A stretch of DNA of 64,000 nucleotides, from positions 186,001 through 250,000 of the forward strand of contig NZ_FMCS01000007.1 in assembly GCF_900091435.1 (NCBI RefSeq). Direction: 5' to 3'. Made by a program: the position numbers and the translations under genes. The notes beneath the pieces were generated by a model, which had not been told where the DNA came from, made no database searches, and saw nothing but the letters and a program-made list of their open reading frames with translations. The stretch comes from Micromonospora chaiyaphumensis (GTDB taxonomy: Bacteria > Actinomycetota > Actinomycetes > Mycobacteriales > Micromonosporaceae). Shown piece after piece: positions 1 through 64,000 of this stretch; position 1 is the stretch's first letter, and each line of letters starts with the position of its first letter.

Positions 1-64
1 CTCGCCGCCTGCTCGGCGCTCGGCTGAGGTTTCCGCGCGCCCCGGCCGGGGCACCGGCTCGCTC

Positions 65-928
65 ATGTTTCCCGGTTTCACCCTGGAGCAGATCGACGTC
101 GGCCCGGTCCGCCTACGGGTCCGGCACGGCGGGTCCGGACCCCCGGTGGTGCTGCTGCACGGGCACCCGCGCACCCACGCCACCTGGCACCGGGTCGCCC
201 CGCTGCTGGTCGCCGCCGGGCACACCGTCATCTGCCCGGACCTGCGCGGGTACGGCGGCTCGTCGAAACCGCCGAGCGACCCCGCGCACACGGTCTACTC
301 GAAGCGGGCGATGGCCGGCGACGTGGTGGCGCTGCTCGACGCGCTCGGGCATCCCCGCGCAGCGGTCGTCGGCCACGACCGGGGCTGCTACGTGGCGATG
401 CGGACCGCGCTGGACCACCCGGACCGGGTGACCCGGCTCGGCGTGCTGGACGGGGTGCCGATCGGCGAGGCGCTGGCCCGCTGCGACGCCCGGTTCGCGG
501 CCCGCTGGTGGCACTGGTTCTTCCTGGGCCAGCTCGCCAAGCCTGCCGAGCGGGTGATCAACGCCGACCCGGACGCCTGGTACGGCGGCTCACCGGAGGC
601 GATGGGCGCGGCGGCGTACGCCGACTACCGCCGGGCCATCCACGACCCGGCCACCGTGCACGCCATGTGTGAGGACTACCGGGCGGGGCTCGGCCCGGAC
701 CGGGCGGCGGACGATGCGGACCGGGCCGCCGGCCGGCGGATCGGCTGCCCGGTGCTCTTCGCCTGGTCCGAGCGCGACGACATGGTCGACCTGTACGGCG
801 ACCCGGCGGCGATCTGGCGGGACTGGGCCGACGACGTGCGCGCGGCGTCGATCCCGTCCGGGCACCACATGGCCGAGGAGGCCCCGGCGGAGCTGGCCGC
901 CCTGCTCGCCGACTTCCTGGCCGCGTGA
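65..928 (+). CDS. alpha/beta hydrolase, haloacetate (fluoroacetate) dehalogenase-like
   Basis: This 287-residue protein has the alpha/beta-hydrolase fold with features of the fluoroacetate/haloacetate dehalogenase branch. The oxyanion loop reads HGHPRTHATW (about residues 33-42), the family's HGFPxTHxxW pattern. The nucleophile elbow is GHDRG, with aspartate in place of the usual serine. LDGVP supplies the candidate acid and SGHHMAEEAP the catalytic histidine. Members hydrolyse carbon-halogen bonds through an Asp ester; close relatives include epoxide hydrolases with the same Asp nucleophile, so the substrate is uncertain. There is no signal peptide, so it should be cytosolic. No good ribosome-binding site precedes the ATG, which may be leaderless. 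It stands alone, with a convergent membrane gene 10 bp downstream. Confidence 0.85.
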   Translation: MFPGFTLEQIDVGPVRLRVRHGGSGPPVVLLHGHPRTHATWHRVAPLLVAAGHTVICPDLRGYGGSSKPPSDPAHTVYSKRAMAGDVVALLDALGHPRAAVVGHDRGCYVAMRTALDHPDRVTRLGVLDGVPIGEALARCDARFAARWWHWFFLGQLAKPAERVINADPDAWYGGSPEAMGAAAYADYRRAIHDPATVHAMCEDYRAGLGPDRAADDADRAAGRRIGCPVLFAWSERDDMVDLYGDPAAIWRDWADDVRAASIPSGHHMAEEAPAELAALLADFLAA

Positions 929-938
929 GCCGCGGCGG

Positions 939-1277
939 TCAGCCGACCGGGGTGAGCGGGCGCTCGGTGGCGGCCGGGGTGGCGAGGAGGCCGCGGCGGC
1001 GGGCCCAGCGCTCGAAGAGCACCGTGGCGAACGGCGGCACGGCGCAGGCCAGCGCGATCCCGGTGTGCCACAGCGACCAGCGCCGCCGGCGGGCCACCAC
1101 GAGCACGAGCAGCCCGTACGCCACGAAGAGCGCGCCGTGCACCGGGCCGAACACGTGCACGCCGACCTCGTTGCGCGGCGGCCCGTACTTGACGGCCATG
1201 CCGGCCAGCAGGGCGGCCCACGAGCAGGCCTCGGCGATCGCCGCCGCCACGAACAGCCGGATGGTCATCTCGCGCAT
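939..1277 (-). CDS. DUF3817 integral membrane protein
   Basis: The 112-residue protein has three hydrophobic segments (roughly residues 5-27, 42-62 and 72-90), with the conserved-looking GPVHGALF between helices. It matches the DUF3817 family of small actinobacterial membrane proteins, whose function is unknown. It is transcribed toward the upstream hydrolase gene and shares no operon. The start at 1277 is one of two close options, because a second Met lies three codons in. Confidence 0.75.
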   Translation of the reverse strand: MREMTIRLFVAAAIAEACSWAALLAGMAVKYGPPRNEVGVHVFGPVHGALFVAYGLLVLVVARRRRWSLWHTGIALACAVPPFATVLFERWARRRGLLATPAATERPLTPVG

Positions 1278-1442
1278 CGGGCCATGCTAGCCAGCCGGGC
1301 CGGCAGGACCGGCCCCCGACACTGTGCGACGCGACAGGGATCACCGGCGCGGCAGCTGGGTAGTAATGGGTCCCCCGGGCTCTTTCCCGCCGCCGCCGTG
1401 GCGTGCGAGGTTAGAGGGACCAACGGTGACAGGGTGGTGACC

Positions 1443-2921
1443 ATGGGCGAGGACGTCGGCGTTCGCACCTTCAGCCGGGAGGACCGGGCCCGCTACCGCG
1501 ACAAGGTGCGGCGTTGCCTGGACGTGTTCGCCGAGATGCTGCGCGAGTCCCGCTTCGACGTGGAGCGGCCGATGACCGGCCTGGAGATCGAGCTGAACCT
1601 GGTCGACGAGGCCTCCGAGCCGGCCATGCGCAACGCCGACGTGCTGGAGGCGATCGCGGATCCCAGCTTCCAGACCGAGCTGGGCCAGTTCAACGTGGAG
1701 ATCAACGTCGCGCCGCGCCGGCTGACCGGCACCGGCACGGCCCAATTCGAGGAGCATGTCCGGGCGAGCCTCAACGCCGCCGAGGAGAAGGCCCGCGCGG
1801 TCGGCGCCCACATGGTGATGATCGGCATCCTGCCGACCCTGCGCCCGGAGCACCTGACCGCCGAGACCCTCTCGGCCAACCCCCGCTACGCCCTGCTCAA
1901 CGAGCAGATCTTCGCGGCCCGCGGCGAGGACCTGCGGATCTCGATCAGCGGGGTGGAGCGGCTGGCCACCACGGCGGACACCATCACCCCGGAGGCCGCC
2001 TGCACGAGCACCCAGTTCCACCTGCAGGTCAGCCCGGCCCAGTTCGCCGACTACTGGAACGCCGCCCAGGCGATCGCCGGCGTCCAGGTCGCGCTCGGCG
2101 CGAACTCGCCGCTGCTGTTCGGCCGGGAGTTGTGGCGGGAGACCCGGGTGCCGCTGTTCCAGCAGGCCACCGACACGCGCGCCGAGGAGATCAAGGCCCA
2201 GGGGGTACGCCCGCGGGTGTGGTTCGGGGAACGCTGGATCACCAGCGTGTTCGACCTCTTCGAGGAGAACGTGCGCTACTTCCCGGCGCTGCTGCCGGTG
2301 TGCGACCCCGAGGACCCGGCGGAGACCCTGGCCGGCGGTGGGGTGCCGAAGCTCGCCGAGCTGCGGCTGCACAACGGCACGATCTACCGGTGGAACCGCC
2401 CGGTCTACGACGTGCTGAAGGGGCGCCCGCACCTGCGGGTGGAGAACCGCGTGCTGCCCGCCGGGCCGACCGTGCTGGACACCGTCGCCAACGGCGCCTT
2501 CTACTTCGGCCTGGTCCGCGCCCTCGCCGAGTCCGACCGGCCACTCTGGTCGCAGATGTCGTTCAGCGCGGCCGAGGAGAACTTCACCAACTGTTCCCGG
2601 CACGGCATCGACGCGCAGGTGTTCTGGCCGGGGCTCGGCTACCTGCCGGTGACCGAGCTGGTGCTGCGCCGCCTGCTGCCGCTGGCCCACCACGGGCTGG
2701 ACCGGTGGGGGCTCGACCCGGCCGAGCGGGACCGGCTGCTCGGCATCATCGAGCAGCGCTGCCTGACCGGGCGCAACGGCGCGACCTGGCAGGTGGAGAC
2801 GCTGCACCGGCTGGAGTCCGCCGACCACCTTGATCGGCCGGAGGCGCTGCGCGAGGTGGTCCGCCACTACGTCGACCTCATGCACAGCAACCGCCCCGTG
2901 CACGAGTGGCCGATCCCCTGA
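1443..2921 (+). CDS. glutamate-cysteine ligase family 2 (GCS2) protein
   Basis: This 492-residue protein belongs to the GCS2 group of carboxylate-amine ligases, which includes EgtA and YbdK. These join glutamate to cysteine or another amine with ATP. The signature GLEIELNLVD lies near residue 40, followed by the GQFNVEIN block, STQFHLQV and NGTIYRWNRP. The reading frame is open far upstream to 669, but that extension is shadow sequence. I place the start at ATG 1443 because AGGG at 1431-1434 lies 8 nt before it and the homologous region begins just inside. GTG 1437 is the alternative. Actinobacteria use mycothiol rather than glutathione, so gamma-glutamylcysteine supply for ergothioneine or another amide is a reasonable guess. 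No pathway neighbours are present. Confidence 0.85.
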   Translation: MGEDVGVRTFSREDRARYRDKVRRCLDVFAEMLRESRFDVERPMTGLEIELNLVDEASEPAMRNADVLEAIADPSFQTELGQFNVEINVAPRRLTGTGTAQFEEHVRASLNAAEEKARAVGAHMVMIGILPTLRPEHLTAETLSANPRYALLNEQIFAARGEDLRISISGVERLATTADTITPEAACTSTQFHLQVSPAQFADYWNAAQAIAGVQVALGANSPLLFGRELWRETRVPLFQQATDTRAEEIKAQGVRPRVWFGERWITSVFDLFEENVRYFPALLPVCDPEDPAETLAGGGVPKLAELRLHNGTIYRWNRPVYDVLKGRPHLRVENRVLPAGPTVLDTVANGAFYFGLVRALAESDRPLWSQMSFSAAEENFTNCSRHGIDAQVFWPGLGYLPVTELVLRRLLPLAHHGLDRWGLDPAERDRLLGIIEQRCLTGRNGATWQVETLHRLESADHLDRPEALREVVRHYVDLMHSNRPVHEWPIP

Positions 2922-2931
2922 CCGCCCTCGG

Positions 2932-3501
2932 TCAGAACGGAGACGGGTCGTCGCGCAGCCGGCTGTAGAGCCAGCCGTCGCGCCAGGCGCCGGCCCGGAA
3001 CTCGCAGGCGCGGACGACCCCTTCCAGTTGGAAGCCGGCCTTTTCCAGCGACCGCTGCTCGGCGACGTTCTCCGCGTGGGTGCCGGCCTGGATCCGCTGC
3101 GCCGGGGTGTGCGCGAAGAGGTAGTCGCAGAGCAGCGCCTGGGCCCGCCAGCCGATGCCGCGGCCGCGCCACTCGGGCAGCAGGGCGATGCCGATCTCCC
3201 AGTAGGGAGCGCGTCCGCCGTAGATGCCCCACTGGTAGCTCACGAGCCCGGCTGCGGCCTCCTCGGGCTCGACCTGGACGATGAGCCGGCCGTCCCGCTC
3301 GCCCAGGTAGCCGTCCTCGGCGTGCCGGCGGGCGGGCCCGCCCGGATCCCGAAAGCCGGCCCAGTCCAGCCCGATCAGGCCCGGCTCGGTGAGGAAGCGG
3401 CGGAACATGGCCAGGTCCGGCTCGGCCACCGGACGTAGCCGGATCGTGCCGCCGCCCGCCTCGTGCGCGATGCCCGCGAGCCTCGGTCCGGCCTCGTCCA
3501 T
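2932..3501 (-). CDS. GNAT-family N-acetyltransferase
   Basis: This 189-residue protein has the RimJ/RimL-like GNAT fold. It opens with a TIRLRPVAEPDLAMF beta-strand and helix. The acetyl-CoA pyrophosphate loop is LLPEWRGRGIG (about residues 107-117), and the typical ENVAEQRSLEKAGFQLEG segment follows. The acceptor substrate cannot be told. The frame stays open well upstream of 3501, but only the part from this ATG resembles the family; ATG 3543 (14 codons longer) is possible. It converges on the ligase gene with a 10-bp gap. Confidence 0.82.
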   Translation of the reverse strand: MDEAGPRLAGIAHEAGGGTIRLRPVAEPDLAMFRRFLTEPGLIGLDWAGFRDPGGPARRHAEDGYLGERDGRLIVQVEPEEAAAGLVSYQWGIYGGRAPYWEIGIALLPEWRGRGIGWRAQALLCDYLFAHTPAQRIQAGTHAENVAEQRSLEKAGFQLEGVVRACEFRAGAWRDGWLYSRLRDDPSPF

Positions 3502-3651
3502 GCCCGGAAGGCTAGCGGCCGGCGTCCCGCGTCGCTGCCCCATGAGCGCACGCCGGGTAGGGCACCGTCGAAGGCTCAACGTTTGCTGCACGTCCGTTCC
3601 ACGCCGGGTGGCGACGCTTCTCGCACATCCAAGCAGCAAGGGAGAAGCGTC

Positions 3652-4290
3652 ATGACACACCGTTTCCTCGCCACATCGGGTACCGGTCGCCGGGCCCTCT
3701 CGGTGGTCGGGGCACTCGTCCTGGCCACCGCGGGGCTGGCCGGCGCGACCGCCGCGCCGGCGTCCGCGGCCGTCGTGGTGGTCCCCGCCGACTGCGGCCC
3801 GTACTCCGGGGCGCCGGTGCCGGCCGGATACGCCACGCAGTTCGTTCCCGCCGGCGGGCTCTACACCAGCACCAACAACAATGGCCCGGAGTTCATCATC
3901 GGCACGACCGGTCGCGACGTCATCGTCGGAAGCGTCGACGACGACGTCATCTGCGGACTCGACGGGAACGACGACATCCAGGCCAACAGCGGCGACGACA
4001 TCGTCTACGGCGGGGCGGTCGGCGACAGCATCTGGGGCGACCTGGGTAACGACAACCTCCACGGTGACGGCGGCGCCGACACCATCCACGGGGACCGTTT
4101 CATCGGGCCCAGCGCCCTGGACGGCAACGACCGCGTGGACGGCGGGAGCAACGACGATCACCTCTTCGGCGACCAGGGCAGGGACACCCTGGTCGGCGGC
4201 CCCGGCCTCAATGACGACGGTGACGGCGGCCCGGACCTCGTGTTCGACGACTGCCGGCCCACCGTCGACAACCCCACCAACTGCCCCTGA
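3652..4290 (+). CDS. secreted RTX-type calcium-binding protein
   Basis: The 212-residue product starts at ATG 3652, behind an excellent ribosome-binding site (AAGGGAG, 3638-3644). It has a long Sec signal peptide ending near residue 39 (APASA, then AVVVV). The mature part carries degenerate RTX nonapeptides, for example GLDGNDDIQ, GNDNLHGDG and GGADTIHGD, over residues 85-195. These form a Ca2+-binding parallel beta-roll. Cysteines near both ends (DCGPYSG, DDCRPTVDN, TNCP) could form disulfides. No catalytic domain is attached, so a structural or surface role is likely. It is monocistronic. Confidence 0.85.
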   Translation: MTHRFLATSGTGRRALSVVGALVLATAGLAGATAAPASAAVVVVPADCGPYSGAPVPAGYATQFVPAGGLYTSTNNNGPEFIIGTTGRDVIVGSVDDDVICGLDGNDDIQANSGDDIVYGGAVGDSIWGDLGNDNLHGDGGADTIHGDRFIGPSALDGNDRVDGGSNDDHLFGDQGRDTLVGGPGLNDDGDGGPDLVFDDCRPTVDNPTNCP

Positions 4291-4395
4291 TTCGATCGCC
4301 ACGGCGGTCCGCGGATCGGACACTGCACCCGCGGGCCGCCGCGGCGCCGCCTGTCGGATCCTCGTCACGCCGCGCCGGCCACTGTCGACGGCGGC

Positions 4396-4401
4396 TAGCG
4401 T
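4396..4401 (+). promoter_or_regulatory. candidate -10 (TAGCGT) for a leaderless SARP transcript
   Basis: TAGCGT fits the actinobacterial TANNNT -10 hexamer. It ends 8 bp before GTG 4410, so transcription would begin at or next to the start codon. This supports 4410 over the in-frame GTG at 4416. I see no convincing -35. Confidence 0.45.
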
Positions 4402-4409
4402 GACAGTCC

Positions 4410-7259
4410 GTGGCGGTGGAGTTCCGGGTACTCGGCGACCTGGACGTCCGGATCGACGGCCGGGCGGTCGGGATCGGTCACGCCCGTCAGCAGTGCGTCC
4501 TCGCCGCCCTGCTGGTCGAGCCCCACCGTGCGGTCGCGACCGGACAGCTCATCAGCCGGGTCTGGGGCGACGAGGTTCCGGACGGAGCCGCGGTCACCCT
4601 GCGCGGCTACCTGTCCCGGCTCCGCCAGGCGCTGGCCGGCGCGGAGGACGTCCGCATCGTCCGGCGCCATCCCGGCTACCTGCTCGCCGTCGACCCGGAC
4701 CGCGTCGACCTGCACCGATTCCGCGAGCTGACGGAGAAGGCCCGGCGCACCGACGACGACGCGACCGCGATCAGCTGCCTGGAGCAGGCGCTGGGGCTCT
4801 GGCGCGGCGAAGCGTTCGACGGGCTGGCCACACCGTGGTTGGTGGCCTACCGGCAGACCCTCGACCGGCAGCGACTCGCGGCCGCGCTGGACCGCAACGA
4901 CCTGGCCCTGCGCCACGGCCAGCACGGGCGCCTGCTCCCCGACGTCCTGGCGCTGAGCAGCCGGTACCCGTGGGACGAGCGCCTCGCGGCGCAGGCGATG
5001 CTCGCCCTGTACCGGTGCGGGCGGCAGGCCGACGCGCTCGAGCAGTTCCACCAGATGCGCCGCCGGCTGGCTGCCGAGGTCGGCACGGATCCCAGCCCGC
5101 CCCTGGCACTGCTCTACCAGCAGATCCTCACCGCCGACCCGGTGCTCGCGGCGCCGGACATCCCCGTGGCGGGCGGCACCGAACCGGCCGCGGCTACCGG
5201 CCCGCCGCCTGGCCGGCCCAGCGCGGCACAGCATGCGGGCACGGTGCCCCGGCAGCTACCGGCATCGCCCGGGGTCTTCGCCGGCCGGACCGCCCAGCTC
5301 GCGCGCCTCGACGAACAACTCGGCGACGCGGCGCACCCGGACGGCGGGTCACCGGTGGTGATCTCGTCCATCGGTGGCGGCGGCGGGGTCGGCAAGACCT
5401 GGCTCGCCCTGCGGTGGGCGCACGCCAACGCCGACCGCTTTCCCGACGGGCAGCTCTACGCCAACCTGCGCGGCTTCGACCCGACCGCCCACCCCGTGGA
5501 ATGGCCGGCGGTGGTGCGCGGCTTCCTCGAAGCGCTCGGTGTCGAACCGGCACGCGTCCCGGCCGAGCCGGAGGCCCAGGCGTCGCTGTACCGCACGCTC
5601 GTCGCCGGCCGCCGGATGCTCGTCGTCCTCGACGACGCCCGCGACGCCGCCACCGTGATCCCGCTGCTGCCCGGCACCCCCACGAGCGCGGTCCTGGTGA
5701 CCAGCCGCCGGCAGCTGGCCAGCCTCGTCACCACCCACGGCGCACGACCGCTGCCGCTGGACGTGCTGCCCGACGGCGAGGCACACGAGCTGATCGTCCG
5801 GCAGGTGGGTGCCGCGCGGGTGGCGGGGCAGCCGGACGCCGTCGCCGACATCCTGCGGTTCTGCGGCGGCCTGCCGCTGGCTCTCGGGATCGTGGCGGCC
5901 CGCGCCACGCTCCGCCCCGACCTCGCCCTGTCCTCGATCGCGGCGGAGCTGACCACCGGAGCCAGCCCGCTGGACGTCCTCGACGGCGACGAGGTGACGA
6001 CGAACCTGCGGGTGGTGCTGTCCAGCTCGGTGCGGGCGCTGACACCCGCGGCGGCGGAGGTCTTCACGCTGCTCGGCCTGGCACCGGGCCCCGACATCAG
6101 CCGCGCCGCGGCGGCCAGCCTGACCGCCCGTACCCCCGACGAGCTGGGCCCGCTGCTGCGCGAACTCGCCGACGCACACCTCGTTCAGGAGCACCTCGCG
6201 GGCCGGTACCGCATGCACGACCTGGTCCGGGTGTTCGCGGTCGAGCGGGCAGCCGGGGACCCGGCCGGTGCCCGGTCCGCGCTGTGCCGGCTGGTCGATC
6301 ACCACCTGCACACCGCTCATGCGGCCGCGCTGCTGCTGTCCCCGCAGCGCGATCCGCTGACCCTGACCCCCGCGTCATCCGGAGTCACCGCCGAGCCGCT
6401 CGGCGACCTCGAGGCGGCGCTGGCCTGGTTCACCCGCGAGCATCAGGTGCTCCTGGCGACCATCGAATACGCCGGCGACAACGGTCTCGACGCCCCGGCC
6501 GGGCAGCTCTCGTGGACCCTGGCCACCTACTTCGACCGGCAGGGCCACTGGCACGACTGGGCCACGGTGGCCCGCAGGGCGGTCGAGTCGACCCGGCGGC
6601 TGGATGACCGCTCGGCGCAGGCCCAGGCCCATCGGCTCCTGGCCGGGGCCTGCTCCAACCTCGGCCGGTACGAGGAGGCGCAGTCCAACCTGCTCGCGGC
6701 GCGGGACCTGTTCGCCGCGCTCGGTGACGACGAGGGGCGGGCGCACACCCACTTCGACCTCAGCATGCTCCACGACCGGCAGCGGCGGCCCCGCCAGGCC
6801 CTGCCGCACGCACGGCAGAGTCTCGCCCTCTACGAACGGGTCGGGAGCCCGCTCAAGCAGGCGGTCGCGCTCAACGCGATCGGCTGGTACCACTCCCAGA
6901 TGGGCGAGCACCAGGAGGCGATCACCTACTGCCGGCGGGCGCTGGCCCTCTCGCAGCAGGTCGGCAGCGCGTACGGGCAGGCGAACACCTGGGACAGCAT
7001 CGGCTTCGCCCACCACCACCTCGGCGAGTACGAGCAGGCCGTCGGCTGCTACCAGCAGGCGCTCACCCTCTTCGCCGAGATGGGTGACCGGCATGCCGAA
7101 GGCATCGTGCTGGATCATCTCGGTGACACGTGGGCCGCTGCGGGCCGACCGGCCGCCGCCCGGGACGCCTGGCAGCGTTCACTCGCGCTGTTCGAGGAGC
7201 TCGGCCACGCCGATTCCGACTCGGTACGGCACAAGCTGACCGCGTGCCCGGACCGATGA
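4410..7259 (+). CDS. SARP/AfsR-type transcriptional regulator (BTAD, NB-ARC, TPR)
   Basis: This 949-residue STAND regulator has the AfsR architecture. A winged-helix OmpR-type DNA-binding domain covers residues 1-95 (EFRVLGDLDV start, LRGYLSRLRQAL recognition region). A BTAD helical domain covers about 100-245, and an NB-ARC ATPase follows. Its Walker A is GGGGGVGKT at about 322-330 and its Walker B is RMLVVLDDA near 402. C-terminal tetratricopeptide repeats run from about 730 to 940. Proteins of this layout activate secondary-metabolite or stress genes by binding direct repeats. There is no biosynthetic cluster next door, so it probably acts in trans. The 3' end is 5 bp from the convergent treZ stop. 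Confidence 0.9.
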   Translation: MAVEFRVLGDLDVRIDGRAVGIGHARQQCVLAALLVEPHRAVATGQLISRVWGDEVPDGAAVTLRGYLSRLRQALAGAEDVRIVRRHPGYLLAVDPDRVDLHRFRELTEKARRTDDDATAISCLEQALGLWRGEAFDGLATPWLVAYRQTLDRQRLAAALDRNDLALRHGQHGRLLPDVLALSSRYPWDERLAAQAMLALYRCGRQADALEQFHQMRRRLAAEVGTDPSPPLALLYQQILTADPVLAAPDIPVAGGTEPAAATGPPPGRPSAAQHAGTVPRQLPASPGVFAGRTAQLARLDEQLGDAAHPDGGSPVVISSIGGGGGVGKTWLALRWAHANADRFPDGQLYANLRGFDPTAHPVEWPAVVRGFLEALGVEPARVPAEPEAQASLYRTLVAGRRMLVVLDDARDAATVIPLLPGTPTSAVLVTSRRQLASLVTTHGARPLPLDVLPDGEAHELIVRQVGAARVAGQPDAVADILRFCGGLPLALGIVAARATLRPDLALSSIAAELTTGASPLDVLDGDEVTTNLRVVLSSSVRALTPAAAEVFTLLGLAPGPDISRAAAASLTARTPDELGPLLRELADAHLVQEHLAGRYRMHDLVRVFAVERAAGDPAGARSALCRLVDHHLHTAHAAALLLSPQRDPLTLTPASSGVTAEPLGDLEAALAWFTREHQVLLATIEYAGDNGLDAPAGQLSWTLATYFDRQGHWHDWATVARRAVESTRRLDDRSAQAQAHRLLAGACSNLGRYEEAQSNLLAARDLFAALGDDEGRAHTHFDLSMLHDRQRRPRQALPHARQSLALYERVGSPLKQAVALNAIGWYHSQMGEHQEAITYCRRALALSQQVGSAYGQANTWDSIGFAHHHLGEYEQAVGCYQQALTLFAEMGDRHAEGIVLDHLGDTWAAAGRPAAARDAWQRSLALFEELGHADSDSVRHKLTACPDR

Positions 7260-7264
7260 GGCGG

Positions 7265-8998
7265 TCAGAGCGCGACGATCGCGGCGGACTCGGGCGGCAG
7301 CTCGATCCCGTCGCGCATCACGGTGACCCCCTCGGAGGTGGCGAGCAGCACCCGGCGCACCACGCCCGGCAGGTTGATCCGCTGGGGCTTGCCGGCCAGG
7401 TTCGCCACCACGAGGCAGCCGCCGCGCCGCATCAGCAGGAACTGGTCGCCGTGGCGGACGTCGACGTGGTGGAGGCGGGGGTCGGAGAGGTCGGGACGGC
7501 GCTTGCGCAGCGCGATGAGCCGCCGGTAGAAGTCGTACATTTCCCGGTGCTCCGGCTTGTCCAGCTCGGCCCAGTCGAGCCGGGACCGCACGAAGGTCTG
7601 CGGGTCCTGCGGGTCGGGCACGTCACCCGGCGGCCAGCCGTGCGCGGCGAACTCCCGCCGGCGCCCGGCCGCCACGGCGGTGGCCAGCTCCGGCTCGGGG
7701 TGGCTGGTGAAGAACTGCCACGGCGTGCTGGCCGCCCACTCCTCCCCCATGAACAGCATCGGGGTGAAGGGCGCGGTCATCAGGAGGGTGGCGCCGACGC
7801 GCTGCAGCCCGGCGGAGAGGGTCTGGGAGATCCGGTCGCCGGTGGCCCGGTTGCCGATCTGGTCGTGGTTCTGCAGGTACGCCACGAACCGGTGCCCGGG
7901 CGTGCGCTGCCGGTCGACGGGCCGGCCGTGGCTGCGGTTGCGGAAGCTGGACCAGGTGCCGGCGTGGAAGAACGCGCCGGTCAGCACGTCGGTGAGGCAT
8001 TCGAGGGAGCCGAAGTCGCCGTAGTAGCCCTGCCGTTCCCCGGTGAGCAGGGTGTGCAGCGCGTGGTGGGCGTCGTCGTTCCACTGGGCGTGCAGCCCGT
8101 AGCCGCCGCCCTCCCGCGGGGTGATCAGCTTCGGGTCGTTGAGGTCGCTCTCGGCGATCAGCGACAGCGGCCGGCCCAGGTGGGTGGAGAGGGCCTCCAC
8201 CTCGGTCGCCAGCTCCTCGAGGAGGTGGGTGGCCCGCGAATCGGGCATGGCGTGCACGGCGTCCAGCCGCAGCCCGTCGACGTGGTAGTCGCGCAGCCAC
8301 ATGAGCACGCTGTCGGCGATGTAGCGGCGCACCCCGTCGGAGTGCGGCCCGTCCAGGTTGACCGTGCGGCCCCAGGTGTTGCTCTGCTCGGTGAGGTACG
8401 GCGCGAAGCGCGGCGCGTAGGCCCCGGAGGGCCCGAAATGGTTGTAGACGACGTCGAGGATCACCCCCAGCCCCTTCGCGTGCGCCGCGTCGACGAAGCG
8501 CTTGAGCCCGTCCGGCCCGCCGTAGGGCTCGTGCGGCGCATACCAGCAGACGCCGTCGTAGCCCCAGTTGTGCTCGCCGTTGAAGGCGTTGACCGGCAGC
8601 AGCTCGACGAGGTCGACGCCGAGGTCGACCAGGTGGTCGAGGCGGCCGATCGCCGCGTCGAAGGTGCCCTCGGGAGTGAAGGTGCCGATGTGCAGCTCGT
8701 AGAGGACGCTGCCGGGCAGCTGCCGGCCGGTCCAGCCCTGGTCGGTCCAGCCGAACGCCGCGTGGTCGTAGCGGCGGCTCGGCCCGTGGACGCCCTGCGG
8801 CTGCCAGGCCGACCGGGGGTCGGGCAGCGCCTGGTCGTCGTCGTCCAGCAGGAAGGCGTAGTCGGTGCCCGGCCCGGCGCCGGGCACCTCGACCCGCCAC
8901 CAGCCGCGCGGCCCGGGACGCATGTCGTGGTCGGCCACGCCGGGCAGCCGCAGCCGCACCCGGGCGGCTGCGGGCGCCCACACCGTGAACTCGGTCAT
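7265..8998 (-). CDS. treZ: malto-oligosyltrehalose trehalohydrolase TreZ
   Basis: This 577-residue GH13 enzyme releases trehalose from maltooligosyl-trehalose in the cytosol. It begins with a CBM48-like domain (TEFTVWAPAAARVRLRL), followed by the (beta/alpha)8 barrel. Region I is VILDVVYNHFG. The nucleophile lies in DGLRLDAVHA, the acid/base glutamate in IAESDLND and the transition-state aspartate in LQNHDQIGNRA. Its start codon overlaps the treY stop (ATGA, 8995-8998), so the two are probably translationally coupled. It is the last gene of treX-treY-treZ. Confidence 0.95.
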   Translation of the reverse strand: MTEFTVWAPAAARVRLRLPGVADHDMRPGPRGWWRVEVPGAGPGTDYAFLLDDDDQALPDPRSAWQPQGVHGPSRRYDHAAFGWTDQGWTGRQLPGSVLYELHIGTFTPEGTFDAAIGRLDHLVDLGVDLVELLPVNAFNGEHNWGYDGVCWYAPHEPYGGPDGLKRFVDAAHAKGLGVILDVVYNHFGPSGAYAPRFAPYLTEQSNTWGRTVNLDGPHSDGVRRYIADSVLMWLRDYHVDGLRLDAVHAMPDSRATHLLEELATEVEALSTHLGRPLSLIAESDLNDPKLITPREGGGYGLHAQWNDDAHHALHTLLTGERQGYYGDFGSLECLTDVLTGAFFHAGTWSSFRNRSHGRPVDRQRTPGHRFVAYLQNHDQIGNRATGDRISQTLSAGLQRVGATLLMTAPFTPMLFMGEEWAASTPWQFFTSHPEPELATAVAAGRRREFAAHGWPPGDVPDPQDPQTFVRSRLDWAELDKPEHREMYDFYRRLIALRKRRPDLSDPRLHHVDVRHGDQFLLMRRGGCLVVANLAGKPQRINLPGVVRRVLLATSEGVTVMRDGIELPPESAAIVAL

Positions 8999-11340
8999 GC
9001 GGCAGCCTCCACGGAGTCGGTGGGAGCGAGGAGGGCGACGGGATAGGTGCTCAGCAGATCGTGCATCAGCAGCTCAGACCCACTGTAGACCCGACCGGTG
9101 AACACGTCGGTAACACTGTTGCCGGAAATCGCGAGCGTCGTGTCGCGCCAGCCGCCGTCGCGGGCCAGGCGCAGCGGCAGGCGGGTGGCCACCGCCACGG
9201 CGCCGCCCCGGTCGAAGGCCACGGCGTGCGCGCCGGCCGGCCCGTGCGCCGGCACCGGCCGGTAGCCGGTGAACAGCTCCGGGTGGGACCGGCGCAGCCG
9301 CAGGGTCCGCGAGACCACGAGCAGCTTGGCCGCGCCGTCGGCGGCCACCGCCGGCTGCCAGCCGGCGTCGAGCCGGGCCAGCAGCTCCCGGCGTACGGCG
9401 AAGTCGACCGGGCGGCGGTTGTCGGGATCGACCAGGGAGTTCTCCCACAGCTCGGTGCCCTGGTAGGTGTCCGGCACCCCGGGCATGGCGAGCTGGACCA
9501 GCTTCTGCCCGAGCGAGTTGGACCAGCCGGCCGGGGTGATCTCGCCGGCGAACGCGGTGAGCTGGGCGTGCAGTTCCGGGTCGTCGTACATCCGGTCGAC
9601 CAGGGCGTGCAGCTCGTGCTCGAACGCCGGGTCGGGGTCGGCCCAGCTGGTCGACACGGACGCCTCCCGGGCGGCCTTCTCCGCGTACCCGTGCAGGCGC
9701 TCGCGCTCGACGGGCCAGGCCCCGACGGCCGTCTGCCACAGCAGGTGGGCGAGGGCGGGGTCGGCCAGCGGGGCCCGGGACATCCAGTCGGTGACCCGCT
9801 CGGCCCAGCGCCCGGGCAGCTCGGACAGGACCGCGAGCCGGGCCCGGACGTCCTCGCCGCGCTTGGTGTCGTGGGTGGAGAGCGCGGTCATGCTCGCCGG
9901 CCACCGCACCTGGCGGGCGGCGGCGAAGCGGTGGAACTCCGCCGGCGGCACGCCGAAGTGGGCGGGGCTGCCGCCGACCTCGTTGAGGGCGACGAACCGG
10001 CTCCACCGGTAGTAGGCGGTGTCCTCCACCCCCTTGGCCATGACCGCGCCGGACAGCTGCGGGAAGCGGGCGGCCAGCTCGTGGTCGGGGTCGCGGAGCC
10101 GGGCGGTGACCGCGTCCAGCACGGTGGTCAGGTCGGGTCGGCGGCGGCCCGCCTCGGCGCGGGCGGCAGCCAGGTGCCGGGCGCCCTCCGGCGGGTAGCC
10201 GCGGTAGACCGGGAAGCAGGCGGCCAGCTCGGCGAGGGCCGCCCGGGCCTGCTCGGCGGGCAGCTCGGGGACGAGGGCGGCCAGCCGGCTCAGCTCGGCG
10301 GCGAGCAGCCGGGTGGCGGCCGCCAGCTTGGTGTCGTGGGTGAGGTCCTGCCACGAGGTGTGCCGGCCGGTGAGCCGGCCGTCCAGCGCCGTGAAGTCCG
10401 CCTCGGCGTCCGGGTCGACGAAGAGCCCGCCCGCCGCGGCCAGGGCGTCGTAGCCGGTGGTGCCGTCGACCGGCCAGTCGGGCAGCTCCTCGCCGTACTC
10501 CAGGATCTTCTCCACGACCAGCCACGCGCCGGGCGCGGCGGCGCGCAGCCGGGCCAGGTAGCCGGCAGGGTCGCGCAGCCCGTCCGGGTGGTCGACCCGG
10601 ATGCCGTCGAGGTCGCCGGCGGCGGCCCAGCGCAGGATCTCGGCGTGGGTGGCGCGGAAGACCTCCGGGTCCTCCACCCGCAGTCCGGCCAGGTCGGACA
10701 CGGCGAAGAACCGGCGGTACGTCAGCTCGCTGTCGCCGCGCCGCCAGTCGACCAGCTCGTAGTGCTGCCGGTCGTGCACGGCGCGCGGGGTCCCGTCGCC
10801 GGTGCCGTCGGCGATCGGGAAGCGGTGCTCGTGGTAGCGCAGCTCGCCGTCGACCACCTTGAGGTCGTCGAGCGCGTCCGGGGTGTCGGCGAGCACCGGC
10901 AGCAGCAGCCGGCCGCGGTCCCAGTCGATGTCGAACCAGTCCGCGTAGGCCGAGGCCCGGCCCCGGCGCAGCACGTCCCACCAGGCCGGGTTGGCCGCCG
11001 GCCGGGCCACCCCGGCGTGGTTGGGCACGATGTCCACGACCAGGCCGAGCCCGGCCGCACGGAGCGCCCGGACGAGGCGCTGCCGGCCGCCCTCGCCGCC
11101 GAGCTCCGGGTTGACGGCGCGGTGGTCGACCACGTCGTAGCCGTGCTGCGAGCCGGGGGTGGCGGTGAGCAGGGGCGCGCTGTAGAGGTGGGTGACGCCG
11201 AGGTCGGCCAGGTAGCCGGCGAGGCCGGCGGTGGCGTCGAGGTCGAAGCCGGGGCGCACCTGGACGCGGTAGGTCGACCCCACCCGCGCCGTCGTCGCCG
11301 TCGTCGCCGTCGTGTCGTCGGGGTGGGGGGTGTCGGGCAT
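8995..11340 (-). CDS. treY: malto-oligosyltrehalose synthase TreY
   Basis: This 781-residue GH13 enzyme isomerises the reducing-end alpha-1,4 bond of a maltodextrin to alpha,alpha-1,1, making maltooligosyl-trehalose for TreZ. TYRVQVRPGFDL marks the start of the barrel. DGIRVDHPDGL holds the nucleophile, VVEKILEYGEELP the acid/base Glu and STHDTKRGEDVRAR the third carboxylate. The frame is open upstream through treX, but ATG 11340 lies 2 bp after the treX stop. Near the start is a low-complexity TTATTATTA run encoded by a short GTCGTCGCC tandem repeat, a likely site of length variation. Confidence 0.95.
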   Translation of the reverse strand: MPDTPHPDDTTATTATTARVGSTYRVQVRPGFDLDATAGLAGYLADLGVTHLYSAPLLTATPGSQHGYDVVDHRAVNPELGGEGGRQRLVRALRAAGLGLVVDIVPNHAGVARPAANPAWWDVLRRGRASAYADWFDIDWDRGRLLLPVLADTPDALDDLKVVDGELRYHEHRFPIADGTGDGTPRAVHDRQHYELVDWRRGDSELTYRRFFAVSDLAGLRVEDPEVFRATHAEILRWAAAGDLDGIRVDHPDGLRDPAGYLARLRAAAPGAWLVVEKILEYGEELPDWPVDGTTGYDALAAAGGLFVDPDAEADFTALDGRLTGRHTSWQDLTHDTKLAAATRLLAAELSRLAALVPELPAEQARAALAELAACFPVYRGYPPEGARHLAAARAEAGRRRPDLTTVLDAVTARLRDPDHELAARFPQLSGAVMAKGVEDTAYYRWSRFVALNEVGGSPAHFGVPPAEFHRFAAARQVRWPASMTALSTHDTKRGEDVRARLAVLSELPGRWAERVTDWMSRAPLADPALAHLLWQTAVGAWPVERERLHGYAEKAAREASVSTSWADPDPAFEHELHALVDRMYDDPELHAQLTAFAGEITPAGWSNSLGQKLVQLAMPGVPDTYQGTELWENSLVDPDNRRPVDFAVRRELLARLDAGWQPAVAADGAAKLLVVSRTLRLRRSHPELFTGYRPVPAHGPAGAHAVAFDRGGAVAVATRLPLRLARDGGWRDTTLAISGNSVTDVFTGRVYSGSELLMHDLLSTYPVALLAPTDSVEAAA

Positions 11341-11342
11341 GG

Positions 11343-13463
<2,121 letters not shown>

Positions 13464-13782
13464 GTCGCTCCTTCGGCCCTGATCATGAGCGCACCGGACG
13501 GGCGGGCCGCCGGTGCGCACGCCGCTAATGCCCCGCCGCACGCTCCGCCAATCCACCCGTTCGGACGGTAACCGAAATCCGCCCACCTGGGACCGGCTGG
13601 ACCTTCAGGTGTCTTCCGTCACGATCGCCCATTTCGAGGTGCGGGTTCACGCGGGATGGCTTTTCCTGGACAACGGACGTGCGCGCCCGCGCGGGTCCAC
13701 CCCGGCCGTTCGGCCGACCCACCACGCTCCCCACGCCGCCACTGACGTCGGCGCGTACCAGCATGCATGGACGGAGATCGAT
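13464..13782. other. 319-bp divergent intergenic region (treX / glycosyltransferase)
   Basis: This gap holds the control regions of both flanking genes. The side next to treX carries its ribosome-binding site and the side next to the glycosyltransferase carries GGAG at 13773-13776. I could not pick out a convincing -35/-10 pair, operator or hairpin. The open frame that crosses it in front of the glycosyltransferase shows no protein-like signal. Confidence 0.4.
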
Positions 13783-15180
13783 GTGACCACCCTGCGGGTC
13801 GGCGCGCAGCCCGCCACCGCGACGGACCGGACCCACCGGCCCACCCTCACCTCCCGCCCCACCATCCCGCCGCAGCCCGGCGTGCCGCCCCGCACCCGGC
13901 GCATCCTCATGCTGTCGTGGGAGTACCCGCCGGTGCTCGTCGGTGGCCTCGGCCGCCACGTGCACGCGCTCTCCGTCGCCCTGGCCGCCGCCGGCCACGA
14001 GGTCACCGTCGTCACCCGGCACGCCGAGGGCGCGCCCCTGGAGGAGTACGCCGACGGCGTGCGGATCGTCCGCGCCGCCGAGGACCCGGTCACCTTCCCA
14101 CTCGCCACCGACTCGCTGCTGGCCTGGACCATGGCCTTCAACCACACCCTCACCCGGGCCGCCCTGCGCGCCGCCGAGGCCGGCGCGTACGACGTCATCC
14201 ACGCCCACGACTGGCTGGTCGCGCACACCGCCATGACCCTGCGCGAGCACCTCGACGTGCCGCTGGTCAGCACCATCCACGCCACCGAGGCGGGCCGGCA
14301 CCAGGGCTGGCTGCCCGAGGAGATGAACCGCACCATCCACGGCGTCGAGCACTGGCTGGCCACCGAGTCGGGCCGGGTCATCGTCTGCTCCGGCTACATG
14401 CGCGACGAGGTGGGCGCGCTGTTCGGGGTGGACCCCGCCCGGGTCGACGTGGTCCCCAACGGGGTGGAGCCGCACCGCTGGCGGGTGCCCGGCTCGGCGG
14501 TCGCCGCCGCCCGGGCCCGGTTCGCCGGGGACGGGCCGCTGGTCACCTTCGCCGGCCGGCTCGTCTACGAGAAGGGCGTGCAGCACCTGCTCGCCGGGCT
14601 CCCCCGGCTGCGCGACCGGCACCCCGGGCTGCGCGCCGTGATCGTCGGCGACGGGCCCTACCGGGCGACCCTGGAGGCCGAGGTGCACCGGCTCGGACTC
14701 GGCGGCACGGTGAGCATGCCGGGCTTCCTCGGCGGCACCGACCTGCCCGCCGTGATGGCCGCCTCGGACTGCTTCGCGGTGCCCAGCATCTACGAGCCGT
14801 TCGGCATGGTGGCCCTGGAGGGCGCGGCCGCCGGCGCGCCGCTCGCCGTGGCTCGCACCGGCGGGCTGGCCGAGATCGTCGAGCCGGGCGTGACCGGGCT
14901 GACCTTCGCCCCACATGACCCGGACGGGCTCGCCGAGGCGGTGCACACGCTGCTGTCCGACCGGGACCGGGCGCGGCTGCTCGCCCGGCGCGCGCGCACC
15001 ATGGTCCACGAGCAGTACGGCTGGTCGGCCATCGCGTCCCGCACCGCCGCCGCGTACGCCGCGGCCATCGCCGGCGACCCGGCGTTCACGGCCGCCCGCG
15101 CCGAGCAGCGGATGACCGCGGGCCGGACCCTGCCCGCTCTGCCCGAGGGCAACCTTCTGGCCGCCGCCGGCCTCCGCTGA
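13783..15180 (+). CDS. GT-B glycosyltransferase (GT4/GT5, glycogen-synthase-like)
   Basis: This 465-residue GT-B enzyme starts at GTG 13783, with GGAG six bases upstream. The N-terminal Rossmann domain opens with [22 protein letters not shown], typical of bacterial glycogen/starch-synthase relatives and GT4 enzymes. The C-terminal nucleotide-sugar domain shows [15 protein letters not shown] and the E-x7-E motif [14 protein letters not shown]. It is divergent from treXYZ, so a glucan substrate (ADP-glucose or similar donor) is plausible. The exact donor and acceptor cannot be decided; it could equally modify a lipid or polysaccharide. Confidence 0.85.
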
Positions 15181-15328
15181 CCCCGCCGGCCTGCCGGGCC
15201 GGGATGATCGGCTCCAGCTCGCCGAGGTGGCGGTGTCCGACACGATCGGATGCCGCCACCACGGCGGTCTGGAGTGGATCAAGAGCGGGCGTACGCGAAT
15301 GGGCCGATCCTCGTGGCATGATCCGCGG

Positions 15329-15748
15329 ATGGCCAGCTATGAAGTGGCGATTGTCCTGCTCGTCAACGCCTCCGGTGCGATCCTTCTGCAGCACCGGGAC
15401 GAGCACGCGCCCGTCTCCCCGAACCAGTGGGCCCTGCCCGGCGGCCGCATCGAACCCGGCGAGACGCCGGAGCAGGCCGCCCGCCGGGAACTGCTGGAGG
15501 AGACCGGGCTGACCGCGGGAGAGCTGCACCCTCTGTGGAGCGGCCCGCGCCCGTACGAGGAGAACTTCCCGCACACGGTCACCATGCACGCCTTCCACGG
15601 CACCACCGACGCGACCCAGGAGGACGTGGTGCTCGGCGAGGGCCGGGCGATGGTCTTCGTCCCCCGTGCCGAGGTGCTCGACCGGGAACTGGCGGTCTCC
15701 GCCGCGTTCCTCCTACCCCTCCACCTCACGGCACCGAGCAACTCCTGA
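15329..15748 (+). CDS. Nudix hydrolase
   Basis: This 139-residue protein has a complete Nudix box, [23 protein letters not shown] (residues about 35-57). The box coordinates the metal for hydrolysis of nucleoside diphosphate linked to another moiety. ALPGG before it and VTMHAFHG after it fit the fold. I start it at ATG 15329 ([12 protein letters not shown]), where the fold begins; the frame is open 34 codons further without recognisable sequence. The substrate is unknown. Housecleaning of oxidised nucleotides or NADH/ADP-sugar cleavage are typical roles. Confidence 0.85.
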
Positions 15749-15809
15749 GGCGGGCGCGGCCGGATCTCGGCGCGACGGCCCACCGGGTCGGCCCGACGGG
15801 TCGACCTGC

Positions 15810-15832
15810 GTGATCTTCTGGTCGTGATCTTC
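15810..15832 (+). repeat. 9-bp direct repeat GTGATCTTC, 14-bp period
   Basis: GTGATCTTC occurs at 15810-15818 and 15824-15832, 77-99 bp before the response-regulator start. Direct repeats in this position could be a regulator-binding site, but the 14-bp period is not the usual 11-bp phasing of OmpR-family sites. No function is shown. Confidence 0.35.
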
Positions 15833-15861
15833 AGTTTGGACTGGTCGCGGCCGGTGCGGAT

Positions 15862-15877
15862 CGGACAGACTCGCGTG
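15862..15877 (+). promoter_or_regulatory. 16-bp element shared with the M14 peptidase upstream region
   Basis: The 16 bases CGG-A-C-A-GACTCGCGTG lie 32 bp before the response-regulator start. They recur as CGG-T-C-T-GACTCGCGTG at 16617-16632, with 14 of 16 identities. The conserved core is GACTCGCGTG. It is probably a promoter or operator element common to both transcripts. Confidence 0.45.
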
Positions 15878-15908
15878 AACCTGTGACGACGAGGTCCGAG
15901 GAGACGCG

Positions 15909-16565
15909 GTGCGGGTGCTTCTGGTGGAGGACGACCTGCGAGTCGCGTCCGCGCTCGCCGCCGCGCTGCGCCGCCGGGGCAACTCGGTCATCACGGCCAC
16001 CACCGCGTCGGAGGCGGTCGAGGCCGGGCCCGTGGACCTCATGCTGCTCGACCTCAACCTCCCCGACCGGGACGGCCTGGCGCTGTGCCGGGAGATCCGC
16101 CGGCACAACGAGGACATCGCGATCATCGCGGTGACCGCCCGCGCTGACGAGCGGGACCGGGTGGCGGGGCTGCGGGCCGGCGCCGACGACTACGTGGTGA
16201 AGCCGTTCTCGATGGCGGAGTTGCAGGCCCGGATCGAGGCGGTGATGCGCCGCGCCGCGCGTACCTCCCGGATGGAGGCCCTGCTGGAGGTCGGCGACCT
16301 GCGGTTGGACCTCAACGCCCGGCGGGTCTGGCTCGGTGACCGGGAGGTGATCCTGACCCGCAAGGAGTTCGCCCTGCTGATGGCGCTGGCCCGGCAGGCC
16401 GGGACGGTGGTGCCCCGGGAGCGGCTGCTCATGGACGTCTGGCAGACGACCTGGGGCGGCGGCCACACCCTCGACGTCCACGTCGCGGCCCTGCGCGGCA
16501 AGCTCGACGAGGCCGGCCTGGTGGAGACCGTACGCGGGGTGGGCTATCGGCTCCGGTCGGCCTGA
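15909..16565 (+). CDS. OmpR/PhoB-family response regulator (orphan)
   Basis: This 218-residue protein has a receiver domain (residues 1-115) with the acidic pocket VEDD, phospho-acceptor Asp in MLLDLNLPDRDG, switch residue in AVTAR and Lys in VVKPFS. A winged-helix DNA-binding domain follows (about 125-216; ILTRKEFALLMAL and LDVHVAALRGKL). GTG 15909 has GAGGAG six bases upstream. No histidine kinase is adjacent. The next genes encode exported proteins, and a shared upstream element suggests it may regulate itself and the M14 gene. Confidence 0.9.
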   Translation: MRVLLVEDDLRVASALAAALRRRGNSVITATTASEAVEAGPVDLMLLDLNLPDRDGLALCREIRRHNEDIAIIAVTARADERDRVAGLRAGADDYVVKPFSMAELQARIEAVMRRAARTSRMEALLEVGDLRLDLNARRVWLGDREVILTRKEFALLMALARQAGTVVPRERLLMDVWQTTWGGGHTLDVHVAALRGKLDEAGLVETVRGVGYRLRSA

Positions 16566-16616
16566 GCCGTCGATCCTCAGATCAATCTCAAGAAATCGTC
16601 GACCGTCGACCAGGGA

Positions 16617-16632
16617 CGGTCTGACTCGCGTG
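16617..16632 (+). promoter_or_regulatory. second copy of the 16-bp shared element
   Basis: This is the partner of the element at 15862-15877. It lies 43 bp before the M14 peptidase ATG, so both copies sit at similar distances from their genes. That fits a promoter element or regulator site. Confidence 0.45.
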
Positions 16633-16674
16633 TGCTGTCCGGACCGAAGTCATCCCACCTGTTCTGGAGCTTCC

Positions 16675-18777
16675 ATGAGAGACAGACGGACGACGGCCAT
16701 CCTCTCCGCACTGCTCGCCGCCAGCCTGGCGGCGTTCGCCGGGCCGGTGCCCGCACAGGCCGATCCGACCGAGCCGAACCAGGTCCAGGGTCTGACGGTC
16801 GCGCAGGGCGACGGCTACGCCACCCTCGCCTGGACGCCGGTCGACGGCGCCACCGACTACCAGATCGAGCGCACCCCGGTCGCCGCCGACGACACGGCGA
16901 CCGGACCGGCGGTGATCACCGGCGTGTGGCGGCCGAACCGCCAGATCAACAACTCCTCGCCCACCTTCGCCGACGCCGGGTTCAACCCGGGCGCCCGGTT
17001 CCAGTGGCGGGTCCGGGCCCGCTTCGGCACCACCGCCGAGGCGTACTCGGCGCCGGTGGCCGGCACCACCCGGGCGCCCTGGGGCGACCCGGCCGTGCCG
17101 GGTGAGAACCTCCGCACCCAGTGGGAGACCACCCTCGCGGCGCAGTACACCAGCGACGTCAACGAGTACGCGTACACGGCGGCGGTCGACGAGCTGAGCG
17201 ACCGTGTCCGGGTGACCGAGATCGGCCGGACAGCGCTGGGCCGCCCGATCAACATGTTCGTCATCGGCTACCCCACCCCGCCGGCCACCCCGGCGGCGGT
17301 GGCCGCGACCTCGCCGCTGATGGTCAACTGCAACGTGCACGGCAACGAGCCCGGTGACCGGGAAGCCTGCCTGATCATGGCGCGTCAGCTGGCCTTCAGC
17401 AACGACCCGCGGACGCTGGACCTGCTGTCGCACACCACCGTGCTGATCGTGCCCACCATCAACGGTGACGGCCGGGCGGCCAACACCCGCGGCAACTCCA
17501 CCGGCCAGGACCTCAACCGGGACTACTCGCTGATCCGCCAGCCGGAGACCTTCGCGCTGGTGCGGATGCTGCGGGACTACCGCCCGGTGGCCGGCTACGA
17601 CGGGCACGAGTTCGGCAACTCCAGCGCCGGCGACCTGCCGATGCTGCCGCCGCGGCACCAGAACGTCGCGCAGTCGATCTTCGACGAGTCGCAGCACATG
17701 ATCGAGGGGCACATGTACAGCCAGGGCGCCAAGGACGGCTGGTGGCCCTGCCCGTACGGCTGCAACGGCGGCGGGAACGTGGGGCTGAGCGAGGAGACGA
17801 TCCTGCGCAACACGCTGGGCCTCAAGAACGTGGTGAACTCCCTCCTGGAGCTGCGCAGCTCCGGCGGCACGACCCGGCCGGACGAGGGCAACACGGCGAA
17901 CAACCGGCGGCGCAAGACGTTCTCGGCGCTCTGGACGTTCCAGCAGTTCCTCGACTACCACCGGGCGAACCTCAAGGAGATCACCTCGGCGCGGGCCGAC
18001 GCGATCACCTTCCAGGTGTCGAACACCGGTCGGATCGTCTTCCGCGGCTCCCGGCCGATCCCGGCGTACCCGTCGCCGCACCCGGGCGAGGCCCCGCCGC
18101 CGCTGGACGCCCCGCGCGACGGCCAGGTCCTCGACCAGGCGCCGTGCGCGTACAAGCTCACCGAGGAGCAGTACAACGGGGAGCGCACCGACGGCCCGGC
18201 CGGTCAGCGCACCACCGTGGCCCAGCGCCTCGCCGCGCACGGTCACAAGGTGGTCAAGGTCGCCGACGGGTACGTGGTGCCGCTGGCCCAGCCGGAGCGG
18301 GGCCTGATCCCGCTGCTGCTGGACGGGCAGGCGGTGGAGAAGCTGGTCGACGCCGAGCGGGTGTACCCGACCGTCACCGGCGAGCGCAGCGGTCAGCTCG
18401 TGGTTTCCGGGGTGACCTGCCTGCGCGACGCCACCGTGACCGGCCCGGTCCGGGTCCGGGCCGGCGGCACGCTGATCGCCACCGGCTCGTCGATCACCGG
18501 CCCGGTGGACGCCGGCGGCGCGGCCGGGGTCTTCCTGACCGACACCGCGGTCGAGGGCCCGGTGCGGGTCGCGCAGTCCAGCGGCCCCGTGGTGATCGTC
18601 GACGCGACGGTCACCGGCCCGGTCGACGTGTCGGGCAACCGGGGTGACGCGCCGCTGGTGGCGGCCAACACCGTGACCGGCCCGCTGAGCTGCGGCGGCA
18701 ACACCCAGGCACCGGACAACCTCGGGCTGAGCAACTCGGTGGAGGGCCCGAAGAGCGGCCAGTGCGCGAGCCTCTGA
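16675..18777 (+). CDS. exported M14 zinc carboxypeptidase with FN3 and C-terminal beta-repeat domain
   Basis: This 700-residue exported metallopeptidase starts at ATG 16675 (GGAG six bases before). Its signal peptide ends near VPAQA (residue 28). Residues about 35-125 form a fibronectin-III-like domain. The M14 domain follows, with zinc ligands in NVHGNEPGD (about residue 220) and YDGHEFG (about 307) and the carboxylate-binding arginine in the TRGNSTGQDLNRDY region. From residue 585 on, six imperfect ~20-residue units share the core TxTGPV/xVEGPV, suggesting a small right-handed beta-helix for wall or glycan attachment. The family removes C-terminal residues from peptides. With the FAS1 and second M14 genes it forms an exoprotein locus. 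Confidence 0.88.
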   Translation: MRDRRTTAILSALLAASLAAFAGPVPAQADPTEPNQVQGLTVAQGDGYATLAWTPVDGATDYQIERTPVAADDTATGPAVITGVWRPNRQINNSSPTFADAGFNPGARFQWRVRARFGTTAEAYSAPVAGTTRAPWGDPAVPGENLRTQWETTLAAQYTSDVNEYAYTAAVDELSDRVRVTEIGRTALGRPINMFVIGYPTPPATPAAVAATSPLMVNCNVHGNEPGDREACLIMARQLAFSNDPRTLDLLSHTTVLIVPTINGDGRAANTRGNSTGQDLNRDYSLIRQPETFALVRMLRDYRPVAGYDGHEFGNSSAGDLPMLPPRHQNVAQSIFDESQHMIEGHMYSQGAKDGWWPCPYGCNGGGNVGLSEETILRNTLGLKNVVNSLLELRSSGGTTRPDEGNTANNRRRKTFSALWTFQQFLDYHRANLKEITSARADAITFQVSNTGRIVFRGSRPIPAYPSPHPGEAPPPLDAPRDGQVLDQAPCAYKLTEEQYNGERTDGPAGQRTTVAQRLAAHGHKVVKVADGYVVPLAQPERGLIPLLLDGQAVEKLVDAERVYPTVTGERSGQLVVSGVTCLRDATVTGPVRVRAGGTLIATGSSITGPVDAGGAAGVFLTDTAVEGPVRVAQSSGPVVIVDATVTGPVDVSGNRGDAPLVAANTVTGPLSCGGNTQAPDNLGLSNSVEGPKSGQCASL

Positions 18778-18787
18778 CCCGTTGATC

Positions 18788-18830
18788 GTCGTACCGGCAG
18801 GTCCGGCCTCCCCGGGCCTGCCGGTACGAC
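18788..18830 (+). terminator. strong hairpin after the M14 gene
   Basis: A 14-bp perfect inverted repeat (GTCGTACCGGCAGG at 18788-18801, complement at 18817-18830) extends inward by five more pairs including one G-T, leaving a 5-nt loop. There is no U-tract, which is common in actinobacterial terminators. It separates the M14 transcript from the FAS1 gene, or acts as a processing/stability hairpin if they are co-transcribed. Confidence 0.7.
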
Positions 18831-18851
18831 CCGACCCGACCGGAGAACGCC

Positions 18852-19553
18852 GTGGAACCGCCCGTCATCCCCCCGCGATCTCGATCCCTCCCCCGGCTCC
18901 GGTGGCCGGCCGGCCGGCGACGGACCGCTGCGCTCGCCGCTGCCGCGCTGTCCCTGGTGCTCACCGGCACGGGCTGCTCCGGCGCCGGCACCACGTCGCC
19001 GGCTGCGGCGGGCGCCGCACCGAAGGCGGCACCCGTCGTGAGCGGCCCGCTGTGCGACCTGCTGCCCTCCGGCAGCGACCCGGGCAACCCGGCGGCCCTG
19101 GCCGGTCAGCCGGCCGAGGCGGCCCTGCAGTGGCTGCCCGTCCTCACCACGTTCGAGGCGGCGGTGCGGGCGTCCGGAATGTCCGCCGACCTGCACGACG
19201 GCTCGGGGGTGACCATCCTGGCGCCGACCGACGACGCCTTCGCCGCCAAGTTCTCGGAGGACGACCTGGACCACCTGTTGGTGGCCGACAAGGACAAGCT
19301 CCGCGGGCTGCTCCGCGAACACCTCGTCGCCGGGTCGCTGTCGCTGGCCGACCTGGTGGCCGCCGGCACGGTCACCACGCTCGCCGGCACCACGGTGACG
19401 GTCACCGGGGGCGGGGCGACTGCCCGCCTGGCCGACCAGGCCGACACCGTGTGCGCCGACTACCAGGTCGCCGGCGCGCGGATCCACATCATCAACCACG
19501 TGCTCGGCAGCCTGCCCACCACCGGCGGCGAGGGCGGGCACCGCGCCCACTGA
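18852..19553 (+). CDS. fasciclin (FAS1) domain lipoprotein
   Basis: This 233-residue exported lipoprotein starts at GTG 18852, with GGAG six bases upstream. A twin-basic, hydrophobic leader ends in the lipobox LTGTGC (Cys about residue 42). The FAS1 adhesion domain spans about 95-225, with the H1 motif TILAPTDDAF and the H2 motif IHIINHVLGSL. Two cysteines (PLCDLL, DTVCADYQ) could form a disulfide. It resembles mycobacterial MPT70/MPT83-type proteins, whose biochemical role is unclear. It lies between two M14 peptidase genes. Confidence 0.88.
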   Translation: MEPPVIPPRSRSLPRLRWPAGRRRTAALAAAALSLVLTGTGCSGAGTTSPAAAGAAPKAAPVVSGPLCDLLPSGSDPGNPAALAGQPAEAALQWLPVLTTFEAAVRASGMSADLHDGSGVTILAPTDDAFAAKFSEDDLDHLLVADKDKLRGLLREHLVAGSLSLADLVAAGTVTTLAGTTVTVTGGGATARLADQADTVCADYQVAGARIHIINHVLGSLPTTGGEGGHRAH

Positions 19554-19631
19554 GTCTTGCTCCAGGAAACCGCAGCTCATACGTTCGATCCAGCTCGCTC
19601 GATCTGCCCCAGAGTGAAACGAGGCATCCCG

Positions 19632-22448
19632 ATGCGCCTGTCGAAACGTCCGCACAGGGCGGTCCCCACGAGAAGAACGGCCGGCGTCGCCGCGCTGCTC
19701 CTGCTGACCGGCCTGACGCCGTTGCTCGGAGGCGCGCCGGCCGGCGCCGCCCCCACGCCCCCCACCTGCAGCAACGACCCTGCCGCCCGGCTGTCCACCG
19801 TGCCCAGCCCCGAGTCGGCGCTGGGCTTCCCACTCGGCACGGGCCAGGAGCGGGTCGTCACCAACGACGAGGTCCGTGGCTACCTGACGGCCGTCGACGC
19901 CGCCTCCGACCGCGTGGTCACGGGCGTGATGGCGACCAGCGTGCTCGGCCAGCCGCTGCCGTACGCCATCGTCTCCAACGAGCGGCACGTCCGGCCGGCC
20001 GCGCTGCGGCAGATCGCCGACGACATCCGCGACCTGCGGGACCCGCGCCGGACGAAGCCGAAGGAGGCCGCCGAGACCGCGGCCGACCGCCCCGCCATCG
20101 TCTGGGTGGCCGCCAACGTGCACGGCGGGGAGAAGAGCGGCACGGACGCCGCGCTCAAGACCCTGTACGAGCTCGCGTCCGGGCTGTCCTGCGCGGTCGC
20201 GGAGCGGAACGACAACCTGGTGACCGTCATCGTGCCGACCCAGAACCCCGACGGTCGCGACGCCAGCCGGCGGCAGAACGAGTACGGCTTCGACATGAAC
20301 CGGGACTGGTTCGCGCGCACCCAGCAGGAGACCGACGGCAAGATCGAACTGCTGCGGCAGTACCCGCCGCAGGTCTTCATCGACGCGCACGAGATGACCG
20401 GCCGGCAGTACTTCTTCCCGCCCAACGCCGACCCGATCCACCACGAGATCTCCAGCGAGAACGTCGACTGGATCAACCGGATCGGCGAGGCCAACAAGGC
20501 CGGCTTCGGCTTCAACGGCGCCTGCGGCGGCGCCGTCACCACCGAGTGCTACTTCAACTACGCGACGTACGACCTGTTCTTCATGGGCTACGGCGACACC
20601 GTCCCGGCCGCCGGCTTCGGCTCCGCCGGCATGACCTTCGAGAAGGGCAGCGCGTCGGCGGTGGCCGACCGGGTCCAGCAGCAGTTCCACACCCAGTGGT
20701 CCACCCTCGGGTGGGCCGCCGCGAACAAGCACGAGGTGCTGACCAGCTACTTCAAGATCTGGACGGACGCGCTCGCCGAGGGCCGGGCCGGGACGCTGGA
20801 GCCGAACGAGGTGGTCCAGCCGACCAACACCGTCCAGTTCCCGGTGCCGGACGTCCGGATCCGCTCGTACTTCCTGCTCCCCGACCGGCAGCTCGCCGAC
20901 GTGCGCCAGCTGGTCGAGCGGCTGCGCGGCATGGACGTCGAGGTCTACGAGGTGACCAGGCCGACGAAGGTGCCCACCGCCCGGATCTTCGGCGGGCGCA
21001 CCGCGACCGACGTCACGGTGCCGGCCGGCGCGTACTGGATCCCGATGGACCAGCCGCAGAAGCACTGGATCCAGGCGATCATGGGCGAGGACCCGTACGT
21101 CCCGTTCCCCTACTTCTACGACGTGTCGTCCTGGAGCAACCCGCTGCTCATGGGCGTGGACACCATCTACACCGGCGACGACGTCCGGCCGCACGCCCGA
21201 CTGGTCCGGCAGATCAGCGGTGGCAGGGCCTCGGCGGCCGGGGCCAAGGGGTCGTACGCGTACCCGCTGGACTCGGCGGCGGCGGCCGAACTCACCTTCC
21301 GGCTGCTCGGCCAGGGCGTGCCGGTCGTCCGTGACCTCGACACCAGCGTGGTCGGCTTCCCCGCGAAGAGCCTGACCCGGGAGATCGACCAGCTGGCCCG
21401 GTCGCTCGGGGTGACCCTGAGCCCGAGCGGCGCGGCGGCCGGCGGGAGCCCGGTGGACCTGCCGGATGTCGGGCTGTTCCAGGGCACCGGCATCTCCACC
21501 ACCTCCGGCTCCCACGGCGAGGCCCGGTACGTGCTCGGCAAGCGGTGGGGGCTGGACCTCACGCCGGTGACCACCGCCGACATCAACGACAACACCCCGG
21601 CGTTCACCGAGCGCACCGTGCTGCTCGTGCCGGACGGCAGCAGCGCGACCGGCGGGCTCACCGCCGCCGGGCAGGCCAACCTGCGGAACTGGATCGCCCA
21701 GGGCCACACCTACCTCGGCCTGCGCAACGAGGGCACCCGGATGGCCCGGGCCGCCGGCCTCACCTCCACCACCGAGAAGACGAAGCCGGCGGACTACCGG
21801 ATGATCGGCTCGCACCTGCGGGTCGACGTCGACCGCGGCAGCCCGGTCGCGCTGGGCCGCCCGGCCGAGGACTTCGAGTTCAACAACAGCGACTCGATCC
21901 TGACCCCGAGCAGCACCGGCACCAACGTCCTCACCTACCCGTCCGACGACACCTTCTGGGCGAACGGCTACACCGTGCGCAGCGAGGTGTTGAAGGGCAC
22001 CGTCGCACTGGTGGACGAGCCCACCGGCGCCGGCCGGGCCGTGCTGTTCGCGTTCAACCCGCTCTTCCGGGCGTACAACGAGAACGGGCTGCACCTGGTG
22101 GCCAACGCCCTGCTCTATCCGTCGGGCGCGGCGGCGGACGGCGGCGCCGCGCGACGCACGACCGGTGTCGATCCCGCCCGGGCGGCTGCGGCGGCCCGGC
22201 CGGTGGCGGACGACCTGGGCGGCGAGTGGCGGCCGATCACCGTCGAGGTGGCGGCCGGTGACCGCGGCAGCGCCGAGGCGGTCGTCGCCCGGTACACCGA
22301 CACCGCACGGGTCTCCGAGGCGGGAGGGTCGGCCTATCTGGTGATCCCGAACCCGGCCGGCCTGCAGGCCGACGAGCACCCGTTCCTGCGGGACCTGGTG
22401 GGCGCCCTCCGGGAGGCGCGGATCCCGCTCCGTTCCGTGGTGGGCTGA
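19632..22448 (+). CDS. large exported M14 metallopeptidase
   Basis: This 938-residue exported protein starts at ATG 19632 (GAGG seven bases before), with a signal peptide ending near AGAA (about residue 40). The M14 domain has zinc ligands in ANVHGGEKSG (about residue 160) and IDAHEMTG (about 250), plus the NPDGRDASRR and DMNRDW blocks. The remaining ~600 residues include a likely ThuA/glutamine-amidotransferase-like segment (PVVRDLD, RNWIAQGHTYLGLRNEG) and a C-terminal beta-rich end. It is much larger than digestive carboxypeptidases and resembles the long actinobacterial M14 group of unknown substrate. It follows the FAS1 gene by 78 bp. Confidence 0.85.
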   Translation: MRLSKRPHRAVPTRRTAGVAALLLLTGLTPLLGGAPAGAAPTPPTCSNDPAARLSTVPSPESALGFPLGTGQERVVTNDEVRGYLTAVDAASDRVVTGVMATSVLGQPLPYAIVSNERHVRPAALRQIADDIRDLRDPRRTKPKEAAETAADRPAIVWVAANVHGGEKSGTDAALKTLYELASGLSCAVAERNDNLVTVIVPTQNPDGRDASRRQNEYGFDMNRDWFARTQQETDGKIELLRQYPPQVFIDAHEMTGRQYFFPPNADPIHHEISSENVDWINRIGEANKAGFGFNGACGGAVTTECYFNYATYDLFFMGYGDTVPAAGFGSAGMTFEKGSASAVADRVQQQFHTQWSTLGWAAANKHEVLTSYFKIWTDALAEGRAGTLEPNEVVQPTNTVQFPVPDVRIRSYFLLPDRQLADVRQLVERLRGMDVEVYEVTRPTKVPTARIFGGRTATDVTVPAGAYWIPMDQPQKHWIQAIMGEDPYVPFPYFYDVSSWSNPLLMGVDTIYTGDDVRPHARLVRQISGGRASAAGAKGSYAYPLDSAAAAELTFRLLGQGVPVVRDLDTSVVGFPAKSLTREIDQLARSLGVTLSPSGAAAGGSPVDLPDVGLFQGTGISTTSGSHGEARYVLGKRWGLDLTPVTTADINDNTPAFTERTVLLVPDGSSATGGLTAAGQANLRNWIAQGHTYLGLRNEGTRMARAAGLTSTTEKTKPADYRMIGSHLRVDVDRGSPVALGRPAEDFEFNNSDSILTPSSTGTNVLTYPSDDTFWANGYTVRSEVLKGTVALVDEPTGAGRAVLFAFNPLFRAYNENGLHLVANALLYPSGAAADGGAARRTTGVDPARAAAAARPVADDLGGEWRPITVEVAAGDRGSAEAVVARYTDTARVSEAGGSAYLVIPNPAGLQADEHPFLRDLVGALREARIPLRSVVG

Positions 22449-22468
22449 CGCACCGTCCCGTACCGACA

Positions 22469-22506
22469 CGAAGGCCGCCGACCCCGAGCGGGGTCGGCGG
22501 CCTTCG
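22469..22506. terminator. bidirectional terminator between M14 and citrate synthase genes
   Basis: A perfect 17-bp stem (left arm 22469-22485, right arm 22490-22506) closes a GAGC tetraloop between two convergent genes. It should end transcription from both sides. No U-tract is present. Confidence 0.85.
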
Positions 22507-22520
22507 CCGTCAGGACCGGG

Positions 22521-23804
<1,284 letters not shown>

Positions 23805-23998
23805 CTGTTCCTCGCTTCGCCGGCAAGATCTTCGTTGAATTGCCTTCGCTTTTACCGTAATCACGGTGGGGAGGACACCGCTCGTCATGGTTCCGTGGTG
23901 AGGTATGCGTCACCCGATTCCCGACTTGCCGACTCGGAAACCCGGTGGAAGCGCGACCACCCCGGGCTGGGAAGGCTACCCGGCGATCCGGCGGATGA

Positions 23999-26044
23999 TC
24001 ACGAGAGGGTGAGCCTGGTCAGCGTCCCGTCGGCACCCACCCGGTAGAGGTCCAGGCGGTTGGCCCCGGCGGCGAACAGCCGGTCGTCGGGCAGGAGGGC
24101 GGCGAACCGCCGCCCGGCCGGGTCCGGCGCGACCACCGGGACGACCGCGCCGACCGTGCCGTTCACCGCCACGGCGAGCCGCGTCCCGTCCGGCACCGAG
24201 GCGGGCACGGTCCCCCAGACCAGCGCGGGCAGTTCGCCGTGCGCGGCGTCGACGTCGCGGAACGCGGCGAGGTTGGCCACGGTGGCCGTACCCCCGGGTG
24301 GTGTCTCCCCGACGTGGGTGCCGACCAGCGGGTCGGGCGGGGGTGTGGCGGGCGGGGACGGCACCCCGCCGGTGATCGTCAGCGGCTGGCCCGGGGTGTC
24401 GTAGAAGCGCTTGTCGGCCCGCTCGCGGGGGGACTGACCGGCCGGGCGGCCGTCCATCCGCCACGGGATCCGCACGTGCGTCTCGTCGGCGATCGTCGGC
24501 AGCAGGTCCACGTGTTCCCAGTTCCGGTCGTCGATCCGGCCGGCCCGCTGCCCCGGCTCCTTGACGAACAGCGGTACCCAGGAGACCTGATCGGGCGCGT
24601 GGGTGATGGCGTCCAGCCCGCGGCCCTGCCAGTCCTTCCGGAAGCTCACCCCGTGATCGGCGGTGACCAGCACGAGCGCCTGGTCGTAGAGGCCGGTGGC
24701 GCGCAGCGTGCGCAGCGTCTCGCCGATCAGCCGGTCGGTGTAGCCGAGCTGGGCCAGGTGCCGGGCCCGGGCCAGGTCCACCCACCCGGTCCCGTCGCTG
24801 CGCAGGTCCTCGGGAGCGGTGTAGTGCGCCCCGGACGGCAGGTAGACCCAGGGCGAATGGGGCATCAGCAGGTGCAGGAAGTGCAGGGTGGGCCGGCTCG
24901 CGGGGCGCAGCCCGGCCAGGAACGTGGTGAACCGGGCCGGCTGGTTGTCGTCGAGGGTGTCCCAGCGGAACTTCGGGTCGTCCGGCACGGGCTCGGCGGC
25001 GTCCAGCCCCGCCTCGGCCCGGGTCTGCTCCCGGTAGGAGTCCTCCGGGTCGATCCGGCTGTCCACCGGGGCGGTGACCTGGCGCAGCAGCTTCCCGCTC
25101 TCCCGGGCCAGCACGCCGAGCCCCTGCTCCGGGCTGGCCGGCTGCTCACAGCGGCTGGGCGGGCAGAGCCGGGTGATGCTCTCCTCGGCCTTGATGTCGT
25201 AGAGGCCGCCGAGAGCGGTGAACAGGTTGTCCGGGTACCGCGAGTAGTGCGGCGCGACCGGCTCCGCCGGGTAGCGGCCGGTGAGCATGGCCGGCAGCGC
25301 GTAGGGGGTCCAGCCGCTGACACCGGTGGCGTTGCGGTACCAGGTCGAGCCGCCGGCCAGCTCGGCGAAGTGCGGATACCGGGTCGCGTCGATCTTGCGG
25401 TCCGGGCCGAGCAGCGAGACCAGCGGCAGCTCGTCCAGGACGATCATGACGACCGGCGGGTGGGCGCCCGCGCCGGCCACCCCGGCGGCGCCGCCGTTCC
25501 CGCGGGGCAGCACCACCGCCGAGGCCGGCGAGGCGAAGACGAACAGGCCGACGAAGACCAGCGGACCCACCGCGGCCACCCGCAGCACCCGGGCCAGGGC
25601 CCGCCACCGCCGGTGGGCGGCCGCCGCGGCGGCGCCGACCACGCCCGCCACGAGCAGCAGGGGTACGCCCCGCAGCGGCGTGCCGTGCCGGCCGACCTGG
25701 ACCGCGAGCGCGGCCAGCAGCAGCCCGACGATCAGCGTGTGCAGGGCCGCCCGGACCGGTCGGCCGGCGACCAGGCCGGCCGCGCCGAGCAGGGCGAACG
25801 GCACGGTCGGCGCGATCGCGATCAGGGCCACCAGGAGCAGTACGTCGGCCCGGGAGGCGCGGTGGAACAGGAAGAAGTCCGGGCTGCGGCCGAGCACGTC
25901 CAGCAGCGGCTGGGTGACCACCAGCCCGACCAGCGCCACGACCTCCAGCAGCCGGCCCACCTCGCCGCGCCAGCCGCCCCGGCGCCGGGGCCCTTCGGAG
26001 GGTGCCGGCGGTGCCTGCGGCGGTGCGAGCGTGCCCTCAGCCAC
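23999..26044 (-). CDS. membrane sulfatase/alkaline-phosphatase-superfamily enzyme
   Basis: This 681-residue protein has about five transmembrane helices in residues 30-175, then an extracytoplasmic alkaline-phosphatase-fold domain. Metal-site residues are visible in MIVLDELP and LVTADHGVSF, and the nucleophile region SGWTPYALPAMLTGRYP resembles Thr/Ser-type phosphotransferases (LTA-synthase-like) rather than formylglycine sulfatases. A wall-polymer phospho- or sulfo-transfer role is the likeliest reading. GTG 26044 overlaps the methyltransferase stop by 8 bp, so it is the third, coupled gene of the operon that starts at 27610. Confidence 0.82.
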   Translation of the reverse strand: MAEGTLAPPQAPPAPSEGPRRRGGWRGEVGRLLEVVALVGLVVTQPLLDVLGRSPDFFLFHRASRADVLLLVALIAIAPTVPFALLGAAGLVAGRPVRAALHTLIVGLLLAALAVQVGRHGTPLRGVPLLLVAGVVGAAAAAAHRRWRALARVLRVAAVGPLVFVGLFVFASPASAVVLPRGNGGAAGVAGAGAHPPVVMIVLDELPLVSLLGPDRKIDATRYPHFAELAGGSTWYRNATGVSGWTPYALPAMLTGRYPAEPVAPHYSRYPDNLFTALGGLYDIKAEESITRLCPPSRCEQPASPEQGLGVLARESGKLLRQVTAPVDSRIDPEDSYREQTRAEAGLDAAEPVPDDPKFRWDTLDDNQPARFTTFLAGLRPASRPTLHFLHLLMPHSPWVYLPSGAHYTAPEDLRSDGTGWVDLARARHLAQLGYTDRLIGETLRTLRATGLYDQALVLVTADHGVSFRKDWQGRGLDAITHAPDQVSWVPLFVKEPGQRAGRIDDRNWEHVDLLPTIADETHVRIPWRMDGRPAGQSPRERADKRFYDTPGQPLTITGGVPSPPATPPPDPLVGTHVGETPPGGTATVANLAAFRDVDAAHGELPALVWGTVPASVPDGTRLAVAVNGTVGAVVPVVAPDPAGRRFAALLPDDRLFAAGANRLDLYRVGADGTLTRLTLS

Positions 26045-27455
26045 CCACCACCACCTGGTAGAGGGTGCGGGTGCCCGACGGCAGATCGGTGCGGCCGACG
26101 ACCCGCCCGCGCGCCGCGAGCAGCGACTCGAACACCTCCCGGCGGTAGTCCGGGAACAGCCCGTCCGGCTTGTTGGCCAGCAGCCGGCGGGCCATCGGGT
26201 CCTCGGGATGCACGAACTCGACCACGAGGCTGCCGCCGGCCACGGTCAGCGTGACGAGCTGGTCCAGCACCTCGGGCAGCGGCACGTTCCGGCCGATCGC
26301 CAGGTGGTGCACCACGGCCAGGGCGAGCACCGCGTCGGCCCGGGCCCGGTCGGCGAAGGCCGCCCGCTCGACGCCCCGCCAGCCACCGCCGGGCGACGGG
26401 TCGGCCAGGTCCATCACCAGCGGCAGGATCCGCTCCTCCCCCTCGTCGCGCAGCGCGCGGTAGAGGGCGTCGACCACCGCCGGGTCCTGCTCGACGGCGA
26501 CCACGTGATCGGCGTGCCGGGCGGCGATCCGGGCGTAGCGGCCGTCGTTGGCGCCCAGGTCGAGCGCCCGGCCCGGCCCGGTGGCGGCCATCGCCCGGTC
26601 GACGAAGTGCTCCTTGGCCTGCCGGTCCGGCACCGAGTACGCGCACGTGCGCTGGTAGTCCGACCAGTGGCTGTCCCCCGGCCGGTGGTGCAGCCGGCGG
26701 ACCAGCTTCGTCAGCCCGCGCACCGCGGCCAGGGCCAGTTCGCGCGAGTAGCCGGCGGCCCGCAACTGGGCGCGGACCGTGCTGGTGCTGTCCCCGGCGT
26801 TGCGGTCCTGCATGGCGCCGTGCAGGTGCACATGGGTGAGCACGCCGGCCCGCCAGCGCCGGGCCCCGCCGAAGAGCCGGCGCATCTGGTCCGGCTCGAT
26901 GCCGTCGACGCGGGCCCGCAGGAAGGGCTGGAAGTCCAGCCCGAGGTGGGCCTGGACCAGCAGCGGATACAGCAGGGTCTGGCAGAACTGCCGGTAGCCG
27001 GCCCAGGGCTCGCCGTCGCGGGCCGCCTCGAACGAACCGACGTCGATGAAGACCGGCCGGGCGCCCCGCCACTGCACGTTGTAGGCCGAACCGTCCTTGG
27101 TGGTGAAACCGGCGGCCAGCGCGGCGCGCAGCACCTCCAGGTGCAGCAGCGCCGCGTCCCGCAGCATCCCGTACGACCACTCGTAGGGGTGCGAGACGAA
27201 CGGGATCCGCTCGTGGCGCAGCACCGCGGCCCAGGGCACGTCGACCGGGGTGGGGAACAGTTCCTCGGTGCCGCACACCTGCCGGGTGGCGAGCAGGTCG
27301 CGGAAGAAGTCGCTGGCGGCCAGCGCGCGCCAGTCGCGCGCCGACCGCTCGTCCAGCCCGCGCAACACCTCCCCGGCGCGGTGGAACACCCGGTTGCCGG
27401 GGTCGCGGAAGGAGCCGGGGTCGGCGCGCAGGCCGGTGGTGTCGGGGAACGCCAC
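26037..27455 (-). CDS. class I SAM-dependent methyltransferase (two-domain)
   Basis: This 472-residue protein carries a SAM-binding Rossmann domain in its second half. Motif I is ALDLGANDGRYARIA (about residues 300-314) and the acidic motif II is VVAVEQDP. The first ~280 residues form a separate domain with WAAVLRHERIPFVSHPYEWSYGML and a VFIDVGSFE block that looks like a substrate module. The acceptor is unknown; it may be a glycan or polyprenyl intermediate. It overlaps the downstream sulfatase-like gene by 8 bp and follows the small membrane gene by 5 bp. Confidence 0.8.
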   Translation of the reverse strand: MAFPDTTGLRADPGSFRDPGNRVFHRAGEVLRGLDERSARDWRALAASDFFRDLLATRQVCGTEELFPTPVDVPWAAVLRHERIPFVSHPYEWSYGMLRDAALLHLEVLRAALAAGFTTKDGSAYNVQWRGARPVFIDVGSFEAARDGEPWAGYRQFCQTLLYPLLVQAHLGLDFQPFLRARVDGIEPDQMRRLFGGARRWRAGVLTHVHLHGAMQDRNAGDSTSTVRAQLRAAGYSRELALAAVRGLTKLVRRLHHRPGDSHWSDYQRTCAYSVPDRQAKEHFVDRAMAATGPGRALDLGANDGRYARIAARHADHVVAVEQDPAVVDALYRALRDEGEERILPLVMDLADPSPGGGWRGVERAAFADRARADAVLALAVVHHLAIGRNVPLPEVLDQLVTLTVAGGSLVVEFVHPEDPMARRLLANKPDGLFPDYRREVFESLLAARGRVVGRTDLPSGTRTLYQVVVGG

Positions 27456-27460
27456 GCCGG

Positions 27461-27610
27461 TCAGCCCTGGTCGGTGGGCTGCCGGCGGAACCGGGCCACC
27501 AGCCGTCGCCAGTAGAGCTTGGCGGCCACCGCCACGCCGGCCACCCCGCCGACCACCGCCTGCACGATGAGGCTGCCGGATCCCGCGTCCAGGTAGGCCA
27601 GGTGCGTCAC
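27461..27610 (-). CDS. 49-residue membrane peptide (YLDxGSGS type)
   Basis: This small gene encodes VTHLAYLDAGSGSLIVQ followed by one transmembrane helix (VVGGVAGVAVAAKLYW) and a basic tail RRLVARFRRQ. GTG 27610 lies 8 nt after a purine-rich AAGGAAG site, which decides the start; ATG 27637 is an in-frame alternative. Peptides beginning YLDxGSGS with a single helix recur in bacteria beside surface-glycan genes. It is the first gene of the operon with the methyltransferase and sulfatase-like gene and may anchor or scaffold them. Confidence 0.7.
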   Translation of the reverse strand: MTHLAYLDAGSGSLIVQAVVGGVAGVAVAAKLYWRRLVARFRRQPTDQG

Positions 27611-27789
27611 GGCTGCTTCCTTCCCCTCGCCAGTCATCGGAGTCCGGCCCGATATGAGAGCTTTACCGCTCTAAGCCGGACTTGCCCCACCGTACGCCTC
27701 TAGTCCCGATCGTGCGGGCCACACCGGCCACTCGTCCCCCGTCCGATCCGTTCAAGACGGGCGGCCCCACCGGCCCCTACCGTGGCCGC

Positions 27790-28188
27790 ATGACACCGCA
27801 GTTCGATCTCATCGGGATGGTCGTCACCGACATGGGACGCACCCTGGACTTCTACCGCCGGCTCGGGCTGCCGGTCCCGCCCGGCGCCGAACACGAGCCG
27901 CACGTCGAGGTCACGCTCGACAACGGCGTCCGGCTGGCCTGGGACACGGTCGAGACGATCCGCAGCTTCGACCCCGGCCACACCCCGGCGAGCGGCAGCC
28001 CGCGCGCCAACCTGGCCTTCCGCTGCGCCGATCCGGCCGAGGTGGACCGCTGGTACGCCGACCTGACCGCCGCCGGCCACCACGGCCACCTGGCGCCGTG
28101 GGACGCCTTCTGGGGCCAGCGGTACGCCGTCCTGCACGACCCGGACGGCAACGGGGTCGACCTGTTCGCCCCGCTCAAGACCGACTGA
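27790..28188 (+). CDS. VOC (glyoxalase/bleomycin-resistance) family protein
   Basis: This 132-residue protein has two beta-alpha-beta-beta-beta modules: DLIGMVVTDMGRTLDFYRRLG at the start and ANLAFRCADPAEVDRWYADL in the second half, ending with the DPDGNGVDLFAP strand. Typical members bind a metal or antibiotic, but the ligands are not certain here. TACCGT at 27778-27783 is a likely -10 that would make the ATG at 27790 leaderless. It converges on the AraC gene. Confidence 0.82.
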   Translation: MTPQFDLIGMVVTDMGRTLDFYRRLGLPVPPGAEHEPHVEVTLDNGVRLAWDTVETIRSFDPGHTPASGSPRANLAFRCADPAEVDRWYADLTAAGHHGHLAPWDAFWGQRYAVLHDPDGNGVDLFAPLKTD

Positions 28189-28206
28189 GCGCCGGCCGGC
28201 GGCCGG

Positions 28207-28908
28207 TCAGGAGCCGGCGGGCGGCAGCAGGCGGGTCGGCGGGACGCCGGCCAGTTCCCGCACCTCACGGGTGAGATGGGCCTGGTCGGCGTACCCGGCC
28301 AGGACGGCCACCTCCGCCAGCGGCGTCCCGGCGCCGGCCAGGTCGAGGGCGCGGCGCATCCGCAGGATGCGGGCGAGGGTCTTCGGGCCGTACCCGAAGA
28401 GGAGTTGGCTGCGCCGGTGCAGGGCCCGCGCGCCGAGGCCGACCTCGGCGGCGGTCGCGGCGACGGTGGCGCCGGCCGCCAGCCGGGCGGCGACCCGCGC
28501 CCCGAGCGGGTCCGGGCCACCGGCGGCCCGCAACCGGCCCCGCGCGACCTCCTCCAGCACGGCGGCGACCGGTGCGCCGGCTGCCGCGACACGGTCGGCG
28601 AGGTGGGCGGCGGCGCGTCCCCACAGGTCGGCGAGGGGCACCCGCTGGTCCCGCAGCTCGTCGGCGGGAACGCCGAACACGGCGGGGCCGGTGCCGGGCG
28701 GCAGGCGCAGCCCGACCCACCGCTCCCCCGGCACGCTCACGGACAGGTGCGCGGTGCGGTCCGGACCGGCGACGAGCAGCCCCGAGCGGCTGGACCAGAG
28801 CAGGTCCAGGCACCCGTCCGGCAGCACCCGCACGGGCCCGTCGCCCCGCGAGACGCTGGTCCACCGCACGGCTCCGGGGATTCCCAGCGCCGGTCCCTCC
28901 CGGTACAT
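28207..28908 (-). CDS. AraC-family transcriptional regulator
   Basis: This 233-residue regulator has an N-terminal sensor (residues 1-105; VLPDGCLDLLW and ERWVGLRLPPGTGPAVFGVPA), the form found in DUF6597-type AraC proteins. A C-terminal double helix-turn-helix follows (about 145-230; ATAAEVGLGARALHRRSQLLFGY and VAVLAGYADQAHLTREV). Such proteins often control a neighbouring gene, and the convergent VOC gene is the nearest candidate. The frame upstream is open for kilobases, but ATG 28908 behind GGTGGGGG is where the homology begins. Confidence 0.85.
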   Translation of the reverse strand: MYREGPALGIPGAVRWTSVSRGDGPVRVLPDGCLDLLWSSRSGLLVAGPDRTAHLSVSVPGERWVGLRLPPGTGPAVFGVPADELRDQRVPLADLWGRAAAHLADRVAAAGAPVAAVLEEVARGRLRAAGGPDPLGARVAARLAAGATVAATAAEVGLGARALHRRSQLLFGYGPKTLARILRMRRALDLAGAGTPLAEVAVLAGYADQAHLTREVRELAGVPPTRLLPPAGS

Positions 28909-28970
28909 GCCCCCACCCTGCCACGCCGCGGTCCGGCCACCACTCCGGATCTCGGCGAGATCTCCTGCGG

Positions 28971-30197
28971 TCAGGGGCGGTGGTGCATGGCGAGGCGGAG
29001 CAGGGTGAAGCGGAGGGCGGTCGCCGCGAGGTTGGCGGCGACCAGGACGGTCAGCTCCAGGGCGCGGGGCGGGGTGCCGGCGGTCGCGTGCAGGACTGCC
29101 AGAGACCCGCTGGTCAGCGCCAGGCCGAGTGCGAAGGCGAGCAGGCCCTGGAGGTGGTGCCGGCCGGCGTGCCGGCGGCCGGTGACACCGAAGGTGAGCC
29201 GCCGGTTGGCCGCCGTGTTGGCCACCGCGGTGACCAGCAGCGCCAGCAGGTTCGCCGGTTGCGCCCCGAGCGGGCCGCGGGCCAGCACGAACAACACGAG
29301 GTACGCCAGCGTGCTGGCCACCCCGACCAGGGCGAACCGGGCGAGCTGCCGGGGCAGCCCGACGGGCACCTGGGTCGGCGGTGCGTGCAGCGGCGCCCGG
29401 CCGAGCTGCGCGCGCAGGTCGGCCAGGGGCAGCGCCCCGGTGACCAGCCCCCGGCCGAGCCGCCAGATGCCGCGCAGGTCGGCCAGGGCGGTGGCCACGA
29501 TGTCCACGCGGCTGTCCGGGTCGTCCACCCAGTCCACCGGCACCTCGTGGATCCGCAGGCCGGCCCGCTGGGCCAGCACCAGCAGCTCGGTGTCGAAGAA
29601 CCAGCCGGTGTCCTGCACGAGCGGCAGCAGTCCGGCCGCCACGTCGGCGCGGATCGCCTTGAACCCGCACTGCGCGTCGGAGAACCGCACCGCGAGCGTG
29701 CCGCGCAGCAGCAGGTTGTAGCCGCGCGAGATCACCTCCCGCTTGGCGCCCCGGACCACCCGGCTGGTCCGCGCCAGCCGGGTGCCGATGGCCAGGTCCG
29801 AGTGACCGGAGATGAGCGGGGCGACCAGCGGCAGCAGCGCCGCCAGGTCGGTGGAGAGGTCGACGTCCATGTAGGCGAGCACCGGCGCCGGTGAGGCCGA
29901 CCAGGCGGCCCGCAGCGCCCGGCCCCGCCCCTTGGCCGCCAGGTGCAGCACCCCGACCTCGGGCAGCTCGGCGGCGAGCGCCTCGGCCACCGCGAGCGTG
30001 CCGTCCACGCTGGCGTTGTCCGCCACGGTGATCCGGAACGGGTACGGGAAGTGCGCCGTGAGGTGCGCGTGCAGCCGCCGGACGCAGGGGCCCAGGTCGA
30101 CCTCCTCGTTGTGGACGGGCACCACCACGTCGAGCACCGCCGTGGGCGTCGTGGGCCGGGCCTGCACGGCGGCCCGGGGTTCGCTCGTGTTCGTCAT
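28971..30197 (-). CDS. GT2 glycosyltransferase fused to GtrA-like membrane domain
   Basis: This 408-residue fusion has an N-terminal dolichol-phosphate-mannose-synthase-like GT2 domain (residues 20-250), with VVVPVHNEE, the nucleotide-sugar site YMDVDLSTD and the CGFKAIR block. The C-terminal GtrA-like region (about 280-400) has four helices. The enzyme should charge polyprenyl phosphate with a sugar, and the GtrA part would help flip or present it. It lies 3 bp after the GT39 gene, a natural partner that uses polyprenyl-phosphate sugars outside the membrane. Confidence 0.88.
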   Translation of the reverse strand: MTNTSEPRAAVQARPTTPTAVLDVVVPVHNEEVDLGPCVRRLHAHLTAHFPYPFRITVADNASVDGTLAVAEALAAELPEVGVLHLAAKGRGRALRAAWSASPAPVLAYMDVDLSTDLAALLPLVAPLISGHSDLAIGTRLARTSRVVRGAKREVISRGYNLLLRGTLAVRFSDAQCGFKAIRADVAAGLLPLVQDTGWFFDTELLVLAQRAGLRIHEVPVDWVDDPDSRVDIVATALADLRGIWRLGRGLVTGALPLADLRAQLGRAPLHAPPTQVPVGLPRQLARFALVGVASTLAYLVLFVLARGPLGAQPANLLALLVTAVANTAANRRLTFGVTGRRHAGRHHLQGLLAFALGLALTSGSLAVLHATAGTPPRALELTVLVAANLAATALRFTLLRLAMHHRP

Positions 30198-30200
30198 CGC

Positions 30201-32402
30201 TCAGCCCTGCTCTCCGCTGCTCAGGTCGTACACGGTCACCCCGTCGACGGTCTGCGCCGTGAAGTTCTCGGCCACCCAGGCGGCGATCTCGGCGGAGGCG
30301 TTGCTGCCGCCGTTGGCCCGGAACCCGCCGCCACCGACGAAGTAGTGGATCTCGCCGTCGGCGACGTACCGCTGGAACTGGGCGAGGGTCGGTGACGGGT
30401 CGCTGCCGTTGAAGCCGCCGATCGGCATCACCGGCTCGCGGGTGGCGAGCTGGTAGCCGGAGGCGTTGTTGGAGCCGACCGTGGCGGCGACCCAGGTGTA
30501 GTCGTCCGCGTCGGCCTCCAGCAGCGCCTTCAGCTCGGCGCTCGGCTCGCGGGCGTCGAGCAGCCCGCCCATGCCGCCACCGCGCTGCGACCGGCCGTCG
30601 CCGCCGGGCAGCTGACCGGTGCCGCCGCCCGGGAAGCCCGGGAACTGCCCGTTCTGGCCGGTGCCGTTCTGCGCGGTGCCCCCGTTCGGTGCAGTGCCGC
30701 CGTTCGGTGCGGTGCCCCCGTTCTGGGCGCCCGGGAAGCCGGGGAACTGGCCGCCGGGTGCCGGCATGCGGCCGCCGCCCGGGAAGCCACCGCGGCCACC
30801 GGGGCCGAAGCCGCCCTGCACGACCGGGCCGGCGCTGGGGATCGAGCCGGTGTGCGGGGTGGTTGCGGTCTGGAGGGAGTACGCCACCGGGCCGGCGAGC
30901 GCGGCCGCCGCACCGAGGGCCAGCAGCACCGGTGCGACCCGGCGGGGCAGCCGGTCGACGAGGAGCAGCAGCGCGGCGACGGCCAGGCCGCCGACGAGCA
31001 CGGCCGTGCGCAGCCACGGGTACCAGTCGGCACTGCGGCCGAGCAGGCGCCAGGACCACCAGGCGGTGACGCCGAGCGTGACCGCCAGGATCGCGGTCGC
31101 GACGAACCCGCGCCGCCTCCGGGCCGGCGAGCCGGGGGCCGCCGGGGTCGTGCGGGCCCGCCAGAGCAGGGTCACCCCGATGCCGACCAGCGCGCCGACC
31201 GCCGGGGCCAGGGCAACGGTGTAGTACGCGTGGAAGATCCCGGACATGAAGCTGAAGATCAGCCCGGTGACCAGCAGCCAGCCGCCCCAGAGCAGCAGCC
31301 CGGCTCGCGTCCGGTCGGTACGCGCCGCCCGCCCGGCCAGCCACAGCCCGGCGACCAGCAGGATCAGCGCGGCCGGCAGCAGCCAGGAGATCTGGCCGCC
31401 GACCTCGGTGCCGAACATCCGCAGCAGGCCGGACTGACCGGAGAACGGGCCCCCGCCCCCGCCGCCCATCCGGCCGGCGCCACCGACGCTGCCCTCCTCG
31501 TCGCCGGTGATCCGGCCGAGGCCGTTGTAGCCGAGGGTCAGCTCCAGGATGCTGTTGTGCTGCGAGCCCCCGATGTACGGGCGGGCGCTCGCCGGGACCA
31601 GCTCCACGACCGCCACCCACCAGCCGGCGGCGACCACCACGGCCAGCCCGGAGATCAGCAGCTGGCGGATCCGCCGCCAGAAGCCGGTCGGCGCGGCCAG
31701 CAGGTAGACCCCGGCGAAGACCGGGATCACCAGGAACGCCTGGAGCATCTTGGTGAGGAAGCCGAGGCCGACCAGCGCGCCGGTCAGCGTGATCCACCGG
31801 GTGCTCGCCGTCTCGACCGCGCGCACCGTCGCGTACGCGGCGGCGACCAGCAGGAACACCAGCAGCGCGTCGGGGTTGTTGAACCGGAACATGAGCGCGG
31901 CCACCGGGGTGAGCGCGAGCACCGCGCCGGCCAGCAGGCCGGCGACCGGCCCGTACCAGCGGCGCACGGCGGCGTGCAGGACGCCGACCGAGGCGACGCC
32001 CAGCAACGCCTGCGGCACCAGGATCGACCAGCTGCTCAGCCCGAAGAGGCGGACCGACAGGGCCATGAGCCACAGCGAGGCCGGGGTCTTGTCGACGGTG
32101 ATCGAGTTGGCCGCGTCCGAGGAGCCGTAGAAGAAGGCCTTCCAGCTCTCCGAGCCGGCCTGCACGGCCGCCGAGTAGAACGCGTTGCCCCACCCCGAGG
32201 CGCCCAGGCCCCAGAGGTAGAGCACCGCGGTGGCCAGGAGCAGCCCGAGCAGGGCCGGTCGCGTCCAGCGCGGGTCGCGACGGGGCGGCTCGGCCGGCGG
32301 CTGCGCCGGGGTCAGGGCCGGTTCCGGGGCGGGCGCGGGGTCCGGGTCGGTCGCGGGCGACCCGGCCGCGGGCGCGGTCAGCAGGCTCTCTGTTCTGTCC
32401 AT
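30201..32402 (-). CDS. GT39-family membrane glycosyltransferase (ArnT/PMT-like)
   Basis: This 733-residue protein has a proline-rich cytoplasmic N-terminus, then about 12-13 transmembrane helices. The first extracytoplasmic loop has SAAVQAGSESWKAFFYGS and ITVDKTPASLW, a block typical of actinobacterial GT39 proteins. Glycine-rich loops follow: GGAGRMGGGGGGPF, and a long Gly/Asn/Pro segment around residues 530-605. The C-terminal soluble part contains the AEIAAWVAENF segment. It should move a sugar from polyprenyl phosphate to an extracytoplasmic acceptor. It sits between the histidine kinase and GT2-GtrA genes and is probably co-transcribed with them. Confidence 0.88.
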   Translation of the reverse strand: MDRTESLLTAPAAGSPATDPDPAPAPEPALTPAQPPAEPPRRDPRWTRPALLGLLLATAVLYLWGLGASGWGNAFYSAAVQAGSESWKAFFYGSSDAANSITVDKTPASLWLMALSVRLFGLSSWSILVPQALLGVASVGVLHAAVRRWYGPVAGLLAGAVLALTPVAALMFRFNNPDALLVFLLVAAAYATVRAVETASTRWITLTGALVGLGFLTKMLQAFLVIPVFAGVYLLAAPTGFWRRIRQLLISGLAVVVAAGWWVAVVELVPASARPYIGGSQHNSILELTLGYNGLGRITGDEEGSVGGAGRMGGGGGGPFSGQSGLLRMFGTEVGGQISWLLPAALILLVAGLWLAGRAARTDRTRAGLLLWGGWLLVTGLIFSFMSGIFHAYYTVALAPAVGALVGIGVTLLWRARTTPAAPGSPARRRRGFVATAILAVTLGVTAWWSWRLLGRSADWYPWLRTAVLVGGLAVAALLLLVDRLPRRVAPVLLALGAAAALAGPVAYSLQTATTPHTGSIPSAGPVVQGGFGPGGRGGFPGGGRMPAPGGQFPGFPGAQNGGTAPNGGTAPNGGTAQNGTGQNGQFPGFPGGGTGQLPGGDGRSQRGGGMGGLLDAREPSAELKALLEADADDYTWVAATVGSNNASGYQLATREPVMPIGGFNGSDPSPTLAQFQRYVADGEIHYFVGGGGFRANGGSNASAEIAAWVAENFTAQTVDGVTVYDLSSGEQG
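30673..30726 (-). repeat. 18-bp tandem repeat in the GT39 gene (three units)
   Basis: Units at 30673-30690, 30691-30708 and 30709-30726 differ by two to four bases each. They encode PNGGTA-type units in the Gly/Asn-rich extracytoplasmic loop. The in-frame period means copy-number change would alter loop length without a frameshift. Confidence 0.75.
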
Positions 32403-32447
32403 GCCGGCAAGCCTCGGGCGACCCGCTGACCCGCCCCCGTGAGCGGC

Positions 32448-33956
32448 CTATGCGTCGGCTGTGGATCCGGGCAGCCGCACCGTGAAGACGGTCGCACCGG
32501 GCCGGCTCGCCACCGCGACCTCGCCGTGGTGGGCCTCCACCACCGCGGCGACGATGGCCAGGCCGAGGCCGGTGCTGCCGTGCGCCCGGGAGCGGGAGCT
32601 GTCGCCGCGGGCGAACCGCTCGAAGACCTCCGCTTGCAGCTCCTCGGGGATGCCGGGGCCGTCGTCGGTGACGCTCAGCTCGACGCCGCCGGGCACCGGC
32701 GCGAGCCGGGTGGTCACCGTGGTGCCGGGCGGGGTGTGCACGCGCGCGTTGGCGAGCAGGTTGGCCAGCACCTGGTGCATGCGGTGGGCGTCGCCGGTGA
32801 CGCTCACCGGCTCGTCGGGCAGGTCGAGCTGCCAGCGGTGCTCGGGGCCGGCCACGTGCGCGTCGCTGACCGCGTTGACCACCATGGCGGTGAGGTCGAC
32901 CGGCTCGGCCGCGAGCGGGCGGCCGGAGTCGAGGCGGGCGAGCAGCAGCAGGTCGTCGACGAGGCTGGTCATCCGCGTGCTCTCCGACTCCACCCGGCGC
33001 AGGGCGTGCGCCACGTCGGGCGGCACCTCGTCCCGGCCTCGCCGGGCCACCTCGGCGTAACCGCGGATGGCGGCGAGGGGGGTGCGCAGCTCGTGGCTGG
33101 CGTCGGCGACGAACTGGCGTACCCGCGTCTCGCTGGCCTGCCGGGCGGCGAGCGCGGCGGCGACGTGGCCGAGCATCCGGTTGAGCGCGCCGCCGACCTG
33201 CCCGACCTCGGTACGTGGGTCGGTGTCCACCTCCGGCACCCGCACTGACAGGGCCACCTCGCCCCGGTCCAGCGGCAGCTCGGTGACGCGAGCGGCGGTG
33301 GCGGCGACCCGGTTCAGCGGGCGCAGCGCGGCCCGCACGATCAGCGCGCCGAGCCCGCCGGCGATGATCAACCCGGCGGTGACCAGCCCAGCCTGGGCGA
33401 CCAGCACCCACATGACGGTGTCCTGGACCCCGGCGAGCGGGATGGCGTAGATCGTCACGTCGCCGTCGGGCATCTGCCGGGCGAACGCCCGGTAGTCGCC
33501 CCGGGCACCGACGTCCACGCTGTGCGGTCGGCCGTCGGTGGGCACGTCGGCCAGCTCGCCGACATCGGCCGCCGACAGCGCCTCGGCGATCCCGCTCTCC
33601 GCCCGGATTCCGGCGGTGGTCGCTCCGGTCTCGGGAACCCGGACCGCGATCGAGCCCGGTGGGAATCCGCGCGGCGGTTCCGGCACGGCCGAGCCGTCGC
33701 CCGGCTGATTCAGCCACGGCGGGTCCCCGCCGCCGCGGAAGGGCGGCCCATTGTCGGGCCGGCGGTCGCCGCCGAGCTGGTTGTCGACCTGGCCGACGAG
33801 GAAGTGCTGCAGGGCGATCGTGGTCAGGCCGCCGATGCCGACGCTGACCAGGGCCAGCAGCGCCACCACGGAGAGCACCAGGCGGCGGCGCAGCGACCAC
33901 CCGGCCAGCCGCCGCTGCAGTCGCCCGCCCCGGTCACTCCGCGGGCTTGAGGACAT
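32448..33956 (-). CDS. two-component sensor histidine kinase
   Basis: This 502-residue kinase has two transmembrane helices (about 25-50 and 180-205) bracketing a ~130-residue extracytoplasmic sensor. A HAMP domain follows, then HisKA with the phospho-acceptor in FVADASHELRTPLAAI and a HATPase domain with ANLLANARVHTPPG (N box), DDGPGIP (G1) and STGLGLAI (G2). It overlaps the regulator gene by 23 bp, so the pair is coupled. The same transcript probably continues into the two glycosyltransferase genes. Confidence 0.93.
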   Translation of the reverse strand: MSSSPRSDRGGRLQRRLAGWSLRRRLVLSVVALLALVSVGIGGLTTIALQHFLVGQVDNQLGGDRRPDNGPPFRGGGDPPWLNQPGDGSAVPEPPRGFPPGSIAVRVPETGATTAGIRAESGIAEALSAADVGELADVPTDGRPHSVDVGARGDYRAFARQMPDGDVTIYAIPLAGVQDTVMWVLVAQAGLVTAGLIIAGGLGALIVRAALRPLNRVAATAARVTELPLDRGEVALSVRVPEVDTDPRTEVGQVGGALNRMLGHVAAALAARQASETRVRQFVADASHELRTPLAAIRGYAEVARRGRDEVPPDVAHALRRVESESTRMTSLVDDLLLLARLDSGRPLAAEPVDLTAMVVNAVSDAHVAGPEHRWQLDLPDEPVSVTGDAHRMHQVLANLLANARVHTPPGTTVTTRLAPVPGGVELSVTDDGPGIPEELQAEVFERFARGDSSRSRAHGSTGLGLAIVAAVVEAHHGEVAVASRPGATVFTVRLPGSTADA

Positions 33957-34674
33957 AGCCCGCCCCGCGCAGGGTGTGGATCATGGGCTCCCGGCCCGCG
34001 TCGATCTTCTTGCGCAGGTACGAGATGTACAGCTCGACCACGTTGGCCTGGCCGCCGAAGTCGTAGTTCCAGACCCGGTCGAGGATCTGCGCCTTGCTGA
34101 GCACCCGGCGCGGGTTGCGCATCAGGTAGCGCAGCAGCTCGAACTCGGTGGCGGTGAGGTTGATCAGGTCACCGCCGCGGCGTACCTCGTGGCTGTCCTC
34201 GTCGAGGCTGAGGTCGCCGACGGTGAGCACGGCCTCCTCGCGGGCGGCGACCGCGAACCCGGAGCGGCGCAGCAGGGCGCGCAGCCGGGCGATCACCTCC
34301 TCGAGGCTGAACGGCTTGGTGACGTAGTCGTCGCCGCCGACGGTGAGCCCGGCGATCCGCTCCTCGACCGCGTCCCGGGCGGTCAGGAAGAGCACCGGCA
34401 CGGTGGGCGCCTGCTCGCGCAGCCGGCGCAGCACCTGGAAGCCGTCCAGGTCCGGGAGCATCACGTCGAGCACCACGGCGTCGGGCTTGACCTGCCGGGC
34501 GGCGCTGATCGCCGCCATCCCGCTGCCGGCGGTGGTCACCTGCCAGCCCTCGTAGCGCAGCGCCATCGAGAGCAGGTCGGTGAGTGTCGGCTCGTCGTCC
34601 ACCACCAGCACCCGCACCGGTTCGCCGTCCGGTCGCCGCAGCTCGATGCGGCCCTGCGCGGCCTGCCCGTTCAT
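33934..34674 (-). CDS. OmpR/PhoB-family response regulator
   Basis: This 246-residue protein has a receiver domain with VVDDEP, phospho-acceptor Asp in VVLDVMLPDLDG, FLTARD and YVTKPF. The C-terminal winged helix contains INLTATEFELLRYLMRNP and VVELYISYLRKKID. I choose ATG 34674 because GGGAG lies seven bases upstream; the same GGGAG is only 1 nt before ATG 34680. It partners the overlapping kinase. Upstream lies a four-unit CTGT array in the form expected for an OmpR-family dimer, so autoregulation is likely. Confidence 0.92.
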   Translation of the reverse strand: MNGQAAQGRIELRRPDGEPVRVLVVDDEPTLTDLLSMALRYEGWQVTTAGSGMAAISAARQVKPDAVVLDVMLPDLDGFQVLRRLREQAPTVPVLFLTARDAVEERIAGLTVGGDDYVTKPFSLEEVIARLRALLRRSGFAVAAREEAVLTVGDLSLDEDSHEVRRGGDLINLTATEFELLRYLMRNPRRVLSKAQILDRVWNYDFGGQANVVELYISYLRKKIDAGREPMIHTLRGAGYVLKPAE

Positions 34675-34702
34675 GACCATGCTCCCATCGTGGGCGCACC
34701 CG

Positions 34703-34739
34703 CTGTGCCGGTCCTGTCCCGGTCCTGTGTACCAGCTGT
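34703..34739 (-). promoter_or_regulatory. four CTGT/ACAG half-sites phased at exactly 11 bp
   Basis: CTGT on the plus strand (ACAG on the gene strand) starts at 34703, 34714, 34725 and 34736. The inner two units share the longer word CCGGTCCTGT. An 11-bp period is one helical turn and is how PhoB/OmpR-type regulators bind tandem boxes (the E. coli Pho box core is CTGTCAT with 11-bp spacing). The array lies 29-65 bp before the regulator start codon. Confidence 0.6.
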
Positions 34740-34790
34740 GCGGGCCGGGCGCCGGGATCCCGCGCGGACCGGGCGCCGGAGGGCGGACGC

Positions 34791-34805
34791 ACAGCCGGAC
34801 CACAG
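34791..34805 (+). promoter_or_regulatory. second, oppositely oriented pair of ACAG half-sites (11-bp phase)
   Basis: ACAG occurs on the plus strand at 34791-34794 and 34802-34805, again 11 bp apart but facing the plus-strand ApbE remnant at 34850. It may be a second site of the same regulator. Confidence 0.4.
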
Positions 34806-34849
34806 GCGCGGCCCACGTCCCCTCCAGCCGGGGCGGGCACGCTCACCGC

Positions 34850-35284
34850 ATGAGCGTGGACGGGTTCTTCGAGGTCCGCTGGTGGTGGAGAGCGACGGCT
34901 CCAGGTCGGGGCGCGGCGTCAGACGCGCCGAGCTGGAGTCGTCGCAGGGCGGTCCGCGTGGCGGTCTCCGATCGTACGGCGCTTCCGGCGGCCCGCCGCG
35001 CGGTGGCGCGCCGCCTGGCCGGGCTGCGCACGGTCGACCTGGAGCTGGCGCGGGCGCACCGGGCCGCCGGCCGGCCGGTGCCGGTGGGTCCACTCCTGCG
35101 CGACCTGGTGGCGGTGTCGCTGGGCGCGGCCGAGGCGACCGGCGGGCTCGTGGACCCGACGGTCGGTGCGGCCCGGCTGCGCCGGTCGGTGATCCCCTTC
35201 CCCAGCCGGCTACCCGGTGGTAACTTGCCGGCATGTCCATCGACGGTCGTCCCGCCGGCCGGCTGGCCGGCAAGGTGGTGCTGA
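34850..35284 (+). pseudogene. ApbE-like (FAD:protein FMN transferase) remnant
   Basis: The open frame begins MSVDGFFEVRWWW. Residues about 38-110 (AVRVAVSDRTALPAARRAV and AGRPVPVGPLLRDLVAVSLG, then ATGGLVDPTVGAA) resemble the N-terminal third of ApbE flavin transferases. The family's middle SRFRPDSEL block is missing, and everything after the DPTVG point (~200 residues) is absent and replaced by unrelated sequence. A 54-bp palindromic repeat (34892-34945) interrupts the N-terminus. I read it as a decayed gene, not a working enzyme. Confidence 0.6.
34892..34945. repeat. 54-bp imperfect-palindrome dispersed repeat, copy A
   Basis: This 54-bp block matches 43867-43920 at 51 of 54 positions and does not match beyond those limits. 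It is itself an inverted repeat: the outer 18-nt arms match at 16 positions, and GCGTCAGACGC forms the centre. It lies inside the ApbE remnant. Confidence 0.8.
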
Positions 35285-35382
35285 TGACCGGGGCGGCCCG
35301 GGGCATCGGCGAGCACACCGCCCGGCTCGCCGCCGCCCGGCGCGCGCGGCTGGCGCTGGTCGGGCTGGAGACGCCGCGATGA
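35233..35382 (+). pseudogene. short-chain dehydrogenase (SDR) N-terminal remnant
   Basis: This 49-codon frame encodes the first beta-alpha unit of an SDR, with the NAD(P)-binding motif TGAARGIG and KVVLMTGA before it. It stops after ALVGLETPR, so the catalytic Tyr-Lys part (~200 residues) is missing. The TGA overlaps the hydrolase start (ATGA, 35379-35382), which could still couple its translation. It is best read as a deletion remnant joined to the next gene. Confidence 0.7.
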
Positions 35383-36176
35383 CCGTTCCCGTGGAGGTGG
35401 TCTTCGAGCGGCGCGGGGCCGGGACGCCCCTGGTGCTGCTGCACGGCATCGGGCACCACTGGGCCGCCTGGTCACCGGTGCTCGACCGGCTCGCCGAGGC
35501 ACACGACGTGATCGCCGTCGACCTGCCCGGGTTCGGCCGCTCGCCGGTGCCCGCCGCCGGCCTGCCCGCCGACATGCCGGGTCTGGTGACCGGGATCGTC
35601 GAGCTGTTCGCCGCGCTCGGCCTGGAGCGCCCGCACGTGGCGGGCAACAGCCTCGGCGGCGCCATCGCCCTCGAACTGGCCGCTTCCGGCGCGGTCTCCT
35701 CCGCCACCGCCCTCTCCCCCGCCGGTTTCTGCACCCCGCGGGAGCTGCGCTGGGCGCTCACCGTGCTCAGCCTGCACCGCAACGCCGCGCGGCTGCCCGA
35801 GCCCGTGCTGCGCACGCTGTTCGCCAACCCGGCGCTGCGGACCCTCGCGCTGGGCATGATCCTGGCCCGGCCGAACCGGATGGCGCTGGCCGAGGCGCTG
35901 GCGGACGCGCGGGCGCTGCGCGACGCGCAGGCCTTCCGCGCGGTGGCCCGGGCCGGCCGGCGTTACGCGTTCGCCGGCGCGCCGGCCGTGCCGGTGACGG
36001 TCGCCTGGGGCACCCGGGACCGGATCCTGCCCTACCGGCAGGCGGCGCTGGCGCGCACGCGGCTGCCGGCGGCCCGGCACCTGGACCTGGCCGGCTGCGG
36101 GCACGTGCCGATGCACGACGACCCGGAGCTGGTCGCCTCGGTCATCCTCGGCACCACCGGCGCGCGGGAGACCTGA
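35379..36176 (+). CDS. alpha/beta hydrolase
   Basis: This 265-residue serine hydrolase has the oxyanion loop LLHGIGHHW, nucleophile elbow AGNSLGG (about residue 88), Asp in WGTRDRILP and His in GCGHVPMHDD. Relatives include lactonases, C-C bond hydrolases and esterases; nothing in the sequence narrows the substrate. The ATG overlaps the stop of the truncated SDR frame, so its original operon was probably SDR-hydrolase before the deletion. It is convergent with the small gene at 36184. Confidence 0.85.
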   Translation: MTVPVEVVFERRGAGTPLVLLHGIGHHWAAWSPVLDRLAEAHDVIAVDLPGFGRSPVPAAGLPADMPGLVTGIVELFAALGLERPHVAGNSLGGAIALELAASGAVSSATALSPAGFCTPRELRWALTVLSLHRNAARLPEPVLRTLFANPALRTLALGMILARPNRMALAEALADARALRDAQAFRAVARAGRRYAFAGAPAVPVTVAWGTRDRILPYRQAALARTRLPAARHLDLAGCGHVPMHDDPELVASVILGTTGARET

Positions 36177-36183
36177 CCGGGGC

Positions 36184-36408
36184 TCACTCGGTGTCGCCGA
36201 ACGGGTAGGTGCGCACGTACCGCATCGTCCAGTCGCTCCCGTCGTGGTGGCGGTCGCGCTCGTAGAGGTGATCGGCCTCGCCGCCGGGCGGCCGGTCCGG
36301 GTGGCGCAGGATCCACCGCGGCGGGGGCGCCCCGTCCGGCTCGGCGGGCAGTTCCCGGACCAGGTCGTCGGCCGGTCCGCCGACGAACCGCACGCGCACC
36401 AGAGCCAC
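36184..36408 (-). CDS. conserved hypothetical protein (74 aa)
   Basis: I do not recognise a named family. The short acidic/basic protein begins VALVRVRFVGGPADDLVREL and ends in YERDRHHDGSDWTMRYVRTYPFGD. There is no signal peptide or membrane segment. GTG 36408 is chosen because GGAGG lies six bases upstream; the frame is open nine codons further. A SigB/SigF-like promoter is present upstream and faces that of the kinase gene, which suggests a stress-regulated protein. Confidence 0.6.
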   Translation of the reverse strand: MALVRVRFVGGPADDLVRELPAEPDGAPPPRWILRHPDRPPGGEADHLYERDRHHDGSDWTMRYVRTYPFGDTE

Positions 36409-36453
36409 GGTCACCCTCCGTCTCGCCGCCGACACGTTCCCCTGTTCGCGAAG

Positions 36454-36478
36454 CTACCCCGCCCGAGGGTGGGAACCC
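36454..36478 (-). promoter_or_regulatory. SigB/SigF-type promoter, minus strand
   Basis: On the minus strand a GNNT -35 (GGGT, 36478-36475) is followed, after 15 bp, by the -10 GGGTAG (36459-36454), matching the Streptomyces SigB pattern GNNT-N14-16-GGGTA. It would serve the small gene starting at 36408. Confidence 0.55.
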
Positions 36479-36483
36479 CTGCG

Positions 36484-36509
36484 GTTTGCCCTGCTCGGGG
36501 GGCGGGTAG
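36484..36509 (+). promoter_or_regulatory. SigB/SigF-type promoter for the Ser/Thr kinase gene
   Basis: GGTTT (GTTT at 36484-36487) is separated by 16 bp from GGGTAG (36504-36509), matching SigB/SigF consensus (GGTTT-N15-17-GGGTA). The expected start site leaves a leader of about 32 nt. It is back to back with the promoter at 36454-36478. Confidence 0.7.
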
Positions 36510-36547
36510 CGAGACCGGAGGGACCGGACGAGGGCGAGGAGTGGTCG

Positions 36548-37495
36548 ATGAGGACGCTGGGCGGGCGGTACGAGCTCGAACGGCGCGTCGGCATCGGCGG
36601 GATGTCCGAGGTGTGGCGGGCTCACGACCTCGTGCTCGACCGGACCGTCGCGGTGAAGCTGATCTCGCCGGGCCTGGACGGGGAGGCCACCTCGGTGGAG
36701 CGGATCCGGGGCGAGGCCCGCTCGGCGGCCCGGCTCGTGCACCCGAACGTGGCCAGCGTGCACGACTTCGGCACCGCCGCGCTGCCCGACGGGCGCGCGG
36801 TGCCGTACATCGTCATGGAGCTGGCCGAGGGCGAGACCCTCGCCGCCCACCTGCGCCGCGGCCGGCTGGACTGGCGGATCGCGGTGCGGGTCTGCGCCGA
36901 GGTGAGCGCCGCGCTGGCCGCCGCGCACGCGCACGGCATCGTGCACCGGGACGTGAAGCCGGCGAACGTGATCCTCACCCCGGCCGGGGTGAAGGTGCTC
37001 GACTTCGGAATCGCCACCCCGGCCGGCGCACCCGACCACACCCCGGACGGGATCGTGGTGGGCACGCCCGCGTACCTGGCGCCGGAGCAGCTCGACCGGC
37101 AGCCGGCCACCCCGGCGGCCGACATGTACGCCCTCGGCGTGCTCCTCTACTACTGCCTGACCGGCCGGCTCCCGTACGCGGCCGACAGCACCACCCAGCT
37201 GCTCGGCTCGGGGCGGCGCCGGCCACCCGAGCCGCTGCCCGACATCGACGGGTTGCCGGGCGAGGTGGCCGACCTGTGCCGGCGCTGCCTCGCCACCGAT
37301 CCGGCCGCCCGGCCGAGCAGCCTGATGGCCGCGCTGCTGCTCGCCGAGGTGGTCGACGCCAGGGTCTACGTGCCGATGGTCGCGACGCTGCCCCGCCAGC
37401 GCGACGCCGCCGTGTCGGCGTGGACCGACCGGGCGGCCGCCGAGGCGACCGAGGCGTTCGCCGTCGAGGCGCAGCCGACCGGCCCGGCCCGCTGA
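36548..37495 (+). CDS. soluble Ser/Thr protein kinase (Hanks type)
   Basis: This 315-residue kinase has the Gly-rich loop VGIGGMSEVW, ATP-binding Lys in VAVKLI, catalytic loop HRDVKPANV, DFG in VLDFGIATP and the GTPAYLAPEQ activation segment, all within residues 8-260. It lacks the transmembrane helix and PASTA or other sensor domain usual in Pkn proteins, so it is cytosolic. A SigB/SigF-type promoter lies just upstream, making stress induction likely. Its substrates are unknown. Confidence 0.9.
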   Translation: MRTLGGRYELERRVGIGGMSEVWRAHDLVLDRTVAVKLISPGLDGEATSVERIRGEARSAARLVHPNVASVHDFGTAALPDGRAVPYIVMELAEGETLAAHLRRGRLDWRIAVRVCAEVSAALAAAHAHGIVHRDVKPANVILTPAGVKVLDFGIATPAGAPDHTPDGIVVGTPAYLAPEQLDRQPATPAADMYALGVLLYYCLTGRLPYAADSTTQLLGSGRRRPPEPLPDIDGLPGEVADLCRRCLATDPAARPSSLMAALLLAEVVDARVYVPMVATLPRQRDAAVSAWTDRAAAEATEAFAVEAQPTGPAR

Positions 37496-37513
37496 CGCGC
37501 CTGCTCACGCACG

Positions 37514-37538
37514 GTTTCGCCGGCCGGGGGCCGGGTAG
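37514..37538 (+). promoter_or_regulatory. SigB/SigF-type promoter for the OsmC-family gene
   Basis: GTTT at 37514-37517 and GGGTAG at 37533-37538 are separated by 15 bp. The OsmC-family ATG lies 30 bp further on. OsmC genes are classic general-stress targets, so site and function agree. Confidence 0.7.
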
Positions 37539-37567
37539 CCGGGCGGGTGAGTGACGGGAGGAACGCG

Positions 37568-37996
37568 ATGCCGGATCCGAGTTCCTGGCTGGCCGAGACG
37601 GCCACGGCGACCGCCGCGGGCGGTCACGTACGCACCGACGACGGCGGTCTCTCCTCCGCCCTGGCGTCCCCGTTGGCGCCGCACTGCACCGGACTGACGC
37701 CCGAGCAGCTCCTGGCCGCCGCGTTCGCCTCCTGCCTGCACCACGCGGCGGTGGAGGCGGCCGGCGAGATCACCGACGAGGCGCACACCGTCGAGGTGAC
37801 CGCGGCGGCGAAGCTGGGCCGCGACGACGACGGCCGGTACCGCGCCGACGTGCACGCCGAGATCTCCTCGGCCGGTCTCACCCGGGACCAGTTGGCCGAC
37901 CTGGTCGCGCACGCCGACCGGCTCTGGCCGTTCTCCAGCGGCGACAACAGCCGGCACCGGCTGACCGTCACCCCGGCGGAGAACGGCCGGCACTGA
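37568..37996 (+). CDS. OsmC/Ohr-family protein lacking the second cysteine
   Basis: This 142-residue protein matches the Ohr branch of peroxide-reducing OsmC proteins. The reactive-site segment TPEQLLAAAFASCLHHA keeps the first cysteine. The segment that normally reads VCPYSNATRGN reads RLWPFSSGDNSR here, so the second cysteine is a tryptophan. A normal intramolecular disulfide cannot form; a one-cysteine mechanism or an external thiol (mycothiol) would be needed. ATG 37568 lies behind GGGAGG. The gene has its own SigB/SigF-type promoter. Confidence 0.82.
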   Translation: MPDPSSWLAETATATAAGGHVRTDDGGLSSALASPLAPHCTGLTPEQLLAAAFASCLHHAAVEAAGEITDEAHTVEVTAAAKLGRDDDGRYRADVHAEISSAGLTRDQLADLVAHADRLWPFSSGDNSRHRLTVTPAENGRH

Positions 37997-38000
37997 CCGC

Positions 38001-38960
38001 TCACCAGCGGAAACCGGCGGTCACCGCGCGGTGGTCGCTGTCCGGGGTGTGCACGACCCCGGCCGTGGTGGGGGTGAGCCCGCGGTAGAGGACGTGGTCC
38101 GGGCGGGTCACCGGAAGCTCCGCGGGCCAGGTGAAGCCGAAGCCCTGCCCGGCCTCGGCCTGGGCGTCGCCGAGCAGGCGGGTGAGCGGCCCGAAGACCC
38201 GGTCGGTGGTGGCGGTGTTCAGATCGCCGAGCACCACCAGCCGTGGCGCGTCGTCGGCCCGGACGGTCGCGGCGAGGGCGGTGAGGGTCTCGTCCCGGGT
38301 GGCGGTGTGCCCGGCCCGGGCCGAGCCGAGGTGGACCACGTACACCACCAGGTCGCCCTGCGGGGTGACGACCACGGCCCGCAGCGCCCGCTCCCAACCG
38401 AGGCCGGTGTCCACGCCGTGCGCCTCGCGGATCGGCCAGCGGCTCCACAGCGCGACGGTGGAGACCGCGGCCCGGTGCCGGTAGCGCCCGCCCAGAGCGG
38501 CGGCGACGCGCTCGCCGTCGTCGACCTCCTGGAGCCCGATGAGATCCGGGGCGGCGTCGGCGAGGGCGCCGACCGTGGCGGCCGGGTCGGGATTGCCGGA
38601 GCGCAGGTTCTGGCTGGCCACCCGCAGTGACGTGGCGCCCGCGCCCGATGCCGGGCGCAGCCAGGCGCCGCCGTAGAGCACCGCCCAGACCAGCGCCGGC
38701 AGCAGGACCACGAGCAGGGCCCGGCGGGACCGGCGCAGCAGCGCCGCGAGCGCGAGCAGGGGTACGCCGAGCCCGAGCAGTGGGGTGGCGCTGTCGACGA
38801 GGCTGCCCAGGCCGTGCACGTTGGGCACCGCCCGGTGGCCGACCATCAGCACGGCGAGCAGAATCGCGCACACGCCGACGACCAGCCCGCGCCGGCCCGC
38901 GCGGCCGGCGGGTTCTCCGGCGGCCCGCTCATCGACCATCTGCTCCGTCACCGTCCGCAT
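38001..38960 (-). CDS. membrane-anchored endonuclease/exonuclease/phosphatase (EEP) protein
   Basis: This 319-residue protein has three hydrophobic helices in residues 25-100, then an EEP-fold domain. The metal and catalytic residues are visible: ASQNLRSGN, LIGLQEVDDGE, VVLGDLNTA, DHVLYRG and DSDHRAV. The catalytic part should face outside. The family includes nucleases, phosphodiesterases and phospholipid phosphatases; the substrate is undetermined. It converges on the OsmC-family gene with a 4-bp gap. Confidence 0.85.
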   Translation of the reverse strand: MRTVTEQMVDERAAGEPAGRAGRRGLVVGVCAILLAVLMVGHRAVPNVHGLGSLVDSATPLLGLGVPLLALAALLRRSRRALLVVLLPALVWAVLYGGAWLRPASGAGATSLRVASQNLRSGNPDPAATVGALADAAPDLIGLQEVDDGERVAAALGGRYRHRAAVSTVALWSRWPIREAHGVDTGLGWERALRAVVVTPQGDLVVYVVHLGSARAGHTATRDETLTALAATVRADDAPRLVVLGDLNTATTDRVFGPLTRLLGDAQAEAGQGFGFTWPAELPVTRPDHVLYRGLTPTTAGVVHTPDSDHRAVTAGFRW

Positions 38961-39282
38961 CGTATCGAGCGCCGGAGGCTCCGGTGACGGTGATCCGGGT
39001 ACGTCCGCTCGTTCGCCGCGTGGCCCCTCCGGGCGACGAGTGGACGCCCAGGTGACGGGCCCGCCCCTCGGCCGAACGGAGGAGGTGGGGCGGAACCGCC
39101 GAGAAGAGGATCACGCGCGTGTTCTGGGACGGACTTTCCGACATGAACGGAAAATGCGAATCGCGCGGATGATCGAATTCGTGTTGTACCGAGCGTAATG
39201 TGCGGGCGGATCATGGCAAATTGTGGCGCATGCCACCAACCACCCCGATGGCAAGCGCCGGGAAGCTTTCTAGCCTCGGCGG
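38961..39282. other. 322-bp divergent intergenic region
   Basis: This is one of the few less GC-rich stretches, most clearly 39120-39220. It must hold the promoters of the divergent EEP and lysozyme-like genes. A TGGCGCATGCCA palindrome lies near 39224. I looked for a ydaO (c-di-AMP) riboswitch, common before actinobacterial wall hydrolases, and did not find its conserved core. No gene is evident. Confidence 0.4.
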
Positions 39283-40119
39283 GTGCATGCCGATCACCCC
39301 GACACGCAGCAGCCGAGCGACACGCCACGCGTTCGCCGTACGATCGACCCGGCCTCGGCCGAACGGACGATCGGGCGGCACCGGGCCCCGGAGCCGGCCC
39401 GGCGCGGACCGGTCCGCTCCACTCCCGCCCGCATCGCCGTCGCCACCGGCGTGACCTGCTGCCTCGGCCTGATCGGCGTGGTCGGCGCACGGGAGACCGG
39501 CCAGCACCACGAACCGGTCCGTGAGGTGCTCGCCGACCGGGCGGCCACCGAGCAGCGGGCCTCCCGGGACTTCGAGCGGGCCGCCCCGCCGGTCGCCGTG
39601 CCGGTCACCCCCATCCCCGCCGCCACGCCGAGCCCGACGCCCACGAAGAAGAAGGCGCCCAAGAAGCCCGTCCGGCCGAAGCACCCCCGGCCCGTCGCCG
39701 GGCTGGACCAGCGGCAGATGGACAACGCCAAGGCCATCGTCGACACCGGCCTGACCATGAAGATGCCCCGCCGGGCGCTCGTGGTGGCCGTGGCCACCGC
39801 CATGCAGGAGAGCAACCTCTACAACCTGGCCAGCGACGTGCTCCCCGAGTCGTTCGACTACCCGCACCAGGGCAGCGGCTCCGACCACGACTCGGTCGGC
39901 CTGTTCCAGCAGCGGCCCAGCAGCGGCTGGGGCACCGTCGCCGAGTGCATGCGCCCGGCGTACGCGGCCCGCGCCTTCTTCACCGCGCTGAACGAGGTGC
40001 CCGGGTGGATCGAGATGAGCCTCACGGCAGCCGCCCAGGCGGTGCAGGTCTCCGCGTTCCCCGACGCGTACGCGAAGCACGAGGACCGGGCCACCACCGT
40101 GGTGGCGGCGCTGGTCTGA
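39283..40119 (+). CDS. membrane-anchored lysozyme-like cell-wall protein
   Basis: This 278-residue protein has a basic cytoplasmic N-terminus, one transmembrane helix (about residues 50-67; IAVATGVTCCLGLIGVV), a Pro/Lys-rich wall-spanning linker (100-140) and a C-terminal lysozyme-like domain. That domain reads ALVVAVATAMQESNLYNL, then SVGLFQQRPSSGWGTV and AAQAVQVSAFPDAYAKHE. The Glu in MQES is the candidate catalytic acid. This domain is common in actinobacterial wall hydrolases and probably acts on peptidoglycan. The GTG start at 39283 is the only in-frame start that includes the full N-terminus. Confidence 0.8.
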   Translation: MHADHPDTQQPSDTPRVRRTIDPASAERTIGRHRAPEPARRGPVRSTPARIAVATGVTCCLGLIGVVGARETGQHHEPVREVLADRAATEQRASRDFERAAPPVAVPVTPIPAATPSPTPTKKKAPKKPVRPKHPRPVAGLDQRQMDNAKAIVDTGLTMKMPRRALVVAVATAMQESNLYNLASDVLPESFDYPHQGSGSDHDSVGLFQQRPSSGWGTVAECMRPAYAARAFFTALNEVPGWIEMSLTAAAQAVQVSAFPDAYAKHEDRATTVVAALV

Positions 40120-40127
40120 GCCGGCGC

Positions 40128-40613
40128 TCAGGCGGCGCTGCGCTCGGCGGTACCGCCGGGTGGCACGCCCGCGGCGGCGGTCGGCGTGTCCGGGGGCACG
40201 GTGTCGCCGCGTACCCCGGCGAGGATCTCGTCGACGCGGGCCTCGCGCCGACGGCGGGCCAGCAGCGCCGCCTCGAAGTCCCGGCGCGCCCGGACCGCAT
40301 CGGCGTAGGCCTGCTCGCGCACCCGGCGGGCCTCCTCGCGCGCGGCCTCCAGCTCGCCCCGGGCCTCGGCCAGCAGCCGGGCGGCCTCGCGCTCGGCGGC
40401 CGTGCCGGTGGCCGTGTCGCCGTCCACGGCGGCCGTCCGGCGGCGCAGGAAGTCGCAGAGGTGGGTCGCGTCCTCCCGGATCAGGTCCCACTCGCGGCCG
40501 GCGCCGGCGCTCTCCGCGCGTGCCGCGAGCCGGACCAACCGGATTCCCAGCTCATCCAGGCAGGAGTCCACCTGCCGCTGGTCGTAACCGGTCTCAACCA
40601 CGGAGAACCTCAT
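40128..40613 (-). CDS. DivIVA-like coiled-coil protein
   Basis: This 161-residue protein opens with MRFSVVETGYDQRQVDSCLDEL, which resembles the membrane-binding N-terminus of DivIVA/Wag31-family proteins (GYDxxxVDxxL). It continues as a long charged coiled coil (residues 70-130, AREEARRVREQAYADAVRARR) with a low-complexity tail. In actinobacteria such proteins mark poles or curved membrane. At about 160 residues it is shorter than Wag31, so a paralogue or septal accessory is likely. It is convergent with the lysozyme-like gene. Confidence 0.7.
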   Translation of the reverse strand: MRFSVVETGYDQRQVDSCLDELGIRLVRLAARAESAGAGREWDLIREDATHLCDFLRRRTAAVDGDTATGTAAEREAARLLAEARGELEAAREEARRVREQAYADAVRARRDFEAALLARRRREARVDEILAGVRGDTVPPDTPTAAAGVPPGGTAERSAA

Positions 40614-40733
40614 GCTGTGTCGCCCCCCAGGCAGCTGGTGTCACGTCCCCACCTGACGATCCTGGGCGCCCACGGCCACGGCCGCGGCGGTTCCCGCAAA
40701 ATGTTCAGCATCCGGACGCCCGGACGAAACCGG

Positions 40734-41180
40734 TCAGGGGTGCTTGGGGAGCACGACCACCCGGCCGAAGAACTCGTCGATGCGGCGCACCACGTCGTTG
40801 AAGTCGTCCAGGTCGATCGGCTTCGTCACGTACGCGTTGGCCTGGAGGGTGTAGCTGCCGAGGATGTCCGTGTCGGCGTTGGAGGTGGTCAGCACGACGA
40901 TCGGGATGGTGCGCAGGTCCTCGTCCCGCTTGACCTCGCCGAGCACCTGGCGCCCGTCCATGCGCGGCATGTTCAGGTCGAGCAGGATGACGTCGGGCCG
41001 CCGGGCCTCGGTGTGCCGGCCCTCGCGGCGGAGGAACTCCATCGCCTCCTGGCCGTCGTTGACCACGTCGATGACCTTCTCGACGTCCGAGTCCTCGAGC
41101 GCCTCCTCGATCATCAGGACGTCGCCCGGGTCGTCGTCCACCACCAGGATGCGAACGGGGCTCGGGGTGCCATGACCCAT
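40734..41180 (-). CDS. single-domain response regulator, Rcp1-like
   Basis: This 148-residue stand-alone receiver domain has ILVVDDDPGDVLMIEEAL, phospho-acceptor Asp in VILLDLNMPRMDG, the switch Thr in VVLTTSNADTDI and Lys in VTKPIDLDDF. The DDPGDxLLI start and long beta4 insertion are typical of the Rcp1 group, receivers that pair with phytochromes or hybrid kinases. With no output domain it must act by protein contact. It lies 72 bp downstream of the STAS gene on the same strand, probably as the last gene of the PP2C-B12-STAS set. Confidence 0.88.
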   Translation of the reverse strand: MGHGTPSPVRILVVDDDPGDVLMIEEALEDSDVEKVIDVVNDGQEAMEFLRREGRHTEARRPDVILLDLNMPRMDGRQVLGEVKRDEDLRTIPIVVLTTSNADTDILGSYTLQANAYVTKPIDLDDFNDVVRRIDEFFGRVVVLPKHP

Positions 41181-41252
41181 GGGACTACCTGCTTCGTCTC
41201 GGAGGTGGAGCGCCGACGGCGAGGTCGACTGCTGGCGGGGAAATCTATCCGA

Positions 41253-41600
41253 TCAGGAGGCGGCCGGAGTGGCCGGGTCGGCCGGCTCCGCCTCGTGGCG
41301 CAGCACCTCGGCCAGCCCGGTCACCTGGAGCACCCGGGCCACCCGCCCGGTCGCTCCGGTTATCCGCAACCAGCCGCCGTCGGCGGCGGCGAGGTTGTCG
41401 CCGCGGACGAACGCGGCGATGCCGGTCGAGTCGCAGAAGGTCAGCTCGGTGAGGTCCAGCAGCAGCTCACGGTGCCCCTCGGCGAACAGCCGGTCGATGG
41501 CCGCGTTGAGTTCGGGCGCGGTGCTCAGGTCGAGCTCACCCGCGAGCCGGAGGCGGGCCGGACCGCCGTCCCGCTGGCCGTGCGTGACGGTGAAGGTCAC
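41253..41600 (-). CDS. STAS-domain anti-anti-sigma factor
   Basis: This 115-residue protein is a single STAS domain (RsbV/SpoIIAA type). It has LRLAGELDLSTAPEL near the start and LLLDLTELTFCDSTGIAAF, whose Ser in DSTG is the regulatory phosphorylation site. Dephosphorylated STAS proteins bind the anti-sigma kinase and free the sigma factor; the neighbouring PP2C phosphatase is the obvious activator. GTG 41600 behind AGAGGGG is the start, though the frame is open 16 codons further. It follows the cobalamin-binding gene on the same strand. Confidence 0.88.
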   Translation of the reverse strand: MTFTVTHGQRDGGPARLRLAGELDLSTAPELNAAIDRLFAEGHRELLLDLTELTFCDSTGIAAFVRGDNLAAADGGWLRITGATGRVARVLQVTGLAEVLRHEAEPADPATPAAS

Positions 41601-41687
41601 CGTGGCCCCTCTCGATCCCACCGCAGGCCGACCCTTGCAGTGCAGCAAGTATAAGCAGGTCCGCCCGCCGCGCCCGCACCCCGACGG

Positions 41688-42737
41688 TCACCGTTCCGGC
41701 ACGGCGGACAGCCCGCCGACCAGCGCACGGGCCCGGTCGAGGAACCGCCCGGCCCGGGGGAAGTCGTGCAGCCGCTGTCCATAGTGGTCGAGGGTGAGGG
41801 CGACCGCGCCGGCCGGGACCCGGCGGCTCACGAGGATCGCCACCAGCCACTCGACGAACTCGGTGAAGAGGGTCTCGTCGTCGACGTAGAGGGCGGCGGC
41901 GAGGAAGTCGACGATGTAGCCGAGGTCGCTGACGGTCGAGTCGAGCTGCGCCGGGGTGTAGTGGCGCACCCCGGGCACCCGCTCCCGCAGGTCGGCCAGG
42001 GCGCTGTCGATCAGCTCACCGCGCCGCTTGGCCAGGCTCGCGTACTCGTCGTCGGCGAGGTGGTCGAGCCGGGCGGGCGGCACCGCGCGCAGTGCCCGCT
42101 CGTCGGCGACCAGGTCGGCGGCGGTCGGCGCGTCCGGCGCCCAGGGCACGCCGAGCACCCGGGCCCAGCGGCCGTCGCCACCGAAGCCGCGCCCACCCAC
42201 CACCACCGGCACGTCGGAGCGCCGGCACGCCTCGATCATGCGGTGCGCGTGGGGCAGCCGCATCGGCAGCGCGCAGGCGAGGGCGACCGCGTGCGCGTCG
42301 TACCGGTGCAGGTAGGACACCAGGTGGGCGGCGGGCACGCTCGCCCCGAGGAAGGTGATCTGCCAGCCGCGCAGCCGCAGGACCTCGGCCACCAGCCGGG
42401 CGGGCAGCGCGTGCCACTCGCCGTCCATGCAGGCGACCACGATCCGGCCGCGGGTGGGGCGGGGATCGGCGTACGCTGCCACGGCCGCCACCACCCGCTC
42501 GCTGATGTGGGTGGCGGCGTGCTCCTGGGCCACGCTCCACTCGTCGCGCGCCCACCGCTCCCCCACCTCGGCCTGGGCCGGGGCGACCAGATCGAGCAGC
42601 ACCCGCTCGGCCGGCACGCCGGACTCCAGCAGCCCGCGGGCCACCTCGACGGCGGCGTGCTCGTCGGCCTCGGCGAGGCACTCCAGGTAGCCGGGGAAGG
42701 CCTGGGCCGGGTGGGCCTCGGTGGTCGTGGCGGTCAC
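41688..42737 (-). CDS. cobalamin-binding protein with CarH-type light-sensor signature
   Basis: This 349-residue protein has a four-helix cap domain (residues about 15-90) and a B12-binding Rossmann domain (95-215). The cap carries W62-x9-E72-H73 (WARDEWSVAQEH), the Wx9EH signature of CarH-type photoreceptors that bind adenosylcobalamin. The Rossmann domain has E107-x-H109 (DGEWHALP), where the His would be the lower axial ligand. It lacks the MerR DNA-binding domain of CarH; instead a C-terminal helical domain (about 245-345) of unknown role is attached. GTG 42737 overlaps the phosphatase stop by 4 bp. It may pass a light or B12 signal to the phosphatase or STAS partner. Confidence 0.85.
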   Translation of the reverse strand: MTATTTEAHPAQAFPGYLECLAEADEHAAVEVARGLLESGVPAERVLLDLVAPAQAEVGERWARDEWSVAQEHAATHISERVVAAVAAYADPRPTRGRIVVACMDGEWHALPARLVAEVLRLRGWQITFLGASVPAAHLVSYLHRYDAHAVALACALPMRLPHAHRMIEACRRSDVPVVVGGRGFGGDGRWARVLGVPWAPDAPTAADLVADERALRAVPPARLDHLADDEYASLAKRRGELIDSALADLRERVPGVRHYTPAQLDSTVSDLGYIVDFLAAALYVDDETLFTEFVEWLVAILVSRRVPAGAVALTLDHYGQRLHDFPRAGRFLDRARALVGGLSAVPER

Positions 42738-44536
42738 GCGTCGGTCTCCCTCGTTCGGTCGGTGCCGACCGGCCCGGGCACCGCGTGCAGGTGGCGGCCC
42801 GGGCGGCCCGGGGTCGTCGCCCGCAACGCGAGCACCGCGATGTCGTCGTGGTCGCCGTGGCCGAGCCAGTCGCAGGTCACCTGCTCGACCCGCTCGGCCA
42901 GCGCCGGGGCCGGCATCCGGTGGCAGCCGGTCACCGCGTGCAGCAGCCGCTCGGCGCCGAACTGCTCCTCGCCCCGCCGGCCGCCGCGCGCCTCGGTCAC
43001 CCCGTCGCTGTAGAGCAGGCAGGTCTCACCCGGGGCCAGGTGCACGGTGACCTCGCCGATCCGGGGATCCGGCACCACGCCGATCAGCATCCCGCTCAGC
43101 GGCACGACCTCCACCTCGCCGGAGGCCAGCAGCACCAGGGGCGGGAGGTGACCGCCGCCGGCCATGGTCAGGGTGAGCCCGCCGTCGCGGTGGGGGCGCA
43201 CCACGCCCAGCACCATGGTGGCGAACCGGCCCTGCCCGTGCGCCTGGGTGGTTTCCAGCAACGCGTCGTTGAGCAGCTTCAGCAGCCGCGCCGGCTGCGA
43301 CTCGACCCGGTGCAGCGCGTGCAGGCACTGGCGGAGCTGGCCGGTGAACACGGCCGCCTCCACGCCCTTGCCCGAGACGTCGCCGAGGAAGAAGACCGAG
43401 CCGCCGTCGACGAGCCGGTGCGAGCCGTAGAAGTCGCCGCCGATCCGCAGCCCGGCCTGCGCCGGCCGGTAGGCGGTGCCCCACTGCACGCCCTGGGCCG
43501 CCGCCGGCTCGACGGGCAGGAGACTCGCCTGGAGGGTGTCGGCCACCTCGGCCTGGTCGCGGTAGAGCAGGGCGGTGGTGAGCGCGGCGCCGGCCCGGGC
43601 AGCGAAGGCGCGGACCAGGTCGAGGTCGGCCTCGTCGTGCCAGCGGCCGGCCCGGCGGGCGACCAGCAGCACCCCGGCCGGGGCCTCCCGGCCGGGCAGC
43701 GGCACCACCCGGGCGGTGGCGCCGGCCTCGTCGAGCCCGGGCAGCCAGCCCGCCTCGACGGCCTGCTCGACCAGCCAGTCCAGGGCGTGCGGCTCGGCGC
43801 CGCCGAGCCCCTCCTCGATCGCCGACGGCAGCGCCGCGGCGGCGAGCACGCCGCTGTCCACGGCCGGCGACGGCTCCAGGTCGCGGCGCGGCGTCAGACG
43901 CGCCGAGCTGAAGTTGTCGCCCGCATCGTCGTCCGCGCGCACCGCCCGCCACCACCGGGCCCGGCCGGAGCGCGGGGCCAGCACCAGCACGGCGACGTCG
44001 GCCACGGTCGGCACGGCCAGCCGGACCACCGCGGCGGCGGCGCGGTCGGGATGCAGGGGGTTGCCGAGCTTCTCGCCGACCACGGCGAGGAACGCCGAGC
44101 GGGCCCGCTCGGCGAGCAGCGCGTCGGCGCGGCTGACGCTCTCGGTGACGTCCTCGACGTACCAGCAGCGACGACCGGCGGAGAGCGGGACCCGGCGCAG
44201 CCGCAGTCGCCGGCCGTGATGGGTGAACTCGCCCGGGTCGTCGCCACCGAGCGCGGCAACGCCCGCCGCGGCGAGGACCTCGCCGGGCACCACCTCGGGG
44301 ACCAGCCGCTCGGCCACCGGGCTGAGATGCCGCACCACCCCGTCGGCGTCGCAGACGATCAGACCCTCGCGGAAGTGCTCCACCACCTCCGACCAGCCGG
44401 GGGTGGCCGGGCCGCGGTCCGGGGCCAGGGGCGGCAGCGCCGGCTCGGGCGGGGACCACGCCCGAGCCCGTTGGGCACCCGGCGTGGAGATCCGTCCGTC
44501 GCCCGGGTCAGCACCCCTGACGTCGGCAGCAGTCAC
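42734..44536 (-). CDS. PAS-GAF-PP2C (SpoIIE-type) phosphatase
   Basis: This ~600-residue phosphatase has a PAS domain (EGLIVCDADGVVRHLSPVAE), a GAF domain in the middle and a C-terminal SpoIIE/PP2C domain. All metal-binding aspartates are present (IGGDFYGSH, FLGDVSGKG, YSDGVTEA, DDIAVLAL). It should dephosphorylate STAS anti-anti-sigma factors in response to its sensor domains or the B12 protein. There is no RsbW-type kinase domain. An in-frame 54-bp repeat (43867-43920) inserts FSSARLTPRRDLEPSP into the GAF region. I start at GTG 44536; TTG 44596 extends it 20 residues. It overlaps the B12 gene by 4 bp. Confidence 0.88.
   Translation of the reverse strand: MTAADVRGADPGDGRISTPGAQRARAWSPPEPALPPLAPDRGPATPGWSEVVEHFREGLIVCDADGVVRHLSPVAERLVPEVVPGEVLAAAGVAALGGDDPGEFTHHGRRLRLRRVPLSAGRRCWYVEDVTESVSRADALLAERARSAFLAVVGEKLGNPLHPDRAAAAVVRLAVPTVADVAVLVLAPRSGRARWWRAVRADDDAGDNFSSARLTPRRDLEPSPAVDSGVLAAAALPSAIEEGLGGAEPHALDWLVEQAVEAGWLPGLDEAGATARVVPLPGREAPAGVLLVARRAGRWHDEADLDLVRAFAARAGAALTTALLYRDQAEVADTLQASLLPVEPAAAQGVQWGTAYRPAQAGLRIGGDFYGSHRLVDGGSVFFLGDVSGKGVEAAVFTGQLRQCLHALHRVESQPARLLKLLNDALLETTQAHGQGRFATMVLGVVRPHRDGGLTLTMAGGGHLPPLVLLASGEVEVVPLSGMLIGVVPDPRIGEVTVHLAPGETCLLYSDGVTEARGGRRGEEQFGAERLLHAVTGCHRMPAPALAERVEQVTCDWLGHGDHDDIAVLALRATTPGRPGRHLHAVPGPVGTDRTRETDA
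43867..43920. repeat. 54-bp dispersed repeat, copy B, inside the PP2C gene
   Basis: This copy matches 34892-34945 at 51 of 54 positions. Because 54 is a multiple of three and one strand has no stop, it adds 18 codons to the GAF domain without breaking the phosphatase frame. The flanks share no target duplication that I can be sure of. Confidence 0.8.
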
Positions 44537-44743
44537 CAGCTGAGCCCCACTCCTTGTCGATACCCGCGGTCCACCGGCAGCGGCGCGTATGGTCAAATCT
44601 CTCCGCCCACCCTACGCCGGTGTACCGGTACCGCCACCTCACGGCCGACGGCCCGGCCTGCGGACGCGCCACCCGGCAGGCCCGTACCGGGCTTGTTACG
44701 ATCCGGGAACGACCCGGCCCGGCCGGCAGCGCGGAGAGGCGTG

Positions 44744-45139
44744 ATGGTGGCATCCCGACGGAGAACGCCCGAGGCGACACCGCTCACCATCTCCGTGGAC
44801 CGCTCCGATCCGGGGGTGCCGGTCATCCGGATCGGCGGTGATCTCGCCTTCGCCACGGCCACCCCGCTGCGCACCGAGGTCGACCGGCTGCTGGCCGGGG
44901 CCCCGCGGACGCTCGTGCTCGACTTCCGCGACCTGATCTTCATCGACAGCACCGGCCTGTCGGTGATCGTGCACGCCTGGCGGCACGGCCAGCAGAGCGG
45001 GACCGCCATCCAACTCTGGGAGACGCCCCGCTTCCTGGCGACCATCCTCGACATGACCGGTGTGGCCGGCCTGCTGACCCGGCCGCAGCCCGACGGCCGG
45101 TCCGACCGGCCCGTACCGGGCTCGTCCGCCCTTGCCTGA
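44744..45139 (+). CDS. STAS-domain anti-anti-sigma factor
   Basis: This 131-residue STAS protein has IRIGGDLAFATATPLRTEV and the regulatory serine motif LVLDFRDLIFIDSTGLSVIV. ATG 44744 lies five bases after GGAGAGG. It is divergent from the PP2C gene and 46 bp upstream of another STAS gene in the same direction. The ~20-residue tail (QPDGRSDRPVPGSSALA) is unstructured. Confidence 0.87.
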   Translation: MVASRRRTPEATPLTISVDRSDPGVPVIRIGGDLAFATATPLRTEVDRLLAGAPRTLVLDFRDLIFIDSTGLSVIVHAWRHGQQSGTAIQLWETPRFLATILDMTGVAGLLTRPQPDGRSDRPVPGSSALA

Positions 45140-45185
45140 GCACCCCGGGGTTTCCCGGACCGGTCCGAGCTGGAAACATGGCCGT

Positions 45186-45533
45186 ATGCCCGCGCAGCTG
45201 TTGACCATCGAGGTGGACCGGCTCGACGCCGGCCGTGCCCGCCTTCGGCTGACCGGCGAGCTGGATTTCGCCACCGCGCCGGAGCTCGTCGCCGCCGCGG
45301 CCGAACTGCGCCGCGACGGCTGCCACGAGCTGTTGCTCGACTTCGCCGGGGTGGCGCTCTGCGACTCCTCCGGCCTCAGCGCCCTGGTGGTCATCCACCG
45401 GGCCGGCGCGGGTCCGGTGCGGCTGGACGCCGTGGGCCCGCAGGTGCGGCAGCTCCTCGACCGCACGGGGCTGGCCGAGCTGCTCGCCGTCCCGCCGCCC
45501 GGGGAGACCGGGGCCACCCGCGAGGCCGGCTGA
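45186..45533 (+). CDS. STAS-domain anti-anti-sigma factor
   Basis: This 115-residue single STAS domain has LRLTGELDFATAPEL and LLLDFAGVALCDSSGLSAL, where DSSG is the phosphorylation site. It is the second of two tandem STAS genes and the third STAS protein in the cluster. ATG 45186 is chosen because the fold begins immediately after it; the frame is open 18 codons upstream. Confidence 0.87.
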   Translation: MPAQLLTIEVDRLDAGRARLRLTGELDFATAPELVAAAAELRRDGCHELLLDFAGVALCDSSGLSALVVIHRAGAGPVRLDAVGPQVRQLLDRTGLAELLAVPPPGETGATREAG

Positions 45534-45552
45534 CCGGCCGGAAACGGGAGGT

Positions 45553-45585
45553 GGCCCCCGGCCCTGGGACCAGGGGCCGGGGGCC
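45553..45585. terminator. bidirectional terminator between convergent genes
   Basis: A 15-bp stem (45553-45567 with 45570-45585) with one bulged C and a 2-nt apex lies between the STAS gene and the convergent hypothetical gene. No U-tract is present. Confidence 0.75.
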
Positions 45586-45597
45586 GGGGAGGGTGGC

Positions 45598-45912
45598 TCA
45601 GGCGGCGGGCGTGGCCTGCAGGCGCGGGCCGGACTCGCGCAGCTCCCCCACCGTGGGCGACGCCGCGTCCTCCGGCGTGCCGGAATCAGGCGTCTGGAAC
45701 AGGTAACGGACGAACTCCCCACCCGCCTCGTTGTCGTCGGCTCCCGGCCACTGCCCCACACAGTCGACGCCGACGACCTCACGTCCGGTGCCGTCGATCT
45801 CCTCCAGCAGCGCCCAGAGGGTCACCGGGTAGCTGCGGGTGCCACCCGGGTCGACCTGCCACCGGGCGTACCAGCCGGGCCGGGCGGGGACGATCTCCAC
45901 GATCCGTTTCAT
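45598..45912 (-). CDS. conserved hypothetical protein (104 aa)
   Basis: I do not recognise a family. It begins MKRIVEIVPARPGWYARW, with a compact beta-rich start and the GVDCVGQWPGADD segment, then a low-complexity acidic tail. No signal peptide or membrane helix is seen. It is divergent from the DUF2267 fusion gene. ATG 45912 is the first start that gives this compact protein; the frame upstream is open but empty of signal. Confidence 0.6.
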   Translation of the reverse strand: MKRIVEIVPARPGWYARWQVDPGGTRSYPVTLWALLEEIDGTGREVVGVDCVGQWPGADDNEAGGEFVRYLFQTPDSGTPEDAASPTVGELRESGPRLQATPAA

Positions 45913-46028
45913 GACGACCTGCCCTTCCGCGTGCGTCGGAAGTTCTTCCGGTCCACCACGATCGTGCGGCCCCCCGGGGTGACCGGTCCTCACCCGCAGC
46001 GAGTGAAGCGGCCGGTTCGCCGGCAGCC

Positions 46029-46054
46029 GTTTCCTTCCCGGCAGCGCCGGGAAG
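46029..46054 (+). promoter_or_regulatory. weak SigB/SigF-like promoter (GTTT-N16-GGGAAG)
   Basis: GTTT (46029-46032) is followed 16 bp later by GGGAAG (46049-46054), a poorer match to GGGTA. The -10 half coincides with a perfect CCTTCCCGGC-AGC-GCCGGGAAGG hairpin, which could be its real meaning. It is 43 bp upstream of the next ATG. Confidence 0.35.
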
Positions 46055-46096
46055 GCGACCGGCGCAAGCGCAACCGACCAGGAACGAGGTGCGACG

Positions 46097-47068
46097 ATGC
46101 GCAAGCAGATGGAGGGCGACAACCAGCGCCGCCGGGCCCTGGCCCGGGACGCCCGGGGACGCGGCCAGCTCCCCAGCCGGACCGGCGCCAGCCTGAGCGC
46201 GTCCAAGCAGATCACCTCGCTGGACCGGCGCGAGCGGTCCGGCCCGCCGCCGGCCGGCCGGCGCAAGCCGGACACGACGCGCGGCGGTCCCGCGCCGCCG
46301 CCCGCGGCCGTGGCGGAACGCCCGCGCCCGCTGCCCGACGAGCGACCGCCCCCGGTGACCACGCTGGGCTACCGGGATCTCGTCGGCGACGTGAGCCGGC
46401 GGGCGGGCGTCGACTTCTTCACCGCCAAGGTGGCGGCGGAGGCGACCGTGCTCGCGCTGGCCGGGGCGCTCGACGAGGCCGAGCGGGAACGGCTGCTCGA
46501 GGCCGTGCCGGTGAAGCTGCACGACGTGGTGCCGGTGGAGGGCATCGAGCGCCGGCGCGACCTGCCCGGCTTCCTCGACGAGGTGGGCCGGCACAGCCGC
46601 CTCACCCCGGAGCAGGCCCGCTACCAGGCGCAGGCCACCCTGGCCGCGCTCGCCGACGCGGACGGCGAGCTGGTCGAGTCGCTGCGCGTACCGGACGGGT
46701 TGCGGGACCTGCTCGCGCCGCCGGTGGCCGGCGGCGGCCTGGTGGGCGCCACGTCCGCGACCGCCCCGCTGGACGAGCAGGAGCTGCGCGACGCGCTCGC
46801 CCAGCTGCCGTACTGGTCCAGCGACCGGCAGTCCCTGGTGCGCACCATCGAGCTGCCGACCGGCAACCTGGACCGGGTGCTCGACCGGCTCGACCAGCTC
46901 CGGGCTGAGGCCGGGCGCGGCCCGCAGATCGGCCGGCCCGACGCGGACAGCGCCGTGCTCACGGTGCGCAGCCAGCAGGTCGACGGGGTGACGGCGTCGG
47001 ACGTGGACCTGGCGAGGCGGGTCGACGACGCGATCGACGAGGCCGGCGCCGGGATGGCCACGGGCTGA
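46097..47068 (+). CDS. DUF2267 protein fused to a degenerate pterin-carbinolamine-dehydratase domain
   Basis: This 323-residue protein has three parts. The basic first 50 residues (MEGDNQRRRALARDARGRG, SLSASKQ) resemble small stand-alone actinobacterial proteins. A DUF2267 domain follows (about 90-210; YRDLVGDVSRRAGVDFFTAKVA). The last ~95 residues look like pterin-4a-carbinolamine dehydratase (LDEQELRDALAQLPYW, DGVTASDVDLARRVDDAI). The dehydratase's His-His-Pro active-site block is replaced by RGPQIG, so the domain is probably non-catalytic and used for dimerisation or binding. Confidence 0.75.
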   Translation: MRKQMEGDNQRRRALARDARGRGQLPSRTGASLSASKQITSLDRRERSGPPPAGRRKPDTTRGGPAPPPAAVAERPRPLPDERPPPVTTLGYRDLVGDVSRRAGVDFFTAKVAAEATVLALAGALDEAERERLLEAVPVKLHDVVPVEGIERRRDLPGFLDEVGRHSRLTPEQARYQAQATLAALADADGELVESLRVPDGLRDLLAPPVAGGGLVGATSATAPLDEQELRDALAQLPYWSSDRQSLVRTIELPTGNLDRVLDRLDQLRAEAGRGPQIGRPDADSAVLTVRSQQVDGVTASDVDLARRVDDAIDEAGAGMATG

Positions 47069-47122
47069 GCCACGCACGGTCGCGGGCCGGTGGGCGTCCC
47101 GCCCGCCGGCCCGCCGTGCCCC

Positions 47123-47128
47123 GGGTAG
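47123..47128 (+). promoter_or_regulatory. GGGTAG -10-like element before the spermidine-synthase-like gene
   Basis: GGGTAG (47123-47128) is 11 bp upstream of GTG 47140, the same geometry as the well-matched promoter before the AI-2E gene (47959-47964, ATG 47974). No GTTT -35 is visible, so this one is tentative. Confidence 0.35.
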
Positions 47129-47139
47129 CGTTGCCGGCC

Positions 47140-47931
47140 GTGGAGAGCGACGCCGAGGCCCTGGAGATCGTCGTGGACCCGGCCCGACCCAGCGGCCGGA
47201 CGCTGCTCGCCGCCGGGGTCGAGCAGTCCTACGTCGACGTCGCGGATCCCCGCCACCTGCACTTCGAGTACGTGCGGCGGATGGCGGCCGTGGTCGACCT
47301 GGCCGCACCGCCGCGCCTGCCGCTGGCGGCCCTGCACCTGGGCGGCGGGGCGCTCACCCTGCCGCGCTGGCTGGCCGCCACCCGCCCCGGCTCCCCGCAG
47401 CGCGTGATCGAGCGGGACCCGGCGGTGGTCGACCTTGTCCGCCGCGAGCTGCCCCTGGTGCCGGCCGAGGTGGCCGTCGAGATCGGCGACGCCCGGGACG
47501 CGGTGACCGCCGCCCCGGCCGGGGCGTACGACGTGGTGCTCGCCGACGTCTACCGGGCGGCCCGGATGCCCCGGCACGTGACCAGCGTCGAGTTCGCCGC
47601 CGCGGTGGCCCGGGTGCTGCGCCCGGACGGCGTCCTCCTGGTCAACGTCACCGACCTGCCGCCGCTGGTGCACACCCGGACCCAGGTGGCCACGCTGCGG
47701 GCGGTCTTCGCCGACGTCTGCCTGGTCGCCGACCGGCGGATGCTGCGCGGCCGGCGGTACGGCAACCTGGTGCTCGCCGCCGCCACCCGCCCCGAGCGCC
47801 TGCCGGTACGCCGGCTCGTCGCCCGCGCCGCCGGCGATCCGGTGCCCGGCGGCGTGCTGCACGGGGCGACCCTCGACGCGTTCGTCGCCGGCACCCTGCC
47901 GGCCACCGACGCCAGCCTCGCCGAGCGCTGA
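47140..47931 (+). CDS. spermidine-synthase-like (class I methyltransferase fold) protein
   Basis: This 263-residue protein resembles spermidine/spermine synthases. It has ALHLGGGALTLPRWL as motif I, RVIERDPAVVDLVRREL, the IGDARDAV acidic turn and YDVVLADVYR. The polyamine-synthase catalytic YxDxxDP is not clear, so aminopropyl transfer is unproven. I start at GTG 47140 rather than 47116 because a likely -10 (GGGTAG) would otherwise fall inside the gene. It is followed 42 bp later by the AI-2E permease gene. Confidence 0.75.
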   Translation: MESDAEALEIVVDPARPSGRTLLAAGVEQSYVDVADPRHLHFEYVRRMAAVVDLAAPPRLPLAALHLGGGALTLPRWLAATRPGSPQRVIERDPAVVDLVRRELPLVPAEVAVEIGDARDAVTAAPAGAYDVVLADVYRAARMPRHVTSVEFAAAVARVLRPDGVLLVNVTDLPPLVHTRTQVATLRAVFADVCLVADRRMLRGRRYGNLVLAAATRPERLPVRRLVARAAGDPVPGGVLHGATLDAFVAGTLPATDASLAER

Positions 47932-47939
47932 CCGGCGGG

Positions 47940-47964
47940 GTTTCCGCTGGTCCGGGGCGGGTAG
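47940..47964 (+). promoter_or_regulatory. SigB/SigF-type promoter; leaderless AI-2E transcript
   Basis: GTTT at 47940-47943 (within GGGGTTTCC) and GGGTAG at 47959-47964 are separated by 15 bp. The ATG at 47974 begins nine bases after the -10, so the mRNA should be leaderless. Confidence 0.7.
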
Positions 47965-47973
47965 CCGCGCCGG

Positions 47974-49098
47974 ATGAGCAACGCCGACGACCGGTACACC
48001 GCCCGCCGGGCGCTCATCGTGATCGGTCTGGTGCTCGCCACGCTGATCGGGCTCGGGCTGATCTGGGCGACCCGGCGGGTGCTCGTGTGGGGCCTGGTCG
48101 CGGCGTTCCTGGCGGTGGCGCTGAAACCCCTTGTCGACCGGGTGGAACGGCGGCTCGTGCGGCACCGGGCGCTGGCCACCCTGCTGGTCTTCCTCGGCAC
48201 CTTCGTGCTGCTCGCCGCGCTGGGGACGGTCATCGTGCTGCCGCTCGTGGACGAGGTGGGCCGGTTCGCCGACCGGGCCCCCGAGCTGCTCCGCGAGGCG
48301 CGGGCCGGGCGGGGGCCGGTGGGCGAGGTGTTGAACCGCTTCCACCTGCGCCGGTACGCCGACGCCCACGCCGACCAGCTCCAGCGCTACGGCGCCCGGC
48401 TCGGCCAGCCGGCCGTCGGGGTGGTCCGGGGCGTGCTGGAGATCGTCGCCGGGGTCCTGACCGTGGTGGTGCTGGCGTACCTCATGGTGCTGGAGGCTCC
48501 GAAGATCATCGCGGGGACGCTCAAGCTGGTCGGCGACGGCGCGGCGGTGCGGCTCCGGCGCATCGGGCAGGACTCCTCCCGGATCATCACCGGCTACCTC
48601 AGCGGCAACCTGCTGATCAGCGTGATCTGCGGTGGCCTGACCTTCGCCGTGCTCTTCGTCGTCGGGGTGCCGTTCGCCGGGGTGATCGCCCTGGTGGTCG
48701 CGCTGACCGACCTGGTGCCGCTGGTGGGTGCCACCATCGGGGCGATCGTCGCGGCCGGCGCCGGGTTCCTGCACTCCCCCACGGCGGGCGTGGTGGTGCT
48801 GGTCTTCTTCGTGGTCTACCAGCAGGTCGAGAACCACCTGCTGCAACCGGTCATCATGGCCCGCGCGGTCCGGCTGAACCCGCTGACCGTGCTGGTCAGC
48901 GTGCTGCTCGCCGCCGAGCTGGCCGGCCTGGTGGGCGCCCTGCTGGCCATCCCCGCGGCCGGGATCGGGCAGGTCCTGCTGCGCGAGTTCGCCCGCACCG
49001 GCCGCCAGGCCCTGCCGGTGCCGGCCGCCGCCGGCCCGGACGCGGCGGCCGGCGGTCGGGGCCCCACGGAGGAGAGCCCGCCGCCGGCCGGCGGTTGA
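47974..49098 (+). CDS. AI-2E family (YdiK/PerM-type) membrane permease
   Basis: This 374-residue protein has the eight-helix AI-2E family pattern: two helices at 12-60, a hairpin around 65-95, a helical periplasmic segment (100-150), then VVLAYLMVLEAPK, SGNLLISVICGGLTF, GVIALVVALTDLVPLVGATIGA and the final YQQVENHLLQPVIMARAV block. The family was named for autoinducer export, but members are also salt or pH antiporters; the substrate here is unknown. Low-complexity C-terminal tail. Its leaderless SigB/SigF-type promoter hints at osmotic or pH stress. Confidence 0.88.
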   Translation: MSNADDRYTARRALIVIGLVLATLIGLGLIWATRRVLVWGLVAAFLAVALKPLVDRVERRLVRHRALATLLVFLGTFVLLAALGTVIVLPLVDEVGRFADRAPELLREARAGRGPVGEVLNRFHLRRYADAHADQLQRYGARLGQPAVGVVRGVLEIVAGVLTVVVLAYLMVLEAPKIIAGTLKLVGDGAAVRLRRIGQDSSRIITGYLSGNLLISVICGGLTFAVLFVVGVPFAGVIALVVALTDLVPLVGATIGAIVAAGAGFLHSPTAGVVVLVFFVVYQQVENHLLQPVIMARAVRLNPLTVLVSVLLAAELAGLVGALLAIPAAGIGQVLLREFARTGRQALPVPAAAGPDAAAGGRGPTEESPPPAGG

Positions 49099-49109
49099 GT
49101 CCGGTCGGA

Positions 49110-50408
49110 TCAGCCGCGGCGCACCACCTCGGGCGACTCGCTCTCCAGCGGCACGGCGTTCGCCGGGACCAGGCCGAGCTGCACGGCGGGCCGGGACAGG
49201 GTGGCGTCGAGCAGCCAGTCCGCGCCGACCCGGGCCCGGTTGCTCGGCATGGCGTACAGGTGGTAGCCGCGGGTGACCGCCTTGGCCGGCAGGCCGGCGA
49301 GCGGCACGTGCAGCGGGTTGGCCGCCGCCTCCTTGCCGCCCAGGTCGACCACCCAGCCCAGGTCGCGATGCTTGTACGACTTGCGGGTGCCCTGCCCGTA
49401 CGAGGCGGCGATGTTGTGCGCCGCGAGCTTGCCCTGCCGCTGCGCGTGCTGGGCGGTCATGGCGCAGACCTGCCCGGGGCGGGTCGGATCGGGCACGGCC
49501 GCCGCGTCGCCGCAGGCGAACACCTCCGGGTAGCCGGGGACGTTGAGGTACTCGTCCACCACGAGGCGGCCCTTCTCGGTGCGCAGCCCCAGCTCGGCCA
49601 CGAACGGGTCGGGGCGCACCCCGACGCACCAGACCAGGCTGCACGTCGGCACGTACTCCCCGTCGGTCAGCAGCACCCCGTCCGGGGTGGCCTCGGAGAC
49701 CGAGGTGCCCATCCGCACGTCGACCCCGCGCCGGCGCAGCACCCGGTCGGCCGTGACGGACAGCCGCTGGTCCAGCTCGGGCAGCACGCGCGGAGCCACG
49801 TCCAGCAGCATCCAGCGGGGACGCACCTTGAGGTGGGGCCGCTGAGCCATCAGCCGGTCCGTGAAGAGCTGGCCGTGCGCGGCTACCTCGGTGCCCGTGT
49901 AGCCCGCGCCGACCACCACGAAGGTGGTCCGGGACCGCTGCTCGGCCGGGTCCTCGGCCAGCTCGGCCAGCTCGATCTGACGGACCACGTGGTCGTGGAG
50001 GTAGACCGCCTCGGGCAGGCCGCGGAAGCCGTGCGCGTACTCGGTCACCCCGGGGATCGGCAACAGCTTGTTGACGCTGCCGACGGAGAGCACCAGGCGG
50101 TCGTACGCGAGCTGGCCGTGGTCCCCCTCCGCGGAGCGGTAGCCGACCCAGCGGTTCTGCAGGTCGACCCGGTCCGCCTCGCCGATGACCACCCGGACGC
50201 CGTCGAGGGTGCCGGCGAGCGGCACGGAGATCCGGGTGGGCTCGACCACCCCGGCGGCGACCTCGGGCAGCAGCGGCAGGTAGAGGAAGTAGTCGGTCGT
50301 GTTCAGCAGGACGATCTCGGCCCGCTTGCCGGCCCGCCGGCTCAAGGCCTTCGCCGCGTGGTATCCGGCGAAACCGGCCCCCACGATCACCACACGAGGT
50401 TTCGTCAT
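49110..50408 (-). CDS. FAD-dependent pyridine-nucleotide oxidoreductase, NDH-2-like
   Basis: This 432-residue flavoprotein has the FAD motif VVIVGAGFAGYHAAKAL, the NAD(P) motif FVVVGAGYTGTEVAA, and the ACGDAAAVPD block that binds FAD. It resembles type II NADH dehydrogenases, which oxidise NADH and reduce quinone at the membrane; the C-terminal amphipathic stretch fits membrane association. No proton pumping is expected. ATG 50408 is chosen because a -10-like element lies close upstream; the frame is open 11 codons further. It follows the glycoside-hydrolase-like gene by 42 bp. Confidence 0.87.
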   Translation of the reverse strand: MTKPRVVIVGAGFAGYHAAKALSRRAGKRAEIVLLNTTDYFLYLPLLPEVAAGVVEPTRISVPLAGTLDGVRVVIGEADRVDLQNRWVGYRSAEGDHGQLAYDRLVLSVGSVNKLLPIPGVTEYAHGFRGLPEAVYLHDHVVRQIELAELAEDPAEQRSRTTFVVVGAGYTGTEVAAHGQLFTDRLMAQRPHLKVRPRWMLLDVAPRVLPELDQRLSVTADRVLRRRGVDVRMGTSVSEATPDGVLLTDGEYVPTCSLVWCVGVRPDPFVAELGLRTEKGRLVVDEYLNVPGYPEVFACGDAAAVPDPTRPGQVCAMTAQHAQRQGKLAAHNIAASYGQGTRKSYKHRDLGWVVDLGGKEAAANPLHVPLAGLPAKAVTRGYHLYAMPSNRARVGADWLLDATLSRPAVQLGLVPANAVPLESESPEVVRRG

Positions 50409-50418
50409 GCCTGCTGCC

Positions 50419-50443
50419 GTTCCCGTCGAGGACCCCGACAAAC
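50419..50443 (-). promoter_or_regulatory. possible SigB/SigF-like promoter for the NDH-2-like gene
   Basis: On the minus strand GTTT (50443-50440) and GGGAAC (50424-50419) are 15 bp apart, with the ATG at 50408 ten bases after the -10. The geometry equals that of the AI-2E promoter; the -10 differs by A for T. Confidence 0.4.
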
Positions 50444-50450
50444 GTGGCCG

Positions 50451-52598
50451 TCAGTCCGCGGAGAGCCGCACGTACCCCTTGCGGCCCACCGCCTCGAGGT
50501 CCCAGGACTGCCCGAAGGCCCGCAACCGGTCGACGGCGATCCGGCCGATCTCGGGCGGGACGTCGGGGTCGAGGACGAGGCGGCCGTCGACCGGGTTGAG
50601 GTTGAGCATCGCGCGGGCCAGGGCCAGCGGAGTGGCGCTCGCCCAGGCCTGCGGGCTGCACGCGGTCGGGTACGGCACGGCGAAGAGCAGCCGCTCGCGC
50701 GGGTAGCCGCTGAGCGCCTCGGGGAGCCGGTAGTTGAACTGCTCCGCCACCTCGATCAGCGCCAGGCTGATCCGGTTGGCCTCGGCCCGGTACCCGTACC
50801 GGGTCAGCCCGAGGACGGCGAGCGAGTTGTCGTGTGGCCACACCGTGCCGTGGTGGTAGCCGAGCGAGTCGAACAGCGCATCCTCGCGCGACAGGGTGCG
50901 GATTCCCCAGCCGGAGAAGGAGTCCTCCGCCATCAGCTGCCGCACCACCCGGTCCGCCCGCTCCGGTGGCACGATGCCGCTCCAGAGCAGGTGGCCCATG
51001 TTCGACGTCTTCGAGTCGATCCGGTTCTTGTCGCCGTCCAGGCCGACGGCGTAGAAACCACCCCGCTCCTCGATCCAGAAATCGCGGTTGAACCGGTCGT
51101 AGAGCCGAGCGGCGTCCGCGCGCAGCCGGCGGGCCAGGGCCGGGTCGTCCAGGGGGCCGTCGGCGAGCTCGGCGAGCCGCAGCTTCGCGTCGTAGCCGTA
51201 GCCCTGGATGTCGGAGGTGGCGATCGGCAGCACCGGGATCCGGCCGTCGTGGAAGACGACGCCGTTCGGCGAGTCCCGCCAGCACTGGTTCCCCAGGCCC
51301 TCCGGCGAGCGGGTGGCGTACTCGACGTAGCCGTCGCCGTCCCGGTCCCCGTAGTGGTCCATCCAGTGGAGGGCGGCCATCGCGTTGTCCCGCAGGCTCC
51401 GCACGAGGTCGTCGTCCCGGGTCCACCGCCAGTACTCGGACAGGAGGATCAGCCAGAGCTGGGTGGCGTCGGCGGTGCCGTAGTACGGGCCGTACGGCTT
51501 CAGCCCGGTCCGGGTCAGCTCCCCGCTGCGGACCTCGTGCAGGATCTTGCCCGGCTCCTCGTCGGTGAAGTCGTCACAACAGTCGCCCTGCAACCGGGCC
51601 AGGGCGAGTAGCGCGCCGCGCGCCAGGCTCGGACCGGCGACCAGTGTGTGGTAGGCGGTGAGCAGGGTGTCCCGGCCGAAGACGCTGAGGAACCAGGGCA
51701 GTCCGGCGCCGGGCAGCATAATGCGCTGCCCCTTGACCTCCAGCTCCAGCCGGAGCGCGGCGATGTCCTGCCCGGTCCGGAGCATGGTCCGCTCCAGCGC
51801 CTGACTGTCGCTGTGCAGCCGGGCCCGCTCGGCCATCCAGTGGCGGAACGGGTCGGGTACCCACCCGTGGATCACGTCCGCGATGTCGCCCCGGACCGAC
51901 TCGACCACCCCCAGGCCCGGCGGCAGCGGCACGTCCAGGTCGACGAACCACTCCTCCCGTTGGTGCAGCTCCAGCTCCCACACCAGCTCGTCGCCCTCGA
52001 CCCGGTCCGCGGGCCGCGAGGAGCAGACCCGGGTCTCGGCGGAGAAGCCCTCGGCCGCGTACGTGAAGCAGAGCTGGTCTGGCGTGTGCCGGCGGGTGAT
52101 CTGCGCGGAGCGGTCCCGGACCCCGGACTTGACCTCGAAGAGGTCGGCGAAGTCGGCGGCCGCCGCCAGGCGCAGCTCGATGCGGACCGGTTCGGGCTGG
52201 TAGGACACCAGTTCCACCCGCTCGTGGAAACCGTCGCCGATGTAGCGCAGCCGCCGGAACCCGAGGCCGTTCGCCGGGAGGCCGGGCAACTCGGGGCTGG
52301 CGAGCGCGAACTGGGCCGAGTAGTGCTGGAGGATCTCCGAGCGGAGCACGAGCAGGCGCTGGCCGTTCACCGTGAGCACCCACCCGCTGAGCAGCCGCGT
52401 GTCCAGGTGGACCAGACCACCGATGCTGCCGGCCGGCACGTCGCCGGACGGCTCCGAGTACATGAAGGTGGGGCCGTTCAGGACGGCGATGGATTCGGCG
52501 CCCAGCTCGGGCGGGATGGATCGCTGGTCCCCGCTCTCGCGGGCGGGGGCAAGCACGCCCGGCGTCGGGTCGGCCGGAGTCGGACGCACGACAGCCAT
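50451..52598 (-). CDS. glycogen-debranching-type amylo-alpha-1,6-glucosidase family protein
   Basis: This 715-residue protein has an N-terminal beta-sandwich (residues 30-230) of the glycogen-debranching N-terminal type (GPTFMYSEPSGD, GSIGGLVHLDTRLLSGW), then an (alpha/alpha)6 glucosidase domain. The latter shows LPWFLSVFGRDTLLTAYHT, GLGNQCWRDSPNGV and LGYHHGTVWPHDNSLAVLGL. Such enzymes hydrolyse alpha-glucan or related exo-glycosidic bonds; many are annotated as amylo-alpha-1,6-glucosidase without proof. No signal peptide. It may work with the treX branch of glucan metabolism elsewhere in the window. Confidence 0.87.
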   Translation of the reverse strand: MAVVRPTPADPTPGVLAPARESGDQRSIPPELGAESIAVLNGPTFMYSEPSGDVPAGSIGGLVHLDTRLLSGWVLTVNGQRLLVLRSEILQHYSAQFALASPELPGLPANGLGFRRLRYIGDGFHERVELVSYQPEPVRIELRLAAAADFADLFEVKSGVRDRSAQITRRHTPDQLCFTYAAEGFSAETRVCSSRPADRVEGDELVWELELHQREEWFVDLDVPLPPGLGVVESVRGDIADVIHGWVPDPFRHWMAERARLHSDSQALERTMLRTGQDIAALRLELEVKGQRIMLPGAGLPWFLSVFGRDTLLTAYHTLVAGPSLARGALLALARLQGDCCDDFTDEEPGKILHEVRSGELTRTGLKPYGPYYGTADATQLWLILLSEYWRWTRDDDLVRSLRDNAMAALHWMDHYGDRDGDGYVEYATRSPEGLGNQCWRDSPNGVVFHDGRIPVLPIATSDIQGYGYDAKLRLAELADGPLDDPALARRLRADAARLYDRFNRDFWIEERGGFYAVGLDGDKNRIDSKTSNMGHLLWSGIVPPERADRVVRQLMAEDSFSGWGIRTLSREDALFDSLGYHHGTVWPHDNSLAVLGLTRYGYRAEANRISLALIEVAEQFNYRLPEALSGYPRERLLFAVPYPTACSPQAWASATPLALARAMLNLNPVDGRLVLDPDVPPEIGRIAVDRLRAFGQSWDLEAVGRKGYVRLSAD

Positions 52599-52820
52599 GC
52601 GCCGACGGTAGGAGGAGTGCGGGCGAGGGTGGCATCACCCGTTCCGGATGAATCGCCAGGTGTTCTTCGGCGTCCGGGCCGTGGACCGGGCGAGGCACCG
52701 CGGCCCGGTGGCGTTCCAGCTGACCGCCCCGCTCACCCGGACCGGGCGGGGCCGCCTCACCCGGCCGCGACGGAGTCTGGTGGGAACGCGAGAGTCGATC
52801 CCGACAGAGGGGAGCCCGCG

Positions 52821-52979
52821 ATGAGCATCCTGCCGTCCGACCGACGTGAGGCCCACTACCGGCAGCAGAGTGGCCGCCCGCAGCTCACGCCCCGGCAGCG
52901 CCGGCGCGTCGAGCAGAAGGAGGCGAAGCGGCAGCGCCTGACCGGGCAGCGCCCGCAGGATCGGGGGCCCGGCCGCTGA
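52821..52979 (+). CDS. 52-residue basic protein
   Basis: A short gene with a very strong ribosome-binding site (AGGGGAG, 52808-52814) six bases before ATG 52821. The product (MSILPSDRREAHYRQQSG start, then RQRRRVEQKEAKRQR) is highly basic and helical, with no membrane segment. It might bind nucleic acid or the ribosome, but I recognise no family. Confidence 0.6.
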   Translation: MSILPSDRREAHYRQQSGRPQLTPRQRRRVEQKEAKRQRLTGQRPQDRGPGR

Positions 52980-53030
52980 GGTCCGGCGACGCCGGTGGCG
53001 GCCGCCGTTCCGGCGGTCGCCACCGCGCCG

Positions 53031-53564
53031 TCAGCCCAGCTCTGGTGCGGGGGCGGTGATCGCCCAGCGCTCGTGGTCCCGCCAGGCGCCGTCGATGAAC
53101 AGGTAGTCCGGCGAGAAGCCCTCCAACCGGAAACCGAGCCGCTGGGCCAGCCGCTTCGACGGCTCGTTGCCCGGTTGGATGTTCGCCTCCAGCCGGTGCA
53201 GCCCGAGCACCGTGAACGCGTGCTCGATCACCAGCCGGACCCCGGCCGAGGCGTGCCCGGTGCCGGCGTACGGCAGGAAGGCGGCGTAGCCGAGGTAGCC
53301 GCCGCGCAGCGCGCCCAGGACGATGCCGCTGATGTTCGCGTACCCGGCGATCGCTCCGGTGGCCCGGTCGCAGAGCAGGTACCCGGAACTGTCCCGCCCC
53401 CGGATCTTGCGCAGGTAGGCCGCGTACCGCTCGGCGTCGTCCGGCGCGGAGAGCCACGGATGGTGCAGGTCGCGGCTGCGCCGGGCGGCGGCGACGAACT
53501 CCGCCTCGTCGGTGGGGCGGGGACGGCGGATCGCGACGCGCCCGTCGCTGCGCAGGTACCTCAC
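53031..53564 (-). CDS. GNAT-family N-acetyltransferase (RimJ-like)
   Basis: This 177-residue GNAT begins VRYLRSDGRVAIRRPRPTD at GTG 53564. ISGIVLGALRGGYLGYAAF, the HASAGVRLVIEHAFTVLGLHRLEANIQP segment and NEPSKRLAQRLGFRLEGF are typical of RimJ/RimL acetyltransferases that modify the N-terminus of ribosomal proteins. The acetyl-CoA loop is GTGHASAGV, a slightly unusual Q/RxxGxG form. It is divergent from the leader-peptide/MFS unit. Confidence 0.85.
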   Translation of the reverse strand: MRYLRSDGRVAIRRPRPTDEAEFVAAARRSRDLHHPWLSAPDDAERYAAYLRKIRGRDSSGYLLCDRATGAIAGYANISGIVLGALRGGYLGYAAFLPYAGTGHASAGVRLVIEHAFTVLGLHRLEANIQPGNEPSKRLAQRLGFRLEGFSPDYLFIDGAWRDHERWAITAPAPELG

Positions 53565-53663
53565 GGTGATCCACTCTCGGTCACCCGCCCGTCCGCTGTC
53601 CAACCGGGGTCGCGCCGCGCGAGGAGAAGCCCTAGCGTGGCATCCGAGGACGGGAGGTCGATC

Positions 53664-53729
53664 ATGAGGACTGCTCCACTCGGCACGGTGCTGGTTCCCG
53701 CTTCGCCGCTGGGCCACCCGGTGTCCTGA
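53664..53729 (+). CDS. 21-residue leader-peptide-like ORF upstream of the MFS gene
   Basis: ATG 53664 has an excellent site (GGGAGG, six bases upstream) and a 21-codon frame ending at TGA 53727. TAGCGT near 53636 could be its -10. The MFS start is 57 bp downstream. A short, well-initiated frame ahead of an exporter suggests translational attenuation, but the peptide has no stalling motif I recognise. Confidence 0.45.
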   Translation: MRTAPLGTVLVPASPLGHPVS

Positions 53730-53785
53730 CCGGCGCGGCACCGCCGCCCGACCCGACACCGCCACCCTCGCCGCGAAGCGATCCG

Positions 53786-55156
53786 GTGATCCGCCCTGCG
53801 CGGATCCCGACGTCCCGGCGTGCCCCGCACGCCACCACCATCGCTTCCGAGGGAGTTCCTCGTGTTTCCGGACGACCCGTCCGGGCGCCGCAGCGTGCCC
53901 GGACCACGCACCCCTGCCCGGTGGCCGGCAGGACGGCCACCCTTCCCGCCGACCGGCTCGGCCCCGACTTCCACCGGCTCTGGACGGCCTCGGCCGTCGC
54001 CAACCTCGGCGACGGCGTCACCCTGGTGGCCGCGCCCCTACTGGTCGCCTCGCTCACCCCGGACCCGGCGGCGGTGGCCGCCGCGGCGTTCGCCCCGCAG
54101 CTGCCGTGGCTGCTCCTCGCCCTGGTCAGCGGGGCGCTCGTGGACCGGCTCGACCGCCGCCGGCTGATCGTCGCGGTCAACGTGGGCCGGGCCCTGGTGC
54201 TCGCCGCGCTGGCCGGGGCCGTGCTCGCCGGCGTGGCCACCGTGCCGCTGGTCTGCCTCGCCTTCTTCCTCACCGGTGTCGGCGAGACCCTCGCCGACAC
54301 GGCCGCCGGGGCGCTCCTGCCGTCGGTGGTGCCCGCCGACCGCCTGGAGCAGGCCAACAGCCGGCTCTCCGCCACCTTCGTGATCGGCAACCAGTTCGTG
54401 GCCAAGCCGTTCGGGGCGTACCTCTTCGTGGTGGCCGCGGCACTGCCGTTCGGGTTCGACGCGGCCACCTTCGGGCTGGCCGCGCTGCTGCTGGCGCTGC
54501 TTCGCTGGCGGCCGGCGCCGCCCGCGGCGCCGCCGGCGCCGGCGGATCCGCGCCGGTCGCTGCGCGCCGAGGTGGTGGAAGGCGTACGGGCGCTCTGGGC
54601 CGTGCCGGTGCTGCGCACCCTGGCCGGCTGCATCGCCGTCATGAATGTGGCGTTCTGCGCCGCGTTCGCCGCCTTCGTGCTCTACGCCCGGCAGCGGCTC
54701 GGCCTCGCCGAGGTCGGGTACGGCCTGCTGCTGACCGCCTCGGCCGTCGGCGGGCTGGCCGGCAGCGCGCTGGCCACCCGGCTGCGGTCCCGGTTCGGCA
54801 CGCCTGCGCTGCTGCGGGCCGGGCTGCTCGTCGAGATCGGGCTCCAGCTCGTGCTGGCCGGCACGCGGCAGCCGGTGGTCGCCGGTGCCGCGCTCGCCGT
54901 GTGGGGCGGGCACGCCATGGTCTGGGGCGTACTCGTGGTGTCGCTGCGGCAGCGGCTCGTGCCGGACCGGCTGCGCGGCCGGGTGACCAGCGTCTACGCC
55001 CTGGCCGATCTGGGCGGGGCGGCGCTGGGCACGGTCGCGGGCGGGGTCCTGGCCCGGGCGGCCGGCAGCCTCCTGGCGCCGTTCTGGCTGGCCGCGGGGG
55101 CGCTCACGGTGCTCACGGTGCTGGCCTGGCGCCGGCTGGGCGACACCGCCGGCTGA
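53786..55156 (+). CDS. MFS transporter (drug-efflux type)
   Basis: This 456-residue protein has 12 hydrophobic helices from about residue 65. FHRLWTASAVANLGDGVTLVA starts helix 1, and the loop 2-3 motif reads GALVDRLDRRRLI, the MFS motif A form G-x3-D-R-x-R-R. It belongs with actinobacterial macrolide or drug-export MFS proteins. The substrate is unknown. The first ~60 residues (GTG 53786) are basic and not membrane-like; GTG 53921 may be the true start. It ends at a strong terminator. Confidence 0.85.
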   Translation: MIRPARIPTSRRAPHATTIASEGVPRVSGRPVRAPQRARTTHPCPVAGRTATLPADRLGPDFHRLWTASAVANLGDGVTLVAAPLLVASLTPDPAAVAAAAFAPQLPWLLLALVSGALVDRLDRRRLIVAVNVGRALVLAALAGAVLAGVATVPLVCLAFFLTGVGETLADTAAGALLPSVVPADRLEQANSRLSATFVIGNQFVAKPFGAYLFVVAAALPFGFDAATFGLAALLLALLRWRPAPPAAPPAPADPRRSLRAEVVEGVRALWAVPVLRTLAGCIAVMNVAFCAAFAAFVLYARQRLGLAEVGYGLLLTASAVGGLAGSALATRLRSRFGTPALLRAGLLVEIGLQLVLAGTRQPVVAGAALAVWGGHAMVWGVLVVSLRQRLVPDRLRGRVTSVYALADLGGAALGTVAGGVLARAAGSLLAPFWLAAGALTVLTVLAWRRLGDTAG

Positions 55157-55165
55157 CCTGCCGGG

Positions 55166-55202
55166 CGCCGGTGGGGAGACCGCCGCGTTCTCCCCACCGG
55201 CG
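55166..55202 (+). terminator. terminator after the MFS gene
   Basis: A perfect 14-bp stem (55166-55179 and 55189-55202) with a 9-nt loop lies 9 bp after the MFS stop. A few flanking G-C pairs can extend it. No U-tract. Confidence 0.85.
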
Positions 55203-55320
55203 TCCCCCAACCGCCTCCTCTCGGTCACCTTGCCGTCACGTCGGCGTAGCCGCGGCGACCGATGCCTCGACCAGCGTGGTGTCGCGCCGGAAAGGCCGGC
55301 CGACCAGCGGAGGACCACCA

Positions 55321-56937
55321 GTGGCACACGACGAGGCGACGCCGCCGCGCCGCGGCCGCGTCGTCATGCTTGTCGACAACAAGGTCGAGGGCGACTCCCG
55401 GGTGCAGAAGATCGCCCGGTCCGCCGCCGAGGCCGGGTGGGACGTGACGCTGCTCGGCCGTTCCCCGGACGGCACCGAACGGACCTGGCGGCTGGGCGCC
55501 GCCGAGGTGCGGCTGCTGCCGATGCCCGGGCCGCTGCACCGGCGCCGGCACGAGTTCCGCCGGTCGCTGCGTTGGCCCCTCGCGTACCGGTCGGGCGGCA
55601 TCGCCGAGCACCGCGCCCAGTGGGTCCGGGCCTGGCGGGCCGACCTGGCCGTCCGGTCCGCCCTCGTGGCGGGGCGCGCGGCCGCCGGTGAGCTGGCCGG
55701 CGCCCGGCTGGGGCGGGCGCGGCGCGCGCTGCGCCGGCGGGAGGTCGCCGCCGGGCTGCTCGACCGCTGGGTGTGGCTGCGCACCAGGATGATGAACCGG
55801 GTCCGGTACGGCCGCCGCTTCCGCAGCCCGTGGGACCGGGCGTACACGCTGTTCTGGCGGCTCGTCCAGGGTGACCGGGCGTGGCGGCGGCTGGAGCCGG
55901 GGCTCTGGGACTACGAGCTGGCCTACGGCCCCGAGGTGGACCGGCTGCGCCCGGACCTGATCCACGCGCACGACTTCCGGATGCTCGGCGTCGGGGCCCG
56001 CGCCAAGATCCGGGCGGCCGGCCAGGGTCGCCGGGTGGCGCTGGTCTGGGACGCCCACGAGTTCCTGCCCGGGATCAAGCCCTGGCGGGACCACGCCCGC
56101 TGGCTGCCCGCCCATCGGGCGCACGAGCGGGAGTACGCCCCGTACGCCGACGCCGTGCTCACCGTCTCGGCCGACCTGGCGGAGCTGCTGCGCCGCGAGC
56201 ACGGGCTCGCCGAGGCGCCCGGCGTGCTGCTCAACGCCCCGGCCGACGACCATCGCCCGGCCGACGACGCGCCGCCGCCGGACCTGCGGGCCGAGTGCGG
56301 GATCGGCCCCGACGTGCCGCTGCTGGTCTACAGCGGCGCGGCCGCACCGCAGCGCGGGCTGGACACCCTGGTCGAGGCGCTGCCCCGGCTGCCCGGCGTG
56401 CACCTCGCGCTCGTGGTGAACCCGGCGCTGCGCTTTGTCGAGAAGCTGGCCGAGCGGGCCGCCCGGCTCGGCGCGGCCGACCGGCTGCACGTGCTGCCGT
56501 ACGTGCCGCACTGGCAGGTCGTGCCGTTCCTGTCCGGCGCCGACGTCGGGGTCATCCCGATCCACCACTGGCCCAACCACGAGATCGCACTGATCACCAA
56601 GTTCTTCGAGTACGCGCACGCCCGGCTGCCGGTGGTGGTCAGCGACGTGCGCACCATGGCGGCCACCGTGCGGGAGACCGGCCAGGGCGAGGTGTTCCGG
56701 GCCGGCGACGTCGACGACTTCGTCCGCGCGGTCACCGCCGTGCTGGCCGACCCCGCCCGGCACCGGGCCGCGTACGACCGGCCCGGGCTGCTCGCCGGCT
56801 GGACCTGGTCGGCCCAGGCCGAGGTGCTGGAGGCGACCTACCGCCGGCTGCTGCCCGACGCCCCACCACCGCCCGACGTGGACACGCCCGACCCGCCGAC
56901 TCCCCGAGGAGCGCTCCGGTGCCCACCCCAGACGTGA
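55321..56937 (+). CDS. GT4-family glycosyltransferase
   Basis: This 538-residue GT-B enzyme starts at GTG 55321, six bases after GGAGGA. The N-terminal fold begins VVMLVDNKVEGDSRVQKIA. A long arginine-rich insert occupies about 80-190, then LIHAHDFRMLGVGARAKIRAAG. The C-terminal nucleotide-sugar fold has LLVYSGAAAPQRGLDTLVEALPRL and the EYAHARLPVVVSDV block. Donor and acceptor are not evident; a polysaccharide or lipid-linked glycan is likely because a GT2 gene overlaps its end by 19 bp. Confidence 0.85.
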   Translation: MAHDEATPPRRGRVVMLVDNKVEGDSRVQKIARSAAEAGWDVTLLGRSPDGTERTWRLGAAEVRLLPMPGPLHRRRHEFRRSLRWPLAYRSGGIAEHRAQWVRAWRADLAVRSALVAGRAAAGELAGARLGRARRALRRREVAAGLLDRWVWLRTRMMNRVRYGRRFRSPWDRAYTLFWRLVQGDRAWRRLEPGLWDYELAYGPEVDRLRPDLIHAHDFRMLGVGARAKIRAAGQGRRVALVWDAHEFLPGIKPWRDHARWLPAHRAHEREYAPYADAVLTVSADLAELLRREHGLAEAPGVLLNAPADDHRPADDAPPPDLRAECGIGPDVPLLVYSGAAAPQRGLDTLVEALPRLPGVHLALVVNPALRFVEKLAERAARLGAADRLHVLPYVPHWQVVPFLSGADVGVIPIHHWPNHEIALITKFFEYAHARLPVVVSDVRTMAATVRETGQGEVFRAGDVDDFVRAVTAVLADPARHRAAYDRPGLLAGWTWSAQAEVLEATYRRLLPDAPPPPDVDTPDPPTPRGALRCPPQT

Positions 56938-58922
56938 GCGTCGTCATCCCGGTCTACAACACCCTGCCCTACCTGCGGGCCTGCCTGGACTCGCTGCTGC
57001 GGCAGACGATCGGCCGCGACCGCCTGGAGATCGTGGCGGTGGACGACGGCTCCACCGACGGCAGCGGCCGGCTGCTGGACCGGATCGCCGCCCGCCATCC
57101 CGGCACCGTCAGGGTGCTCCACCAGGCGAACTCCGGCGGCCCGGCCGCACCCTGCAACCGGGGCCTGGAGGTGGCCACCGGCCGGTACGTGTTCTTCCTC
57201 GGCTCGGACGACCACCTCGGCCCGGAGGCGCTGGAGCGGCTCGTCGCCGCCGCCGACCGGTACGGCTCGGACGTCGTGCTCGGCAAGGTGGTCGGGGTCA
57301 ACGGCCGGCACGTCTTCTCCGACGTCTTCGCCGCCGGCAACGCGGTCGACGTGAGCCTGTTCGACTCCGCGCTGCCCTGGTCGCTGGCGAACACCAAGCT
57401 GTTCCGCCGCGACCTCGTCGACCGGCTCGGGCTGCGCTTCCCCGAGGACATGCCGGTGCTCAGCGACCAGCCGTTCACCCTGGCGGCCTGCTACCACGCC
57501 CGGCGGATCTCGGTGCTCGCCGACTACGACTACTACCACGCGGTGCGCCGGCTGGACGCCCGCAACATCACCTACCACAGCCGGGTCGACAAGCGCCTGG
57601 TCAGCGTGGAGCGGCTGTTCGCCTTCGTGGACGGGCTGATCCCGGCCGGGCCGCGCCGCGACGCCGTGCTGCGCCGGCACATTGGCCTGGAGCTGGCCAA
57701 CCTGGTCGGCGACGACTTCCGCCGGCTGGACCGCCCCGCGCAGGAGCGCGTGCACGCGGCGGTGCGCCGGCTCGTCGAGCGGTACGTCACCGACGGGCTG
57801 CGGGACCGGCTGGACATCGAGGCCCGGCTGCGGCTCGGCGCGGTGACCGCCGGGGGCGTCGACGAACTGCTGGCCGTCATCGACCAGGACGCCGAGCGGG
57901 GCGTACCGGCCACGGTGGTCGCGGACGGCCGCTGGCACGCCGGCTATCCGGGCGCCCCGGCAGCGTGGACCGACGTCACCGAGGTCCGCGCCGACTGGCT
58001 GGCCCGGGTGGACACCGTGACGGTGAGCTGGGCCGACGCGCACACCCTCGCGGTGACCACGCGCAGCCCCTACCCCCGCTTCGCGGCGGAGGCGGGGCCG
58101 GTGCGGCTGGTGGCCGGCCCGGTCGCGGGCACCACCCTGCTGGACGCCACCGACCCGACGGGCCGGACGGTGCGCACCGACTTCCCGGTCGACCGGCTCC
58201 TGGCCGGCAGCGCGGCCAGCGGCCAGCGCCACCCGGTGCGGGCGGAGGTCGACGGCGGCCACGGCCGGGGCAGCGCCCCGGTCCGCGCGCCCCGGCTCGC
58301 CGCCGGCCGCCCCCGGGTGCTGCGCCGGGGCGCCCGCCTGTACGGGGTGGCCGCGACCGTCGACCCGCGCAACGGCCAGCTCGTGCTGTCGGTGGTGCCG
58401 GTGACCGTCGGGCAGGTGCTCAGCCGGCTGCGCCGGCGGTGGCGGCGGAGCGCGCCGCCCGTCGCCCGTCGGGTGCCGGCCCCGCTGCCGGTCCCGACGA
58501 CGTCAGAGTGGGCGCGGGTGGGGCTGGTCGAGGGGCATGGGGATCTGGAGGAAGGTGGTGCCCCGCAGGTCGAGCCAGGCCTGGTCGGGCGCGCGGACCA
58601 GCCGCACCATCACCTCGGTGCAGGCCGGGCAGCGTCCGATCAGCCCGGGGGCGTGCGAGTAGACGTGCAGCCCCGCCATCGGGCCGGTCATGCCGCAGTG
58701 GTCGCAGCGCCCGATGGCGGAACTCAGGTCGACGGCGAAGACTTCGCGCATCGGCCCGTCGAGCATGTTGCCGTCCACGTAGGACATGTCGGTCATGCGC
58801 TCTCCTCGGGTGGTCAGCCGGTCGGGCCGAACCGTTCGGTCTTCACCCGCCGCGTCGGGTGGCCCAGGCCCACCAGCAGGTCCGCCACCGCCTCCACGAA
58901 CCCGGTGGGGCCGCAGACGTAG
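56919..58922 (+). CDS. GT2 glycosyltransferase with TarP/TarS-like tail; 3' end overlaps antisense genes
   Basis: This 667-codon frame starts at GTG 56919, inside the end of the GT4 gene (19-bp overlap, GAGGAG upstream). The GT-A domain has VSVVIPVYNTLPYLRACLDSLLRQ, VAVDDGSTDGSG and FLGSDDHLGPEAL; residues 330-520 form a beta-rich extension like those of wall teichoic-acid GlcNAc transferases. The last ~140 codons, past about 58500, are antisense to the DUF6510 and ferredoxin-reductase genes and look like shadow translation. The natural stop may have been lost or shifted. The true C-terminus is likely near 58500. Confidence 0.75.
   Translation: MPTPDVSVVIPVYNTLPYLRACLDSLLRQTIGRDRLEIVAVDDGSTDGSGRLLDRIAARHPGTVRVLHQANSGGPAAPCNRGLEVATGRYVFFLGSDDHLGPEALERLVAAADRYGSDVVLGKVVGVNGRHVFSDVFAAGNAVDVSLFDSALPWSLANTKLFRRDLVDRLGLRFPEDMPVLSDQPFTLAACYHARRISVLADYDYYHAVRRLDARNITYHSRVDKRLVSVERLFAFVDGLIPAGPRRDAVLRRHIGLELANLVGDDFRRLDRPAQERVHAAVRRLVERYVTDGLRDRLDIEARLRLGAVTAGGVDELLAVIDQDAERGVPATVVADGRWHAGYPGAPAAWTDVTEVRADWLARVDTVTVSWADAHTLAVTTRSPYPRFAAEAGPVRLVAGPVAGTTLLDATDPTGRTVRTDFPVDRLLAGSAASGQRHPVRAEVDGGHGRGSAPVRAPRLAAGRPRVLRRGARLYGVAATVDPRNGQLVLSVVPVTVGQVLSRLRRRWRRSAPPVARRVPAPLPVPTTSEWARVGLVEGHGDLEEGGAPQVEPGLVGRADQPHHHLGAGRAASDQPGGVRVDVQPRHRAGHAAVVAAPDGGTQVDGEDFAHRPVEHVAVHVGHVGHALSSGGQPVGPNRSVFTRRVGWPRPTSRSATASTNPVGPQT
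58503..58796 (-). CDS. DUF6510-type zinc-ribbon protein
   Basis: This 97-residue protein begins MTDMSYVDGNMLDGPMREVF at ATG 58796 behind GGAGAG. It has two CxxC pairs (GRCDHCGM and GRCPACTEV) that should bind one zinc. Between them lie HVYSHAPGLI and, after, VRLVRAPDQAWLDLRGT. It matches the DUF6510 family. The gene is 17 bp after the ferredoxin-reductase-like gene in a same-strand set, so a redox or metal-delivery role for that pair is plausible. Confidence 0.78.
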   Translation of the reverse strand: MTDMSYVDGNMLDGPMREVFAVDLSSAIGRCDHCGMTGPMAGLHVYSHAPGLIGRCPACTEVMVRLVRAPDQAWLDLRGTTFLQIPMPLDQPHPRPL

Positions 58923-59575
58923 CAGAGCGGCTCCAGGTCGGGCGGCCATCCGTGGGTATTCACGTCGGCGAGGCCGATCCGGTGCGGCTCCCCCCGCCAG
59001 CCCTCGGGCGCGGCCCGGGTGTAGACGTACGCCACGTCGAGGCCCTGGTCGTCCCGGGTACGGCGGCGCAGTTCCTCGGCGTAGAAGACGTCGTCGGGGG
59101 TGCGCACCGAGTAGATGAGGCGGAACGGCGCCCGGTTGCCGGCGGCCCGCCGCGCCCGGACCATCGCCATGAGCGGCACCACCCCGGAGCCGCCGCCCAC
59201 CAGCAGCACCGGCGCGGTCTCGTCGGCACGCCAGACGAACCAGCCGCCGATCGGCCCGCGCACCTCCACGGGGTCGCCCTCGGCGTAGGTGTCGGTGAGG
59301 TACGGCGACACCTCCCCGTCGGGCACCCGCTGCACGGTCACCGCGATCCGCTCCCCCTCGGCCGGCCCGGCCAGCGAGTAGGAGCGGGCCGCCTGGTAGC
59401 CGTCGGCGGCGGTGAGCCGGATGTCGACGTGCTGCCCGGGCTGGTGCCCCGGCCAGCCGGGCACCTCCAGCACGAGGGTCTGCGCGCTCGGCGTCTCGAC
59501 CCGCCGCTCCACGAGGCGGGCCACCCGCCAGGTCAGCGGGGCGGCCACCCGGTCGCCGGTCGTGGGGGCGGCCAC
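58814..59575 (-). CDS. ferredoxin-NADP-reductase-like flavoprotein
   Basis: This 253-residue protein has the FNR fold: FAD motif RSYSLAG (about residue 65), the NAD(P) loop LLVGGGSGVVPLMAMV and the terminal CGPTGFVEAVADLL block. It has no iron-sulfur domain, so it needs a separate electron carrier. GTG 59575 lies 1 bp after the stop of the sulfite-oxidase-like gene, so the two are translationally coupled. It may pass electrons between NAD(P)H and that molybdenum enzyme. Confidence 0.87.
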   Translation of the reverse strand: MAAPTTGDRVAAPLTWRVARLVERRVETPSAQTLVLEVPGWPGHQPGQHVDIRLTAADGYQAARSYSLAGPAEGERIAVTVQRVPDGEVSPYLTDTYAEGDPVEVRGPIGGWFVWRADETAPVLLVGGGSGVVPLMAMVRARRAAGNRAPFRLIYSVRTPDDVFYAEELRRRTRDDQGLDVAYVYTRAAPEGWRGEPHRIGLADVNTHGWPPDLEPLCYVCGPTGFVEAVADLLVGLGHPTRRVKTERFGPTG

Positions 59576-59576
59576 C

Positions 59577-60176
59577 TCAGTCGCCCTGGTAGCGCTGCTC
59601 GCGCCACGGGTCGCCGTAGTCGTGGTAGCCGGCGGTCTCCCAGAAGCCCGGCTGATCGTCGGTGAGCAGCCGGATGCCCCGGACCCACTTGGCCGACTTC
59701 CAGAAGTAGAGGTGCGGCACGAGCAGCCGGGCCGGCCCGCCGTGCTCGGCCGGGAGCGGGCCGCCGTCGTAGGTGTGCGCCACCCAGGCCCGGCCGCCGC
59801 GCAGGTCGTCCAGGGGCAGGTTGGTGGTGTAGCCGCCGTAGGAGTGGGCCAGCGCGTAATGGGCGGCGGTGTCGACGCCGTCGAGCAGGGTGTCCAGCGA
59901 GACCCCCTGCCAGTCGGTGCCGAGCTTGGACCAGTGGGTGACGCAGTGGATGTCCACGTGCGGCGTCTCCTGCGGCAGGCCCATCAGCTCGTCCCAGGAC
60001 CAGCGGTACTCGGCGCCGGTCTCGGTGGTGAGCACGAACTCCCAGGTGTCCAGCGGCACCCGGGGCGTCGGCCCGGCGGAGAGCACCGGGAAGTCCTGCG
60101 TGAGGTACTGCCCCGGTGGCAGGGCCGGTTCGGCCGTACGGGGCCGGCCCTGGAAGCCCGGCGAGACGATTCCCAC
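59577..60176 (-). CDS. sulfite-oxidase-family molybdopterin oxidoreductase
   Basis: This 199-residue protein contains the sulfite-oxidase molybdopterin fold. The Mo-ligating cysteine is in DIHCVTHWSKLG (about residue 80), with SYGGYTTNLPLDDL and LLVPHLYFWKSAKWVRG following. It is a short form, without the C-terminal dimerisation domain or a Tat signal, and so is likely cytosolic, unlike YedY/MsrP. TACGAC near 60186 may be the -10 of a nearly leaderless GTG at 60176. First of three genes with the FNR-like and DUF6510 genes; the substrate is unknown. Confidence 0.87.
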   Translation of the reverse strand: MGIVSPGFQGRPRTAEPALPPGQYLTQDFPVLSAGPTPRVPLDTWEFVLTTETGAEYRWSWDELMGLPQETPHVDIHCVTHWSKLGTDWQGVSLDTLLDGVDTAAHYALAHSYGGYTTNLPLDDLRGGRAWVAHTYDGGPLPAEHGGPARLLVPHLYFWKSAKWVRGIRLLTDDQPGFWETAGYHDYGDPWREQRYQGD

Positions 60177-60226
60177 CCGTCAGTCGTACCACCTGGGGTG
60201 GGCCGGGGCGAGGGGTTCGGCCGGGA

Positions 60227-60256
60227 GCCGCCGCGCCGGGTGACCGGCGCGGCGGC
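60227..60256 (-). terminator. terminator after terC
   Basis: A perfect 13-bp stem (60227-60239 and 60244-60256) with a GTGA tetraloop lies 5 bp beyond the terC stop on the minus strand. Confidence 0.85.
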
Positions 60257-60260
60257 CGGG

Positions 60261-61280
60261 TCACCGCCGCTCGGCGACCACCGCGCCCTCCCCGGCGGTC
60301 TGGTCGCGGGTGGCCCGCAGGCTCGTCAGGGTGACGATCACCAGGACGCCGATGATGACGCCCAGCGAGGCGAGGGTGGGGATCTGCGGCACGCCCGGCC
60401 AGATGCCGTGCGCCCAGTGCAGGCCCAGCTTGAGGCCGATGAAGGCGAGGATGACGGCCAGGCCGTAGCTGAGGTGCACGAGGCGGCTCAGGGCGGCGTG
60501 CAGGACGAAGTAGAGCGCCCGCAGGCCGAGCAGGGCGAAGGCGTTGGTGGCGAAGACCAGGTAGGGGTCCTCGGTGATGCCGTAGACGGCGGGCACCGAG
60601 TCGACGGCGAAGACCACGTCGGTGGCGAGCACGGCGACGACCACGAGGGCGAACGGGGTGAGCGCGCGCCGGCCGGCGCTCCGGACGGTCATCTTCGGGC
60701 CGTGGTACTCGTCGACCACCGGCATGACCTTGCGCAGCAGCCGGACGGACCGCATCTTGTCGATGTCGACCTCCTGCTGGTGCCCGGAGAGGGCGTCGCG
60801 CAGCAGCTTGACCGCGGTGGCGATCAGGATCAGCGCGAAGAGCAGGAAGGCGAAGTCGAGGGTCTGCAGCGCGGCGGCGCCCAGGGCGATGAAGATGGCA
60901 CGCAGCACGAGCGCGCCGGCGATGCCGTAGAGCAGCACCCGCTGGGCCAGCACGGCGGGCACCGCGAACGCGGCCAGCAGCAGCATGAAGACGAAGAGGT
61001 TGTCGACCGAGAGCGACTTCTCCACCAGGTAACCGGTGAGATACTGGACGCCCTGCTCGGAGCCGTAGCGGCCCCACACCCAGCCGCCGAAGGCCAGCGG
61101 CAGGGCGATGTAGAAGGCCGACCAGCCCAGCGCCTCCTTCAGGGAGACCTCGTGCGGCTTGCGGGTGACCAGGAAGTCGAGCACCAGCAGCGCCAGCACG
61201 CCGGCGATGGTCACCGCCCAGAGGGTGGGGGTGCCGACCGACGACAGCTCGGTGGCGGACAGGTACGACAACTCGGTCAT
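60261..61280 (-). CDS. TerC-family membrane protein
   Basis: This 339-residue protein has eight or nine helices with the TerC family's acidic residues inside membrane segments (YLVEKSLSVDNLFVFMLLL and VVAVLATDVVFAVDSVPAVYGI). TerC/Alx proteins export manganese or support metal-loading of exported enzymes. The ribosome-binding site GAGGAGG is seven bases before ATG 61280. The leader holds a yybP-ykoY-type riboswitch, so Mn2+ control of expression is expected. It ends at a strong hairpin. Confidence 0.9.
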   Translation of the reverse strand: MTELSYLSATELSSVGTPTLWAVTIAGVLALLVLDFLVTRKPHEVSLKEALGWSAFYIALPLAFGGWVWGRYGSEQGVQYLTGYLVEKSLSVDNLFVFMLLLAAFAVPAVLAQRVLLYGIAGALVLRAIFIALGAAALQTLDFAFLLFALILIATAVKLLRDALSGHQQEVDIDKMRSVRLLRKVMPVVDEYHGPKMTVRSAGRRALTPFALVVVAVLATDVVFAVDSVPAVYGITEDPYLVFATNAFALLGLRALYFVLHAALSRLVHLSYGLAVILAFIGLKLGLHWAHGIWPGVPQIPTLASLGVIIGVLVIVTLTSLRATRDQTAGEGAVVAERR

Positions 61281-61299
61281 GGAGCCTCCTCGAACACGG

Positions 61300-61425
61300 T
61301 GCCATGTCCGAGGTCTCCTTCACCCACCGATCGTGGGCAACCACCCGAGGCGCGCCCGGGGCCCGCCGTACTGACCGGAATGGTTCGTGGGAAGTACTCC
61401 CCTCGCGGCTCCAAGGTTAGGGCAA
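61300..61425 (-). promoter_or_regulatory. yybP-ykoY (Mn2+) riboswitch in the terC leader
   Basis: On the minus strand the leader has GGGGAGTACTTCCC (61402-61389), then GTCAGTACGG, and a GGTGAAGGAGACCTC block (61324-61310) before the ribosome-binding site. These are the conserved L1/L3-type segments of the yybP-ykoY class as I remember it in actinobacterial terC leaders. The ligand is Mn2+. Boundaries are approximate. Confidence 0.75.
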
Positions 61426-61530
61426 CCTCAACCCGCACGCCAAGTTTCGACGCGGATGATTGCCCTGGTCAACCGCTGTGCGGGGCGGTGGGGCATGGTG
61501 CCCGGGCAGCCGGAGCCCTATGGTGACGCG

Positions 61531-62676
61531 ATGACCAACGGGCCGCTGACCGGCGTACGGGTGATCGAGCTGGCCGGCATCGGGCCCGGGCCGTTCGCCG
61601 CCATGATGCTCGCCGACCTCGGCGCGGACGTGGTGCGGGTGGACCGGATCGGCGGCGGGGGCTTCGGCGACATCCCGGGCGACCTGCTCAACCGCAACCG
61701 CCGCTCGATCGCCGTCGACCTCAAGACCCCGGAGGGGCGCGAGGTGGTGCTGGCCCTGGTCGCCGGGGCGGACGCGCTCGTCGAGGGATTCCGGCCGGGC
61801 GTCACCGAGCGGCTCGGCCTCGGCCCGGACGACTGCCACGCCGTCAACCCCAAACTGGTGTACGGGCGGATGACCGGCTGGGGGCAGGACGGACCGCTCG
61901 CCCAGACGGCCGGCCACGACATCGACTACCTGGCGCTGACCGGCGCGCTGCACGGCGTCGGCCGGGCCGGCGAACGCCCGGTGCCGCCCATGAACCTGCT
62001 CGGCGACTTCGGCGGCGGCGGGATGATGCTGGCCCTCGGCGTCGTCGCGGCGCTGTACGCGGTCCGCGCCGGCGCCCCCGGCCAGGTGGTCGACGCGGCC
62101 ATCGTGGACGGCGTGTCGGTGCTGGCCACCCAGATCCACGCGCTGCGGCACGCCGGCATGTGGCAGGACCCGCGCGGCGTGAACCTGCTCGACGGGGGCG
62201 CGCCCTTCTACGACACGTACGAGTGCGCCGACGGGCGGCACCTCGCGGTGGGCGCGCTGGAGCCACGGTTCTACGACGAGCTGGTCCGGCTCACCGGCTT
62301 CCCGCTCGACGGCGACGAGGCGCCCGACCGGCACGACCCGGCGAACTGGCCGGCGCTGCGGGCGGCCTGGGCGCGGCTGTTCCGCACCCGCACCCGGGAC
62401 GAGTGGGCCGCGCTGCTGGCCGGCTCGGACGCCTGCGTGGCGCCGGTACTCGACTGGGCCGAGGCCCCGGAGCACCCGCACCTGGCCGCCCGGGAAGTCT
62501 TCGTCGCGCCCGACGGGGTCGCCCAGCCGGCCCCCGCGCCGCGCTTCTCGGCGACCCCCACCTCGGTACGCCGACCGCCGCCGCGCACCGGTGAGCACAC
62601 CGACGAGCTGCTGGCCGAGACCGGCCTCGACGCGGAGCGGATCGCCGCCCTGCGCGGCTCGGGCACGGTCGCCTGA
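61531..62676 (+). CDS. class III CoA-transferase family protein (alpha-methylacyl-CoA racemase-like)
   Basis: This 381-residue protein begins MTNGPLTGVRVIELAGIGPG and ADLGADVVRVDR, the CaiB/BaiF opening. The AMACR catalytic pair is kept: His in AGHDIDYLALTGALHG (about residue 130) and Asp in MNLLGDFGGGGM (about 156-160). That favours an alpha-methylacyl-CoA racemase, which inverts the C2 centre of branched acyl-CoAs, over a CoA-transferase, which would use Asp near residue 170. It stands alone, divergent from terC. Confidence 0.88.
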   Translation: MTNGPLTGVRVIELAGIGPGPFAAMMLADLGADVVRVDRIGGGGFGDIPGDLLNRNRRSIAVDLKTPEGREVVLALVAGADALVEGFRPGVTERLGLGPDDCHAVNPKLVYGRMTGWGQDGPLAQTAGHDIDYLALTGALHGVGRAGERPVPPMNLLGDFGGGGMMLALGVVAALYAVRAGAPGQVVDAAIVDGVSVLATQIHALRHAGMWQDPRGVNLLDGGAPFYDTYECADGRHLAVGALEPRFYDELVRLTGFPLDGDEAPDRHDPANWPALRAAWARLFRTRTRDEWAALLAGSDACVAPVLDWAEAPEHPHLAAREVFVAPDGVAQPAPAPRFSATPTSVRRPPPRTGEHTDELLAETGLDAERIAALRGSGTVA

Positions 62677-62695
62677 CGGGGCCGGGCCCGTCGGG

Positions 62696-63100
62696 TCAGC
62701 GGCGGGCCGTAGCGGGCGCCAGGGCGGGCTCCACCATGTCCCGGAAGTCGCGCGGCAGTTGGACCACCACGTCCTGGAACTCCCCGCCGCTGATCGCCTC
62801 GCGCAGGGTGCAGAAGACGGCGCGCACCCCGTTCCGGGCGGTCGCCTCGTCGACGCCGGCCCGCACGGACACCCGGGCGACGAACTCGGCGGCCCCGAAG
62901 CGGTCGGCCGCCTCGGCGCGGGGATCCGGCTTGAGCAGCCCCTGGAGGGGCTTCGGCAGCTGCGCGGCGAGGTCCAGCACCTCGCCGCCGGTCAACCGGT
63001 CGGTGAGGGTCGCCAGCGTGGCCCGCGTCAGCTCCGCCGCCAACTCCTGCGACGCTCCGGTACGTCGCGCCACCCGGCCGACGAAGGTGAGGTAGTGCAT
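62696..63100 (-). CDS. DUF2267 protein
   Basis: This 134-residue single-domain DUF2267 protein has MHYLTFVGRVARRTGASQE, two similar helical halves (TDRLTGGEVLDLAAQLPKPLQG and REAISGGEFQDVVVQLPRDFRD) and no membrane segment. Its function is unknown; the family is often stress-linked. A SigB/SigF-type promoter lies 36-60 bp upstream. It is divergent from the DUF2795 gene, which also has such a promoter. Confidence 0.85.
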   Translation of the reverse strand: MHYLTFVGRVARRTGASQELAAELTRATLATLTDRLTGGEVLDLAAQLPKPLQGLLKPDPRAEAADRFGAAEFVARVSVRAGVDEATARNGVRAVFCTLREAISGGEFQDVVVQLPRDFRDMVEPALAPATARR

Positions 63101-63135
63101 GCGTGGTACCCCCTTCGGTGCTCAGCACCGCGCGG

Positions 63136-63160
63136 CTACCCGTCACGGCGGCCCGGAAAC
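63136..63160 (-). promoter_or_regulatory. SigB/SigF-type promoter for the DUF2267 gene
   Basis: On the minus strand GTTT (63160-63157) and GGGTAG (63141-63136) are separated by 15 bp. The leader to ATG 63100 would be about 30 nt. Confidence 0.7.
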
Positions 63161-63187
63161 GCCGGCGTTTTTCCACCGGCCGCGGGG

Positions 63188-63212
63188 GCGTGACCCGCGG
63201 TCCGGCGGGTAA
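63188..63212 (+). promoter_or_regulatory. SigB-type promoter for the DUF2795 gene
   Basis: GNNT (GCGT, 63188-63191) and GGGTAA (63207-63212) are separated by 15 bp, fitting GNNT-N14-16-GGGTA. It is back to back with the promoter at 63136-63160, as in the 36.45 kb pair. Confidence 0.5.
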
Positions 63213-63258
63213 CCGCCGCCGGTCGTGACCGCAACTACAGGCGCGAGGAGCCCCACCC

Positions 63259-63528
63259 ATGGCGAGTTACACGGACGTCCTCGAGTACCTGTCCGCGCTG
63301 GACTATCCGGCCGGCAAGGACGACGTCATCCAGGAGGCCGAACGGGAGGGCGCGCCGCCGGAGGTCTTGAAGGCGCTGCGGGCGCTGCCGCCGGTGGACT
63401 ACGCCAACGGCACCGAGGTGGCCCGCTCGGCCGGCATCGACGCCGCCCCGGAGGTGGGCCGCTCCCAGCGCGCGGCGCAGGCCCGGGACCGGCACCCGCG
63501 GGTCTCGCAGCACCTGCGCGGCATCTGA
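63259..63528 (+). CDS. DUF2795 protein
   Basis: This 89-residue protein matches DUF2795: MASYTDVLEYLSALDYPAGKDDVIQEAEREGAPPEVLKALRALP. It has a short helical fold and a basic tail (SQRAAQARDRHPRVSQHLRG). Its function is unknown; the DUF2795 family is abundant in actinobacteria. GAGGAG lies nine bases before ATG 63259. Confidence 0.85.
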   Translation: MASYTDVLEYLSALDYPAGKDDVIQEAEREGAPPEVLKALRALPPVDYANGTEVARSAGIDAAPEVGRSQRAAQARDRHPRVSQHLRGI

Positions 63529-63537
63529 CCCCGCTCG

Positions 63538-64000
63538 GTGCCGCGTTGGACGGCCGGCCGGGTCCACGGGCACGTGCCGGCGGCGCTCCAGCTCGTGGTG
63601 ATGGCGCTGGTCGGCGGCATCGCCGCCGGTGCCGCCGTCGTCATGCTCAGGCCGGCCCTCGCCCCGCTGGTCGGATGGGACGCGGCCGCGCTGAGCTGGC
63701 TGGCACTGCAGTGGGGACGGCTGTCCCGGCTGGACGCCGAGCGGACCGCACGGTTGGCGAAGCTGGAGGATCCCAACCGGGCCACCCGTGACGCCCTGCT
63801 GCTGGCCGCCTGCCTGGCCAGCCTGCTCGCGGTCGGCATGGTGCTGACCACCACGCACAGCCTCCAGCCCGGACTGCTCCGGGACCTCTACGGCGCCCTC
63901 GGCGTGCTGAGCATCGTGGTCGCCTGGTTCGTGGTGCACACCGTCTACACCACCCGGTACGCCCGGCTGTACTACAGCGGTGAGCCGGGCGGGATCAACT
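63538..64000 (+). CDS. DUF1345 membrane protein (partial; runs off the window)
   Basis: From GTG 63538, nine bases after the DUF2795 stop and in the same frame, the translation has hydrophobic segments VVMALVGGIAAGAAVVML and LLLAACLASLLAVGMVL, then VLSIVVAWFVVHTVYTTRYARLYYSGEPGGI. This matches DUF1345. The gene has no stop before 64000, so the C-terminus lies outside. Function is unknown. Confidence 0.75.
   Translation, partial: MPRWTAGRVHGHVPAALQLVVMALVGGIAAGAAVVMLRPALAPLVGWDAAALSWLALQWGRLSRLDAERTARLAKLEDPNRATRDALLLAACLASLLAVGMVLTTTHSLQPGLLRDLYGALGVLSIVVAWFVVHTVYTTRYARLYYSGEPGGIN

Follow-up and report, generated by a model that had tools for sequence, protein, structure and literature searches.

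Short palindromic elements inserted in frame in protein-coding genes of Micromonosporaceae

Palindromic elements that dwell inside proteins are known above all in Rickettsia and Wolbachia, which are obligate intracellular bacteria. The Rickettsia palindromic elements (RPEs) were reportedly described by Ogata in 2000 and 2002, and the Wolbachia palindromic elements are said to date from 2005; we know of no mobiliser for RPEs. RPEs are short palindromes of about 105–150 bp, inserted in frame into numerous conserved genes that are unrelated to one another, where they contribute a tolerated peptide (PMC10969869, PMC2229807), and a 2024 review calls protein evolution of this kind in other prokaryotes "conceivable" (PMC10969869). 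The REPs tagged with GTAG or CGTC are, according to Di Nocera 2013 (PMC3733652), small palindromes of 20–40 bp with stems of 5–13 bp that include G-T wobble, some of them intragenic and coding; those with CGTC are without a known transposase, and the text of that paper makes no mention of Micromonospora, Salinispora or 'actinobac'. MITEs such as ERIC and NEMIS/Correia are non-autonomous, have terminal inverted repeats and form some ORF fusions (PMC2229807), and the single-stranded intermediate of IS200/IS605 and the REPtron predicts a strand-specific constraint on hairpins (PMC8266576).

Here we describe a repeat family, element A, that has features of all of these systems. By its function it appears most like the RPEs, beside which we set it by description and without claiming kinship: it is a dispersed palindrome with conserved pairing, found in frame in unrelated genes for which empty sites exist. 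It differs from RPEs in belonging to another phylum with another base composition, in being 54 bp long, in occupying four reading frames in both orientations, in forming tandem arrays that keep the frame, and in having a nested, composite form. Unlike the tagged REPs it lacks a GTAG tag, and CGTC is not conserved at its right end; in contrast to MITEs, its signal of target-site duplication is not robust, and no parent IS turned up among the four solitary arms that we fetched. Our search of the open literature on Micromonospora palindromic or miniature inverted-repeat elements, with subscription papers outside its scope, found no paper on element A, judging by titles and abstract openings. The occurrence of the same habit in free-living, GC-rich and largely culturable actinobacteria would open to testing what mobilises such elements and how much random peptide insertion is tolerated by essential enzymes.

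Two copies of element A in the window

The stretch of DNA that we analysed (the window) comprises 64,000 nucleotides of the Micromonospora chaiyaphumensis genome (C2:186001-250000 in the assembly G000, which has 6.74 Mb in 22 contigs). It contains two copies of element A, both on the forward strand: copy A at 34892..34945, made up of a 52-bp core (34893-34944) and one variable base on each side, and copy B at 43867..43920 (core 43868-43919). They differ at 3 of 54 bases, and the first-pass annotation, which had reported them as a dispersed 54-bp pair with 51/54 identity, was right on this point. A scan of the window with a consensus pattern allowing up to three mismatches found these two copies only (100 shuffles gave 0), and they were also the sole convincing matches to a covariance model, the next-best place in the window having an E-value of 0.012.

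The ORF that hosts copy A, an ApbE-like remnant on the forward strand (34850..35284; ORF list, Pfam, and alignment to a homologue with an empty site), has the element close to its beginning and stays open across it; in the host frame the element reads ATAPGRGAASDAPSWSRR. Pfam gave no match to the remnant itself; the sole empty homologue of the site that we found, in genome G052 (L241), is an intact ApbE gene (Pfam E-value 1.5e-19). This copy is below the threshold of the coding classifier used below, and its in-frame assignment comes from comparison with the ApbE homologue, from which the window gene differs by a net 51 bp at the insertion. Compared with G052, the window gene has also suffered an internal deletion that begins about 240 bp past the element and removed most of its later part. 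Since this ruinous deletion lies further downstream and the reading frame continues unbroken across the element, we conclude that the element did not cause the break in ApbE, which had been suggested as a possibility; the idea that it marks the break is likewise unsupported. The deletion junction is at 35180-35240, with an SDR-like remnant from about 35234.

Copy B is inside a gene on the reverse strand (42734..44596) for a 620-residue protein with a SpoIIE phosphatase domain (Pfam), whose frame is open through the element; the translation on that strand is GDNFSSARLTPRRDLEPS. All 29 aligned relatives are without the element, with a gap of 54 bp in 28 of them and 51 bp in the other (L146), so the empty sites that the first-pass annotation proposed to look for do exist in relatives. 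By these alignments, copies A and B are both in-frame insertions inside genes. The earlier description did not include that copy B also sits in frame within a gene, nor that element A inserts in this way regularly.

Hairpin structure and distribution across genomes

The core of element A is a 52-bp hairpin, in which an outer helix of 12 bp encloses a short, bulged inner helix and a loop, and the net length that the element adds is usually 54 bp (18 codons) or, at some sites, 51 bp. The bases immediately flanking the core are variable, with preferences for G at −2 (34/62) and A at +2 (37/62) in a de-duplicated set of 62 sites from which tandem, orthologous and low-scoring copies were removed. 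Folded as DNA, copy A has an energy of −24.4 kcal/mol (z −6.25), which bears out the palindromic unit seen at first pass, and for both window copies the written strand folds more stably as DNA than its complement. In an alignment of 21 copies, both sides of a stem pair had changed in 12 cells, compared to 4.0 in shuffles (0/500 shuffles reached 12), and the covariation score was above all 500 shuffles; the number of pairs with a both-side change was four, which is not exceptional (reached in 88/500 shuffles). The 20 stem pairs of 75 non-redundant cores give 1,500 cells, of which 1354 are Watson-Crick, 115 G-T, 8 A-C and 23 other. One pair, 6:47, is G-T in most copies, and without it the count is 52 G-T to 8 A-C. 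Part of the G-T wobble excess is inherited. This bias of G-T over A-C indicates that the written strand is the single strand under constraint. One identical core is common to six non-orthologous sites.

A 2-bp target-site duplication was considered and rejected as a firm feature: 17 of 65 sites resemble 2-bp repeats (5.0 expected), but the signal is not robust once tandem and orthologous sites are removed (P = 0.057 and 0.32 for two positions in the 62 de-duplicated sites). Window copy A and the hemY insertions described below have a net length of 51 bp, so the junction with the target is not clean at every site.

The covariance model, which we built from 21 copies, located 31 places on many contigs of the M. 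chaiyaphumensis genome at E < 1e-6 (BLAST gave 30 matches), as foreseen by the suggestion that the two window copies implied many more genome-wide. Of the 61 Micromonospora genomes that we drew, 57 contain from 1 to about 60 matches each (E ≤ 0.001). At E ≤ 1e-5 there are 31 matches in the copy-rich genome G022 and 27 in the likewise copy-rich G052. A computed replication-strand bias was discarded for lack of origins, since a dnaA was recognised at base 1 in neither chromosome. Named genome contigs were also scanned with an exact pattern, possibly with own-genome records excluded, and gave 33 stretches, all from Micromonospora. We rejected the restriction to this genus that the scan implied, because the model search finds other genera: of 200 genomes drawn from the Micromonosporaceae, 44 match at E ≤ 1e-6; 31 of them belong to Micromonospora and 13 to seven other genera (G080, among these 13, is one of the 28 genomes scored). 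Element A is patchy between close relatives and across these seven other genera. Of 12 tandem arrays, 11 have a 54-bp period and one a period of 53 bp.

Insertion sites, reading frames and host proteins

To place copies relative to genes, we called coding frames by codon usage, with a classifier trained on 109 long ORFs and applied to elements that score above 45 and have 120 bp of flank in the fetched DNA. This gave 155 sites with 170 copies, in 102 non-orthologous clusters; the classified loci are good matches or those among the matches listed, and not an exhaustive census. Thirty-three clusters are in frame on both sides, 44 have one coding side, 16 have none, 7 have coding on the same strand but in a different frame, and 2 have it on two strands. 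On inspection one of the 33 (L060, called in the stop frame) is a gene junction, which leaves 32. Random 54-bp windows from the same loci were in frame in 1824 of 3000 cases (61%), compared to 33/102 for the elements, so the in-frame share is about half of the random one, which means that insertion into genes is avoided or purged by roughly a factor of two, with about a third of sites still inside genes. Most copies adjoin gene ends or lie outside clear coding sequence. In the in-frame clusters, L060 included, the element points with the host gene in 16 and against it in 17, and of the 44 one-sided sites, 24 are beside the 3' end of a gene and 20 beside the 5' end.

The 32 clusters use frames +1 (13), −1 (9), −0 (7) and +2 (3), with none in +0 or −2. 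Frame −2 contains stops in 57 of the 102 cores and each of the remaining five frames in 1–11 cores. The absence of frame −2 fits selection against stops; frame +0 is open yet unused, and selection against stops does not account for that. Since the element adds a whole number of codons, genes that carry it keep a working frame. At L060 (positions ~1504-1555) the element copy seems to provide the stop codon of the gene preceding a UppS-like gene, and at L009 a Guanidine-III riboswitch match (RF01763, 46.8 bits) lies near an element copy, at 3179-3244.

Of the host ORFs of the 33 in-frame clusters, we searched 30 with Pfam (threshold 1e-5) and found a family for 24. The hosts include uroporphyrinogen decarboxylase (HemE), PdxT (SNO) and the RsgA GTPase; a flavin amine oxidoreductase adjoining hemE, identified as HemY by position and family; an L-aspartate-oxidase-like flavoprotein (NadB), a class I/II aminotransferase (HisC-like) and a class I tRNA synthetase (ValS-like); and formamidopyrimidine-DNA glycosylase, acyl-CoA dehydrogenase, Lhr helicase, FtsK and an FGGY kinase. 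We take the names HemY, NadB, HisC and ValS to be the right ones for these hosts, and genes of this kind to be essential. In G080, which belongs to another genus, a Memo gene carries two tandem in-frame copies. RsgA has been hit more than once, because its inserts are at different positions and in different frames in different genomes.

Comparison of filled and empty sites shows how exact the insertions can be. PdxT and NadB proteins with the element are exactly 18 residues longer than their empty relatives, whose flanks are 95–96% alike in the closest case, and two hemY loci have a net gain of 51 bp. The HisC-like gene has one copy in three relatives and three tandem in-frame copies in M. chaiyaphumensis (L013, G000:C5:128687-128848), the triple copy adding 54 residues as a coding minisatellite built of a mobile element. 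In hemE the insert occupies one and the same codon in 6 of 30 loci. In a tree built from 28 flank sequences of 28 genomes, the filled state of hemE requires 5 changes, at least 3 of them forced by supported branches, and the filled locus L122 and the empty locus L120 are sisters (support 100/99). Such a pattern could result from precise loss, from repeated gain or from alleles exchanged between species.

We presume that the peptide, of about 18 residues, is translated and close to neutral. In the hemE element, pN/pS is 0.50, compared to 0.09 and 0.21 in its flanks (summed over pairs of five species), so constraint on the element is weaker than on the flanks but present, and here the element is not wholly neutral. 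A structure prediction for HemE had a mean pLDDT of 62.6, with values below 50 across residues 229-297, and is too uncertain to place the insert; a phmmer alignment shows only that the insert lies against a gap in UroD 2inf, which we take to be the B. subtilis enzyme. For annotation, the warning is that odd insertions of 18 residues in these proteins are mobile DNA and not domains.

Mobilisation, competing explanations and a second palindrome

We consider it likely that element A is a non-autonomous, palindromic mobile family of Micromonosporaceae that moves as a hairpin of single-stranded DNA, by means of an enzyme acting in trans other than a resident RAYT, and whose in-frame loops are tolerated. 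The element would fold as a single strand of one fixed polarity and be recognised in that form by the mobilising enzyme. Insertions that keep the frame would survive, the loop of about 18 residues being tolerated, and those that place the stop-bearing frame in a gene would be purged. The strand-specific pairing suggests mobilisation as single-stranded DNA and, together with the presence of both orientations relative to genes, points to recognition during movement rather than to a role in host mRNA.

A REP-type element moved by a RAYT/TnpA (Y1 HUH) transposase would also have dispersed copies, strand-specific wobble in its hairpin and no robust target duplication, and TnpA-REP acts on only one of the strands of REP hairpins (PMC8266576). 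We nonetheless think that this is unlikely. The Y1_Tnp family (PF01797) has matches at 18 places in 5 of the 10 genomes searched, but none in the copy-rich genomes G022 and G052, and its lone match in the M. chaiyaphumensis genome has an internal stop (L074, G000:C12:400782-401081, with TAG inside). The covariance model found no element A across eight Y1 loci (L070-L077, 8 of the 18 places), the tetranucleotide GTAG is absent beside the stem in the flanks of the 62 de-duplicated sites, and the 52-bp core compares with 20–40 bp for REPs (PMC3733652). The REP/MITE-like shape that had been attributed to the repeat holds as far as it is dispersed, palindromic, mobile-looking and present in many copies; the link to RAYT is not supported by these searches.

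Selection for an RNA-level regulatory hairpin in transcripts (a terminator, attenuator or RNase III site) would suit the covariation and the G-T preference, if the RNA were that of the written strand, as well as the 44 of 102 clusters that lie beside one gene end. It seems improbable in view of the even division of orientations, the element strand being the mRNA strand in 16 in-frame sites and its opposite in 17, and of the one-sided sites (24 at 3' versus 20 at 5' ends); Rfam had no match to the element in L009 or L063. A known RNA family for element A was rejected after Rfam searches of four loci. We give very little weight to the idea that the insert never reaches the protein, either through splicing of the RNA or because the ribosome skips it, as with the hop elements of yeast mitochondria. 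Strong hairpins within conserved genes would agree with it, but open frames and multiples of three would then be unneeded, yet the intragenic sites that we inspected never use the stop-bearing frame, and the inserts are of 54 or 51 bp or, for the composite described below, 109 bp plus two. Finally, although the window has just two copies, the idea that they are a pair made by chance, or by local duplication or recombination only, is refuted by the 31 copies on many contigs of the same genome and by the matches in 57 of the 61 Micromonospora genomes.

We also fetched four solitary left arms of element A from G022 and G052, none of which belongs to a parent IS. One is a degenerate copy, one a chance-like match, and the other two are 109-bp composites, A[B] (L253:3202-3310 and L250:3284-3392), in which a different palindrome, B, is nested in the loop between the ends of element A. 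Palindrome B is about 57 bp long, occurs solo or nested, and has matches in 29 of 61 Micromonospora genomes. We read 29 B segments, of which 27 could be classified (the flanks of the other two were too short): plain B is in frame in 8/18 and the composite in 3/9, in a classing by pattern that scored some probable composites (L293, L297) as plain B. The composite of 109 bp plus two makes 111, a multiple of three. Both B and A[B] behave like element A. A broader reading, which we offer tentatively and regard as rather doubtful, is that actinobacteria harbour codon-quantised selfish DNA: two or more unrelated palindromes (A of 54 bp and B of ~57 bp) and a composite (111 bp), all multiples of three, that would move as single-stranded DNA hairpins of fixed polarity by a novel enzyme and be gained and lost at the same hemE codon. 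If so, they would be natural peptide-insertion mutagens of essential enzymes. One B insert is shared by three genomes, in a phosphoglycerate-kinase-like gene that we assume to be phosphoglycerate kinase.

Follow-up and report, generated by a model that had tools for sequence, protein, structure and literature searches.

Photocobilins paired with a dedicated PP2C phosphatase across Actinomycetia: a probable light input to a stress switch

What does a B12-binding protein with a light-type signature do when its gene lies among genes for a PP2C phosphatase, STAS proteins and a response receiver? The question is raised by a locus of Micromonospora chaiyaphumensis, a soil bacterium, that lies in a stretch of 64,000 nucleotides (the window; positions are counted from its first letter). 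The original prediction for this locus was a partner-switching module in which a CarH-type B12 protein gates the output of the phosphatase. The six ORFs on which it was built are all present, and Pfam agrees with their predicted content: SpoIIE/PP2C, two B12-binding domains, three STAS and one receiver (Table 1). The minus strand carries, in order of transcription, PP2C, the B12 protein (a photocobilin, see below), STAS 1 and the receiver, and STAS 2 and STAS 3 diverge from the PP2C gene on the plus strand, as had been claimed. The Rcp1-like nature of the receiver is borne out by phmmer matches to two phytochrome-linked receivers, Rcp1 (1i3c, E 3.8e-34) and RcpA (1k68, E 8e-36). The favoured PP2C start is GTG 44536, which has a conserved AAGGAG upstream; as read from the letters themselves, STAS 1 likely starts at GTG 41600 in an ORF that reaches 41648, and ATG 45186 is a likelier start for STAS 3 than TTG 45132, where its ORF opens. 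The divergent intergenic region contains the conserved blocks GCGTAGG.TGGG and GGATCGTAACAA (given in the PP2C sense, from the 35-sequence alignment), and no clear GTTT/GGGTA motif of a SigB-type promoter was seen in these blocks.

Table 1. Features of the photocobilin locus, with positions in the window
Feature	Position	Strand	Evidence
PP2C (SpoIIE-type) phosphatase, about 600 aa	42734..44536	-	Pfam SpoIIE E 6.7e-43; ORF reaches TTG 44596
Photocobilin, 349 aa	41688..42737	-	phmmer to SasPcob E 2.3e-101; model vs 8j2w
Photocobilin parts: B12 cap (helix bundle), Rossmann B12 domain, biliverdin-binding globin (about residues 225-346)			
GTGA overlap, PP2C stop with photocobilin start	42734..42737	-	exact in sequence
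STAS 1, anti-anti-sigma type	41253..41600	-	STAS_2 E 7.9e-17; D-S-T-G motif
STAS 2	44744..45139	+	STAS E 2.5e-13; D-S-T-G motif
STAS 3	45186..45533	+	STAS E 2.1e-12; D-S-S-G motif
Divergent intergenic region, PP2C/STAS 2	44537..44743	.	alignment, 35 Micromonospora and relatives
Rcp1-like single-domain receiver	40734..41180	-	Response_reg E 1e-21

By sequence comparison and structural modelling the B12 protein is a photocobilin, a member of a family already described (Nat Commun 2024, PMC10979010). In a phmmer search of PDB sequences SasPcob (8J2W/8J2X) matches residues 18-339 (Table 1) and AbPcob matches at E 8.9e-47, whereas the CarH structures are far weaker (about 1e-10). An AlphaFold model built from 39 orthologues (pLDDT 93.8) aligns with SasPcob 8j2w with Z 39.7 and rmsd 1.9 over 327 residues, at 53% identity. 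The C-terminal helical domain had been described as novel; phmmer and the model match identify it instead as the known biliverdin globin of photocobilins, which is phycobiliprotein-like, and it matches biliverdin-bound smURFP (6fzn) with Z 15.7 as well as phycocyanin. The claimed light-type B12 signature, W62-x9-E72-H73 and E107-x-H109, is correct and nearly invariant among homologues; it aligns with W61, E71-H72 and H108 of SasPcob (window residue numbers are SasPcob numbers plus one), both the W-x9/10-EH and the E/DxH motifs of the family are present, and in the model the Wx9EH site sits inside the CarH/photocobilin cap fold. All of the B12 contacts named in PMC10979010 are kept (W62, E72, H73 and H109), and so are the biliverdin contacts H138, D271 and W297 (SasPcob His137, Asp270 and Trp296), which are found in 81, 80 and 82, respectively, of 83 homologous proteins of the class. 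Biliverdin would be a second chromophore, overlooked in the original prediction, so that red as well as green light might be sensed. The earlier description as CarH-type but without a DNA-binding domain was right in its second half, as only B12-binding_2 and B12-binding were found. We rejected membership of the CarH family itself, since the N-terminal MerR-type DNA-binding domain is absent and the protein starts at the cap; its NCBIfam CarH score is 61.7, with a cut-off of 400.

The phosphatase had been given a PAS-GAF-PP2C architecture, of which the SpoIIE part is clear (Table 1) and the PAS and GAF parts fit the secondary structure of an AlphaFold model (pLDDT 84). In 620-residue numbering this model has a PAS-like region at about 67-150, a helix at 151-177, a GAF-like region at 183-314, a long helix at 322-358 and the PP2C domain at 368-597. 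The GAF is below the Pfam threshold here and above it in one homologue; the PAS has no profile match and is a PAS-like fold in the AlphaFold model only, the fold search having barely covered the N-terminal part. The best fold matches are the RsbU domain of Rv1364c (Z 26.6), SiaA (Z 26.1), SpoIIE and RssB. Because the metal-site motifs (G386-G387-D388, D406, D531 and D584-D585) are invariant in 39 PP2C orthologues, the fold is that of RsbU, SpoIIE and RssB and the long helix is like the RsbU linker, the protein is expected to be an active phosphatase.

How general is this arrangement? Among sampled genomes, 65 of 395 in the class and 105 of 201 in the family have a photocobilin. The gene directly upstream of the photocobilin gene, in the same orientation, encodes a PAS/GAF-like PP2C in 159 of 160 Actinomycetia loci from many families (80 loci from whole genomes plus 80 named GTDB loci, picked among the better query matches; these and the following locus counts are not independent, because the two sets share some genomes and many of the genomes are relatives of one another), so the gene order is kept far beyond Micromonosporaceae. 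The predicted GTGA overlap is exact, and a four-base stop/start overlap of the [AG]TGA type is present in 131 of those 159 pairs, which makes translational coupling of the two genes likely. Named genera with the module include Micromonospora, Asanoa, Actinoplanes, Herbidospora, Planobispora, Sphaerisporangium, Nonomuraea, Streptomyces, Nocardiopsis, Pseudonocardia and Mycobacterium. In a tree, the module PP2Cs of different families cluster together, and almost all of the other PP2Cs of the window genome fall elsewhere (the closest paralogue in that genome, C6:115734, 42%, is of module type and was left out of this tree). That C6 gene is kept in the genome though the photocobilin that adjoins it in sister species is absent, which shows that a PP2C of this type need not have a photocobilin beside it. 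No photocobilin-PP2C fusion was found among the loci examined; long frames that might have been such fusions (for example L187, 1810 aa) were rejected, as they have Pfam B12 domains only and are probably chance GC-rich frames. Outside the class, none of 11 full-length photocobilin loci (L290, L292-L301) has a PP2C within about 1.5 kb, and a GGDEF-motif ORF adjoins the photocobilin in 3 of the 11, in agreement with the published cyclase fusion. These patterns suggest that one photosensor has been joined to c-di-GMP enzymes in certain actinobacterial classes, and in a different class to a phosphatase of the stress type.

The genes that flank the pair vary between loci. The Rcp1-like receiver, originally counted as a part of the module, is near the photocobilin in 54 of 55 Micromonospora-type loci versus 1 of 105 others, and because of this distribution we regard it as a genus-level neighbour and reject it as a module part outside Micromonospora. 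STAS genes lie within 3.3 kb of the photocobilin in 120 of the 160 loci, and a STAS neighbour is absent in 40 of the 105 non-Micromonospora loci. It might be argued that the photocobilin is merely co-expressed with the PP2C and targets a STAS protein, an anti-sigma kinase or an unrelated partner, since sensory domains of stressosomes sit on STAS proteins, STAS genes flank so many photocobilins, and some loci have an RsbW-like gene immediately 5' of the PP2C gene. Those neighbours come and go, however, while the tightly overlapping PP2C is almost always there, and we consider such a target unlikely.

All three STAS proteins have a D-S-[ST]-G motif, which aligns with the phospho-acceptor site of SpoIIAA, and STAS 2 matches SpoIIAA (1th8/1auz) and RsfB (8ih8) in phmmer searches. 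With the SpoIIE-type PP2C and the frequent STAS neighbours, this upholds the partner-switching setting that had been proposed. No RsbW or sigma factor gene is present at the window locus; elsewhere in the genome, where the original prediction had suggested looking, there are three SigB/F/G sigma factors over the cut-off and many HATPase_c_2 proteins, so that both SigB/SigF-type sigma factors and RsbW-like ATPases are available. An RsbW-like ATPase gene is near 22 of the 105 non-Micromonospora loci, and the order STAS-HATPase-PP2C-photocobilin is found in L136, L138, L156-L158 and L195. One locus, L191, has a complete SigF array on one strand (sigma factor, STAS, HATPase, PP2C, photocobilin and STAS), whose sigma factor scores 254 bits with SigBFG (cut-off 234). 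The L191 photocobilin appears to be without the biliverdin Asp. In G073, another carrier of the module, an RsbA-like ATPase gene adjoins it, and about 10 kb away there is a gene for a SigB/F sigma factor. The PP2C could conceivably feed a different STAS-controlled process such as exopolysaccharide synthesis, antibiotic production or development, in a SiaA-SiaC-like manner and with no sigma factor; SigB has no part in many STAS/PP2C circuits of actinomycetes, the PP2C model does match SiaA, and the window locus has no sigma gene. The L191 array, in which the module is linked with genes for a SigF-family factor and an ATPase of the anti-sigma type, and the G073 arrangement both argue in the other direction, and we judge this reading somewhat unlikely.

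Could the chromophores be supplied? An adenosyltransferase that forms AdoCbl is present in the genome. The PF01126 haem oxygenase is missing from the window genome, which is listed as 100% complete, and in all from 31 of the 65 photocobilin-bearing genomes of the class. Co-presence of photocobilin and haem oxygenase was considered as a link and set aside as weak (odds ratio 1.8, p 0.04, uncorrected for relatedness). The protein might then be mainly a sensor of AdoCbl status or of redox state, with a biliverdin pocket that goes unused in this species, and the ability of AbPcob to function with little biliverdin fits such a role. Nevertheless, 17 of 17 photocobilins checked from 15 genomes that lack PF01126 retain every residue of the set, D271 and W297 among them, so the pocket behaves as if under selection, and the window genome has other, weak candidates for haem degradation, one PF14518 protein (41.7 bits) and one DUF2470 protein (31.6 bits). 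In addition, AdoCbl by itself suffices for green-light sensing (PMC10979010), and the lack of a canonical haem oxygenase is therefore no contradiction to a light sensor. A role mainly in sensing B12 or redox status seems to us quite improbable.

Since the photocobilin is paired, in nearly all relatives examined, with a PP2C of the type that turns on stress genes, light probably controls a stress switch. We think it rather probable that the photocobilin is a light-dependent partner of a dedicated RsbU/RsbP-like PP2C that acts on STAS proteins, where both direct contact and the direction of control are our inference. The core would consist of a stand-alone photocobilin translated together with a PAS/GAF-like PP2C serine phosphatase. 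Conserved residues and fold suggest that in the dark the photocobilin would hold AdoCbl and biliverdin in a head-to-tail dimer. In SasPcob, whose dark state is such a dimer, green or red light breaks the Co-C bond, with loss of the adenosyl group and opening of the dimer (PMC10979010); by the same route, green light absorbed by B12 or red light absorbed by biliverdin would break the bond here, the adenosyl group would leave and the dimer would open. The altered photocobilin may then bind, or release, the PAS/GAF/helical-linker part of the PP2C. For RsbU, binding of a partner to the N-terminal part orders the helical linker, lets the PP2C domains dimerise and so switches the enzyme on (PMC12143880); dimerisation and activity of the PP2C here might be altered much as RsbT does to RsbU and as has been proposed for RsbQ and RsbP. 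The phosphatase would dephosphorylate the STAS proteins encoded nearby at their phospho-serine; these could in turn capture an RsbW-type kinase whose gene lies elsewhere in the genome and so release a SigB/SigF-family sigma factor. Activation of the phosphatase by light seems likelier to us than its inhibition, as the photocobilin-DGC enzyme would suggest by analogy; in vitro, stand-alone photocobilins are able to control an enzyme in trans (PMC10979010). Counting against this light-dependent partnership are the lack of fusions, of STAS genes at the 40 loci, of RsbW and sigma genes at the window locus and of a canonical haem oxygenase, as well as the C6 PP2C that is kept with no photocobilin. 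The PP2C's own PAS/GAF-like domains may carry the main signal, and the pairing is a matter of co-inheritance, which does not of itself establish a mechanism. More tentatively, and as a broader idea that we hold to be possible but doubtful, stand-alone photocobilins might be dedicated, light-dependent activators of one orthologous PP2C lineage across Actinomycetia, a light-driven equivalent of RsbT or RsbQ that gives green-to-red control of SigB/SigF-type responses, with a bilin obtained in many of them without canonical haem oxygenase.

Interaction of photocobilins with STAS/SpoIIE/PP2C proteins was already suggested from gene-neighbourhood and STRING analysis (PMC10979010), with Micromonospora yangpuensis among the genomes used, so the partner-switching reading is a published prediction; our literature search, which was not exhaustive, found no experimental follow-up of it. 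The same paper calls the function of stand-alone photocobilins unclear, and the cross-regulation that it shows is of a foreign cyclase and in vitro only (PMC10979010). The present analysis adds a dedicated, overlapping PP2C partner throughout the class, takes the receiver out of the core, and supplies a complete sigma-factor array on which the idea could be tested. The near-universal coupled PP2C neighbour offers a concrete photocobilin target and a readout, STAS dephosphorylation, and complete arrays that contain SigF show where the whole circuit could be tested.

Among known systems, SasPcob of Saccharothrix syringae is also a stand-alone protein and has the same domain order and the same B12 and biliverdin contacts (53% identity on structure alignment); the window protein differs in coming from another species whose genome has no canonical haem oxygenase, and in having its genomic partner, the overlap and how widely these are conserved worked out. 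AbDPcob, a photocobilin-diguanylate cyclase fusion, has the same photosensory unit, but its GGDEF output is fused and its biliverdin Asp is replaced by His, whereas the window photocobilin retains the Asp and its gene is paired with a separate PP2C gene. CarH/LitR shares the B12-binding core and the W-x9-EH and E/D-x-H motifs (29% identity, Z about 20); the window photocobilin, in contrast, has no MerR DNA-binding domain and has an additional biliverdin globin domain. The best PP2C-domain fold match, Rv1364c of Mycobacterium tuberculosis (PAS-RsbU-RsbW-STAS), has its kinase and STAS domains fused, while at the window locus these are separate or absent. Finally, in the RsbT-RsbU and RsbQ-RsbP pairs of Bacillus subtilis, too, a stand-alone protein is encoded together with its PP2C, and the N-terminal sensory domains, helical linker and STAS substrates of those phosphatases have predicted counterparts here; in the window pair no RsbT or RsbQ homologue is seen at the locus, and the partner is instead a predicted light sensor.

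On contig C6 (locus L322, 7806-9448) the M. chaiyaphumensis genome retains another PP2C of the module's type; no photocobilin gene follows it, whereas sister species have one there (compare locus L188). At this place about 65 bases stand against about 1.1 kb in genome G197, and the flanks of the replaced stretch are 86-88% identical between the two. A single PP2C precedes a tandem pair of photocobilin genes at L145 (7033-9145) and L146, giving the order PP2C-photocobilin-photocobilin-STAS, and several Micromonospora genomes carry a second photocobilin locus with a PP2C on either side (L188, L189 and L190).

Two divergent homologues, L167 and L168, have their chromophore residues mostly or partly substituted, and the seven sites checked (W62, E72, H73, H109, H138, D271 and W297 in the window protein) read REHRSYR and WEHHRFW, respectively. 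The two are possibly light-blind, or else misaligned.

The small genes beside the module keep that position in most Micromonospora loci; the one at lower coordinates has no Pfam match above cut-off.

Other genes in the window
Feature	Position	Strand
HAMP histidine kinase and regulator with receiver and Trans_reg_C (ordinary two-component pair)	32451-34803	-
Serine/threonine protein kinase, ~4 kb from module	36548-37492	+
Small gene beside module	40128-40613	-
Small gene beside module	45598-45912	-

About 6 kb ahead of the window start (L180, contig C2, 176500-180420), genes for a STAS protein and an RsbW-like ATPase lie near a STAS gene and a SigB/F-family sigma factor gene on the opposite strand, and together these form a candidate output circuit.

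Follow-up and report, generated by a model that had tools for sequence, protein, structure and literature searches.

A 54-bp palindromic element inserted in frame in a Micromonospora phosphatase gene belongs to a family dispersed through the genus and parts of Micromonosporaceae

An in-frame insertion in a phosphatase gene

The window analysed here, a 64,000-nt stretch of the genome of Micromonospora chaiyaphumensis, contains two copies of a palindromic repeat, one of which (copy B) lies inside a gene for a serine phosphatase (Table 1). The two repeat matches, at 34892-34945 (copy A) and 43867-43920 (copy B), are 94% identical without a gap, and since the 22-nt end pattern of the repeat is expected by chance just 0.01 times in the window, the pair is not a chance resemblance. 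Copy A is read in a different frame from copy B, as ATAPGRGAASDAPSWSRR, and lies in frame in an ApbE-like open reading frame (34850-35284, + strand), close to its start; this reading frame is short and seems truncated, and its match to Pfam ApbE (E=0.0021) falls below the cut-off.

Table 1. Positions of the repeat copies and the host gene in the window
Feature	Position	Strand	Basis
Copy A, conserved core	34893-34944	+	51/52 identical to the consensus
Host gene, PP2C/SpoIIE-type serine phosphatase, 620 aa	42734-44596	-	Pfam, orthologues, AlphaFold model
54-bp insertion (52-nt palindromic core and 2 variable nt, CC)	43868-43921	+	DNA alignment with orthologues
Copy B, conserved 52-nt hairpin core	43868-43919	+	Genome search and covariance model R1

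Comparison with the DNA of orthologues shows that the inserted 54 bp are made up of the core followed by CC at 43920-43921, with an uncertainty of up to 2 nt at the edges, since CG is read in the target as well. On the + strand the filled site is thus CACGGCCGG-[52-nt core]-CC-CGCATCG, and the empty site in this lineage would have been CACGGCCGG-CGCATCG. The insertion encodes residues 226-243 of the phosphatase, GDNFSSARLTPRRDLEPS. A first-pass annotation of this DNA had correctly counted 18 added codons; the 16-residue peptide that it gave is the same insert with its edges shifted, and GDN belongs at the start.

A scan of one genome per species, covering 84,980 species, returned 53 orthologous loci, all of them in Micromonospora, and 50 of these cover the insertion site. 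The 18 residues are absent from all 50 proteins (71-94% identical), the closest relatives included, and the insertion point is flanked in the orthologues by conserved sequence, VRADD.A on one side and PAVDSG on the other. The peptide is therefore not one that all orthologues share as part of the domain. At the DNA level, exactly 54 bp are missing at this site in the orthologues of about 45 Micromonospora genomes. As the site is also empty in the closest relative compared, Micromonospora sp. AMSO31t (G009), the sequences indicate that the insertion most likely took place after this lineage split from AMSO31t.

The phosphatase is otherwise intact, as first annotated, with its SpoIIE/PP2C catalytic domain at residues 397-593 (Pfam SpoIIE E=6.7e-43). 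The placement of the insert in a GAF domain stands less firmly: the GAF_3 match is weak by sequence (E=0.004, below the Pfam cut-off), whereas the secondary structure of an AlphaFold model (mean pLDDT 65, 35 sequences) tentatively supports a GAF-like fold N-terminal to the phosphatase domain. The model places a PAS-like region first, then a second alpha/beta region of GAF type and then the phosphatase, and its Foldseek matches include RssB, Rv1364c and SpoIIE phosphatases, with phytochrome modules lower in the list. The insert coincides with a segment of pLDDT below 50 (223-242) between strands 212-219 and 246-252, and is predicted to form a disordered loop. A flexible loop between two strands is the easiest place to tolerate an 18-residue insert.

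A repeat family in Micromonosporaceae

The core of copy B is identical to the family consensus at 50 of 52 positions and was recovered in the genome by covariance model R1 with E=1.6e-12. This model was built from 19 copies of the same genome, and reverse-strand echoes of the palindromes were set aside before counting. The M. chaiyaphumensis genome (G000) has about 30 strong copies by DNA search and about 35 by the covariance model, by which AMSO31t has nearly 30. Of the 101 Micromonospora genomes sampled, 78 have copies (E<=1e-4), with at least 13 in the genome that has most among the matches listed, and 8 of 44 genera of Micromonosporaceae gave matches (E<=1e-6). An order-level sample that includes few genomes of the positive genera gave no copies outside Micromonospora. 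Across the genomes searched at family and order level the element is seen in Micromonosporaceae only, and it is a general feature of Micromonospora and parts of its family.

The 11-Mb genome of one further genus of the family (G128) holds 28 matches, in which the stem takes the variant form CGACTGGTCCGGG...CCGGACTGGTCG with paired changes. This subfamily (L247-L262) includes several near-identical copies, which suggests a recent burst.

Collections of plasmids and phages gave no match to the element, and viral contigs none to its 21-nt exact pattern, so no vehicle is seen and spread by plasmids or phages was set aside. A known RNA family was likewise rejected, there being no Rfam match anywhere in the window at the gathering threshold.

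A hairpin maintained with a bias to one strand

The element forms an interrupted stem of 21 pairs whose ends read CGAC...GTCG, followed by a variable NA. Folded as DNA, the + strand reaches z = -6.6 for copy A and z = -3.1 for copy B, and the opposite strands fold less well. Of 144 distinct cores, 91-100% retain the pairing at any one of the 21 paired positions, with compensatory exchanges from A-U to G-C at pair 11-42 (38 cases) and from C-G to G-C at pair 7-46 (18 cases), and exchanges from G-C to U-G or C-G at pair 5-48 (27 cases); pairing was also tested against shuffles in a smaller sequence set. The same cores hold 211 G·U cells on the + strand as against 47 C-A cells, which are G·U on the other strand. 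Compensatory changes thus preserve the hairpin, one strand being favoured. Because the G·U bias is to the + strand, it suggests that this strand, as single-stranded DNA or as RNA, is the form that matters.

Copies inside genes

Gene contexts were assigned to 128 non-redundant copies with a codon-usage caller trained on open reading frames from the orthologue loci, and not from curated annotation. By this measure 35 copies lie inside genes in frame, 43 at a gene start, 22 just after a stop codon (-3 to 75 nt) and 14 are read into at a gene end, the remaining 14 having no gene near. At two loci (L018 and L193) the core starts, on the strand of the preceding gene, with TGA and not CGA, and this TGA is the stop codon of that gene. 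Insertion into a gene, which the first-pass annotation had called unusual, is not so for this element, given that about a quarter of its copies are internal. Genes occupy most of an actinobacterial genome, so an internal share of 27% is nevertheless a deficit, the work of selection or of target preference.

As the unit is 54 bp long and five of the six consensus frames are open, the sixth meeting TGA, an insertion adds 18 residues without a frameshift; the earlier remark that one strand is stop-free was right but understated. The 35 internal copies lie on both strands and use four frames, RQLQLGASDAAPRPGAV (12), DGSRSRRGVRRAELESS (10), DDSSSARLTPRRDLEPS (8) and TAPGRGAASDAPSWSR (5), and never the TGA-bearing one. 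With four different frames in use, no single peptide is being used. The fifth open frame, the Arg-rich RRLQVAARRQTRRAGVV, is found in 0/35 (p about 4e-4), so the peptide is not entirely inconsequential. The suggestion in the first-pass annotation that Micromonospora proteins have similar peptides proved right: many proteins of the genus contain the same peptide or one of the three read in the other frames.

Curated models identify the hosts as unrelated enzymes and other proteins: valine--tRNA ligase (G070), L-aspartate oxidase NadB (G022), SufD (G088), protoporphyrinogen oxidase (G029), an Lhr-type helicase in another genus (G184), an acyl-CoA dehydrogenase, an alpha-amylase-type enzyme and a diguanylate cyclase. 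Of the host genes, valS, nadB, sufD and hisC count as essential or biosynthetic. The valS gene of G070 (L157, G070:C5:13880-16930) has one in-frame copy, and in eight other genomes valS is 18 residues, or 54 bp, shorter exactly at the insertion. valS is normally essential. Since each of these eight relatives, G070 not among them, has one valS gene, the insert-bearing ValS of G070 very likely works, as judged from gene content.

In hisC, which lies outside the window (L299, G000:C5:128550-129731), M. chaiyaphumensis has three identical tandem in-frame units, adding 54 residues. AMSO31t, G022 and G049 have one unit there, G017 has a partly deleted remnant and most other genomes read have none, an exact 18-residue presence or absence. 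The insert decays in G049 and G017, and such drift and partial loss speak for a neutral peptide.

Polymorphism between close relatives

M. chaiyaphumensis and AMSO31t were compared at 17 loci. About eight of these sites are empty or nearly so in AMSO31t, three (L012, L015 and L016) differing by exactly 54 bp; several others are shared, and two arrays differ in copy number, with three units against one in the first and one against two in the second. Within the arrays the units follow one another head to tail, each core and its 2 nt making up one 54-nt period. Insertions that are present in one genome and precisely absent from another are thus seen at the phosphatase gene, at valS, at hisC and between these two genomes. 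At one locus (L131, G009:C14:10394-10582), where M. chaiyaphumensis has the element, the empty site of AMSO31t has eight extra bases, CCACGCCC, which may be a decayed remnant or an excision footprint. From the sequences of the junctions the inserted unit is 54 nt. Of the two nucleotides that follow the core, the second is A in 63% of 82 independent single copies.

Origin of the insertion and alternative explanations

We consider it highly probable that a short non-autonomous palindromic mobile element, one that has multiplied in Micromonosporaceae, inserted here recently and so added the 18 codons. The element is dispersed, is polymorphic between close relatives and is absent from all orthologues at the phosphatase site, which bears out the earlier proposal that the protein tolerates a mobile palindrome in the form of an in-frame peptide. 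What moves would be the single + strand, folded and either DNA or RNA, and it would serve as the substrate for transposition by an enzyme acting in trans. Copies that break genes would be removed by selection, and an in-frame peptide would persist as neutral ballast forming a disordered loop; tandem copies may come from later duplication of the 54-bp unit. Against this explanation stand the lack of a transposase or autonomous partner among the genes inspected and ends that are not those of a textbook transposon, since they bring two extra nucleotides and show no consistent target-site duplication. A more far-reaching version, which we put forward tentatively as a possibility rather than an expectation, is that the palindrome is still mobile and coding throughout the genus, its length and sequence selected for translatability in most frames, that it moves as a folded single strand through an enzyme outside the RAYTs and the known IS transposases, and that it supplies core enzymes with expandable in-frame arrays of one to three units.

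We regard as unlikely that the element is an ordinary MITE cross-mobilised by a DDE-type IS whose ends match and which duplicates 2 bp of the target. The inverted ends are nearly perfect, and 2-nt direct repeats flank 17 of the 82 single copies where shuffles give an expectation of 7.8. Yet these copies have no uniform target-site duplication, and among the youngest copies of the element (at least 50/52 identical to the consensus) it occurs at 15 of 56, with 7 expected by chance, so that most young copies lack it and such a duplication was rejected as a rule. With the idea in view that half-elements are the ends of an IS, genes were called at four half-element loci (L025, L026, L028 and L029), and the transposase scan covered a few open reading frames between paired copies. 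The few neighbouring genes inspected included no autonomous IS with the ends of the element, and none of the few scanned frames between paired copies is a transposase.

Mobilisation as a REP-type element by a RAYT, a Y1 tyrosine transposase of the IS200/IS605 kind that acts on a single-stranded hairpin, seems to us quite unlikely. It would suit a short hairpin that pairs in a strand-specific way, has asymmetric ends and a left-flank preference for C at -4 and G at -2, and lacks a uniform target duplication. However, the Y1/RAYT domain PF01797 is absent from five near-complete, element-rich genomes (G250, G277, G052, G086 and G022), and neither consensus end has a GTAG tag. The sole Y1-transposase match in M. 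chaiyaphumensis (L246, G000:C12:400782-401081) has an internal TAG and lies on a contig without a known copy of the element. A resident RAYT/Y1 transposase is thus not required, and RAYT was left unsupported as a resident mobiliser.

That the insert has been domesticated, with the 18 residues or the mRNA hairpin altering how active the host is or how it is expressed, such as by tuning a sensor loop of the phosphatase, is in our judgement very improbable. The phosphatase frame is intact and its insert sits in a sensor-like domain, and in AMSO31t and G096 a copy lies in the GAF domain of the diguanylate cyclase, at a site that the two genomes share. But the four unrelated peptides are used at similar frequency, the host enzymes are unrelated to each other, in relatives the hisC insert has drifted and in part been lost, and the phosphatase insert is seen in one genome only. 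Finally, an ancestral segment lost from every other species, or an assembly or slippage artefact, would account for a single occurrence at the phosphatase site and nothing more, and is dismissed by the 50/50 orthologues that lack the insert, by its identity with a genus-wide repeat and by the same exact 54-bp difference at other sites.

Comparison with known systems

A literature search that reached a minority of subscription journals returned no report of a palindromic element, MITE or REP in Micromonospora or Micromonosporaceae, which is not proof of absence. In entering hosts as central as valS and hisC, this element has left a natural collection of 18-residue insertions that are tolerated and for which sister species have the exact empty alleles. 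The collection makes testable the old question whether selfish DNA can feed new protein segments, and offers a defined substrate for finding the mobilising enzyme.

Like the enterobacterial MITEs RU-1 to RU-3, which are 103-168 bp long, the element is a non-autonomous inverted repeat that can sit in genes and be translated (PMC2759123, PMC2229807). A MITE usually comes with an IS and a target duplication, whereas here no such IS was seen among the few neighbouring genes inspected and no consistent duplication among the 82 copies. GTAG and CGTC REPs have stems of 5-13 bp with a tetranucleotide tag at one end and often form head-to-head dimers; CGTC REPs, with CGTC at one end, an 8-9 bp stem, a loop of 4-5 nt and a CCA-like tail, seem like the present element to lack a dedicated transposase (PMC3733652). 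Our element shares with both the character of short dispersed hairpins, some inside genes. It differs from both in its interrupted 21-pair stem, the lack of either tag and its head-to-tail 54-nt arrays, and from GTAG REPs also in that PF01797 is missing from five copy-rich genomes. PARCELs, which encode a 25-residue amphipathic repeat domain, are also palindromic coding repeats found in tandem and in frame (PMC2996958); unlike theirs, the peptide here varies by frame and appears unstructured.

In its behaviour the element matches the Rickettsia palindromic elements (RPEs) RPE-1 to RPE-3 (Ogata et al. 2000). In later summaries these are mobile palindromes that lie in frame in unrelated protein genes without destroying them, are about 100-150 bp long and are reported to encode a conserved peptide (PMC10969869, PMC3767692), with insertions at solvent-exposed positions (PMC3767692). 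Our element resembles them in lying in frame inside many unrelated genes (35/128 copies), and differs in its 54-bp unit, its use of four frames on both strands, its tandem in-frame arrays and its large free-living actinomycete host. In-frame palindromes are best known from the reduced genomes of Rickettsia, and what is presumably an unrelated family behaves alike in the large, free-living actinomycetes studied here.
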